Assembly: GCA_029907315.1 (NCBI GenBank)
Contig: JARYME010000019.1
Coordinates: 1 to 40,267 of the forward strand
Direction: 5' to 3'
Length of the DNA stretch: 40,267 nt
Source of the DNA: Armatimonadota bacterium
GTDB taxonomy: Bacteria; Armatimonadota; UBA5829
Shown: positions 1 to 40,267 of the stretch, one piece after another
Layout of the letters: every line of letters starts with the position of its first letter
How positions within the stretch are numbered: the stretch's first letter is position 1
The notes under the pieces: model-generated
The model's database searches: none
What the model saw: only the letters and a program-made list of their open reading frames with translations
Told to the model about the DNA's origin: nothing
Translations under genes and position numbers: made by a program

Positions 1-97
1 AGTGCTTACACATCAGAACAAACAGTGGGATGAGGCCTACCGGCCAAAGCAATTTACACACAAGGCTTGACACTACCTGCTTTTGACTTTCTGAAGT

Positions 98-126
98 TTG
101 ACCATTCTGCTGAATTGTGGTATCAT
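98..126 (+). promoter_or_regulatory. Sigma-70-like promoter of the glutamate synthase operon
   Basis: TTGACC at 98-103, a 17-bp spacer and TATCAT at 121-126 match the consensus at five of six positions in each box. The predicted transcript starts near 133, leaving about 128 nt of leader before the first start codon. Two other TTGAC hexamers upstream (near 67 and 83) have no matching -10 box at the right distance. Confidence 0.6.
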
Positions 127-132
127 TTAACT

Positions 133-188
133 GCACGTGAGGCGGAGTATTGCCTCCGGGTCTCGAACGGTCGAGAGACGCCAGAGTC
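133..188 (+). promoter_or_regulatory. Structured 5' leader, candidate riboswitch or attenuator aptamer
   Basis: Between the predicted transcription start and the terminator there are two consecutive hairpins. The first pairs GAGGC (139-143) with GCCTC (152-156). The second pairs TCTCGA (161-166) with TCGAGA (171-176) around an ACGG loop. The arrangement of promoter, folded RNA, intrinsic terminator and then biosynthetic operon is that of a transcription-attenuation riboswitch. I could not match it by eye to the glnA or downstream-peptide glutamine motifs, cobalamin, glycine, Moco or c-di-GMP classes. The ligand is unknown; glutamine or another nitrogen signal would be a guess from context. 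Confidence 0.45.
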
Positions 189-228
189 GGCGCCGTACAC
201 TTCTCAGATGTAGTGTGCGGCGCCTTTT
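189..228 (+). terminator. Intrinsic terminator in the leader of the glutamate synthase operon
   Basis: GGCGCCGTACAC (189-200) pairs along its full 12 bp, with one G-U, with GTGTGCGGCGCC (213-224). TTTT follows at 225-228. It lies after the predicted promoter and before the first gene, so it would act as a conditional attenuator, not as the end of an upstream gene. Confidence 0.7.
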
Positions 229-260
229 GTCATCTATGGGTGGACTAAGGGGCAAACGGA

Positions 261-710
261 TTGCGAATTAAGCCATTTCCAGAGGTTTGCATAGCTTGCG
301 GTCTTTGTACGGTGTGGTGCCGCGTGGAGCACTCGGAGTCCCGCAGCATTTACAAAGCGTTCAAAACCGGTGCTCCTGAGACTGTTTCATGCGTGCGGGT
401 TGAGCAGGATGGACCCCTATCGTTCGCAGTACAGTGTAGACACTGCGAGGAGCCCATCTGCGCTTACGCATGCATCACGGGAGCGATGAGCAAAGACCCT
501 ATAACCGGCGTGGTCACTGTGGACCGCTCCAAGTGTATCGGCTGCGGAACCTGCGTACTTATGTGTCCCAACGGCACTGTCAGCCTGGATGAGCGCTCAG
601 GACGAGCCGCGGTGAAGTGCGATCTTTGCTCGGCGCGCGGCTTTCCGTCCTGCGTTGAGCACTGTCCCAACGATGCACTCTTGTTGGAGGACGAGTTGGG
701 CGATGTGTAG
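261..710 (+). CDS. Four-cluster [4Fe-4S] ferredoxin-like subunit of split glutamate synthase
   Basis: A 149-residue iron-sulfur protein with 16 cysteines in four groups: C10/C13/C16/C20, C59/C62/C67/C71, C92/C95/C98/C102 and C120/C123/C131/C135. This is the HycB/DmsB-type electron-transfer arrangement expected to hold four [4Fe-4S] clusters. No signal peptide is visible, so it should be cytoplasmic. It heads an operon with the FAD oxidoreductase and three glutamate synthase modules, so it probably passes electrons between NAD(P)H/FAD or ferredoxin and the FMN synthase subunit. The start is TTG, with AAGGGG at 247-252 about 8 nt upstream. Its 3' end overlaps the next start codon by 8 bp, implying translational coupling. 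The partner assignment is inferred from gene order. Confidence 0.85.
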   Translation: MRIKPFPEVCIACGLCTVWCRVEHSESRSIYKAFKTGAPETVSCVRVEQDGPLSFAVQCRHCEEPICAYACITGAMSKDPITGVVTVDRSKCIGCGTCVLMCPNGTVSLDERSGRAAVKCDLCSARGFPSCVEHCPNDALLLEDELGDV

Positions 711-1995
711 TGGGTGCTTCGACTACGTTATAATCGGCAACTCAACCGCGGCTGTGGGTGCAGTGGAAGCAATACGCAGCATTGACAAGTTGCGGTCCAT
801 TGCTGTTGTGTCTGCCGAAGCTGAGCACACCTACTCTAGGCCGCTTATTACCTACTACCTGGCGGGGAAAGTTCACGAAGAGAACGTCTATTATCGGCCC
901 AAGGATTTTTACGAAAAGATGGATGTTGCGTGTCACCTTGGGGTGGAGGTAGATTTAGTGGTCTGCGACGCGAGAGAGGTTCGCCTAACCGGTGGTGGAA
1001 AGCTTGGTTACGGCAAGCTTCTCATCGCGGCGGGCGGCGCTCCTATCGCGCCGGCCATACCTGGCATCGATCGTCCGGGTGTGTTCTTTATGAATACGCT
1101 CGAGGATGCGCGTCGGGCAAAGGGCTGGCTATCGCATACTCGGAGGTCTGTAGTAATCGGGGCAGGGCTCACGGGTATGAAAACCGCGGAAGCGCTGGTG
1201 CAGATGGGCAAGCAGGTAACCGTCGTGGAAATGGCAGACCGCGTGCTCCCCACAGTTCTGGATTCTCGGGCAGCCAATATTGTGAAGAAATGGTTCAGCA
1301 GCCGAGGAGTGGATGTGCTGACAGGTGTGATGGTAGTGGAGCTGGAGGGCCGCGAGGATTCGAACGACGTTTGGAGGGCAGTTCTGAGCAGTGGGGAGAG
1401 CATAGCTTGCGACAGCGTTTTTGTGACTGTGGGCGTGCGGCCGCGCATCGAACTGGTCCGGAATTCGCCGATTCGAACGGACAAGGGGATTCTCGTCGAC
1501 CGCACCATGCGCACCAGCGTCGGCGATGTATATGCCGCGGGGGACATTGCCCAGGCGTACGAACCTATCACGGGCGAGCAGCGCGTGGTGCCCATCTTGC
1601 CCAATGCTTACATCGGAGGCAGGATTGCCGGAATCAATATGGCAGGTGGAAACGCCCGTTACAATGTTGGTATGAGCGCCAATTCGACAGCGTTCTTTGG
1701 GCTTAGTGTAATGTCGGCGGGGCTGGCGAACGTAGAGGACGGCAGTGATTTCCACATTATCACTAGAGACTCCGGTCTAGCTTATCGGAAACTCGTTTTT
1801 CGAGACGGTAGGTTGGTTGGGATGATCGCTGTGGCGGATGTTGAGGGCGTGGGCCTTCTGACCGGTATTATGCGAGACGGTATAGACGTGCATGGTCTCG
1901 AAGCCAAACTGCTCGACGGGACCATTCGCCTTATCGACCTGCCAGCAGATATCAGGGCTGCCAGACTGGAGGGCAAATCTCTGAAATGGACTTAG
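703..1995 (+). CDS. FAD-dependent NAD(P)H oxidoreductase subunit of split glutamate synthase
   Basis: A 430-residue pyridine nucleotide-disulfide oxidoreductase-family protein. The N-terminal FAD-binding Rossmann motif is IIGNSTAAVG (about residues 10-19), the NAD(P) motif is VIGAGLTG (about 151-158), and the second FAD motif is AAGDI (about 280). It lacks the redox CxxxxC pair of disulfide reductases and resembles NADH oxidase / nitrite-reductase FAD modules. In this operon it probably feeds NAD(P)H electrons to the synthase through the ferredoxin. I chose ATG at 703, inside the end of the ferredoxin gene, because GGAGG lies at 686-690; an upstream in-frame ATG at 655 would add 16 residues with no family similarity. 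Its stop overlaps the next ATG. Confidence 0.85.
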   Translation: MCSGCFDYVIIGNSTAAVGAVEAIRSIDKLRSIAVVSAEAEHTYSRPLITYYLAGKVHEENVYYRPKDFYEKMDVACHLGVEVDLVVCDAREVRLTGGGKLGYGKLLIAAGGAPIAPAIPGIDRPGVFFMNTLEDARRAKGWLSHTRRSVVIGAGLTGMKTAEALVQMGKQVTVVEMADRVLPTVLDSRAANIVKKWFSSRGVDVLTGVMVVELEGREDSNDVWRAVLSSGESIACDSVFVTVGVRPRIELVRNSPIRTDKGILVDRTMRTSVGDVYAAGDIAQAYEPITGEQRVVPILPNAYIGGRIAGINMAGGNARYNVGMSANSTAFFGLSVMSAGLANVEDGSDFHIITRDSGLAYRKLVFRDGRLVGMIAVADVEGVGLLTGIMRDGIDVHGLEAKLLDGTIRLIDLPADIRAARLEGKSLKWT

Positions 1996-3170
1996 TAAGC
2001 CTTCTCAAGCTTAACAACCCGTTCGGCGACGACAAACGGCACGCAGCGTGCGCGATTTTCGGCATGATGAACGTGTCCGGTGAATTAATGCCGGGCGAGC
2101 AAGTTTTTGCCGCGATGAACAATATGCACGAGCGGGGCAACGGGCTGGGAGCCGGCTTTGCGGTTTATGGGTTGTACCCGCATATGCGTGATTATTATGC
2201 TCTGCACGTGATGTTCACAGACGTGCGCGGTAAGACCGCAGCGGAGGAGCTACTCAGAAAATCCTTTGTCCTAGAGGGTTCCGAGCCGATCCCTACACGC
2301 AAGACGCCAGGAATCTCAGCGGAACCGCTCCTATGGCGGTATTTCCTTGCACCTCTAGATACATCCCTCGGCGAAGACGGCGAACAGGACCTTCTGATGG
2401 ACATGGTATTAAGGCTTAATACCGAAGTTCCGGATACATTCGTCTTTTCCTGCGGCAAGAACATGGGCGTCTTCAAAGGTGTGGGTTATCCGGATCAGAT
2501 AGCCCACTTCTATCGACTAGAAGATTATTCAGGCTATATTTGGACGGCGCACAGCCGTTTCCCAACGAACAGTCACGCCTGGTGGGGAGGTGCTCACCCG
2601 TTCTGTCTAGTCGACTGGAGCGTCGTTCACAACGGTGAGATTAGCTCCTACGGTACAAACAGGGCTTTCCTTGAGACATTGGGTTACCGGTGTACTCTGT
2701 TTACGGATACGGAGGTCATGGCGTATGCGGTCGATCTGCTGATGCGTCGTCAGAAGATGACGCCAGAGCTGTTCGCAAAAGTAGTCGCGCCGCCGTTCTG
2801 GGAGGAAATAGACGCTATGGCCGAGCCGGAGCGTACGCTGCACACCGCTTTGCGAGTGACCTACGCGGGGCTGCTTATGAACGGGCCCTTCGCAGTAGTT
2901 ATAGCTAACGGGGAACAGATGATCGCCCTCACGGACCGGATACGTCTGCGCCCTCTTACTGTTGCCGTTCGGGGCGATATATTCTACGTCTCGTCCGAGG
3001 AGGCAGCCATAAGGTTTGTGTGTCCTGGAGTGGATGCGGTGTGGACACCCAAGGGCGGTGTGCCGGTTGTGGGCCGGCTGGGCTTGATTCCAAAACCTGA
3101 GCATGCTTCGGACAACGTGGGTGTTTGCGTTACTGCGTGCGGAGGATATCGAGATGCCGCGCAAAGCTAG
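1986..3170 (+). CDS. Glutamate synthase glutaminase domain (class II amidotransferase, GltB1-type)
   Basis: A 394-residue class II (Ntn) glutamine amidotransferase corresponding to the first domain of large-subunit GltB, encoded alone as in archaeal-type glutamate synthases. It hydrolyses glutamine and delivers ammonia to the FMN subunit. The nucleophile is very likely Cys22 in HAACAIFGMM, followed by family segments MHERGNGLGAGF, AHSRFPTNSHAWWGGAHPF and VVHNGEISSYG. The 21 residues before Cys22 may be a propeptide removed to expose the cysteine, as in GltB; that is inference. The ATG overlaps the preceding stop by 10 bp, and the 3' end overlaps the next gene by 17 bp. The N-terminus is not independently fixed. 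Confidence 0.9.
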   Translation: MDLVSLLKLNNPFGDDKRHAACAIFGMMNVSGELMPGEQVFAAMNNMHERGNGLGAGFAVYGLYPHMRDYYALHVMFTDVRGKTAAEELLRKSFVLEGSEPIPTRKTPGISAEPLLWRYFLAPLDTSLGEDGEQDLLMDMVLRLNTEVPDTFVFSCGKNMGVFKGVGYPDQIAHFYRLEDYSGYIWTAHSRFPTNSHAWWGGAHPFCLVDWSVVHNGEISSYGTNRAFLETLGYRCTLFTDTEVMAYAVDLLMRRQKMTPELFAKVVAPPFWEEIDAMAEPERTLHTALRVTYAGLLMNGPFAVVIANGEQMIALTDRIRLRPLTVAVRGDIFYVSSEEAAIRFVCPGVDAVWTPKGGVPVVGRLGLIPKPEHASDNVGVCVTACGGYRDAAQS

Positions 3171-4680
3171 CGATTTTGGGATCCGGTCGAACCGCCTGCC
3201 TGAATATGCGGTTGACAGAGACTACGAGCTCTGTATCGGCTGTGGAGTATGCATTCGGCAATGCTCCTTTGATGTCCATTATTTGGACGAGGACCACGAT
3301 ACGGTACGCAGCCGCTCGGAGTTGTGTGTCGGATGTCATAGGTGTTCCGCTTTGTGTCCAACTCGCGCACTGGCTATCAAGCCCAATCCTGCGCAGTACA
3401 GAGCGCACGGCAGTTGGTCCGGCGAGCACGTGAAAGACATCAACCTGCAGGCGGAAACTGGCGGGGTGGTGCTGACTGGTTCCGGCAACGACAAGAGAGC
3501 ACCTGTCTATTGGGACAATCTTCTCATCAATGCCAGTCAGGTAACCAACCCATCGATCGATCCGCTGCGCGAGCCGATGGAGCTCCGAACTCATCTTGGG
3601 GCAAGGCTTGACGCCGTAAACATCCAGGCCGGATCGCTTGACTCGCGCTTGCCGCCGACCATTCCGATAAGCACTCCCATAGTCTTCTCTGCTTTGTCCT
3701 ACGGGGCGGTAAGCTTCCAGGTACAGTTGGCTCTTGCACAGGCAGCTCAAGAGCTGGGTACGCTATGGAACACGGGTGAGGGCGGATTCCATCCTAGGCT
3801 CAGAGAATACGGCAGCAATACTATAGTGCAGGTGGCGTCGGGCAGGTTCGGAGTCGATCTGGACTACCTCAATTCGGCAAGAATGGTCGAGATCAAGATC
3901 GGTCAGGGAGCAAAACCGGGCATCGGGGGTCACCTGGCGGGAGAAAAGGTAAGCAAAGACGTTTCTGCCACGAGGATGATTCCGGAGGGTACAGATGCAA
4001 TTTCTCCGGCTCCGCAGCACGACATCTATTCCATAGAAGATTTGCGCATGCTTGTATTCGCGCTTAAGGAAGCTACCAACTACAAGGTTCCGGTGTCAGT
4101 GAAGATCGCTGCAGTCCACAATGCGCCCGCCATCGCAAGCGGCATGGTTCGCGCCGGTGCGGACGTCATCGCGATCGACGGTTTCAGAGGGGGCACCGGA
4201 GCCGCCCCAAAAGTTATACGTGACAATGTGGGGCTACCCATAGAGTTTGCTTTGGCTGCTGTGGACCAGCGCCTGCGCGACGAGGGTATTCGCAACAGGG
4301 TTTCGATTATAGCTGGCGGCGGCGTGCGCAACGCAGCTGATGTGGTAAAAGCCATCGCGTTGGGAGCGGATGCAGTATACGTCGGTACGGCGGCTCTGAT
4401 TGCAATAGGCTGCACGCTGTGTCAGAAGTGCTATTCCGGGAAGTGTAACTGGGGTATTGCTACACAGGATCCCTACCTGGCGAAGCGTGTCAATCCCGAC
4501 ATCGCGCGCAGACGTCTGGTGAACCTGGTAAAGGGCTGGTCTCACGAGATCAAAGAAATGCTCGGCGGTATGGGAATCAATGCCATAGAAAGTCTTCGTA
4601 GCAACCGCAGCCAACTGCGCGGCATTGGGCTGACCGCGGAGGAGTTGTCGATACTTGGAGTCAAGCCCGCAGGCGGTTGA
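3154..4680 (+). CDS. Glutamate synthase FMN domain with N-terminal 2x[4Fe-4S] module (GltB2-type)
   Basis: A 508-residue catalytic subunit that would convert 2-oxoglutarate and ammonia to glutamate on FMN. Residues 27-37 (C27/C30/C33/C37) and 58-68 (C58/C61/C64/C68) form two ferredoxin-type clusters. The barrel carries GEGGFHPRLREYG, KIGQGAKPGIGGHL, the EKVSKDVSATR segment, IDGFRGGTGAAP, and the cysteine cluster CTLCQKCYSGKC near residue 430 that binds the synthase Fe-S centre. ATG at 3154 was chosen because GGAGG at 3141-3145 sits 8 nt upstream; longer in-frame starts lack this. It overlaps the glutaminase gene and its stop nearly touches the GXGXG gene. Confidence 0.92.
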   Translation: MPRKASDFGIRSNRLPEYAVDRDYELCIGCGVCIRQCSFDVHYLDEDHDTVRSRSELCVGCHRCSALCPTRALAIKPNPAQYRAHGSWSGEHVKDINLQAETGGVVLTGSGNDKRAPVYWDNLLINASQVTNPSIDPLREPMELRTHLGARLDAVNIQAGSLDSRLPPTIPISTPIVFSALSYGAVSFQVQLALAQAAQELGTLWNTGEGGFHPRLREYGSNTIVQVASGRFGVDLDYLNSARMVEIKIGQGAKPGIGGHLAGEKVSKDVSATRMIPEGTDAISPAPQHDIYSIEDLRMLVFALKEATNYKVPVSVKIAAVHNAPAIASGMVRAGADVIAIDGFRGGTGAAPKVIRDNVGLPIEFALAAVDQRLRDEGIRNRVSIIAGGGVRNAADVVKAIALGADAVYVGTAALIAIGCTLCQKCYSGKCNWGIATQDPYLAKRVNPDIARRRLVNLVKGWSHEIKEMLGGMGINAIESLRSNRSQLRGIGLTAEELSILGVKPAGG

Positions 4681-4685
4681 GGAAA

Positions 4686-5465
4686 ATGTGCACTACAGGA
4701 CTATTTGCAGAGATAGACGCACTCGGCTTGTCATATTCAGAGCTGAATCAGCGCGTCAGGATTGCCGTAGAGAGCGGTGCGCGGCGGTTGGTTCTTCGCA
4801 ATGTTGCCGGCCAGCGTTATATAGGCACCAACCTGTACGGGTGCGCCGACAGGCAGGGACTCAGCGGGCTCCTGCTGGAGATTCATGGTACTCCCGGGAA
4901 CGATCTCGGAGCTTTTCTGGACGGGCCTACCATCGTGGTTTATGGAAATGCCATGGACGGCACGGGAAACACCATGACCTCGGGGCGGATAGTCATCCAT
5001 GGGCGAGCCGGGGACATCACTGGTCTTTCGGCGAGAGGCGGCGAGATATTCGTCAGGGACAGCGTCGGCTATCGGACAGGCGTGCATATGAAACAGTACC
5101 AGGGCAACCGACCGGTGATTGTGATCGGCGGAACAAGCCAGGATTTCTTGGGTGAATACATGGCCGGCGGGATTATCATACTGCTTGGGCTGCACCTGAA
5201 AGCGAATGAGCCTCACGCATGTAATCGCCTCTGCAGCGGTATGCACGGCGGGGCTGTGTTTGTTCGGGGAACGCTCCGCCACGGCAGTTTAGGACATGGT
5301 GTCAGCGTCCAGCCCCTAAATGCCGATGATAGGCAGCTGGTCGCGGTTTATGTCTCGCGGTATGCCGAACTTTTTGGGGCGGACGCTGACTCTATTATGA
5401 ATGCTTCTTTTACTAAACTCGTTCCGGCTACCGGCCGACCTTACAAGCAGCTTTACGCTTACTGA
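4686..5465 (+). CDS. Glutamate synthase GXGXG (beta-helix) domain subunit
   Basis: A protein of about 259 residues equivalent to the C-terminal GXGXG domain of large-subunit glutamate synthase, with repeats such as NAMDGTGNTMTSGRIVIHG, GRAGDITGLSARGGEIFVRD and EYMAGGIIILLG building a right-handed beta-helix. In GltB this domain is structural and couples the glutaminase and synthase sites; here it is separate and completes the split enzyme. The start is ambiguous: ATG at 4686 is placed here, but TTG at 4677, overlapping the previous stop as TTGA, is equally in frame and adds only three residues. It is the last clear member of the operon. Confidence 0.88.
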   Translation: MCTTGLFAEIDALGLSYSELNQRVRIAVESGARRLVLRNVAGQRYIGTNLYGCADRQGLSGLLLEIHGTPGNDLGAFLDGPTIVVYGNAMDGTGNTMTSGRIVIHGRAGDITGLSARGGEIFVRDSVGYRTGVHMKQYQGNRPVIVIGGTSQDFLGEYMAGGIIILLGLHLKANEPHACNRLCSGMHGGAVFVRGTLRHGSLGHGVSVQPLNADDRQLVAVYVSRYAELFGADADSIMNASFTKLVPATGRPYKQLYAY

Positions 5466-5499
5466 AGGGAATCATTTACCAGCGGCGAATGAATAAAGT

Positions 5500-6876
5500 A
5501 TGAGCACGTCAAAGATTACACGTCGAGAATTCATTGTCCGCGCTGGGGCTGTAGCAGCCGCCGCACTACCGCTTGTCGGTAAGGAACTCGGAGCTGACTC
5601 ACCGAGCCGCCCAAACTTTGTTTTCATACTCACCGACGACCAGCGTTTTGACGCAATGAGCTGCGCGGGGCATCCGTTCCTCAAAACGCCGAACATCGAC
5701 CGCATAGCTCGAGAGGGTGCACTTTTTAAGAACGCGTTTGTGACAATCTCGCTTTGTTCTCCGAGCCGCGCGTGCTTTCTGACAGGCAGATACGCGCATT
5801 CTCACGGAATCAAGGACAACAGAACTCCTATGAGCGATGATGTCACGACCTGGCCGAGGCTGCTTCAGAAGGCCGGTTACGACACGGCGTTCATAGGGAA
5901 GTGGCACATGGACAGTCAGGAAGGACCAAGACCAGGGTTCAACCGGTGGGTCAGCTTCAAGGGTCAAGGAAGCTACACCGATCCGGTTATAAACGTGGAC
6001 GGCGTGACCTCGAAGCACACGGGGTATATGACCGATATCCTTACGGACTACGCGGTAAGCTGGCTCAAGAAGCCGCGCAAAGAACCGTTCTGTCTGTATC
6101 TTTGCCACAAGGCTGTTCACGGGCCGTTCACACCTGCCGACAGACACGCGCACATCTTCGACCACATCAAACCGCAGTGGCCTGTAAGCTCCCAAGAGGA
6201 TCTTACCGGCAAGCCTGACTGGTTCGTGAAGCGTCAGCAGATGCGTCGCGGAAAACAGACCGACGAGGAGTTCGCTGAGTTTGTTCGGCGGTACTACGCG
6301 ACAGTAGTGGGTATTGACGAGAGCGTCGGAAAGGTGCTCGCCGCGTTGGACGAGCTCGGCGTGACGGACAACACCGTGATAGCATTCGCGGGTGACAATG
6401 GGTTTTTCATTGGTGAACATGGGATGCTGGACAAGCGTGCCGCGTATGAGGAGTCCATTCGGATCCCATTCGTGATGCGTTACCCGAAGCTGATAAAGCC
6501 GGGGACGACGATAGAGCAGATGGTGTTGAACATCGATCTATGCCCGACGATGCTTGATATCGCAGGTGTACAGATCCCAGGGGACGTGCACGGACGCTCG
6601 CTCAGACCTGTGCTGACCGGTGGTGCAAAGGACTGGCGCGAGGATTTCCTTTATGAGTACTTCTACGAGCCGGCGTTTGTTACACCCACAATCAGAGCTG
6701 TCCGAACGCAGAGATGGAAGTATGTGGAATATCCTGACTCTGAGTATCCGTCGGAGCTTTGGGACCTCAAAAACGATCCGCACGAGATGACCAATCTGAT
6801 TGGCGATCCGTCCAAGGCTGATGTCATCTCGGATATGAAAAAGCGTCTCGAACGACTGCTCCGCGAAACCTCGTAA
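5500..6876 (+). CDS. Secreted sulfatase (formylglycine-dependent, type I)
   Basis: A 458-residue alkaline-phosphatase-superfamily sulfatase. The C-S-P-S-R motif (Cys86 to Arg90) is the formylglycine modification site. Calcium ligands are visible at D46/D47 (LTDDQ) and D299/N300 (GDNGFFIGEHG). The N-terminus TRREF followed by a hydrophobic alanine-rich stretch is a Tat-like signal, suggesting folded export. A C-terminal WDLKNDPHEMTNL segment is typical of this family. It probably removes sulfate esters from glycans, which fits the glycosidases elsewhere in the window, but the substrate cannot be read. The start at 5500 has only a weak ribosome site. It lies 34 bp after the glutamate synthase operon with no promoter seen between, so readthrough is possible. 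The maturase it needs is not in the window. Confidence 0.88.
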   Translation: MSTSKITRREFIVRAGAVAAAALPLVGKELGADSPSRPNFVFILTDDQRFDAMSCAGHPFLKTPNIDRIAREGALFKNAFVTISLCSPSRACFLTGRYAHSHGIKDNRTPMSDDVTTWPRLLQKAGYDTAFIGKWHMDSQEGPRPGFNRWVSFKGQGSYTDPVINVDGVTSKHTGYMTDILTDYAVSWLKKPRKEPFCLYLCHKAVHGPFTPADRHAHIFDHIKPQWPVSSQEDLTGKPDWFVKRQQMRRGKQTDEEFAEFVRRYYATVVGIDESVGKVLAALDELGVTDNTVIAFAGDNGFFIGEHGMLDKRAAYEESIRIPFVMRYPKLIKPGTTIEQMVLNIDLCPTMLDIAGVQIPGDVHGRSLRPVLTGGAKDWREDFLYEYFYEPAFVTPTIRAVRTQRWKYVEYPDSEYPSELWDLKNDPHEMTNLIGDPSKADVISDMKKRLERLLRETS

Positions 6877-6909
6877 CAACCGGCTCTTCTTCCACTCAGC
6901 CTGCAGATG

Positions 6910-6950
6910 AAAAAGGCAGGTCCGGGGCATGAGCTACCCCGGACCTGATA
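6910..6950. terminator. Bidirectional intrinsic terminator between convergent genes
   Basis: CAGGTCCGGGG (6917-6927) pairs perfectly over 11 bp with CCCCGGACCTG (6937-6947) around a 9-nt loop. On the minus strand the stem is followed by a T run, seen as AAAAA at 6910-6914. It sits between the sulfatase and the convergent PEP-CTERM gene and can stop both transcripts, more strongly the minus one. Confidence 0.8.
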
Positions 6951-7000
6951 ATTTGCTGCTCTATTTTGCAGCGCTGTGGATCGACAGTTCTGGTCCTAGT

Positions 7001-8254
7001 CTACTTTCGACGGCGAATGATCCTTCCTAGTCCCATGAACCCTGTTCCCACTGCGAATACGCTGAGCATCGACGGTTCGGGGACCGTACTGTAGAGGTCA
7101 TAGCCGCCGTTGGCGTTGATTACAAGCGCGTAGACTACGTTGCCTTCGCAGTGCAAGGCTGCTATGTCTCCAGTGGGATCAGGGGCACCCTCATCGTACA
7201 TGTTCAGGTAGGCGTCTCTACGAATGACATGCCCCCTGTAGCCAAACAGGTTGTTCGTGGCACTGGCGATTCCGAAGCTCATCCAGGCGTCACCATTTGC
7301 ATCGGTATCAAGTGCTGATACCCACCAGGTCGCGCCAGCGTCGGCGTCGGTGTTCAGTGCGTGCCACACATCAGATCCACCCTGGCCAGCGGGATTATTC
7401 CAACGGCTCATAATGTTGCGATTGCTTGTGCCGCGGCCCCCTGCCCAGAGCCTGTTCTGTACCGGGTCGTAGGCTAGTGCGGTCACCCAGTCTCGCCCCC
7501 AACCTGGGTCACTGACATTTGCGGATATGCGGTTCTGTGTCCAGCTTATGAGGTCTGCGCGCCACTGCTGGTTGCCCATCTTTATGACCGCGAACATGTC
7601 GCCGCCTATCCACTCCAGGTCGAACATCCTGTGAGTTTCCGACCAACCGTTGTTTACGTTGTTTATAGGAGCCTCTTCGACCTGGGCACTAGCCACATCG
7701 TAGCGCCAGAGGAAGTGATACTTCCAATAGCTGTCGGCGCCGTTTTGCGTCCAGTAAAGGTTGCCGTCGGCGCCCACCGTCAGGCCGCCGATTCGGTTCT
7801 TGTCGGCGGCAGGACCCGGGCTGTAAATCCCTGTGACCGTGCCGTCAGGATTGATCCTTATGATTCTGTTAGGCACGCCCGAGTTGTAGGACCAGTTGAT
7901 CTCCAGCCAGTTCTGGAGGCCGTAGATAGCTCCGTCGCCGGCTTTGACCAGCTTCGTGATACCACCTGGGTATCCAAGCGCGTTCAAATCTACGTCGATT
8001 TTCCCACCACCGGCTTTGTATATCGTCAAGCCGCCCGGTGTGCCGTTGTTGTTGCCGTTAACGGCCGTCGCGTAGATGTTGCCGGCGTTGTCTACGGCGA
8101 TGTCGTTGAAGCGAATGCGCTTGGCGTCCTGCATTAGGCTGACTTGCGTCGTAAAGCCTGAGGTGCCTATCTTGTACCAAGGCGCAGCAAGCGCACTACT
8201 TGCGGCTACCAGTGCCGCAAGCACAGTCAGTGAAAGTACAATCTTCAGTCTCAT
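7001..8254 (-). CDS. Secreted beta-propeller-like protein with PEP-CTERM anchor
   Basis: A 417-residue exported protein. Residues 1-23 are a signal peptide (MRLKIVLSL then an alanine-rich h-region). The body repeats blade-like segments of the form 'D-N-x-G-N-I-Y-A' and 'D-G-N-L-Y-W', consistent with an NHL/SMP-30-like propeller. The C-terminus has VPEPSM, a hydrophobic helix and RRRK, a PEP-CTERM signal recognised by exosortase. It should be an envelope-anchored or secreted surface protein; no enzymatic residues are recognisable. The start at 8254 is supported by a GGAGGAG/AAGGAG site just upstream and a promoter at 8328-8356; a longer in-frame start would place it inside the -35 box. It ends at a shared terminator with the sulfatase. 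Confidence 0.8.
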   Translation of the reverse strand: MRLKIVLSLTVLAALVAASSALAAPWYKIGTSGFTTQVSLMQDAKRIRFNDIAVDNAGNIYATAVNGNNNGTPGGLTIYKAGGGKIDVDLNALGYPGGITKLVKAGDGAIYGLQNWLEINWSYNSGVPNRIIRINPDGTVTGIYSPGPAADKNRIGGLTVGADGNLYWTQNGADSYWKYHFLWRYDVASAQVEEAPINNVNNGWSETHRMFDLEWIGGDMFAVIKMGNQQWRADLISWTQNRISANVSDPGWGRDWVTALAYDPVQNRLWAGGRGTSNRNIMSRWNNPAGQGGSDVWHALNTDADAGATWWVSALDTDANGDAWMSFGIASATNNLFGYRGHVIRRDAYLNMYDEGAPDPTGDIAALHCEGNVVYALVINANGGYDLYSTVPEPSMLSVFAVGTGFMGLGRIIRRRK

Positions 8255-8327
8255 GTCTCCTTCTCCTCCTGTCACTTTGATGAATGGTATGTTCTGCCTC
8301 TCTTTGCCGGACTGAACCTCATTAATC

Positions 8328-8356
8328 GTTTTAGCCCGACATTCCACCATTGTCAA
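8328..8356 (-). promoter_or_regulatory. Promoter of the PEP-CTERM propeller gene
   Basis: Reading the minus strand, TTGACA (8356-8351), a 17-bp spacer and TAAAAC (8333-8328). The -35 is perfect and the -10 matches four of six. It lies about 75 bp before the chosen start codon and indicates transcription from about 8321. Confidence 0.6.
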
Positions 8357-8401
8357 CCGCTTGACATGAAAACAGGTATTTTTACTGGTTGTCCAGGCTC
8401 G

Positions 8402-10228
8402 TCAGCGCTGGTTATTGGCAACCGAACATTTTGTGCCTATCGCGTTCGAGACATCTGAGTTTGCCATACCCTGGTTGCCCACGATTATGGCAGCGGTGAC
8501 ACCAGTACGCACTCGGACTTTGTTCTTATTAGTGTCGACGAAAGTGCATCCCTGGACGGTTAGTCTCCCTCCGCTCGCATCTATGGCATATTCACCCGTG
8601 TTGTTCTTGTCCCATTCCATGAAGTTGCATGCATCGAACTTGACCGAGCCTCCCTCAACAGTGGCTATTCTGTTGGATGCTCCCCAGAACGAGCAGTTTA
8701 CAAGGCTCACATACCCGCCGTCGGGACCGACATAGAGCCCCACAGAGGTTGCAGTGGCGTTTGCAACGAACTGACCGTTCGTTATCAGCAAGCCAAACGG
8801 CGCCGCGGAGTCGACACGAACGGCTATGTCGCTACAGTCCGAGCCTATAGACAAGAACGTTCCATTGCAGTTGCCTTTGGCGGTTTGCACAAAGTGATAT
8901 CCAATCTTGTAGCCGAGCACGAAGGTGTTCGTGACATACTCCCAATCGGTGCGTCCGAATTTGAACGCCGTTGCATTCTGTTGGGTATAACTTATGAGAC
9001 CCTGCGTCCAGAATGGCCAGAGATGGACGTCCTGGATGCGTCCCACATCATAGCACTGGTCCACGTAGATTCCCAGGTTGAGCGGCTGACCGTATAGTCC
9101 TCGAATGTAATGCCTGCCGCAAGGGTAAGTTCCAAAATCGACACCGTTCCACGGATTGTAAAGCAGCACATCGATTATCGAGCAGTCATCGCCGATACCT
9201 CGAATGCACCACGGATACGGAATCGGAGCGTTCATACTCTGGTCTGGATAAAGGATGCAGATTCCCTTCAGGGTAGAATGCTCCGCTAACGTTATGAACG
9301 GCGTGCCACCTTCGTTGTTGGCACCTTCGTAGGCAAGCAAAGTGGTAGCGTAAGCGCCGGAGTAGTTTCTGCCTGGGGGAGCTCGAAATACGCCTTCCAG
9401 TGTTACCCCGGTCGGTATCGTCAAATGACCGGCAATCTTGTAAGTACCTGCTGGCACCCACACTACGCCACCTCCAGCCTGGGAGGCCGCATTGAGAGCG
9501 TTCTGAAATGCTGTGGTGTCGTCGGTGACTCCGTCTCCCCGGGCACCATATGCCTTGACGTTGATCATAAGCTTGGCATCGGGTGCCAGTTTGTCCCAGC
9601 TCACCGCACCGGAAGCTATTTTTGCATTGGTGACGGCGTATGCACCAAGGTCACTGCTCATCACTTGACCGTCGCGAATGTGTGTAGTGGTAATAGATGA
9701 GTCGGCGATCTTTTCGGCAGTCACGGCGTTGTTGGCAAGGTGAGTCTTGCCTACAGCCTTTTCCTGAATGGCTTCTGGGCCGACTGCTCCGGGCGCCAGC
9801 TTTGGGGCTGTTATGGAAGCGTCCGGCACGGTTTCGGCGGTCTTGGCTAAGAACGCGTAGCCGACGCTTACTATGCGGACTCGCGGATTGAGAGTTGTGC
9901 CGTTCACCTGGGTTTCAAGCCAAGTTTCCCCCTTGAATGCCGCGTCTGGGATTGGATTTGTCGACGTTGATGCCGAGCCCAGCAGTACGGAGAAAAGCCC
10001 ACCGGATACCTGAACGGGCTGCGACTCCGTCCAAATCGGGTCACCGCCGCTTTCCTGGGTGTACAGTCTAAATGTCAGGAGGTAAATGCCGTCGGGAACA
10101 ATGCGGCCTTCAGCATCGGTGAGCTTACCTTGGTAGGAAATCATCGGTGGCACTGAGGCAAAACTTTTACTCGACAGCACCCAGCAACAGAGCAAAGCAA
10201 GACAAACACGAAGCACCGCTTGTTTCAT
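8402..10228 (-). CDS. Secreted tailspike-like protein with pectate-lyase-3 beta-helix domain
   Basis: A 608-residue protein. Residues 1-25 are a signal peptide. Residues 28-125 are a domain opening with MISYQGKLTDAEGRIVPDG and ending SVGYAFLAKTAE, common at the head of bacterial surface and fibre-like proteins. Residues about 135-220 carry repeats of the form 'A-V-T-x-x-K-I-A-x-x' typical of trimeric tail-fibre stalks. Residues from about 222 begin NVKAYGARGDGVTDDTTAF, the hallmark of the pectate-lyase-3 / tailspike beta-helix. It probably binds or cleaves a polysaccharide at the cell surface; catalytic residues cannot be assigned. GGAGGT lies upstream of the ATG. No terminator is visible downstream. 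Confidence 0.78.
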   Translation of the reverse strand: MKQAVLRVCLALLCCWVLSSKSFASVPPMISYQGKLTDAEGRIVPDGIYLLTFRLYTQESGGDPIWTESQPVQVSGGLFSVLLGSASTSTNPIPDAAFKGETWLETQVNGTTLNPRVRIVSVGYAFLAKTAETVPDASITAPKLAPGAVGPEAIQEKAVGKTHLANNAVTAEKIADSSITTTHIRDGQVMSSDLGAYAVTNAKIASGAVSWDKLAPDAKLMINVKAYGARGDGVTDDTTAFQNALNAASQAGGGVVWVPAGTYKIAGHLTIPTGVTLEGVFRAPPGRNYSGAYATTLLAYEGANNEGGTPFITLAEHSTLKGICILYPDQSMNAPIPYPWCIRGIGDDCSIIDVLLYNPWNGVDFGTYPCGRHYIRGLYGQPLNLGIYVDQCYDVGRIQDVHLWPFWTQGLISYTQQNATAFKFGRTDWEYVTNTFVLGYKIGYHFVQTAKGNCNGTFLSIGSDCSDIAVRVDSAAPFGLLITNGQFVANATATSVGLYVGPDGGYVSLVNCSFWGASNRIATVEGGSVKFDACNFMEWDKNNTGEYAIDASGGRLTVQGCTFVDTNKNKVRVRTGVTAAIIVGNQGMANSDVSNAIGTKCSVANNQR

Positions 10229-10335
10229 ATCGGCTCTACCTCCATTTCACAGCTGCGGTGTGGCAAATGTCGACATCGGGTGTTCTTTGTAATGTCTGTA
10301 CTCAACAACGTTTGCGCAGCTGCGCTGTAAGGATT

Positions 10336-10863
10336 TCACTGTCCGGTACTGGCGCCGCGCGCACAGATCACTATGCTGCCTATGACGAATCTTTCGCCGG
10401 CGGGCGTGGTTCCCAGCGTGCCGATAACATTTACTATGCTGCCCCTAGCCGGAATCAGTGTCGAAAACGGTGTGACAACGAGCAGCCCTGACGTGCGGTT
10501 CTGTTCCTGGATGTAGAAGAAACCAGCGAAATCCGCAGCCGATGTGGTTGTAACCTTTCCCACGATGGAAACGTAAGCACCGTCCGGAAGGGTCTTAGCA
10601 GCACCGATAGCAGTCAGCACTCCCGGATTCGGAGCTTCGCCCGACCAGAAGCCGATCCAGTGCAGGAAGTTCCCGTCACGAGCGAAACCGGCGGCGGCTT
10701 GTCCAATCGAGGAACTAAGATGGATTCCCCCACCTTGCGCGGTACAGCCGGCTGCGTTGATCGAGCTCCAGTCGATTCTGAACCCTTCCGCCCAGACCCG
10801 CGCGCAGAGAACACACAGCGCCGCACACACTAACTGATATTTCAACTTTCCGGACCGGGACAT
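10336..10863 (-). CDS. Secreted protein with IGQ/GFW motif and OB-fold-like domain
   Basis: A 175-residue exported protein of unknown function. After a signal peptide ending near ARVWA comes a short region with GGGIHLSSSIGQAAAG and HWIGFWSGE, a motif pair found in many secreted proteins of planctomycete- and armatimonad-like bacteria. Residues about 85-170 form an OB-fold-like unit (AYVSIVGKVTT, GFFYIQEQNRTSG, GSIVNVIGTLG). The same unit occurs at the C-terminus of the 858-residue protein at 21932-24508. I chose ATG at 10863 instead of the one at 10890 because the predicted transcript begins near 10887. The 107-bp gap to the next gene would allow cotranscription. Confidence 0.65.
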   Translation of the reverse strand: MSRSGKLKYQLVCAALCVLCARVWAEGFRIDWSSINAAGCTAQGGGIHLSSSIGQAAAGFARDGNFLHWIGFWSGEAPNPGVLTAIGAAKTLPDGAYVSIVGKVTTTSAADFAGFFYIQEQNRTSGLLVVTPFSTLIPARGSIVNVIGTLGTTPAGERFVIGSIVICARGASTGQ

Positions 10864-10893
10864 TCTAGTGTTCCTAACCGTTTTCCACATCGC

Positions 10894-10922
10894 AATCTAA
10901 CCCCGCTGCAGGGTTTTGTCAA
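10894..10922 (-). promoter_or_regulatory. Promoter of the OB-fold secreted protein gene
   Basis: On the minus strand TTGACA (10922-10917), 17 bp, TAGATT (10899-10894). The -35 is perfect and the -10 matches four of six. The start point of about 10887 leaves only a short leader and decides the start codon of the gene. The rest of 10923-11111 shows nothing recognisable. Confidence 0.55.
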
Positions 10923-11111
10923 GGAGGTGCAAACCGTGGAGGGAGTCTGTAGTTATATCGTTTGCGTTGATCAGGAGCCACGTCGGGCTGAGCTTGTTGA
11001 AGTGGTAGTAGCGACTGCCGCAATGCCTGGGCGATGAATGCCGGCCAACGGGGTGCGCTGCCTGGTCGGGTCTTCACGTAGAAGCTTATTGGCCCCACCG
11101 ATGCTTGTAAC

Positions 11112-12554
11112 CTAGCCGGAGTCCGGCTGCGTATCCGGTTCTGTGGCTTCTGCGGAGGGTTGCTCTGCGGCGTCTTCGTTAGTAACGCCCGCTTTCTTAA
11201 GCGCGAGGCTCATCGCCGTTTCTTCCGGTTCAAGACTTACCCCGAGCTCCGCAATCAACTTCTGTGCTTCACGGCGTGTCTCGTCGGTAGCTTCATCGAA
11301 GAGGAGGATTGCCACGGCATCAACCACGAACTCCACGTTAGGCACCGCGAGCTTGATACCGTTCAGGTAGGTGTAGTTCATCAGGTGCAGAGCCTCGTCT
11401 AGTGTCACTGCCGGTTTAACGTGGCACTTCGTATTGAAAAAGTGTGGGCAGCCGTCGTCGGAAACGAAACACCTGGCTATAGACAGCGTGCGCACTAGCA
11501 GTTCTATTGCCTTCTCGCTCACCCAACTCATATTCGCTGCGGCATAGAGCTGTAGCTCAGCCACAAGATCGTCATATGTCTTGGGGGAGTCGGACAGGTA
11601 ATCCCACGCGTGCGCGACGAGGGTTTTTCTGTCAGACCAAGGCAGCAGTTCCAGCTTTTTGTAGGTTCTGAGTATGTCCTTGTATGATTCCAAGGCAGAT
11701 TCGACAGTCGAATAGTCGTAGTCTACAAGATCTTCTCGTACCAGTTCGGGATCGACCTGGTAAGTGGCGTCAAACACCAGACCCTCTGCTCCGCTTCTGT
11801 GAAGGATTCTTGCATAGCCTGCCGCCTCAGCAGCCTGCGCAAATTCGTGAAATGTGACGAAACCGTACCTGCCAGGATAGAATGTGGAATCCAGCTGACG
11901 CATCCTCACCTGCACAAGGGAATCGGATGCAGGTAGGCCGTCTCGTCCGCACGATGCTACGGCTTTGGCAAGTAAAGCGAATGCTTTTCTGAGCTTGCTG
12001 CTGAGCTTGACCTCGCCTACAACAGTCGCCTCGTCTGTCGTCGGGGCGACTTGCATCCCAGGGGCGGCGAAGGTCTTTTCCAGAATCTCGTCCGCAAATA
12101 TGAACAAGTCGCAGGCGTCGGCAAGAAGCTTGCTAGTGCTGGTTTCACAGTGGCCAATTCCCATCACAAACTTGCCGTAGCGCTTCAGCTTCTGGACGAG
12201 CGGAACGAAATCCCTATCTCCTGAGACGATTACGAACACGCTGGGCGACGCCGGCTGCACCGCCATTTCAAGTGCGTCGAGCGCAAGCTGTATGTCTCCA
12301 GTGTTTTTGCCTTCAGCGGAGGTAGACAGCTGTACCATTTCAATGATGTTGGTTCTGAACTCTTGCACGAACCCGATTAAAGGCTGCCTCGACCAATCAC
12401 CGTAGGCTTTGATCGAAGCTATTCTGCCTTCCTCACGGATGCGGTCGATTATCGGCTTCAGGCGTAGTCGCACGCCTGCCTTCCAGAGTTCGATGAGTAG
12501 GTTTTCCGCATCGATGAAAACGGCTATGCTCGGTGCGCGGTCATCTACTAACAT
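11112..12554 (-). CDS. NYN (PIN-like) domain putative RNase with OST-HTH/LOTUS-like domain
   Basis: A 480-residue cytoplasmic protein. Residues 8-160 are a LabA-type NYN domain with acidic catalytic positions D15 and N18 (FIDAEN), D87 (GDIQLALDAL) and D113/D115 (SGDRDFVPL), expected to bind a metal and cut RNA. Residues about 178-270 fit an OST-HTH/LOTUS fold (SSKLRKAFALL, YPGRYGFVTFHEFAQAAEAA). Residues 280-480 are mostly helical and unrecognised, possibly a second degenerate LOTUS-like repeat, with an acidic, glutamate- and threonine-rich tail. NYN-LOTUS proteins are thought to act in RNA metabolism; the target is unknown. A TACAAT with an upstream TG (12626-12631, minus strand) may be its extended -10. 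It stands alone between unrelated genes. Confidence 0.82.
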   Translation of the reverse strand: MLVDDRAPSIAVFIDAENLLIELWKAGVRLRLKPIIDRIREEGRIASIKAYGDWSRQPLIGFVQEFRTNIIEMVQLSTSAEGKNTGDIQLALDALEMAVQPASPSVFVIVSGDRDFVPLVQKLKRYGKFVMGIGHCETSTSKLLADACDLFIFADEILEKTFAAPGMQVAPTTDEATVVGEVKLSSKLRKAFALLAKAVASCGRDGLPASDSLVQVRMRQLDSTFYPGRYGFVTFHEFAQAAEAAGYARILHRSGAEGLVFDATYQVDPELVREDLVDYDYSTVESALESYKDILRTYKKLELLPWSDRKTLVAHAWDYLSDSPKTYDDLVAELQLYAAANMSWVSEKAIELLVRTLSIARCFVSDDGCPHFFNTKCHVKPAVTLDEALHLMNYTYLNGIKLAVPNVEFVVDAVAILLFDEATDETRREAQKLIAELGVSLEPEETAMSLALKKAGVTNEDAAEQPSAEATEPDTQPDSG

Positions 12555-12747
12555 TTCTCGCCCCCTCTGCCGCTTGCGCGGCTCAATCGCTTGCCCGTTG
12601 ACACAGCAGCGCTTCTTCTAATTACATTGTATCACGTCTCGGTCGCGACGCGTGCCGGGCAGCTTAAGCAAGGGGTAGTTTTAAGTGTCAGTGTTAGTGC
12701 AGCTGTTATGTGCCGCTCGGCGGTGCGGTGTCGGAACTAGTTTATGA

Positions 12748-13119
12748 CTACGGCAGGTTGGTTGATGCGGTATAAACGGCGGGTGAAGCGTGCTTATCCG
12801 GTGCAGATGCGGCGACACCCATTCCCAGGTTCACAGTCAGGAACAGCAGCAGATAGGTGCCCACGTATGTTATAATGGCGGTCCTGAGCATGAGTCTTAC
12901 GAACCTGGGGCGGTATTGTTTAGACCACTCGGCTATAAACACCGGTAAAACCATTAACGTCAGCTTCATCATAACGAATGTGCCGATCCCATATCTCAGG
13001 TAGAATGCCATTAACGGATTGCCTTCTCGCGCGCCTTGAGACTGTAGAAGGAAAAGCGTGGACAGCAAATCGGCCGCGCATATTACTATTAGAACCATGC
13101 TTTCGCGTGTAAGGGTCAC
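12748..13119 (-). CDS. Small membrane protein, DUF5658-like
   Basis: A 123-residue protein with three hydrophobic segments, about residues 6-26, 40-64 and 78-100. Its arrangement resembles small DUF5658-type proteins: an acidic-polar D-L-x-S-T in the first helix, then EGNPLM between helices. The function is unknown. The GTG start is supported by GGAGG 7 nt upstream. The last 25 residues are polar and rich in alanine and threonine. The surrounding 12555-12747 and 13120-13301 hold no other gene I can support. Confidence 0.6.
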   Translation of the reverse strand: MTLTRESMVLIVICAADLLSTLFLLQSQGAREGNPLMAFYLRYGIGTFVMMKLTLMVLPVFIAEWSKQYRPRFVRLMLRTAIITYVGTYLLLFLTVNLGMGVAASAPDKHASPAVYTASTNLP

Positions 13120-13301
13120 GGTGTGTCCTCCGCAGTCCTCTGCTATAAATGTTGTTCCGTCTTACCTGAGAATTTTTACATGCTCAGTGGGAATGCACGC
13201 ACCTTAAGCCGCGGACTGCTGCGTCGGCTATATGTTTAGACGCCCACGGTGGTCAGGTAATTACACAAATTGGGAAAAGCTGTTTCGGGGGTGGCTGTAG
13301 G

Positions 13302-13688
13302 ATGCATACGGCGCGGCTCCTGGAAGATAGGCTTTTCTCACTGCTGAGGCTGATCTTCGACAGGCGAGACCCGATGCGCTTCTGGTTGGCTGTGACCGCA
13401 GCGTGTGCGGTGGTCCTTATTCTTATAGGATTGGCAACGCGTCCCGAAAAGATCGACGCGAATAACATCCTGAGCCCTTGGGATCGTTCGATAGCGCCGC
13501 CGGCTTACGTGGATAGGGATCAGATCAAAGTCATTGGGCGCGAGGGGCCTTCGCCTACGGCCGCGAACGCACGTGTCGGCACAGCGGCAGAGCATGCGCA
13601 GGCGAAAGGTGACCGCTCGAGAACCGCATCTCGCCTGTCTTCGGAGCTCGATTCCGACCGAGTGCGTTCTTCGGGACACGGTGGCTAG
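13302..13688 (+). CDS. Hypothetical single-pass membrane protein
   Basis: A 128-residue open frame with a basic N-terminus, one strong transmembrane segment (about residues 28-46, RFWLAVTAACAVVLILIG) and a polar, low-complexity tail. No family is recognised. The composition (cytoplasmic arginines, a clean hydrophobic helix) argues for a real gene over the overlapping antisense frames, which look like scrambled arginine- and serine-rich shadows. A shorter start at the Met before RFWLAV (13374), preceded by an AGGCGAG, is possible. It points opposite to both neighbours. Confidence is modest. Confidence 0.45.
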   Translation: MHTARLLEDRLFSLLRLIFDRRDPMRFWLAVTAACAVVLILIGLATRPEKIDANNILSPWDRSIAPPAYVDRDQIKVIGREGPSPTAANARVGTAAEHAQAKGDRSRTASRLSSELDSDRVRSSGHGG

Positions 13689-13814
13689 GAAGACCCGGTT
13701 TCAAAATCCACCGGACCACGGTTGAGCGCGCGTATTAAATGTCGGTGGCGTATTCTCCCGAGCAGGACCTGCGCCGGCAAGCTGCACTTTGGTCTAGCGT
13801 GCTTCAACTCGCTG

Positions 13815-15869
13815 CTAGGATTTCGGTAGCGAGCGGCGGTATTCGTCGTCATATAGACCTATCCGCTCGACCGGAATCTGCTTGAAGCCGAGCTTCAGCG
13901 CGGGTGACTCTGACTTCAGGCGGAAATCGAGGTTTGGTGCGTCGACAAACATCGGGTCTTGGTCGGTCAGGTTATCTCGCAGTTCTATCCATTCAGGTTT
14001 CGCGCCGATCAAGGCAAGCCACTGTTTGTCGCCCACCACGATGTTCCGAACAATTTGGTTGCCCTTCGGAACGCGAGGTTCGTCCTCAAGAAGCGTCGCA
14101 AGCTCCGGGTAGCGTTCTGTGTAGGGAGGTTGCGTCGCATTGACTTCTTTCAACCGGTCGAAAAGGATTGGGTAGGTTCCGTCCCAATACTCCTTGGTCC
14201 AATCTGCCAGACCGCGTGCGTCCACATGGACTGCGGGTTTACACTCGACAAATATATTGTTTTTGATGATGTTATCGCGTCCACCGCCGATTAGCACTGC
14301 CCTGTTTGCTTTGTAAAAGATGTTTCCGTAGACGCGCGTACCGCACGTAAAATCGTCGAGGTATACCGCCATTGTTTCACTGAACTGGTGTGCAGAGTAC
14401 TTGTCCGCGTACGAGCCGAGGTCGTGGAAAAAGTTGAATCGAACAACATTTCCTCGCTGGCTCCAGTCGCGGCCCATATAGAACGCCCCCGCGTCGCCGG
14501 TTTCGTTGCACACGTGGTGGATTTCGTTAAACTCAATGATGTGGTCGTTGCCGTGAAGAATTATGGCGCTGTGCGATGCGGAATACATCAGGTTGTGCGC
14601 GACCCTGTTCCCCACGCCGCTGACCATTACTCCGGGTCTGTATGTGCGGTCCCAACGGCTGAAATGGTGAATGCTGCAGTTCTCAACGAAGTTGCCGGCC
14701 GGTGTGAGGGTCTTGCGATCTCCGCCTCCGAGTGCGACACCACCATCGCCGGTTTCGTAGATGTCACACGAAAGCAAACCGTTGGCTTTGCCGCCGTCGA
14801 TGCTGACGGCATAGGTGCCAACGTTGCGAATGACACAGCCCGCTAGGACAACATTCTCACATCCTTCCACGACAACCGCCGTCCCGCGGCACGCCTCAAT
14901 AATCAGCCCTTCAAGTCTGATGTGTTTGGCGCCGCTGATCCGGATCATTGGTTCTTCGATCATCGAGACTACCGCTCGGCCTTTGGAGACAGGCTCGGGA
15001 GGCCAGAAGTAGAGGAAACCTGTGTTGCGGTCCAAATAGTACTCCCCAGGCGTGTCGAGCTCTTCCAGCAAGTTGAGCGCGCGCCAACGCTTGTGCGGTT
15101 GGTAGCCGTAGCAGCCATGAGGAGGTTCGGTGTAGATTTCGCTAGAGCTCAAGTCGATCGATCTGACTTTCTCGTAAGAATCTGCCCACGCCCATGTCCA
15201 ATAGCCGTGAACCCAGATGTCGTCGGCTTGTGTCCAGCGGGAAGGGCGGTCTCCAGAGTAAGTAAACTTGCCTCCGTTCGGACCGGCAGGCACGTCGGCA
15301 ATCTCCGACCATCCCCCGTTGGGCCATTCGGCCAGAGTCATTGGACGGTCGTTGAAAAACAGCTCAAGATGAGCAGGGGTGATCGGTCGTCCGAAACCGC
15401 GGTTGGTAAGTCGACCGAAGTCGGTGATACCCTGTGCTTTGAGGTCGGTCCAGAGTACTTTTCCTGCACAGGCCGGGTCCATCCTTGTAAGCACGTGTGG
15501 GTCTGTGACCGGTTTGAATCCGCTGATCTGCAGTCCTCCGACTAGCCTTACGATCTCCCCTTTGCAGCTTCTGTAGACCACTGGCGCGCATTCTGTACCG
15601 CCGTCTTCGGCAGTGAGAGAAAACGTCGAGAGCAGCGGGTAAGAACCACCGCGCAACCATACGGTTACACTGTCTAGGGCTCTACCGCCATCTGCCCGAG
15701 CCAGTCGGACAGCATCCCTAGCTCGGGTCAAAGTGCGCAGCGGTCTCGAAAACGTGCCGGGGTTCGCATCGTTCCCGTCGGGCGAAACGAAAAATTCGAG
15801 CTGGCCTGCCAATGCAGGTGACACCGCTGCTGCGGCGAGAAGAAAAATGGTCAGTGTTCGCGGCTCCAT
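13815..15869 (-). CDS. Secreted right-handed beta-helix protein, possible glycoside hydrolase (GH141-like)
   Basis: A protein of about 684 residues. After a signal peptide (ending near SPALA) it begins EFFVSPDGNDANPGTFSRPL, then TVWLRGGSYPL and VVYRSCKGEIVRLVGG, an opening shared by large secreted parallel beta-helix proteins, some of them in family GH141. The middle has an inserted domain (YWTWAWADSYEKV), followed by PbH1 repeats such as NVVLAGCVIRNVGTYAVSI and NDHIIEFNEIHHVCNETGDAG. Probably a polysaccharide-degrading enzyme, but catalytic residues are not assignable by eye. ATG at 15869 was preferred to GTG at 15896, where the GGGGGA is too close to the codon. A poor promoter-like pair (TTGCTC, 17 bp, GATAAA) lies upstream. 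Confidence 0.72.
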   Translation of the reverse strand: MEPRTLTIFLLAAAAVSPALAGQLEFFVSPDGNDANPGTFSRPLRTLTRARDAVRLARADGGRALDSVTVWLRGGSYPLLSTFSLTAEDGGTECAPVVYRSCKGEIVRLVGGLQISGFKPVTDPHVLTRMDPACAGKVLWTDLKAQGITDFGRLTNRGFGRPITPAHLELFFNDRPMTLAEWPNGGWSEIADVPAGPNGGKFTYSGDRPSRWTQADDIWVHGYWTWAWADSYEKVRSIDLSSSEIYTEPPHGCYGYQPHKRWRALNLLEELDTPGEYYLDRNTGFLYFWPPEPVSKGRAVVSMIEEPMIRISGAKHIRLEGLIIEACRGTAVVVEGCENVVLAGCVIRNVGTYAVSIDGGKANGLLSCDIYETGDGGVALGGGDRKTLTPAGNFVENCSIHHFSRWDRTYRPGVMVSGVGNRVAHNLMYSASHSAIILHGNDHIIEFNEIHHVCNETGDAGAFYMGRDWSQRGNVVRFNFFHDLGSYADKYSAHQFSETMAVYLDDFTCGTRVYGNIFYKANRAVLIGGGRDNIIKNNIFVECKPAVHVDARGLADWTKEYWDGTYPILFDRLKEVNATQPPYTERYPELATLLEDEPRVPKGNQIVRNIVVGDKQWLALIGAKPEWIELRDNLTDQDPMFVDAPNLDFRLKSESPALKLGFKQIPVERIGLYDDEYRRSLPKS

Positions 15870-16035
15870 CCCGTGTTGGCTCCCGTGTCGGTTCACTCCC
15901 CCTTTTTATCCCGCTGCGAGCAAGCTTGAGCAACTGGTCTGCTCAGAGTCCAAACTGCTTCAGTTGCGCCTGGATGCGCTACATGCGGCATTGGGGGCTA
16001 AATACGGAATAATGCAAGAGAACCACTTATTGGTG

Positions 16036-16052
16036 GTATACTGCAAGTATAC
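16036..16052. repeat. Inverted repeat GTATAC-N5-GTATAC upstream of secreted-protein gene
   Basis: Two copies of the self-complementary hexamer GTATAC are separated by TGCAA, giving a perfect 6+6 palindrome about 90 bp before the ATG of the next gene. It may be an operator or overlap a -10 element (TATACA at 16048-16053), but no convincing -35 accompanies it. Confidence 0.4.
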
Positions 16053-16139
16053 AACATGCGAGCAGGTGCAGAATCAATGGTCTGGCCCCGCACAAGACTT
16101 CTTCGCCTGCGGAATCTCTTGATAGAAAGGAACAAACAA

Positions 16140-16811
16140 ATGTCGAAAACAGCAATCTTCGTCCTCGCACTGGTCGTGGCAGCCTTGGTGGTTCAGTGCG
16201 CAGAAGTCTGTGCGGCAACCAGAACCACTCCGGTCGAGGTCAACAACGCGCCTACGGTCAAAATCGACCCCACAGCCAATACTGTGAAAGCAGAGCAGAA
16301 CGGCCCGTGGAACGTAGAGCTCAGTGCCAGTGCCAACACCGTAAAGGTAGACCCTGCCCAAAACACAGTCAAGTCTGAGCAGAGCGGGCAATGGGCTGTT
16401 GCCATACAAGGCACCCCATCTGTAAGTGTTGAACCGTCGTACCGCAAAGTTACCTTGTTCCCCGACGGAAATCGCATTCTCAGCGCGGGCCAGTCCTACG
16501 ATTCTGCCTTGATCGATTGCCGCGGTTTCAAAGAGTTGCGAGTGATAGTACATTGGGAGGCCACGAGTGCGCCGCGAATTGGGGTTTCGTACCAGGGTTT
16601 GGTTGGCTTCTCTGACCTGGGGTATTATATGGGCAACGTTAACAACCTTGTTACTGATCCCTCTTTTACTTACGGGAGCAGGGGTATTGTGCCGGGCACC
16701 AGGGCCGCACTGAGCTTTCCTGTTGTAAGCGACTATATGAAGGTTTGGGTGCAGGCAACCGTATCCACTACGGTTTGGAGTTCGTACTGCTTCGCGTACC
16801 TGGTGAACTAA
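16140..16811 (+). CDS. Secreted hypothetical protein with tandem NTVK repeats
   Basis: A 223-residue exported protein of no recognised family. A signal peptide covers residues 1-26 (to about AEVCAA). Residues about 38-90 contain two copies of a 30-residue unit: the first holds IDPTANTVKAEQNGPWNVEL, the second VDPAQNTVKSEQSGQWAVAI. The rest is beta-rich and aromatic (ALIDCRGFKELRVIVHW, YYMGNVNN), suggesting a jelly-roll domain that could bind a surface ligand. ATG at 16140 has AAAGG 9 nt upstream; longer in-frame starts precede the signal peptide and are unlikely. It is monocistronic, followed by about 320 bp without a gene. Confidence 0.6.
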   Translation: MSKTAIFVLALVVAALVVQCAEVCAATRTTPVEVNNAPTVKIDPTANTVKAEQNGPWNVELSASANTVKVDPAQNTVKSEQSGQWAVAIQGTPSVSVEPSYRKVTLFPDGNRILSAGQSYDSALIDCRGFKELRVIVHWEATSAPRIGVSYQGLVGFSDLGYYMGNVNNLVTDPSFTYGSRGIVPGTRAALSFPVVSDYMKVWVQATVSTTVWSSYCFAYLVN

Positions 16812-17054
16812 TCTCTCGGGGGGCGACTCTGCCGAACAGGCAACGGGTAGTGGAAGCTGACTACGGCGTTGGCCGCCCTCCAACAATTCCCATTATTTGA
16901 GCGCAGACTCTCTGCATAATCGGCTGGGCGGATTTTCTCACCTCAAGAAGACGTCTCCGAGCCACGACTTGTGCACGACTCACAGCTGACTACGGCTTTT
17001 GGCTTTTTGGTATCGCGTTCGAACGCTGCGTGTTTTGAAAGACTACCATAGGTG
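16812..17054. other. Non-coding interval before the MarR-type regulator
   Basis: I see no gene here. The segment contains a 13-bp direct repeat AGCTGACTACGGC at 16855-16867 and 16984-16996, and a loose GGGCG...CGCCC pairing around 16820-16880 that could end the upstream transcript but lacks a T run. The regulator promoter begins just after it. Confidence 0.4.
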
Positions 17055-17083
17055 TTGACAGCGCTGCTTCATGGCGGTAGTAT
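17055..17083 (+). promoter_or_regulatory. Promoter of the MarR-type regulator gene
   Basis: TTGACA (17055-17060), 17 bp, TAGTAT (17078-17083). The -35 is perfect and the -10 matches four of six. Transcription would start near 17090, inside the inverted repeat at 17085-17103, so a bound regulator would block it. Confidence 0.6.
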
Positions 17084-17084
17084 A

Positions 17085-17103
17085 TAGTTGACGCCAGCAA
17101 CTA
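17085..17103. promoter_or_regulatory. Putative MarR-type operator, copy A
   Basis: Perfect inverted repeat TAGTTG-ACGCCAG-CAACTA, immediately after the -10 box of the regulator promoter. The same 6-7-6 arrangement recurs at 17579-17597. Arms about one helical turn apart fit a dimeric winged-helix protein. The assignment to the adjacent regulator is inferred. Confidence 0.6.
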
Positions 17104-17134
17104 GTGCCGCGCACTTGAATATGGTGGAATCCCG

Positions 17135-17566
17135 ATGGACAGAGAGCGAGCAAAGCAGCTTGTGGACCTCTTGGACGAGGTAATATGGAGGTTCGGAAGT
17201 CAAGGTTCAGACGGTTACTGCTGTGAAGATATCTCCTACGTTGAGTACCGGACGCTGAAGGTGCTGGCGAAGGTGGGTTTCCTCACGATGCAGCAGCTGG
17301 GGCAGCAGCTGGGATTTACCAAGAGCGGTGCAACCCGAGTTGTCGATCGACTTGAAGCGGCTGGCTATGTGCGCCGCGAACGCAGCGAGTACGACCACCG
17401 GGTATGCTGCGTTACCCTAACGGATGCCGGTCGCGAGCTTTTGGAGCGGGTTGTGGAGGAATATGCTCGCAAGGTCGAAATGTCGCTGGAAAGACTTGAT
17501 CCAGATATGCAGGACGTTTTGATGGCATCGCTGAGGAGTTTCGTACGCACATTTTGCGGCGGCTAG
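17135..17566 (+). CDS. MarR-family transcriptional regulator with vicinal cysteine pairs
   Basis: A 143-residue winged-helix regulator. Residues about 48-99 form the DNA-binding domain (TMQQLGQQLGFTKSGATRVV recognition region, wing DRLEAAGYVRRERS, then VTLTDAGRELL), flanked by dimerisation helices. Unusual for MarR proteins, it has adjacent cysteines C29-C30 before helix 2 and C91-C92 in the wing, plus C141 near the end. These could sense a soft metal, metalloid or thiol oxidant. It lies 66 bp upstream of the permease in the same direction and has an inverted-repeat site at its own promoter and another ahead of the permease, so autorepression together with control of the transporter is likely. 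The ligand is unknown. Confidence 0.8.
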   Translation: MDRERAKQLVDLLDEVIWRFGSQGSDGYCCEDISYVEYRTLKVLAKVGFLTMQQLGQQLGFTKSGATRVVDRLEAAGYVRRERSEYDHRVCCVTLTDAGRELLERVVEEYARKVEMSLERLDPDMQDVLMASLRSFVRTFCGG

Positions 17567-17582
17567 TTACCGCCAATATAGT
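17554..17582 (+). promoter_or_regulatory. Possible internal promoter for the permease gene
   Basis: TTGCGG (17554-17559), 17 bp, TATAGT (17577-17582), with a good -10 (five of six) and a weak -35. The -10 overlaps the left arm of the second inverted repeat. It would let the permease and thioredoxin genes be induced separately from the regulator. Confidence 0.35.
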
Positions 17583-17597
17583 TGCTGATGACAACTA
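17579..17597. promoter_or_regulatory. Putative MarR-type operator, copy B
   Basis: Perfect inverted repeat TAGTTG-CTGATGA-CAACTA, with the same arms and spacer length as copy A but a different spacer sequence. It lies 35 bp before the permease ATG and overlaps the possible -10 box at 17577-17582. Confidence 0.6.
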
Positions 17598-17632
17598 AGT
17601 GTGAAGCACAAGGACGCCTGGGAGGCACCCAT

Positions 17633-18736
17633 ATGAGTGTTACAAAGAACTGCTGTGGAGACTCTATCGAATCACCGAAGCAGCGGCTGCTGGTGAAGTG
17701 CTGCCCGCTATCTCTACAGATACTCTTGGGATTAGCGATTTGGATACTCGTATATGTCCGGCTGGATTCTTTCGCCAGGTGGGTCACTTACGATCTTCTA
17801 GAGTTCAGGAAAGGCGGGCATCTTGCCGGTGCGACAGAGTTCTTTGTGGCTGATGCCCCCAAGGTATTGATGCTGCTTGTGCTGATCACGTTCGTCGTCG
17901 GGATTACCCGCACCTTTCTTACACCGGAACGAATACGCACGATGCTCGCAGGTCGAAGGGGCACTTACGGGTATGTTCTGGCTGCCATACTGGGAGTGCC
18001 GACCCCCTTCTGCTCATGCTCGGCGATTCCACTCTTTCTCGGCTTCCTGCAGTCCGGCATTCCTCTTGGAATCACGATGTCTTTTCTCATATCCTGTCCT
18101 GTTGTAAATGAAGTCGCGCTCGCGATGCTCTACGGGATGTATGGCTGGAAGATAGCCGGGCTATATGCCACACTAGGGATGGCCAAGGCAGTGGTTTCTG
18201 GAATGCTGATGGCACGAATGCGGCCAGAGAGGTTTCTCGAACCTTGGGTTGCCCAACTGCAGTCGAGTGCAAGACAAGCCTCGACCGACGCCCCGAGCGT
18301 GGATGCCTCTTTGGTTATGACCTGGAGCGACCGCGTAGCTTCAGGTACCACGGCCGTCAGGGAGATACTCGCGGGCACCTGGCACTACCTGGTGGGAGGC
18401 ATTGCACTCGGAGCAATGATCTACGGCTATATCCCGGTAGCATTCGTCAGCCGGTACATGGGTAAAGATGCTTGGTGGAACGTGCCGGTGGCGGTTATCA
18501 TCGGCTTGCCGTTATATGCGAGTGCGGTGGGCGTTATCCCTATTATTCAAGCAGTTCTTGCCAAAGGTGCGGCCCTTGGGACGTCGCTTGCATTTATGAT
18601 GTCGGTGATAGGGATTTCCGTACCAGAACTTGTGATGCTGCGGAGAGTTATCAAGATGCCGCTGATCTGGTTGTTCGTCGGCTTCGTTGCTCTTGGGATT
18701 GTGATAGTGGGTTACATTTTCAACGCACTGATCTAG
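17633..18736 (+). CDS. UPF0718/ArsP-like permease
   Basis: A 367-residue polytopic membrane protein with about eight hydrophobic segments in two halves and a hydrophilic loop around residues 205-235. The family signature is PTPFCSCSAIPLFLGFL (C127-x-C129) and SCPVVNEVALAML (C155). ArsP members of this family export trivalent organoarsenicals; others have no known substrate. The N-terminal extension carries two vicinal cysteine pairs, C7-C8 and C23-C24, which could bind a thiophilic ion before transport. ATG at 17633 is fixed by GGAGG at 17621-17625; longer in-frame starts upstream overlap the operator. The thioredoxin-like gene follows after 26 bp, so cotranscription is expected. Confidence 0.8.
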   Translation: MSVTKNCCGDSIESPKQRLLVKCCPLSLQILLGLAIWILVYVRLDSFARWVTYDLLEFRKGGHLAGATEFFVADAPKVLMLLVLITFVVGITRTFLTPERIRTMLAGRRGTYGYVLAAILGVPTPFCSCSAIPLFLGFLQSGIPLGITMSFLISCPVVNEVALAMLYGMYGWKIAGLYATLGMAKAVVSGMLMARMRPERFLEPWVAQLQSSARQASTDAPSVDASLVMTWSDRVASGTTAVREILAGTWHYLVGGIALGAMIYGYIPVAFVSRYMGKDAWWNVPVAVIIGLPLYASAVGVIPIIQAVLAKGAALGTSLAFMMSVIGISVPELVMLRRVIKMPLIWLFVGFVALGIVIVGYIFNALI

Positions 18737-18762
18737 CGGATGCTTACAAAGGAGGGACTCAT

Positions 18763-19008
18763 ATGGTAATCAAGGTGTACGTCTCGTGCTGTGGCGCTGA
18801 TAAGGCAATCGCCGCTGTCGAGGAGGCTGTGAAGCAAGCCGGAGTGGAGGCTCGGGTCGAAACGGTAAAGGATCTGGCTGAGATGGCGAAGGCTGGTATA
18901 ATGTCGACTCCCGCTATAAAGATCGACGACCAGTTAGTGGCGAGCGGGAGGGTGCCTAAGGTAGCCGAGCTTGTCACTTGGATAATGAACGCTGCTAGTA
19001 GAGCATAG
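18763..19008 (+). CDS. Small thioredoxin-like protein with CC in place of CxxC
   Basis: An 81-residue protein of the short thioredoxin family (redox-active disulfide protein 2 type) that often sits beside UPF0718 permeases. The fold is indicated by the beta strand VIKVYVS, a helix, the strand ARVETVKD and the cis-proline segment MSTPAIKIDDQLVASGRVP. Family members usually have G-C-P-x-C; here the motif is S-C9-C10-G, so it keeps a vicinal pair but not the CxxC disulfide. It may bind or hand over a metalloid or substrate thiol, not act as a normal oxidoreductase. AAAGGAGGG precedes the ATG. It ends the cassette. Confidence 0.75.
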   Translation: MVIKVYVSCCGADKAIAAVEEAVKQAGVEARVETVKDLAEMAKAGIMSTPAIKIDDQLVASGRVPKVAELVTWIMNAASRA

Positions 19009-19093
19009 CGATGCCGTTGAGCGGCTTTCCTCAGGGCACCGATCAGTTTCCTTCGCTGCGGTGGCCAAAGGGCTTCGGTTGTTTGTCCAGAGG

Positions 19094-19123
19094 TTGACTT
19101 GGCCAATGGAAGCGCGCCATAAT
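19094..19123 (+). promoter_or_regulatory. Promoter of the LacI-type regulator gene
   Basis: TTGACT (19094-19099), 18 bp, CATAAT (19118-19123), five of six matches in each box. The predicted start point near 19130 lies downstream of the longest possible open frame start, which supports the internal TTG start at 19237. The remainder of 19009-19236 shows nothing else. Confidence 0.6.
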
Positions 19124-19236
19124 TGCTTGCGGATCTTACGGCGCTGAAACAGATATTGCCTTCAGCTGCGCCGAGTTTAGGAACCGGTTGGTCAGACTCC
19201 GCCGGTTCCGGCGACGGTTTGATCCAGGGAGCGGCC

Positions 19237-20268
19237 TTGAAACGCAGACCCACAATAAAGGACGTGGCTCAAGAGGCGCGAGTTTCGCATGCCACTGTGT
19301 CATACGTTCTTACCAACAGTCCTCACGCGGACCGCATCAGCGAGGAAACAAAGAAACGGGTGTGGGAGGCGGTGCGCAAGCTCGGCTACCGCTCCAATCC
19401 CATCGGTAGAGCTCTGAAACGCGGATACACAGCTCAGGTCACCTTGCTGATCGTTACGTGGAACTTGGCGAGATCACATTCAGCCACGGCGATGGCTGTA
19501 AGCAGGGCGGCAATTGCCCACGACTTGCAGTGCATAGTCCACGTGGCTGACAGCGATTACGACGCCGAACTTTTCCTGCGGCACAGCAACCCGCACAACA
19601 TGGGCGGTATACTGGTGCTGTGGGACTCTCCGGCTCTCATGACGAGCTGCCTCAAAGATCTTGCAGCGGAAGGGCTTCCGGTCATTGACCTGCTGCCAGA
19701 CAGTCCTCCTGGAATATCCACAGTCACTGCCGACCGCGAGGATGCGGGCTACAAGGTGACTCGGCACCTAATCGAGATCGGACACAGGCAAATAGGTGTT
19801 ATCTGCGACACTACATCGCGCGCCAAAACCAGCCTGCGCAAACTTGCCGGTTATAGGCGAGCTCTTGAGGAAGCCGGCCTCGAGTACGACGAGTCTCTTA
19901 TCGAAAACGTGACAGAGTTTGGCTTTGACGGAGGATACTTAGGTTTTGCAAGACTGGTAGAGCGGCACCCAGACGTTACGGCCGTCTTCTGCATAAACGA
20001 TCCTATGGCGTTGGGTGCACTTGTCGCGGCTTCGGAGCAGGGCAGGAGTTGTCCAAGCGACATCTCCGTAGTCGGCTACGGCGACGCACCGGAAGCCTGC
20101 TATTGGCGGCCGCGGCTTACGACAGTGTCGCTTTCGGCTGAGCAGGTCGCTTCGCGGGCCATAGAAATGATCATTGAGAAACGCCGCAGCGGGGATATGA
20201 ACGCCGAAACAGTGCTGGTGCCTGGTGAGCTCATAGTCAGGGATTCAACAGCTCCGCCGCGTCGCTAG
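19237..20268 (+). CDS. LacI-family transcriptional regulator
   Basis: A regulator of about 343 residues, the usual family length. Residues 5-25 form the helix-turn-helix (PTIKDVAQEARVSHATVSYV), followed by the hinge region (YRSNPIGRALKRG) and a periplasmic-binding-protein-like sensor domain (GGILVLWDSP, VTADREDAGYKVTRHLIEIGH, FCINDPMALGAL, SVVGYGDAPEACYWRPRLTTV). It most likely binds a sugar or sugar derivative and controls carbohydrate genes, perhaps the glycoside hydrolase cluster several kilobases away; that link is inferred. The TTG start has GGGAG 5 nt upstream, and longer starts would precede the transcript. The stop overlaps that of the convergent pseudopilin. Confidence 0.88.
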   Translation: MKRRPTIKDVAQEARVSHATVSYVLTNSPHADRISEETKKRVWEAVRKLGYRSNPIGRALKRGYTAQVTLLIVTWNLARSHSATAMAVSRAAIAHDLQCIVHVADSDYDAELFLRHSNPHNMGGILVLWDSPALMTSCLKDLAAEGLPVIDLLPDSPPGISTVTADREDAGYKVTRHLIEIGHRQIGVICDTTSRAKTSLRKLAGYRRALEEAGLEYDESLIENVTEFGFDGGYLGFARLVERHPDVTAVFCINDPMALGALVAASEQGRSCPSDISVVGYGDAPEACYWRPRLTTVSLSAEQVASRAIEMIIEKRRSGDMNAETVLVPGELIVRDSTAPPRR

Positions 20269-21032
20269 TATGTCCAGCGCGGGTCGTGAACGGCGGCAGC
20301 GTGTCCGTCGAAGTAGAGTATGTTGGTTGAGTGACCGTGGGGTTGCCAGGGAGCAGGCGCGGTTTTCGTATAAGCGTCTTGGATAAACCTTCCGCTCCAA
20401 GCGGGTGTCTCATAAGACGCGAACGGTCCGCCTTCGTGGAATAATCTACCCCACCGCCTCTGGCACTCCTCTGGCGTCTTGTAGAGAGCACAGTCGATCT
20501 CGTTGGGCGGATGATTAGGATGGTCGTGATCAGGGTTAAGCGGGAAGGAAATGTAGTTCGTCGAGACCAAGTTGCCACTCGGCAGACGTACCCATCCAAC
20601 CATTGCTGCGGTCCTGCCAGGCGGATAGCTGCATTCGCTTGCTCGATAAGGGCGCTTGGCACCCGCAGGGCACATCCATATGTCGTTGTTCTTGACGTAG
20701 GGCTGGAGGATCCCTATTAGACCGGGTATGGTGCGTGGGGGGTTGCCTGGGGCGTCTATTTCGCCTAATGCAAGCCATGCTTTTCCTTTCCAAGCTCTAT
20801 AGCCGGGATAGCGGTCGCAGTTGTCATCCAGGTACAAGTTGATCGCGGTGTTTATCTGTCGAAGATTGGATAGGCATCGTGCTTCATGTCCCCGTGCCCG
20901 CGCAGACACCAGTACGGGAAACAATACTGCTGCCAGGATCGCTATCACGGCGATGACCACGAGCAGTTCCACCAGGGTGAATGCCGTCTCGACCGTATAA
21001 ATTGTTGCTGTGCGATTTTGGCGAGCGTGCAC
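20265..21032 (-). CDS. Type II pseudopilin, H-X9-DG family (paralog 1)
   Basis: A 255-residue protein with a prepilin N-terminus and the C-terminal H-X9-DG motif (PHGHSTNILYFDGHA). The cleavage site reads ETA-FTLVELL: Glu at +5 is kept, but Ala replaces the usual Gly at -1. The hydrophobic helix that follows (VVIAVIAILAAVLFPVL) anchors the pilin. It shares [14 protein letters not shown] and VGWxxLxxGxL with the next gene and is clearly a duplicate. Such pseudopilins are numerous in planctomycete-like bacteria and form secretion or surface fibres of unclear role. The GTG start has GAGGAGG 10 nt upstream. Its stop codon overlaps that of the LacI gene on the opposite strand. Confidence 0.82.
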   Translation of the reverse strand: MHARQNRTATIYTVETAFTLVELLVVIAVIAILAAVLFPVLVSARARGHEARCLSNLRQINTAINLYLDDNCDRYPGYRAWKGKAWLALGEIDAPGNPPRTIPGLIGILQPYVKNNDIWMCPAGAKRPYRASECSYPPGRTAAMVGWVRLPSGNLVSTNYISFPLNPDHDHPNHPPNEIDCALYKTPEECQRRWGRLFHEGGPFASYETPAWSGRFIQDAYTKTAPAPWQPHGHSTNILYFDGHAAAVHDPRWTY

Positions 21033-21060
21033 CTTATTTGTTCCTCCTCGGACATCGGTA

Positions 21061-21792
21061 CTAGAAGTCGTCACCCGGCCTAAAATCGCGTGCCCACGCG
21101 ACATGTCCGTCGTGGTAGAGTATGTTGGTTCCGTTTCTGTGGGGCCTCCACTTGCCGCTAGGACCGTATGTGCCCACCGTGTAGGCGTCCTGAATAAGAC
21201 GATTATTCCAAACGGGGTTCGGATAAGCATCGTGCATAACACCGCCTTCGCTGAACACCCTGCCCCATTTTGCCATTGCCTCGAGGGGCGTCCAACCTCG
21301 TGCGTATTCCGGTTCGGCGGGAGTGGCGCGGTTCAAGGGATAAGAGATGTAATTTGTCCACGCGAGCGTTCCGTTATCGAGTTTGATCCATCCGACGAGC
21401 GCCGGAGTTGCTCCTTGCGGGACGGTGCATTCAGAAGCGCGATAGGGTCTCTGTGCGCCGCTTGGACATATCCACATTTCGAGGTTCCTTGAATAGGGCA
21501 TAAGGAGTCGGATGAGGCCAGCAGCGCTTGGACTTGTGGCATCACATTCGCCAAGCTTGGGCGGCCTGTCAAGTCCCCAGTACGCCGGCGCAAGCGGGTA
21601 ACGATCGTTGAAATCTCCAAGATACAGCTTCAGTGCCGTGCCGATTTGCTTGAGGTTTCCCAAGCACTTATTCTGTTGAGCTACCCGCTTTGCTCTGGCT
21701 AGCACTGGGAACAGTATTGCTGCCAGTATGGCAATAATCGCTATAACGACTAGTAGTTCTATGAGGGTGAAGCCCTGCCTCTTGCGCGCCAT
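21061..21792 (-). CDS. Type II pseudopilin, H-X9-DG family (paralog 2)
   Basis: A 243-residue pseudopilin with the canonical cleavage site [11 protein letters not shown], the anchoring helix [17 protein letters not shown] and the C-terminal H-X9-DG motif ([15 protein letters not shown]). It lies 28 bp upstream of paralog 1 in the same direction, so both are probably cotranscribed. I chose the ATG at 21792, just before KRQGFTL; an in-frame start at 21831 would add 13 charged residues to the short leader peptide. GGAGG lies 11 nt upstream. Confidence 0.85.
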
Positions 21793-21873
21793 CCTTCCTC
21801 TGCCCTCCTTGCGACAATTTTTGCGGCTCACAAGTAAGTTTCACGCTAGCAATGTTCCACGCTCTTTTAGAGG

Positions 21874-21920
21874 TTGTGCCTGGTCTGCCCAACTTGACCC
21901 GTAGGCAAGACCAGGCACAA
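21874..21920. repeat. Strong inverted repeat between 858-residue protein gene and pseudopilins
   Basis: TTGTGCCTGGTCT (21874-21886) pairs perfectly over 13 bp with AGACCAGGCACAA (21908-21920), extended by GCC/GGC with one bulged A, around a 14-nt loop. It follows the 21932-24508 stop on the minus strand and could end that transcript or stabilise its 3' end, but there is no T run on either strand, so it is not a standard intrinsic terminator. Confidence 0.6.
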
Positions 21921-21931
21921 TCGGTCAGCGC

Positions 21932-24508
21932 TTACGGTACGTCCAGCACAATCAGCACGTCGGCTGCTCGCCACGGTTTGACTATGCGTGACTCGCGGCT
22001 TTCCAGGGTTGCTATTCCGACAACGGCTACGTAATCGCCTACCGACGGCCACGCCGTCAGCGAAATGCTTGGTTCAATTACGACTTTCACATCCTGCGAG
22101 CCGTCGTTGATGAGAAAGCTATCGGTCGCCACGCTCTTGACGAGACCCCAGACTTCCATCTTCAGACCCGTAACCGGTGCGCCGGTTGTGACCGAAGCAG
22201 CTGTGCTGCCAATCATTCCAAGCGGGCCGACCGTGTGAGCAGTACCAGGATCTTGAGCCCAACCGGTTGCCCTGATCAAAGGTTCACCGGTGTTGGGGTC
22301 GCTGTCGAGGGAGCCGTATATTTTCCACTCTCGGCCCACGTAAGCACTTGTTGCCCAAGGTTGGAACAACTCCGCCCTTATAGCCGAGCTGCGGTCGGGC
22401 TCGCTCAGGTAGATTACGTTTCCGTTCCACTGAGCAGTAACTACTTTGCTCTCGAGGACCACTGGACCCGTTCCAACGGCTTTTGCTTCCGCTATCGAAG
22501 CGTACGTATTGGGCTCCGGTTCTGGCGGGGTTTTTGAGATAGTCACACTTTTGATCCAGTCCGGTCCCGTGTTTGCCAGGTAACCGCCGCTGTAGTCCTT
22601 GAATGCGTCAATTCGGATGTCTGCGCCAATCGGGACACCATTTGTGTCGCGCATCATCCCGGCGAAAGAGGCTTTGGAAACCTTGAAGGTCTTTTTCTTC
22701 CATTCGCCGGTCGTCGGACTGATCTTATAGAACTTGGCAATGGGTGCTTCCCTAAGGGATGCTGATATTCCAGACAGGTCTGCGTCGAATCCAAGCGCGT
22801 CAAAGCCTCCCGGGCTACCTTTGCTCTTGTCGAGGTATTCGATCGTCACCCACGCGTCTCCACCTGGTGTCCACCAATTATCGTCGATGTCCAAGTAGAG
22901 ATAGTTGTCGTATGCCTTACCTCCGGGAGGATTAGCATCTGTCCTGTTGCCAATTCGGAAGCACAGCTCGTTGTTCGAGTCTGCGTCGCGAACCGGAGCT
23001 GCCCTCCCTCCGTACCGAAACGCGCAGGTGAGTATACCGTTGTCTGTGCCCCTGCGTTCTACCATAGCAGTGCCTGTTGTGCCCGGGGCAATATTCAGCG
23101 GATACCAAGTGATGGAGGACACGCTATTGCTGTCCAGAACAATGTCGCCCAGGTCGATGTCTTGGGAGATTGGGTCTATGTAAAGCCTCTTGCACAGTTT
23201 GCCTGGAGCCTCTATCTCCACAACGAATGGGTTGACGGAGTCCGCCGGCAAGACAGGTATGGAAAACCTGCCCTGTTCGTCTACTGCCTTCTTGTAAGAC
23301 TTTTTCCCGACTAGCCGCGTTACCCACGTTGTGTTCCCGAACCACTGTGCACATCCGACCGCTGCGTCGCTTATCGGCTGTCCACTCGAGTCCACCACCC
23401 GTCCCGATAGGGTATAGGTTTGTGGAGTCTCGAGGTATACCTCATAGCTGTCGACGACAGCATACTGTGCGTTCACGTCGCGGCCGCCTACGATTAGTCT
23501 CGCCGGTCTATCCGGACCGCCTCGGTCAAACGCGCAGGAATAAGGAATGTCTATATAGCTCATCAAGTCTCGTGGGACGAACTTAAGGAGGACTACCCCG
23601 TTGGGATCCTGCACCCACACTCGACGTTTGTTGTCGGCGTCGGTATTGGCAGTTGTGTAAACGTTGTTCTGTGCATCGAATGCTGTTGCGTAGCGAGGCG
23701 TGTAGGCGCACATTTCGCCGACGATGCTGTAAGGGGGCGTTGTCGAGTAGATGATGTTGGATACCTCTCCGCAGACCCACAGGTTGCCGTCTCGGTCAAA
23801 CTCCGCTGTGCGAGGACTCGAAACGAAACCCATATAGTCTCCGAGTCCTCGGAAGCCTTTTCCGCTCATGAGCTCAGCTGCAACATCCCATGTGTCATCA
23901 GTCCAGTTGTCGGGAGTGCCCTGCAGGTTTCGTACGTAAAGCTTGGCGCCACTGCGGCCGGGTGATTGGGTGTAGTAACCGGCAATTGCAAACTTCATGC
24001 CGTCGTCACTAAACGAACAACCACGAGCCGTGCGCATCCCAGTGGAAATCTTGCCGACCCACACATTAGGAGGTGTGAGGTTTGGGTCAATAATGTGAAT
24101 GGTGCCCACGCTCACCCCGTCGACTACCTCGTCCACTCCCAGGTACACGTATCCCGTCTTAGGATCTCTTGCAACTCCCCACAGACTCTGCTGTAGGTCT
24201 GCCTGCTGAGTGCCGTTGGAGTCACAGAGGATTGGACCGTATCGCGCTACGACGTTTCCGTTCTTGTCCATCCTGACGACTTGGCTCACAGGTCCTGTGG
24301 CTGCGTTCGCGTCCATAGCGATCCATATGTCGCCGTTGGACTGGTCAACGTCGAAGTCGCGTATAACGTAGTTTCCGAGGTATTGGTCTTCGTTGCACTG
24401 TACGGACCACTGAAGCAAAGCGTAGGATTGACATTGTGCCGCGCTTGCAGCCAGTACTATCCCGGCCACTGCAAGCACTAGCGCGGGGATTCTTGTTCTA
24501 GTTTCCAT
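21932..24508 (-). CDS. Large secreted multidomain protein (propeller, CarboxypepD_reg-like, beta-sandwich, two OB-like repeats)
   Basis: An 858-residue exported protein. Residues 1-26 are a signal peptide. Residues 45-355 have propeller-like repeats (NGDIWIAMDANA, TGYVYLGVDEV, DGNLWVCGEVS). Residues 364-460 resemble the carboxypeptidase regulatory-like fold (YTLSGRVVDSSGQPISDA). Residues 500-660 form a beta-sandwich with YLYLDIDDNW and EWKKKTFKVSKASF, as in accessory domains of secreted glycosidases. Residues 670-765 and 766-858 are two OB-fold-like repeats (VVLESKVVTA, VIYLSEPDRSS; MEVWGLVKSV). No catalytic site is recognised; it is probably a surface binding or structural protein. GGAGGAG lies 6 nt before the ATG. 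Confidence 0.7.
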   Translation of the reverse strand: METRTRIPALVLAVAGIVLAASAAQCQSYALLQWSVQCNEDQYLGNYVIRDFDVDQSNGDIWIAMDANAATGPVSQVVRMDKNGNVVARYGPILCDSNGTQQADLQQSLWGVARDPKTGYVYLGVDEVVDGVSVGTIHIIDPNLTPPNVWVGKISTGMRTARGCSFSDDGMKFAIAGYYTQSPGRSGAKLYVRNLQGTPDNWTDDTWDVAAELMSGKGFRGLGDYMGFVSSPRTAEFDRDGNLWVCGEVSNIIYSTTPPYSIVGEMCAYTPRYATAFDAQNNVYTTANTDADNKRRVWVQDPNGVVLLKFVPRDLMSYIDIPYSCAFDRGGPDRPARLIVGGRDVNAQYAVVDSYEVYLETPQTYTLSGRVVDSSGQPISDAAVGCAQWFGNTTWVTRLVGKKSYKKAVDEQGRFSIPVLPADSVNPFVVEIEAPGKLCKRLYIDPISQDIDLGDIVLDSNSVSSITWYPLNIAPGTTGTAMVERRGTDNGILTCAFRYGGRAAPVRDADSNNELCFRIGNRTDANPPGGKAYDNYLYLDIDDNWWTPGGDAWVTIEYLDKSKGSPGGFDALGFDADLSGISASLREAPIAKFYKISPTTGEWKKKTFKVSKASFAGMMRDTNGVPIGADIRIDAFKDYSGGYLANTGPDWIKSVTISKTPPEPEPNTYASIAEAKAVGTGPVVLESKVVTAQWNGNVIYLSEPDRSSAIRAELFQPWATSAYVGREWKIYGSLDSDPNTGEPLIRATGWAQDPGTAHTVGPLGMIGSTAASVTTGAPVTGLKMEVWGLVKSVATDSFLINDGSQDVKVVIEPSISLTAWPSVGDYVAVVGIATLESRESRIVKPWRAADVLIVLDVP

Positions 24509-24693
24509 AACTTGCTCCTCCTTTCCGCGCCGCGCCTAGTTTTGCGACCTCCTGACTTGCAAGGATTGGGTAGGTTGATCGTGTAACTAGAGCGGCATTA
24601 TAATATTCCTTCTCCCCCTTTATATATGGTAAAACTGGACAATAACCGCCGCCCGCCCTATTTCAAAAGCGGCCGCCCAACATCCCTACTCTG
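24509..24693. other. Leader and AT-rich intergenic stretch
   Basis: This is the predicted untranslated leader of the 858-residue protein. It contains an AT-rich patch with a TATAAT on the minus strand (24602-24597) that lacks a matching -35, and a GC-rich run near 24648-24678. The interval 24723-24821 beyond the promoter holds no gene and no convincing terminator for the gene that ends at 24822. Confidence 0.35.
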
Positions 24694-24722
24694 GGTATAC
24701 CACGACTTTAAACTGGAGTCAA
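24694..24722 (-). promoter_or_regulatory. Promoter of the 858-residue secreted protein gene
   Basis: On the minus strand TTGACT (24722-24717), 17 bp, TATACC (24699-24694), five and four of six matches. The predicted start near 24687 would give a leader of about 180 nt. Confidence 0.5.
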
Positions 24723-24821
24723 GTACTTTTTTGTTCTCCTACGCTTTGTATTACGGCTCGAACGATACACTGCCGTCCGGCTAAGCCCGTTGGTTGCCAG
24801 GAGACGGCGGCGACTCAACAA

Positions 24822-26381
24822 CTAGAGAAACGGTTGTGCTTCCAATAGTTCCCGCTGGATCCGTTGTAGATCATAATGGGCGCGCCGAACCTCGACCAAC
24901 CACTTCGCAAAGTTGGTTATGGGTGCATTCTGGAAAAACAAGTGCCAGCGCGGGCCCACGTAAATCGACTGATAGTATAGAAAGGCTTCGTGGTTAAAGA
25001 ACATGCTTCTAGTCAGCGCAAAAAGTTCGTCGGGGCGAGAATCAGGCTTTCGCAGCAGCCCCTTGAGTTTTTCCAGGTCGGCGCGGAATCGGGCAAGGTA
25101 GACTTCCTCTTTTCTCTTTTGTTGTGCAAGAGTCGGTTTGATGCGCTGCAGCTGTTGTTGATTCAGCGCCAGTTTTTGGGCCGCTCGGCTGATGGTTTCT
25201 GAGATGGCGCGCTCGAGCGCAGCACCCGTTCGAGGCTGCCAGATCGCCTGCCCTCGCTCAAGCGCAGCATCTTCTTTGCCGCCGAAAATGTGCACCGCAT
25301 ACAGTTCTGCCAACTGCCTCGCATCGAGTATTTCTGCCAACGGTCCCGCGGTGTACCACTGGGTGTCGTGAATATATTCGTAGGTCAGTATAGCTGTTCG
25401 CAGTTTACTTAAGAGTTTTCGAAGTTCCTTTTCGTCTCCGCGTTCCGCTGCCGATTCTATCCTCGGGTTCAGAAGCGCTATAGGCAGCTTGTACCGCGGG
25501 ATCAGCAGGTTGCAGCGCACCGTGGTGTCTATATAGCAGAAAACGCGGGCTTGTTCTTTGTTCAGTGCCAGTGCTTTGGCAAAACGTGCCAATCTGCGAT
25601 TGGATCTGAGCCATCGCTCCAACTTTTCGTTGGTAGGTAGACGTTTGATAATCTTCGCTCGCAGGTTAGCGGATGGTACAATCAAGCGTCCTGGTTTGCC
25701 TTCTATCACAAGTTCGGGTCCCATGCCCGCATAGTGCTCACTCGAATAGAAAAAGGCGTGGTCGCCCCACTGCAATGCGGCATCAGCAGGACGCAGCAGG
25801 ATGCCCGAGTTAGACCGAGGTTCGTCTAGCCATTTCTGAACCAGCTTCGGGGTGAGATCGAACTCAATCCATTGACCTGAGCCTGCTGGAGCAACTGCTG
25901 TGTCCAAAGCTTGCGCCGACGAGTCTTTGGGTAGCTTGCGAGACAATAGGTTGGTCTTCCATTTTAGGTGTACTCTTCTGAATTGCCACGATGCACCTTC
26001 GGCGTCGGCTGCGCATTCCGATGAGCCTTCTTTCCAGTCTCGATCGCTCTTCGGAACCTCATAGATGGCGATCCTAACTGGTCTTTGCTGAACAAAACAC
26101 TTGGGTTTATAAAGCCGCAGTTTGGCAGACGTAACCCTCCTACAAGGCACAGAAGACAGGTCGAAGCGGATCAAGCTTACGGCATTGTAGGCGGACGCTT
26201 CCGAACCCATAAGGCATCCCACCTGCAGTAGGGGACTGGCACCGAAATTGAATGCTGAGTATTCTCCGTCTCGGAGCGCAGCGTCCTCAACTAGGGCCGG
26301 TTCTCGCACCACCCAGGTCTCGCAGGAAGCGCAGCACGACAGGATTGCCGCAGCTGCCAATGCTCTTATGAATTGTTTCAT
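24822..26381 (-). CDS. DNRLRE-domain exported protein with helical C-terminal domain
   Basis: A 519-residue exported protein. The N-terminus (ILSCCASC) could be a lipoprotein or ordinary signal sequence. Residues about 24-230 form a DNRLRE-type beta-sandwich (EDAALRDGEYSAFNFGASP, SLIRFDLSSVP, KLRLYKPK, IEFDLTPKLVQKWLDEPRSN, SGILLRP), a module found on extracellular carbohydrate-active proteins. Residues about 235-519 are helical and charged, with several basic-acidic heptad-like stretches (LEKLKGLLRKPDSRPDELF), and match no family I know. It is the last gene of the minus-strand run with the GH42-like enzyme and the toroid enzyme, starting 5 bp after the stop of the latter. Probably a polysaccharide-binding accessory protein. 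Confidence 0.65.
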   Translation of the reverse strand: MKQFIRALAAAAILSCCASCETWVVREPALVEDAALRDGEYSAFNFGASPLLQVGCLMGSEASAYNAVSLIRFDLSSVPCRRVTSAKLRLYKPKCFVQQRPVRIAIYEVPKSDRDWKEGSSECAADAEGASWQFRRVHLKWKTNLLSRKLPKDSSAQALDTAVAPAGSGQWIEFDLTPKLVQKWLDEPRSNSGILLRPADAALQWGDHAFFYSSEHYAGMGPELVIEGKPGRLIVPSANLRAKIIKRLPTNEKLERWLRSNRRLARFAKALALNKEQARVFCYIDTTVRCNLLIPRYKLPIALLNPRIESAAERGDEKELRKLLSKLRTAILTYEYIHDTQWYTAGPLAEILDARQLAELYAVHIFGGKEDAALERGQAIWQPRTGAALERAISETISRAAQKLALNQQQLQRIKPTLAQQKRKEEVYLARFRADLEKLKGLLRKPDSRPDELFALTRSMFFNHEAFLYYQSIYVGPRWHLFFQNAPITNFAKWLVEVRRAHYDLQRIQRELLEAQPFL

Positions 26382-26386
26382 CGCGG

Positions 26387-28372
26387 TTACTTCTTGCGAA
26401 CAGCGCGTATTCGATACACGGCGCGAAGCCCGTCTATTTCAGCGTATACCCCTTCTGCCTGACCGTTTCGAAAGTCGAGCCGCTTCCAAGTCCGCTGGAG
26501 CCTGACTTCCTGCGGTTCAAGGATCTCGAACAGACAGCTGCCGTCCCTGAGCTCGAGCATGGCAGAAGAACCTCCCACAGTGATTCTCGATTCCTCGAGA
26601 CCGTCGAATACCAGCATTGGGTAGTAAATTCTCATCTTTTCTGTGGTGGTTCCGCTGACCACATCTTCAACGGTAATCATTCCTGGTTCGAGGGTTATCG
26701 TTTCTCGAATAGTGTGTGCCCCGTCGAACTTGCCAGTATAAGTGATTCGGAATGAAACACGGTCAGGCGATGCATGAAGCACTTGCACGTCAGGTGGCGT
26801 ATCAGGGCTGTAGTCCGCAAGTCGGTGCCACACGCCTGCCGAATCGAGCCAGGCGGGTCCGACACACATGTTCTCTCCACCAAGATCTTTTTTCGTTTTG
26901 GGTTCAAATTTGTGGACGATGCCATCGGAAGGTCCCAGTTGCGGATTGCTGCCGCGGATATGACATCGGATCAGGCCGGTAGGATTGTAGCGAAGGTCGC
27001 CGGCTGTTTCATACTCGACATACGTTCCGGCGGCGTTCGCGAAGACTTTGTGGAAGTCCGGTATTGAAAAGGCAAATCCGCCGACATCAGCTGGACACGG
27101 TCTTTCGGATATTGAGTCGTCGGCATAGAGGTATGCAACTCCCAAGAGCCAGCAGGCCAGCAGGTTGTACTGTGACTGTGCGGAGTAGGACTCGTAGCCA
27201 TGCCGCGCTTCCGGGGGATAGCGGTTTTTCACGACGTAGCCCGTGCCGTCGGGTTTCAGCCAACGTCTGATGCAGTTGACTGCCAAGTGGGCTGCTCGTT
27301 TAAACGCCCCAGCCTCGGCGAGCTTGCCTTGCTTGGCATACTGCGAGGCGTATATTTCGTAGGTGACAGCGGTTTGGGCTTCATTCCATATATGTTGCGC
27401 GCTCCTGCCGCCAGTGGGACACTCGCCGAATGGAGACTGCATAAAGAGGGAAGTCCACGCGCCCCGCCACAGACGATCGCGGTAAAAGCCGGCAAGGGGA
27501 CCCTCGTATCCTTCGGCGAGTATAGTAGTTAGGAATTGCCGCGAGAACTCGTCGTACACCATAGGGACGTTCGGGTCCTTGTACATCCCGAAGTCGTTGA
27601 AATACTGGACGTGGTGTTCCAAGTGCCTTTCGAAAAATTCTTTTGAGGCGCCTAACCCTTTCTTGGCTCGTAGGTATTCGCCAGCAAGACAAACGACGTT
27701 GTGGTTGTAGCAAGTTTGTTTTCTACGCAAATTGTCCGGGTAAAGTCGGTAAGGGTCAAGCTCAGCTATTTTACGCTTCCACTCCTCAATCTTGTGCTGC
27801 GGAGCCAGACCCTCAAAAAGTTCCAGTGCCAGCATTACCGGCTGGATGAAGAACTCGCCGTGATTGTGGGCGGTGCGGTACTCGTGCATTTCGTCGACGG
27901 ATCTGTCCATCGCTTTTATGCCGCTTTGAACCAAACTTGGGTCGGAAGCACGATGCGCGGCTGCCAGCAGTGCGACGGAAAACGCGTAGCATGGGGTCGA
28001 GTACTGCCACTCTATCTTCTCGATAGGGTCTATTATCGCCCCTTCTTCGTTTTGCCATTTACGCCATGCCTCTACCTGCCTTTCGAGTATGCGCAGGTAG
28101 TCTGAGCGGGTCAGACCTGTAGGCTCAATTTGGCACGAAGGCTGCCTGTCCAAGAAGGTTCTGATCGCACCTGCAAGCGGATGTTCCGGCTGCACCCGTG
28201 AATCCAATGCGCTTGGAGGCAGAATGCAGGGAGCCTGAAGGAATTTTTCGGTCTTGCCGGGGTTGTCCGCGCTCTGTTGCCCTTGTCGCGCGCATACCGC
28301 GCAGGCGAACAGCAGCAAGATCGTCCACGAGAGGATATGCTTCAGGTAGAAACCGATTTCATTCACTGGCAC
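26387..28372 (-). CDS. Secreted (alpha/alpha)-toroid lyase-like enzyme, heparinase II/III-like layout
   Basis: A 661-residue protein with an N-terminal membrane or signal segment (WTILLLFACAV). Residues about 90-420 are helical repeats with conserved-looking polar motifs: HNHGEFF near 169, CYNHNVV (N223, H224), VYDEFSR (Y273) and GGRSAQHIWNEAQ (321-333), then YESYSAQSQYNLL. Residues about 425-661 are a beta-rich domain with GTYVEYETAGDLRYNPTG and RETITLEPGMITVEDVVSG. A helical toroid plus antiparallel beta-sandwich is the layout of chondroitin-AC/heparinase-type lyases, whose catalytic residues are Asn, His and Tyr. I infer a uronate-polysaccharide lyase or related hydrolase; no exact family is claimed. 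GTG at 28372 has AAGGAG 4-5 nt upstream. Confidence 0.6.
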   Translation of the reverse strand: MPVNEIGFYLKHILSWTILLLFACAVCARQGQQSADNPGKTEKFLQAPCILPPSALDSRVQPEHPLAGAIRTFLDRQPSCQIEPTGLTRSDYLRILERQVEAWRKWQNEEGAIIDPIEKIEWQYSTPCYAFSVALLAAAHRASDPSLVQSGIKAMDRSVDEMHEYRTAHNHGEFFIQPVMLALELFEGLAPQHKIEEWKRKIAELDPYRLYPDNLRRKQTCYNHNVVCLAGEYLRAKKGLGASKEFFERHLEHHVQYFNDFGMYKDPNVPMVYDEFSRQFLTTILAEGYEGPLAGFYRDRLWRGAWTSLFMQSPFGECPTGGRSAQHIWNEAQTAVTYEIYASQYAKQGKLAEAGAFKRAAHLAVNCIRRWLKPDGTGYVVKNRYPPEARHGYESYSAQSQYNLLACWLLGVAYLYADDSISERPCPADVGGFAFSIPDFHKVFANAAGTYVEYETAGDLRYNPTGLIRCHIRGSNPQLGPSDGIVHKFEPKTKKDLGGENMCVGPAWLDSAGVWHRLADYSPDTPPDVQVLHASPDRVSFRITYTGKFDGAHTIRETITLEPGMITVEDVVSGTTTEKMRIYYPMLVFDGLEESRITVGGSSAMLELRDGSCLFEILEPQEVRLQRTWKRLDFRNGQAEGVYAEIDGLRAVYRIRAVRKK

Positions 28373-28399
28373 TTGTCTCCTTCTCGCTGTTCGGTTTTT

Positions 28400-31357
28400 T
28401 CAATCAACCGCAGCTAGCACTGGTGTGATGGGTCTCAGTGTTCGGACGAGCTCCTGTCCCCCCAAACTTAGAAGGTCTCGGGCATGTACGGGTTTGCCTT
28501 CAAGTAGCACCTTGACGTCAACCGATGTGTTGGTAAGGTTGACCATATTCAACACCATTTTGCCCTTGCAAATCGTGGGAAGCCATTCAACGCCCCAAAT
28601 GGGCTGTTCGGTTTTCGCGTCCACTACCCTCACGCGGGGAAGCGCACCTGCTTTGGATAGTTCTTCCTGGAAAGCGGGCCACAGATCATTCTTGGGATCG
28701 GCCTGGGCCTGGATAACTGTGCATCTAGCCAGCAACTCTTCTCGTTGTTTGTTCGAACGCTTTCGACAGTACTGGTCGTATGCGAAAGTGTCTTCCCCAA
28801 CGACCACAATACGCGAGGTGCGAGGAAGCCGTGCGAGATTATCAACGGTCGAATCCGGAACGTGCGTAGCGCCCGCAGCAACGATGAGCTTGTACAAACG
28901 CGCTTTGCCGGCAGCAACCTGCTTATCGGATATGAAATCGATTTTTACTCCGCAAAAGTTGAGCGCCGTGTAGGCACGCCTAAGTATGTCTAGGTAGGTG
29001 TCATTCCGCACATAGGAGGACATTGAATAAAGCAGTGCCACCGGCGCTTGCGTTGTTTGGAGAGCGGCGACCTCCTCAGCAAAGCGGTTCAAGTCCAAGC
29101 ATGTGGTTCCGACAGCCAGAGCGCATCCTGGTCTGTCCATAACGTTGCCGTAGAAAGGGAGTGTCGATGCATATGCCGGATCGCTCGGGTCCTTTGTTCT
29201 TTCCCAAACCCATATCGTGGTCGCTCCTTGCCCGTGCACCGCTCCTTGCCAAAGAGCGCATCGGTAGTGCTCCGGTGGAACGTAGGATGTTGATCCGTCA
29301 GGTTGGAGGTGATTTTCGGAGTTGAAAATTGGCTTCGGCGCCATTGAGCGTTGGAGGTCATAAAACATATTCTGTTCCAACCACGAGATGCCCCACTCGC
29401 CCGAGCCAGGCCAGATAACGCAGTCGTTTCCGTTGATTTCGCAGAACTGAGCAAAGAGTTCAGGGTCGATTCCCCACGCGGCTGCTTGGCGCCACGATAT
29501 GGGGATCCACATCATCTTGGCATGGACAGGGATTTCAGGAGCAATCTCGTGAATAACGTCGGCCATCCATTTGTGCCACGATGCGAAGCGCTCCTGATTG
29601 AATATGCACCAATCATAGTATTGCGGCGCAGCGTAAGCGTCGTTCGCCGGAATCGGCACTTCGGCGAATGATGAGTAGTTTGTACCGTAACGCTTGTTCA
29701 TCTGACCGACGCTTCCGTGTACGTCTGCTAGATAACGCTCCCACAAAGCACGGGTGTTTTCACAGCTGGCTCCCCGGTCGAATATTGGTTCGTTGGACAG
29801 GCAGATGCTGTGCAGTGCGCGTTTGCTTCTGATACGCGGCACGACTGTGCGAATGAACCGCTCCACAATTGCCTTGGCTTGCGGTTCGTCTACGCAGTAG
29901 CCGAGAAATCCGCCTCCTCCCTTTACTAAGTGAGGCCATTTGGCAGCGGCCCAAGCAGGGAAGTAGTGAGGTGAGAGCAGCACGTTGACTGCTACGTCGT
30001 AAAGTGCGGCACGGTCGAGGACGCGTGCAATCTCATTCACCGGCTCCAAACAGACCTCATGCTCTGAAGGGAACACAGCAGCCGGGCCTATCTCGATTTG
30101 TATAATGTTTACTCCGTAGCGCCGGAAAAGAGGGATATCTTTGCGCACTTGGGTGAAATGGCCGTACCCGCAGAAGTAAACTGGGCCTTGGCTGGGTCTA
30201 CCCTTCCAATCTCTCTTAGATCCCTCGAAAATCAGTCTATTTACCCGAACATGCCCCGAGACGTATCTGATGGGTCTCGGAGCCAGTTTTGGATTGGAAA
30301 GGTACGCTCGAAGTTTTGCTGTCGACTCATTCAGCGCACAGTCAAAGTCTCGTACGGAGAAATCGGCACGGCGGATTTCGCTGCCGGCAGCGTCGGAGCG
30401 TGCCAGCGGGATGAACTGCTCCAACATAACCGCGACGGCATCTTCGTAGTCTGTGGGCAAGCCTTTATTCTTGCACAGACTAATCAGGCTTTTAAGCTCG
30501 CTTAGACGTTGCTCGACGCGGTCGATATCGGCCAGCACTACAGCTGGACTGACTTTCTCAATCTGCCGGCTTATGCAGATGGTTTTCTCTGTATCCGGCT
30601 TCAAAACCACTTCACAGTTCAGAACTCGATGTGCAGCCTTTCCTGAACTCCACTGCCACTCAAACGAACTCGTGCCTTTTTTAAACCGCGCATTCTGGAG
30701 AAACAGCTCTTCCCCAGCTGCGGATATCCTTGCCGTTGCCAGACCGGACACGTTCGAGGTGAGTTCCAGTGCCACGTAACTGAGCTGATCATCGCCATCA
30801 ATTCTCCCGGGGATAAACAGGTATCCGCTGATGCCTGGGCCCTCTATAGGAAGCCCCACAGGACGCAGCTCAATGTCGTCGATCGCGAGCTCTCTGCACT
30901 TGTTGACAATGTTTACTCCGAGGTTCAGACCAGTTTGCCCTGGCGCTGTGCGGAAGCGGGTTGACACCTTTGTCCAGTCGAATGTGCCGCTCGGGAGGCT
31001 CAGCATGTAATTGCTCCAGTCAGTCAGGTGATTGCCGGGAGAGACATCGGTGCCTCGTACCCATATACTGAGCTCGTACTCGGTGCACGCGTAAACTTTG
31101 ACGCCTTGGTACAGCCTGCCGTATACCTCAGGCGCTAGTGAACTCTCATTCCAAAACACGAGACACCTTGCACCTGAATGAGGATTCTCGGTTGAAGCCC
31201 TAAACCCGGCGGATGCCCGAGTGTACCAAGCCCAGCCGGGAGCGTCATTGTTCGCTACAACTTCTTCGAACCCAGGGTTGACCACCGGGGCTTTGACAGA
31301 TGCGCTTAGTAAAGTTGGTAACCCCAACGCAACTATTGGTGCAACCAGAAGCCTCAT
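28400..31357 (-). CDS. GH42-like secreted beta-glycosidase with N-terminal carbohydrate-binding domain
   Basis: A 985-residue exported enzyme. Residues 1-20 are a signal peptide; residues 24-165 resemble a CBM4/9-type beta-sandwich (VNPGFEEVVANNDAPGWAWY). From about 385 a clan GH-A barrel begins (YFCGYGHFTQVRKDIPLFRRYGVN). The acid/base is probably E523 (SNEP) and the nucleophile E681 (PIFNSENH). Residues about 750-930 match the GH42 trimerisation region, a glutaminase-like fold without catalytic Cys (VALLYSMSSYVRNDTY, KLIVAAGATHVPDS). It likely acts on beta-galactosides or related linkages. GGAGGGG precedes the ATG. It heads a three-gene minus-strand run; the divergent gene begins 230 bp away. 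Confidence 0.82.
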   Translation of the reverse strand: MRLLVAPIVALGLPTLLSASVKAPVVNPGFEEVVANNDAPGWAWYTRASAGFRASTENPHSGARCLVFWNESSLAPEVYGRLYQGVKVYACTEYELSIWVRGTDVSPGNHLTDWSNYMLSLPSGTFDWTKVSTRFRTAPGQTGLNLGVNIVNKCRELAIDDIELRPVGLPIEGPGISGYLFIPGRIDGDDQLSYVALELTSNVSGLATARISAAGEELFLQNARFKKGTSSFEWQWSSGKAAHRVLNCEVVLKPDTEKTICISRQIEKVSPAVVLADIDRVEQRLSELKSLISLCKNKGLPTDYEDAVAVMLEQFIPLARSDAAGSEIRRADFSVRDFDCALNESTAKLRAYLSNPKLAPRPIRYVSGHVRVNRLIFEGSKRDWKGRPSQGPVYFCGYGHFTQVRKDIPLFRRYGVNIIQIEIGPAAVFPSEHEVCLEPVNEIARVLDRAALYDVAVNVLLSPHYFPAWAAAKWPHLVKGGGGFLGYCVDEPQAKAIVERFIRTVVPRIRSKRALHSICLSNEPIFDRGASCENTRALWERYLADVHGSVGQMNKRYGTNYSSFAEVPIPANDAYAAPQYYDWCIFNQERFASWHKWMADVIHEIAPEIPVHAKMMWIPISWRQAAAWGIDPELFAQFCEINGNDCVIWPGSGEWGISWLEQNMFYDLQRSMAPKPIFNSENHLQPDGSTSYVPPEHYRCALWQGAVHGQGATTIWVWERTKDPSDPAYASTLPFYGNVMDRPGCALAVGTTCLDLNRFAEEVAALQTTQAPVALLYSMSSYVRNDTYLDILRRAYTALNFCGVKIDFISDKQVAAGKARLYKLIVAAGATHVPDSTVDNLARLPRTSRIVVVGEDTFAYDQYCRKRSNKQREELLARCTVIQAQADPKNDLWPAFQEELSKAGALPRVRVVDAKTEQPIWGVEWLPTICKGKMVLNMVNLTNTSVDVKVLLEGKPVHARDLLSLGGQELVRTLRPITPVLAAVD

Positions 31358-31450
31358 GCGCCCCTCCAGAAAGCTACTGCAGCAGTTACTCGGAAACGGT
31401 GATGTCCCGCGCTCCAGTGTGCAGCATCGAATCCTAGTATCTTTACCGGC

Positions 31451-31479
31451 TTGCCATCTAGGCAGTTCGGTGCTATAGT
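31451..31479 (+). promoter_or_regulatory. Promoter of the PEP-CTERM protein gene
   Basis: TTGCCA (31451-31456), 17 bp, TATAGT (31474-31479), five of six matches in each box. Transcription would start near 31486, just before the inverted repeat at 31491-31519. No equally good promoter is visible for the divergent GH42-like gene. Confidence 0.6.
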
Positions 31480-31490
31480 CCGTATGTAGG

Positions 31491-31519
31491 TGGCACGTTT
31501 AACCACGGTAATTGTGCCA
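31491..31519. promoter_or_regulatory. Putative operator, inverted TGGCAC/GTGCCA arms
   Basis: TGGCAC (31491-31496) and GTGCCA (31514-31519) form a perfect 6-bp inverted pair. The flanks extend the similarity: reading inward, the arms continue G-T-T-T-A and A-A-T-T-A. The centres are about two helical turns apart. The position right after the predicted start point suits a repressor site. The cognate regulator is unknown. Confidence 0.4.
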
Positions 31520-31587
31520 GATTGTTTGGCGTATCGCAAATCATGGAACCGCGTAGATCTGTCTTGGGAGTGGAGGAGGGAGACGAG

Positions 31588-32379
31588 ATGAAAGGTTTGC
31601 CGATTATCGCACTGTGTCTGTCGCTATGTTTTGGGCAAGCTGCGGCTGCGGCTTATTTTGTAGAGGCTGAGAGTATTCTTGACTCGCCGCAGTGGGTCAA
31701 CGTTACAGCCGCCGGAAGCACGGTGAGTGCTTATGTGGTTACTGAGCCTTCCGCTTCTGGTGAATCCGGCTTATGCGTCATAGATGGCGGCATGGCCTCT
31801 GCAGACAACTTTCTGTACTATACCACTGCAGGTGGAACATTCGAAAACGGTTGCGCGACCGCTGTGGTGAGAATGAAGGTTACGGCGGACGTCGGGTTCA
31901 GTGGGCCTTGGACGCGCAACATTATCCTGAGTCTGAATCGCGGGCCTAAGAGCTCTCGCAGAGGCGTCGGGCTCGCAGTGAGACCGGATAGTGCTGCCGT
32001 CACAAACACCCTAGGAACACAGATTTACGGCGGCGAAATTCCCGGTGACAACACACGCTGGGTCGTGTGGACGATAGTCGCTCGCGATTACGGGTACTAC
32101 TTCGACGTCTACCGCAACGGTGTCAAAGTTGTGGACAACGCAAGCAACGGTTCCGCAACTGAGTCGGCAATAGGTGGGAGCGTAGGAATCGATGCCCTTG
32201 TTATTGCGAGCAACCCGGCGGGCGGGACTGGTTCGTGGTTGTTCGACTGGGTAGCGTACAAGTCAGGCGAAGATCCTTACTGGTGTGTTCCGGAGCCAGG
32301 GTTGTCTACGCTGCTCGGCGGTATGATCTTTTTCTTCCTAGCATCAGCGCCAGGCGGTAGACGGCGCCGGACTCTTTAA
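31588..32379 (+). CDS. PEP-CTERM exported protein with concanavalin-like domain
   Basis: A 263-residue protein. A signal peptide covers residues 1-20 (MKGLPIIALC to about AAAAA). The middle is beta-rich and reads like a laminin-G/concanavalin-type sandwich (NIILSLNRGPKSSRRGVGLAV, YYFDVYRNGVKVVDNAS, WLFDWVAYKSGEDP). The C-terminus has CVPEPGLSTLLGG, a hydrophobic helix and RRRR, a PEP-CTERM sorting signal. It should be anchored to or released from the envelope by an exosortase not present here. ATG at 31588 lies 7 nt after GGAGGAGGG. It precedes the GH-A-type glycosidase, which has its own promoter, so the two may be regulated separately. Possibly a glycan-binding partner of the locus. Confidence 0.72.
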   Translation: MKGLPIIALCLSLCFGQAAAAAYFVEAESILDSPQWVNVTAAGSTVSAYVVTEPSASGESGLCVIDGGMASADNFLYYTTAGGTFENGCATAVVRMKVTADVGFSGPWTRNIILSLNRGPKSSRRGVGLAVRPDSAAVTNTLGTQIYGGEIPGDNTRWVVWTIVARDYGYYFDVYRNGVKVVDNASNGSATESAIGGSVGIDALVIASNPAGGTGSWLFDWVAYKSGEDPYWCVPEPGLSTLLGGMIFFFLASAPGGRRRRTL

Positions 32380-32416
32380 ATACGACAGCCGGCAAGTCCT
32401 TTTGCGGCGCAATCCC

Positions 32417-32446
32417 TTGACGCGAGCGGCCATAGGTCGTTATTAT
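32417..32446 (+). promoter_or_regulatory. Promoter of the clan GH-A glycosidase gene
   Basis: TTGACG (32417-32422), 18 bp, TATTAT (32441-32446), five of six matches in each box. It lies between the PEP-CTERM gene and the glycosidase and gives a leader of about 75 nt. No terminator is visible between 32380 and 32416. Confidence 0.5.
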
Positions 32447-32526
32447 GTTTCGTCGGTTGGTTACACGATCAACTGGCGACTGTCTGACTGGTGTCAGTGG
32501 CCAGCTACGAAGGGGAAAAGCGGCAA

Positions 32527-35346
32527 ATGATATTAGTGCGCGAAGCATGCATTTCCGGGATTCTTGCAGCGCTCGCAATTGCTAGCCCGTGCGCTGCCGC
32601 AAGCATAACGATACGAAACAACTACGACGTACCCTACGCCGGTGCTGTTACGCTCGGTTGTTCTCTGCCTGATGGCATTTTCGAGAGTAACCGTGGTTAT
32701 GCTCGGGTGCGCGGTGGAGCGGTTTTGGCCTCTGTCGACATTCCTCCGCACAGCGAGGTGAAGTTAGTTCGCACTTCTCAGTCCGCTCGCAAGAAATCCG
32801 GGCCGATCTCTGTATCATCCGTGGGCAGCACGCTCAGAGTTCGGTATGGGAACGCGTCTGTTGCGGACGTAGATTTTGCACTGGTCGTGGTTCCAGGAAG
32901 GAGAATGACTGCATCGGAGGTACCTTCGGCGTTTAAGGCAATCCCTCTTCAGTTCGCAGTTCAAAATGACGGCTCGATTTCCGCGTCAGCTGAGGTCTGC
33001 GGGTACTTTATTTCGATACGCGCAGTGCCATGTCCCGAAGCCGGGTTGGATTTCTTCGCCGACGTAAAGCGCACCCAAGCTCCTGATGGGCCGGCCTATG
33101 TGGCTCTGGTGCGGCGGATAAACACGCCGGTTGCTCTCAATCATCGGATACGTTGGAACGGCCGCGTGGTGGACTCAGACACGGAGCCGAACGAGTTCAA
33201 TATCGACTTCCGATTGACCAGAGGATTAGATTGGGCATCTTGGAACGCTGGAAGGGCTCGAGTCGCAGTCATAAACGGCTTTGCCCCTGGAATTAGTATC
33301 GAGCAGCGTCCCGGCACGTGGATAACGGCGAACCGGTTTTACGTGTGGGAGTATCTGCGGCGTCGCGGAAACTCCCACTATTTTGTCTCGGAGATAGCCG
33401 GTCGCGATCCTGAGCAGCCTGAGAGTTACAGGGGCGTAAAATCATACACACAGCCGCGCAGGGACGAACCGATAAAACTGAAGTGGCGGTTGGCAGTTGC
33501 CGAATCGCCCTACGCCGATTGGGAGGAAAGCCAACTACTGGTTTTTGCGGGTTACCGAAAAGTGAGTGTAACTGGCGAAGATGTTACAGTCGACTTGGGG
33601 GTTTCGCACGTCGAATTCGGCACCAGTTACTTCCCTTACTCGACCATGTGTGAGAATTTCGACTATTACCGCACACCAGGCCTGGATAGAGAGGGGTGGT
33701 GGCCGTTCTCCTCACAAGCGTGGGAGAACTGGCGCGCTTTCGAACCTCAGATGCGAACTGACTTGCGCATTATAAAGTCGATGGGGTTCGAGTGGGTGCG
33801 TCTCCATCACCTTGAGCTGGTAGGGACAATGAATCGCGATAATGCACTGCAGTTCCTGGATTTCTTTATGAACGAGTGCAGGACTCTAGGGTTGAAGGTT
33901 CTGGTGGATACGGCCGGTAGTCCTGGGTGGTTTTCCACTATAGCAGGGCGGTACCGCGATGTCGTGAAGCTAATCGAGATAGAAAACGAGGTGCTCATTC
34001 CAGGGATCAAGCCGGGTGCCCCCGAGCGTTGGAAGGCTTGCTATCAAGCAGCGAAGAGCGCGGCTCCTGACACCGAAGTGTTTCTCACAGGCAATTGCAA
34101 TATGGCCATGTTCCACCGGCTGGTGAGCCTCGGCGTTCCGTTTGATCGGACTGGCTACCACAGCTACAAACACGGTCCCGGTTGGGAAGAAACGTTCAAG
34201 ACACTGCCGGTGGCTGTTGCGGGTTGTGCTGTGGATCTGGGCACGACGCCGGTACTCGGCGAATTCAACTGGAAGGAGTTGACAAGGTGGTCTCCTGAGG
34301 CCAGGGCAGAGCGGTTTGAAACAATATATCGGAATGTACTGTCACAGCGCGCCGTTAAAGAGTTCTTCCAATTCCATTGGCAAGAAACGCTTTGCGTCAA
34401 CCCGCGCCTTACCCGCAAAGGGATCAGACATTATGAGACCATATATCTGGATAGGCGTCCGAAGCCAGAAGCGTACGTTCTAATGCGGCTGATTCGTGAG
34501 TACTGTCGGCTCGACAGCCCTCAACGCGAGCTTCCGATTTCAATAGAAGAGGTAGCCCTGCACGACGGTAAAGCCTGCGCCAGAATAACGGTGCAAAACA
34601 ACATGGTCAAGCGCGTAACCGTTAGATTGACGAGTGAGTCCTATTCGGAGCTCCGGTGCGGTATGCTGGAGAGTAAGGTTCTGGAACTTGCTCCTGGTGA
34701 GATGGGCACTGCGCGGGTCGAGTTGTCTCTGCCGGATGGTGCGCTTCCTGGTGTGTATCATTATTTTGTGAAGGCGGAATACGAAGGCAAGGTGGCCTAC
34801 GGATGGGGGTGGGCGATAAACCGTGGCGAACCGACATTTTCGCCGGATCCGGTGTTGGGGGATCTCGTCGAGTACGGACAGAATCCGGCTGAAAAGGGCA
34901 CGATTGATTGGGGCAAGTTGGTTTGTGTGGCGTTCGGACCGGAGGCGAGCGTAGTCGAAGTTGAAATGGCCTATCTGATTTTTAACACACTGCAATCCGC
35001 CACCGGTATGAAACTGCGGTTGTGCAGCACCGCGGATATTCCTTCAAGTCTGCTGGCGAGCGGTAGCTTGATACTTGTAGGAACGCCGAGCTCGAATCCG
35101 CTTATACATTCGATTTTGTCCAAAGTGGATTCGGAAAAGGGCCGAGTGGAGGTAGACAACCTAGACGGAGGACGGCAGTGGCTGTTGATAACAGGTAAGG
35201 ACGAACGCAGCGTGCAGGCTGCAGCAACCGACTTCGTGCTTCGCTATTGGCGCAACGCAAAGGATGCCGCGTGCCGAATTACCGGATTGGAGAAGGGAGC
35301 GGCGCTTGGGAATCGAGCGGCTCCCGGCGAGGTCAACCCGCCGTAA
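32527..35346 (+). CDS. Secreted clan GH-A-like glycoside hydrolase, family unassigned
   Basis: A 939-residue exported enzyme. Residues 1-25 are a signal peptide. About 350 residues of beta-rich sequence follow, then a TIM barrel beginning FGTSYFPYSTMCENFDYYRTP. In numbering from this start the likely acid/base is E488 (KLIEIENEVLIPG) and the nucleophile E579 (PVLGEFNW), about 90 residues apart as in clan GH-A. HYETIYLDRRPKPEAYVLMR follows the barrel. A C-terminal module of about 280 residues contains further beta-sandwich and alpha/beta segments. No exact family was recognised. ATG at 32527 was preferred to GTG at 32491, which has no ribosome site and precedes the signal peptide. The transporter genes follow downstream. 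Confidence 0.68.
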   Translation: MILVREACISGILAALAIASPCAAASITIRNNYDVPYAGAVTLGCSLPDGIFESNRGYARVRGGAVLASVDIPPHSEVKLVRTSQSARKKSGPISVSSVGSTLRVRYGNASVADVDFALVVVPGRRMTASEVPSAFKAIPLQFAVQNDGSISASAEVCGYFISIRAVPCPEAGLDFFADVKRTQAPDGPAYVALVRRINTPVALNHRIRWNGRVVDSDTEPNEFNIDFRLTRGLDWASWNAGRARVAVINGFAPGISIEQRPGTWITANRFYVWEYLRRRGNSHYFVSEIAGRDPEQPESYRGVKSYTQPRRDEPIKLKWRLAVAESPYADWEESQLLVFAGYRKVSVTGEDVTVDLGVSHVEFGTSYFPYSTMCENFDYYRTPGLDREGWWPFSSQAWENWRAFEPQMRTDLRIIKSMGFEWVRLHHLELVGTMNRDNALQFLDFFMNECRTLGLKVLVDTAGSPGWFSTIAGRYRDVVKLIEIENEVLIPGIKPGAPERWKACYQAAKSAAPDTEVFLTGNCNMAMFHRLVSLGVPFDRTGYHSYKHGPGWEETFKTLPVAVAGCAVDLGTTPVLGEFNWKELTRWSPEARAERFETIYRNVLSQRAVKEFFQFHWQETLCVNPRLTRKGIRHYETIYLDRRPKPEAYVLMRLIREYCRLDSPQRELPISIEEVALHDGKACARITVQNNMVKRVTVRLTSESYSELRCGMLESKVLELAPGEMGTARVELSLPDGALPGVYHYFVKAEYEGKVAYGWGWAINRGEPTFSPDPVLGDLVEYGQNPAEKGTIDWGKLVCVAFGPEASVVEVEMAYLIFNTLQSATGMKLRLCSTADIPSSLLASGSLILVGTPSSNPLIHSILSKVDSEKGRVEVDNLDGGRQWLLITGKDERSVQAAATDFVLRYWRNAKDAACRITGLEKGAALGNRAAPGEVNPP

Positions 35347-35419
35347 ACACCAGTATGCGAACGCGTACCGTAGACAGACAAATCCTACAATTCACTAATT
35401 TAGCACAAGGTAAAACCGC

Positions 35420-36460
35420 ATGACTAAGGAGCAATTCGATATACTAAAAGCCGCCGCGGAAGGCAAAACGAAGAAACTTCCGGTTGCGCTGATCGTAGAC
35501 AGCCCCTGGATCCCAGGGTTTGTGGGCATAAAGCCTATAGAGTACTTCACGGAGCCTGAGATCTGGCTCAGCGCTAATTTGGAGGTCGTGAGGCGTTTTC
35601 CACAAGTGATCTTTATCCCGGGTTTCTGGGTTGAGTACGGTATGGCGGTAGAACCGTCAGCCTTCGGGTGCAAGATCTCTTGGTGGAATGACTCTCCGCC
35701 TTCGGTAACACCGGTACTCAGGGATATATCTGAAGTTGACAGCCTGAGTGTGCCATTGCCTAAGTATGACGGGCTTATGCCTTTCGTTCTGCATTTGCAG
35801 AGATGGGTGCAACAGCGCATTGAGCCGTTGGGATACTCAATTAGGATAGTTGCGGCGCGCGGTCCGCTGACGCTCGCCGTGCATCTGCGAGGCGTGACAG
35901 ATTTCTTGACCGACATCAAGATTGCTCCCGAAGAGTCGCATCGATTTCTCGAGATCTGCACCCAAACAGTCATAAAGTGGCTCAGTGCCCAGATCGAAAA
36001 CCTGCCGTATGTTGAAGGGATTCTGGTGCTTGACGATATCGTCGGATTGCTCTCGCCGACCGACTATGATGTATTTGCACACCCTTATCTGAGTCAGGTG
36101 TTTGGCGCGTTTCCAAGTATGCTGAAGATCTACCACAACGACGCCAACATACTGCCCTTTGCGGAACGGTTAGCGGAAGCTGGTTTTCATATACTCAACT
36201 TCAGTCACGAGATCGATATCGGCGAACTTGCGGCGCGAGTGGGACAGCGCGTTGCTCTGATGGGTAACGTACCGCCTCTGGAGGTACTTGCGAAAGGTTC
36301 GGCCGACGACGTGCGTCGCTTTGCTGCACAATGCATAGAAAAGTCGAGAGCAAGATTTATTCTTTCTGCCGGCGGAGGGACATCACCCGGAACCCCGGCT
36401 GAGAACATAGACGCTCTGATTGCCGCGAGCGAAGAAGTCAGTGTAAGGAGATCCGCGTGA
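35420..36460 (+). CDS. Uroporphyrinogen decarboxylase-superfamily protein (methyltransferase-like), zinc cysteines missing
   Basis: A 346-residue cytoplasmic protein of the URO-D/MtaA/CmuA superfamily, which includes heme-pathway decarboxylases and corrinoid- or Zn-dependent methyltransferases. The family end motif is present: SAGGGTSPGTPAENIDAL. Methyltransferase members bind zinc with H-x-C and a later C; here the matching positions read H239-N-D241 and G319, so both cysteines are absent while the histidine remains. It does not look like a heme-pathway HemE: it lacks the N-terminal arginine-rich motif and lies among glycan genes. A role in handling a methylated or carboxylated sugar is a hypothesis. 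AAGG lies 8 nt before the ATG. Its stop overlaps the transporter start (GTGA). Confidence 0.7.
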   Translation: MTKEQFDILKAAAEGKTKKLPVALIVDSPWIPGFVGIKPIEYFTEPEIWLSANLEVVRRFPQVIFIPGFWVEYGMAVEPSAFGCKISWWNDSPPSVTPVLRDISEVDSLSVPLPKYDGLMPFVLHLQRWVQQRIEPLGYSIRIVAARGPLTLAVHLRGVTDFLTDIKIAPEESHRFLEICTQTVIKWLSAQIENLPYVEGILVLDDIVGLLSPTDYDVFAHPYLSQVFGAFPSMLKIYHNDANILPFAERLAEAGFHILNFSHEIDIGELAARVGQRVALMGNVPPLEVLAKGSADDVRRFAAQCIEKSRARFILSAGGGTSPGTPAENIDALIAASEEVSVRRSA

Positions 36461-37764
36461 AAATAAAACATCTGCGCTGGTATATCCTTGCCTTAGTGTT
36501 TGCAGCCACGATTATCAACTATCTTGACCGCCAGACCATATCAGTTATGGCCCCTGCTATCTCCAAGATTTATCGGCTCGACGAGCCCACCATGGCTATC
36601 ATATTTTCCGCATTCTTGTGGGCTTACACCATAGGACCCACCATTACGGGATGGATAATAGACAAACTGGGTTCGCGCCGGGGCTACATACTTGCTATGG
36701 GCATATGGTCGGCTGCCGGAGTGCTCACAGCAGCCGCCCCAAGCATAGGCCGCGTATTTCACAAGGTGCTGCCGTTGAACGTTGCTCCCGTCGTTTTAGG
36801 CTTCATTGTATGCCGTTTCATACTGGGCCTGGGAGAATCTGCAAACTGGCCGGCCGCCATCAAGACCATATCTGAGTGGTTTCCAACAAAGGAGAGGTCA
36901 TTTGCCATAGGGTGGTTCAACAGCGGTTCGTCCGTGGGTGCCGTAGTAGCACCCGGGCTCTGCACATGGCTGCTGCTCACTTATGGTTGGCGGATGGGAT
37001 TCATTGTCGTGGGGGCCATTGGATTTATATGGATTGCCGCTTGGCTTGTTCTCTATAGACCTTTGGCGACTCACCCGTTGGTCACTGAGGATGAAAGAAA
37101 CTACATCCGCTTCGGTCAGGAAATCGAACGGGATTCCGACGAAGCGCCAAAAGTGCGCTGGATCGACATCTTGAGGATAAAGCCTACTAGGGGGGTCGTC
37201 CTCACCAGGTTCTTCATGGATCCTGTTTGGTGGTTCTACACGATCTGGCTGCCAACCGCCCTGGCTAAGGACAGAGGCATGGATCTCAAAAGTATAGCAG
37301 TATTTGCTACGTTGGCGTTCTTGGCCTCAGATCTGGGCAACATATTCGGCGGAGGTGCGTCCAGTTGGTTGATCAAGAACGGATGGAGTGTGAACCGAGC
37401 AAGGAAAAGCGTGATGGTTCCATGCGCACTGTGTATAATGTCAGGGCTTGCAGTCCCGTTTGTCTCTGCGAAGGCAGCCGTGGCGCTCATCGCGCTCATA
37501 ATGTTCTGCTACCAAAGTTGGTCGGTGAATATGCTCACTATTCCGGCTGACGTACTCCCGCGGCGTATTGTTGCATCGGCCGCTGGGCTTTCGCATATGG
37601 GCGCAGGTTTCGGTGGCATTGTCATGAACTATGTTGTGGGGCACCTCGCGAAGAGTACCGGCAGCTTTACGATACCATTCATGTTGATGGGTTTGATGCC
37701 CCTTATTGGGATTGCGTTCCTGTTTCTAGTCATAGGTCGCATCGCACCGTACGGTAAAGACTGA
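36457..37764 (+). CDS. MFS transporter, hexuronate/ExuT-like (anion:cation symporter family)
   Basis: A 435-residue inner-membrane protein with twelve hydrophobic segments. Signatures of the ACS/ExuT branch are INYLDRQTISVMAPAI in helix 1, GWIIDKLGSRRGY in the first cytoplasmic loop, and the GLGESANWPAAIKTISEWFP segment with ERSFAIGWFNSG. Known members import hexuronates, galactonate or related sugar acids with protons. It starts with GTG overlapping the URO-D stop (4 bp), so the two are translated together, and lies 10 bp before the GH2-like gene. The most direct reading is uptake of a uronic acid released by the neighbouring extracellular enzymes; the exact substrate is not encoded in the sequence. 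Confidence 0.85.
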   Translation: MKIKHLRWYILALVFAATIINYLDRQTISVMAPAISKIYRLDEPTMAIIFSAFLWAYTIGPTITGWIIDKLGSRRGYILAMGIWSAAGVLTAAAPSIGRVFHKVLPLNVAPVVLGFIVCRFILGLGESANWPAAIKTISEWFPTKERSFAIGWFNSGSSVGAVVAPGLCTWLLLTYGWRMGFIVVGAIGFIWIAAWLVLYRPLATHPLVTEDERNYIRFGQEIERDSDEAPKVRWIDILRIKPTRGVVLTRFFMDPVWWFYTIWLPTALAKDRGMDLKSIAVFATLAFLASDLGNIFGGGASSWLIKNGWSVNRARKSVMVPCALCIMSGLAVPFVSAKAAVALIALIMFCYQSWSVNMLTIPADVLPRRIVASAAGLSHMGAGFGGIVMNYVVGHLAKSTGSFTIPFMLMGLMPLIGIAFLFLVIGRIAPYGKD

Positions 37765-37774
37765 GAATGCCTTG

Positions 37775-40267
37775 ATGCTGGTTATTTTGGGCGTGCGGAT
37801 GATACACGTATTCGGACGAACGTGGATTGGCGTATTACTGGTTTGCGTCGCTCGCGTGGTTCTATGCGGATTGGCGGTATTAGTGTCGGCGAGTGTGCCG
37901 TTGCACGCGGCGCCGATTATTGTGTTAGCCGGCACCGACAGCGCGACCGTGAAGATCATCGACACAGCAAACTATCGTCCGGATGTAGCGCTCAGTTACC
38001 GCATAGTCCACTGGCCCGACGGCGAGGTCCTTGCTGAGGGCACTGTTCGCCCTGAGCAGATTGTGAAGGATGAAATCGGTTATCCGAGCTTTTCGATACG
38101 CGGTGTTCGCCCAAAGCTCTGGTCGCCGAATGATCCGCAGCTCTACGAGCTCGTGCTTACCCGTCGAGATGGCATCCTAATGGGCAAGGTTAGGTTCGGG
38201 TTTCGTGCCTTTGAGGTGCGTAACGGTGCATTCTATCTCAATGGGCGACCGATTTTCCTTCGCGGCTTGCCTATCAATCCGCCGGGGCGAGACTTGCCGG
38301 AAGCCACTGGCAAGGATCCGAAGTTCGTGAGAGAGTATCTGCGCCTGCTTAAAAGTGCGGGAGTGAATATTGTGCGTGTGGAATCGGAGCTTTGGCTCTC
38401 TGCGTGCGACGAAGTGGGGCTTATGGTTTTTCAAGGACAGTACGGTCCAGCGCCGGGTGGGACAGGCAGCCACCCGCCCGCCTTTGAGCAGTGCAGGGAC
38501 GATTACCGTCGGATATTCACTGAGCTGGCGAATCATCCCAGCGTCGTTATATATGTTTTGACCAACGAGGTCGACTACAAGGGGACTTCTTATCTTGAGC
38601 TCTTGAGAAAAGTGCGAGAAGATGTGCGGCGGCTCGATCCTACAAGGCCGGTAATCGGAAACGCTGGTTTTGGGCGCGGCGAGCCCGGCGAGATCTACGA
38701 TGTTCACTGCTACTACGGTTGGTATGCTCACAACTTTCATGACTGGTATCGCGCGTACGAGACCTATTTGCAGCAGGCGGCACGGGCCGGAAAGCCGTTG
38801 ACTTTCACGGAGTGCGTGGGTGCTTACACCAGCGACGACGGGGAGTTTCTGAGCATGTCGAAGCAGATGTGCACCAGGATGCGCTGGATAGGCACGGCGC
38901 CGGAGCCGCGCAAGGCGGCTCTTGATTATCAGGCGGAACTTCTCAGACAAGTTGTGGAAATAGGCAGACGTATGCGAAAAAACGGCCGTGGCGTTGCCGG
39001 GATTATGCCCTTTACCTACGTGCTTGGCTGGTCGAGTGCGCGCAGTGTGGACGATATTATCATCAAACCGGCATTTCAGGCGCTGAAAACGGCTTTTCAG
39101 CCGGTGCTTCTCAGCCCTGAGTGCTGGAAAAGGAACCTGTTTTCAGGCGATAAGCTGCAGGTCCGCCTATGCGTGGTAAACGATAACGACCTCGGCAGGG
39201 ATTTGGCTGGCTGCTCAGCTGTTGTGACTTTGAAAGGACCGAACAGCGAGGTGTTAGCGACGGCTGAGGTCAGTTTCCCTTGTGTTCCGTATTACTCGAA
39301 CGCCTGGCAGGAAGTGTCGATCAAGATCCCGGAGAGCAAAACTCGCAAGCGTTGTGTTGTGGAGTGCAGATTGCTCGACGACACGCGCCGGGTAATTTCC
39401 GAAAACTGCTTCGAGATAACGATCACGCCTCGCAATTGGGCACGCCTAGATGGTGTTCGCGTCGCGGTATTCGATCCTGTAGGTGCTACGGCAGCTGCTT
39501 TGAAGGACCTTGGTGCGGAAGTGGAAAGGATCTCCAAATGGGAGCATATGCCAAAGGCGGGGCTTGTTGTAGTAGGTGCCAAGGCGTTTTCCAATGCGCG
39601 CGCTCCTTCTCGGAAGCAGCTTGCGCAGTTTTTGAAGGAAGGTGGCCGAATTCTCTGCTTGGAGCAAGAGGCTGAGAGTTGGTCGAGCGACTGGCTTCCT
39701 GCGAAATACACCCTTGTTAGACCTCGGTCCGGCTTCACGTATATCCAGCCTGTCGGGTATAACGAGGTGATAATGGACGAGCTCGAAGCTCAGGACTTTA
39801 GGTTTTGGAATGCAACAAGCAGATATCCGGATGGGACGCCGGACATTTGTCCCGTAAGGAGCCCGCTTAGACCCATTTCCGTTGAGGACTTGCGAAAAGC
39901 AAGAGTATGGGCTTCGTGCGACCAGCTGCTGTCCTCCTATGCTGTACTTGAGCTGTTGGAAGGAGACGGAAGCATCATTCTGTGTCAATTCGGGATCGTT
40001 GAGCGGGTGCGTCACGATCCTATCGCGGCGAAGCTTCTTGCCAACTTGATACGCTACGCCAAGAGTTCAGACGGGCACAAGCTGGTTAGCTTAGACAAGC
40101 CGGTCCGTTGGAACCAGGAAGCCTTTCGCACTGGTGTGTTCGTATCCAACCTGCAGGGGCTACTGCCTCACTCGAAGACCTATCAACACACTGGAAGTAG
40201 TAAGGGCAGGCTTGGGGAGGATCACTCAATAGACGGTTTCACAATGGTTGGGAGCTACCACTTTACC
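37775..40267 (+). CDS. GH2-like glycoside hydrolase, partial (runs off the window end)
   Basis: An open frame of 831 codons that is still open at the last base. The N-terminus has a hydrophobic segment (about residues 10-45), probably a signal or anchor. Residues about 60-150 are the GH2 immunoglobulin-like domain (LWSPNDPQLYELVL, GFRAFEVRNGAFYLNGRP), then the barrel (FLRGLPI, KSAGVNIVRVESELW). The acid/base is E265 (LTNEVD) and the nucleophile E346 (FTECVG), 81 residues apart. The usual N-terminal sugar-binding jelly roll is missing. Later an alpha/beta segment (RVAVFDPVGATAAALKDLG) resembles a glutaminase-like fold. The start is uncertain: ATG at 37775 or 37799, both with weak ribosome sites. 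It follows the transporter in one operon. Confidence 0.8.
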   Translation, partial: MLVILGVRMIHVFGRTWIGVLLVCVARVVLCGLAVLVSASVPLHAAPIIVLAGTDSATVKIIDTANYRPDVALSYRIVHWPDGEVLAEGTVRPEQIVKDEIGYPSFSIRGVRPKLWSPNDPQLYELVLTRRDGILMGKVRFGFRAFEVRNGAFYLNGRPIFLRGLPINPPGRDLPEATGKDPKFVREYLRLLKSAGVNIVRVESELWLSACDEVGLMVFQGQYGPAPGGTGSHPPAFEQCRDDYRRIFTELANHPSVVIYVLTNEVDYKGTSYLELLRKVREDVRRLDPTRPVIGNAGFGRGEPGEIYDVHCYYGWYAHNFHDWYRAYETYLQQAARAGKPLTFTECVGAYTSDDGEFLSMSKQMCTRMRWIGTAPEPRKAALDYQAELLRQVVEIGRRMRKNGRGVAGIMPFTYVLGWSSARSVDDIIIKPAFQALKTAFQPVLLSPECWKRNLFSGDKLQVRLCVVNDNDLGRDLAGCSAVVTLKGPNSEVLATAEVSFPCVPYYSNAWQEVSIKIPESKTRKRCVVECRLLDDTRRVISENCFEITITPRNWARLDGVRVAVFDPVGATAAALKDLGAEVERISKWEHMPKAGLVVVGAKAFSNARAPSRKQLAQFLKEGGRILCLEQEAESWSSDWLPAKYTLVRPRSGFTYIQPVGYNEVIMDELEAQDFRFWNATSRYPDGTPDICPVRSPLRPISVEDLRKARVWASCDQLLSSYAVLELLEGDGSIILCQFGIVERVRHDPIAAKLLANLIRYAKSSDGHKLVSLDKPVRWNQEAFRTGVFVSNLQGLLPHSKTYQHTGSSKGRLGEDHSIDGFTMVGSYHFT

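Follow-up and report, generated by a model that had tools for sequence, protein, structure and literature searches.

A compact cassette of three same-strand genes, located in the 40,267-nucleotide stretch of Armatimonadota DNA analyzed here (contig JARYME010000019.1, hereafter the window), encodes a MarR-family regulator, an ArsP_1 permease and a small thioredoxin-fold protein and probably constitutes an autoregulated unit that exports a thiophilic metalloid; a trivalent arsenical, e.g. methylarsenite or arsenite, is the likeliest substrate. A function like that of ArsR would here be performed by a MarR protein, which presumably binds the ligand. At the sequence level, the two pairs of adjacent cysteines (CC pairs) of this regulator are the signature of a small, hitherto unnamed MarR subfamily.

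All three open reading frames are real genes. The permease starts at ATG 17633, the mechanically called frame beginning upstream at TTG 17582, and the ATG of the thioredoxin-like gene at 18763 is preceded by AAGGAGG. Profile matches bear out the identities proposed for the cassette in an earlier sequence-only reading, an ArsP_1 permease and an ArsE/MTH895-like thioredoxin, and the combination of such a permease with MarR rather than ArsR is indeed an unusual arrangement. The same reading had correctly located CC pairs at C29-C30 and C91-C92 of MarR, at C7-C8 and C23-C24 of the permease and at C9-C10 of the thioredoxin-like protein. When cysteines were shuffled within each protein, at least the observed number of adjacent pairs arose with P = 0.005 for MarR, 0.0045 for the permease and 0.025 for the thioredoxin-like protein; the CC set of the three proteins is therefore not explained by chance composition.

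Table 1. Genes, cysteine codons and putative regulatory elements of the cassette (window coordinates)
Feature	Position	Strand	Evidence or remark
Sigma-70-like promoter, TTGACA-17 nt-TAGTAT	17055..17083	+	Consensus match only; ~1.3 expected by chance in region
Candidate operator palindrome 1, TAGTTG-N7-CAACTA	17085..17103	.	Two bases past marR -10 box
MarR-family repressor (predicted), 143 aa, two CC pairs	17135..17566	+	PF12802 4e-14
MarR C29-C30 codons	17219..17224	+	Just N-terminal of helix alpha-2
MarR C91-C92 codons	17405..17410	+	Start of strand after DNA-binding wing
Candidate operator palindrome 2, TAGTTG-N7-CAACTA	17579..17597	.	Between marR and permease gene
ArsP_1 (PF03773) permease, 367 aa	17633..18736	+	Pfam match, alignment
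MTH895/ArsE-like thioredoxin-fold protein, 81 aa; CCG replacing CxxC	18763..19008	+	
Thioredoxin-like C9-C10 codons	18787..18792	+	Alignment to MTH895

The double-CC MarR subfamily and its palindrome

Profile search assigned the window regulator to the MarR family (PF12802, 4.2e-14; PF01047, 4.5e-11) and reported MarR models only, with no ArsR model (PF01022) among them. Its AlphaFold2 model (pLDDT 86.6) matches YusO (1s3j) with a Z-score of 13.9 over 117 residues. Further profile searches, using a subfamily model of three sequences or its two-sequence precursor, identified six more members at 119 bits or above: one in the family of the window genome (G008), one in the class of a Bacillota genome (G649) and four in the phylum of a Desulfobaccales genome (G1272, G1085, G1247 and G1190). 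Both pairs are kept in all seven members from these three bacterial groups, the first as CC[EA][DN] preceding helix alpha-2 and the second as R[IVF]CCV at the strand that follows the wing. Of about 58 further MarR homologues inspected, which score 63 bits or less, none carries both pairs; they have neither or the first pair only. It should be noted that the search models were made from CC-bearing sequences, which introduces some score bias; the four members on the Desulfobacterota side lie outside the models, and the gap between 119 and 63 bits is larger than four alignment columns should account for. The subfamily is rare: the window's phylum has 2 carriers among 291 genomes, the class of G649 has 1 among 340 and the Desulfobaccales phylum has 4 among 336.

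An inverted repeat with the consensus T[AG]GTTG-N7-CAAC[CT]A is found at all seven double-CC marR loci, usually in two copies. With up to two mismatches allowed, each of the seven has two: one ahead of marR and the other between marR and the permease gene, or, at L176, both in tandem. The exact repeat TAGTTG-N7-CAACTA has no further copy in the window beyond the two in Table 1, and among 56 control MarR loci one carries the palindrome (at most one mismatch). The same palindrome is present at the start of a related MarR gene that has neither the wing CC pair nor a permease neighbor (L187, 5400-5418); it therefore marks a wider MarR group and not the cysteines. Judging from their conservation and the gene order, the two copies would be operators through which MarR represses itself and controls the permease gene.

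An ArsP_1 permease gene directly adjoins the double-CC marR gene at 7/7 loci. In a phylogenetic tree these partner permeases split into two distant clades, the second consisting of proteins of about 300-366 residues with either one to three CC pairs or three consecutive cysteines in the central loop. The constant pairing is therefore that of regulator and permease family, and the permease itself has changed. Three of the loci (L176, L184 and L185) are arsenic islands with acr3 and arsD/arsA or arsC-like genes, and at two of these the ArsP_1 permeases beside the double-CC MarR genes have three central-loop CC pairs (L184, 7221-8321; L185, 5466-6533). No further arsenic genes are present at the window locus, L183 or L186. 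The G008 locus (L049) retains the order MarR, permease, thioredoxin, and the arsenic-related content of its neighborhood is confined to an ArsR and a CxxC thioredoxin. At the other five double-CC loci (L176 and L183-L186) no CC-thioredoxin adjoins the MarR/permease pair.

Two kinds of gene were also observed around these and related cassettes. A MarR gene of another type, with a single CC pair (ALCCGVTYAQCH), lies directly upstream of a second ArsP_1 permease gene (L040, 5985-7151), and cysteine-rich DGC-type proteins are encoded near several cassettes (L049, 4798-5181, PF08859 confirmed; L039, 5442-5909; L040, 5657-5950).

Permease, thioredoxin-like protein and PadR cassettes

The window permease matches PF03773 with 200 bits (gathering cut-off 32.3) and conserves the CSCS motif of the family in a transmembrane region (TPFCSCSAIP), including C127 and C129. 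It belongs to a clade of seven members, consisting of the window protein, its G008 ortholog and five Bacillota proteins, with support of 100/100. A further cysteine near the CSCS motif, C155 (FLISCPVVN; codon 18095-18097), is private to these seven permeases and missing from the other ArsP_1 sequences aligned; the C155-bearing permeases are precisely the seven that are followed by a CC-thioredoxin. Identity as SaoE (NF040736 equivalog, 125 of 325 bits) or as the SO_0444 Cu/Zn efflux transporter (102 of 300 bits) was rejected. No solved structure of a permease relative was found by sequence, and Foldseek gave no match at E <=0.001 using a model of moderate quality.

The N-terminal pairs C7-C8 and C23-C24 occur in the window permease only and are missing from the other clade members. 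They fall within or just past the low-confidence tail of the model (pLDDT below 50 at residues 1-14 and 16-20, around 66 at residues 21-30). The sequence-only reading had proposed CC pairs coordinated across all three proteins and named their conservation in orthologs as a test; the MarR and thioredoxin pairs passed this test, and the permease pairs failed it. The idea of a matched three-protein set is unsupported, because the N-terminal pairs are not kept even in the 81%-identical G008 ortholog from the same cassette, and their absence there and from close relatives rules them out as a conserved mechanistic feature. What stands is the conservation of the regulator and thioredoxin pairs, tied to an ArsP_1 setting, with relatives in arsenic islands.

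Plasmid carriage of the cassette was considered and rejected: tblastn of the permease against plasmids returned only relatives below 60% identity, several adjoining ArsR genes, and the window and L176 MarR proteins as queries gave generic MarR matches only. Viral contigs gave no match to the cassette. Elsewhere in the window genome (contig C20), tandem half-length ArsP_1-like reading frames of 155 and 178 residues are followed by a CxxCH cytochrome-like protein (L050, 2897-3888).

In the thioredoxin-like protein, C10 aligns with the first cysteine of the MTH895 CxxC motif and D13 with the second. The resulting motif CCG[GA], lacking a resolving cysteine, is found in 7/7 close relatives, and all seven permeases of the window clade are followed by such a CC-thioredoxin. 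These proteins score 137-151 bits, compared with at most 67 bits for CxxC homologues. Membership in TIGR00412 proper was rejected, the window protein scoring 60.8 and the L040 relative 50.8 against a cut-off of 62. Distant thioredoxin-like proteins combining CC and CxxC in a CCGNC motif are encoded at L080 and L083 (near 1500-1740), adjoining CcdA-like and TlpA-like genes; by their motif, they look like intermediates between the CxxC and CC forms.

The five Bacillota members of the permease clade belong to cassettes with the gene order PadR regulator, orthologous permease, CC-thioredoxin (L037, 3505-5369; L038, 3584-5352; L039, 3555-5344; L040, 3436-5267; L113, 3790-5562). Their permeases are 62-68% identical to that of the window and their CC-thioredoxins 50-57%, whereas PadR replaces MarR and the cassettes are embedded in arsenic islands, surrounded by acr3, arsR, arsD, arsA and arsC genes. 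An operator common to the PadR and MarR cassettes was sought and not found. The PadR regulators have a CC pair of their own within the motif GCC[AS]PTEG, making them candidate PadR-type arsenical sensors. PadR-like proteins with an N-terminal CPC motif were also observed at two other loci (L054, 4661-5233; L056, 1789-2250), encoded in opposite orientation to an ArsP_1 permease and a CxxC thioredoxin.

Proposed function and relation to known systems

Starting from features read directly from the sequence, namely cysteine conservation, gene order, the palindromes and the loss of CxxC, we infer a ligand, a binding geometry, a carrier role and an export step as follows. A MarR dimer would sit on the two 19-bp palindromes, the first covering the start region of the marR promoter and the second preceding the permease gene, thus repressing both its own promoter and the permease gene. 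Strict conservation and the ArsR precedents suggest that both vicinal thiol pairs bind a trivalent arsenical, C91-C92 lying at the base of the wing that contacts DNA and C29-C30 where the dimerization and DNA-binding domains meet. Binding may distort the wing and thereby release MarR from DNA. The thioredoxin-fold protein, having lost the resolving cysteine and gained a neighboring one, would act not as a disulfide reductase but as a dithiol carrier or trap handing the ligand to the permease, which, by analogy with its family, may export it via C127, C129 and the clade-specific C155.

The conserved cysteines could also serve other ends. If the operon were directed at soft metals (Cu(I), Hg(II), Zn, Cd) or at an organometal, the MarR cysteines would coordinate the metal, which the permease would then export. 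The permease does match the models for SO_0444 (Cu/Zn efflux) and SaoE (Sec-assisted organometal), albeit below cut-off, and the permease loop at L184 and L185, with as many as three CC pairs, would fit such ligands. However, the genes around relatives are acr3, arsD, arsA and arsC, and no mer, cop or czc genes were seen beside the loci, among those neighbors that were compared with the profile library, so we regard a soft-metal operon as unlikely. That the four MarR cysteines form a structural, non-sensory Zn(II) site in a regulator answering another small molecule seems very improbable: even though four conserved cysteines suffice for a Zn(Cys)4 site and both pairs are always retained together, generic MarR homologues fold without them. 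In addition, the strict tie to ArsP_1 and the presence of CC in the unrelated PadR at the same permease-thioredoxin pair point to the substrate and not to fold stability.

Thiol redox sensing is well known among MarR proteins and the operon encodes a thioredoxin-fold protein, both of which would agree with an OhrR/MgrA-like sensor of thiol redox state or electrophiles, in which the CC pairs become oxidized or alkylated and the thioredoxin serves to reduce the regulator or to process disulfides. Against this stand a thioredoxin without the resolving cysteine required for ordinary disulfide exchange, its absence beside the regulator at 5/7 double-CC loci and the ArsP_1 permease as the constant partner; we therefore consider a redox sensor distinctly improbable. 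Arsenical efflux remains our preferred reading, and the operon would then be of a known kind, with a fair chance that its regulator represents a new type of arsenical sensor.

More broadly, and with slightly less than even confidence, we hypothesize that the MarR subfamily with two invariant CC pairs senses trivalent (organo)arsenicals independently of ArsR and controls ArsP_1 exporters via a dedicated palindrome, and that in Bacillota a PadR protein with vicinal cysteines took over the permease-thioredoxin module. If so, arsenic sensing by CC pairs arose separately in three regulator families, and the MarR and PadR subfamilies would illustrate how easily vicinal-thiol metalloid sensing is reinvented, as well as supplying components for selective arsenical biosensors, together with a predicted operator. 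The hypothesis gives a testable annotation to regulators currently filed as generic MarR or PadR, and the CC-thioredoxin together with a permease bearing one extra clade-specific cysteine provides a test case for thiol-relay delivery to an ArsP-type exporter.

Redox, copper and zinc sensors of the MarR family (OhrR, MgrA, MarR C80, AdcR) share the MarR fold with the window regulator and have a palindromic operator, as is predicted for it. To our knowledge, no such sensor described so far has CC at both positions or an ArsP_1 partner, and the literature searched yielded none of either description. In that literature, whose coverage is incomplete (subscription journals lie outside it), no MarR or PadR arsenic sensor was found; the arsenic-responsive repressors described there belong to ArsR/SmtB, in which cysteine sites arose several times. 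ArsR/SmtB repressors hold trivalent arsenic with two or three cysteines, and the window regulator has candidate residues for such a site.

The SaoE and SO_0444 transporters share the PF03773 superfamily with the window permease, which scores far under their equivalog cut-offs, and no other genes of the SAO system were seen here. ArsEFG (Chen et al. 2019, cited in PMC9144182), as far as that citing account describes it, likewise has a TIGR00412-like thioredoxin directly behind an ArsP_1 permease, but the present protein has CC in place of CxxC, has lost the second cysteine, scores 60.8 against the cut-off of 62 and is accompanied by another regulator. Vicinal cysteines contribute to arsenic sites in AfArsR (C95-C96-C102) and CgArsR (C15-C16-C55) (PMC11868830), and in SpArsR of Shewanella putrefaciens, which answers to MAs(III) and controls arsP, the vicinal pair stands alone (PMC11868830; PMC12124457). 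Vicinal-cysteine ArsR is the nearest precedent, a functional and not a homologous one: ArsR-controlled arsP systems (SpArsR/arsP, Campylobacter arsP), which serve methylarsenite efflux, also place a vicinal-cysteine repressor beside an ArsP-type permease, whereas the window cassette uses a MarR-family regulator with four cysteines at other positions, a different candidate operator, another permease clade and, in addition, a CC-thioredoxin.
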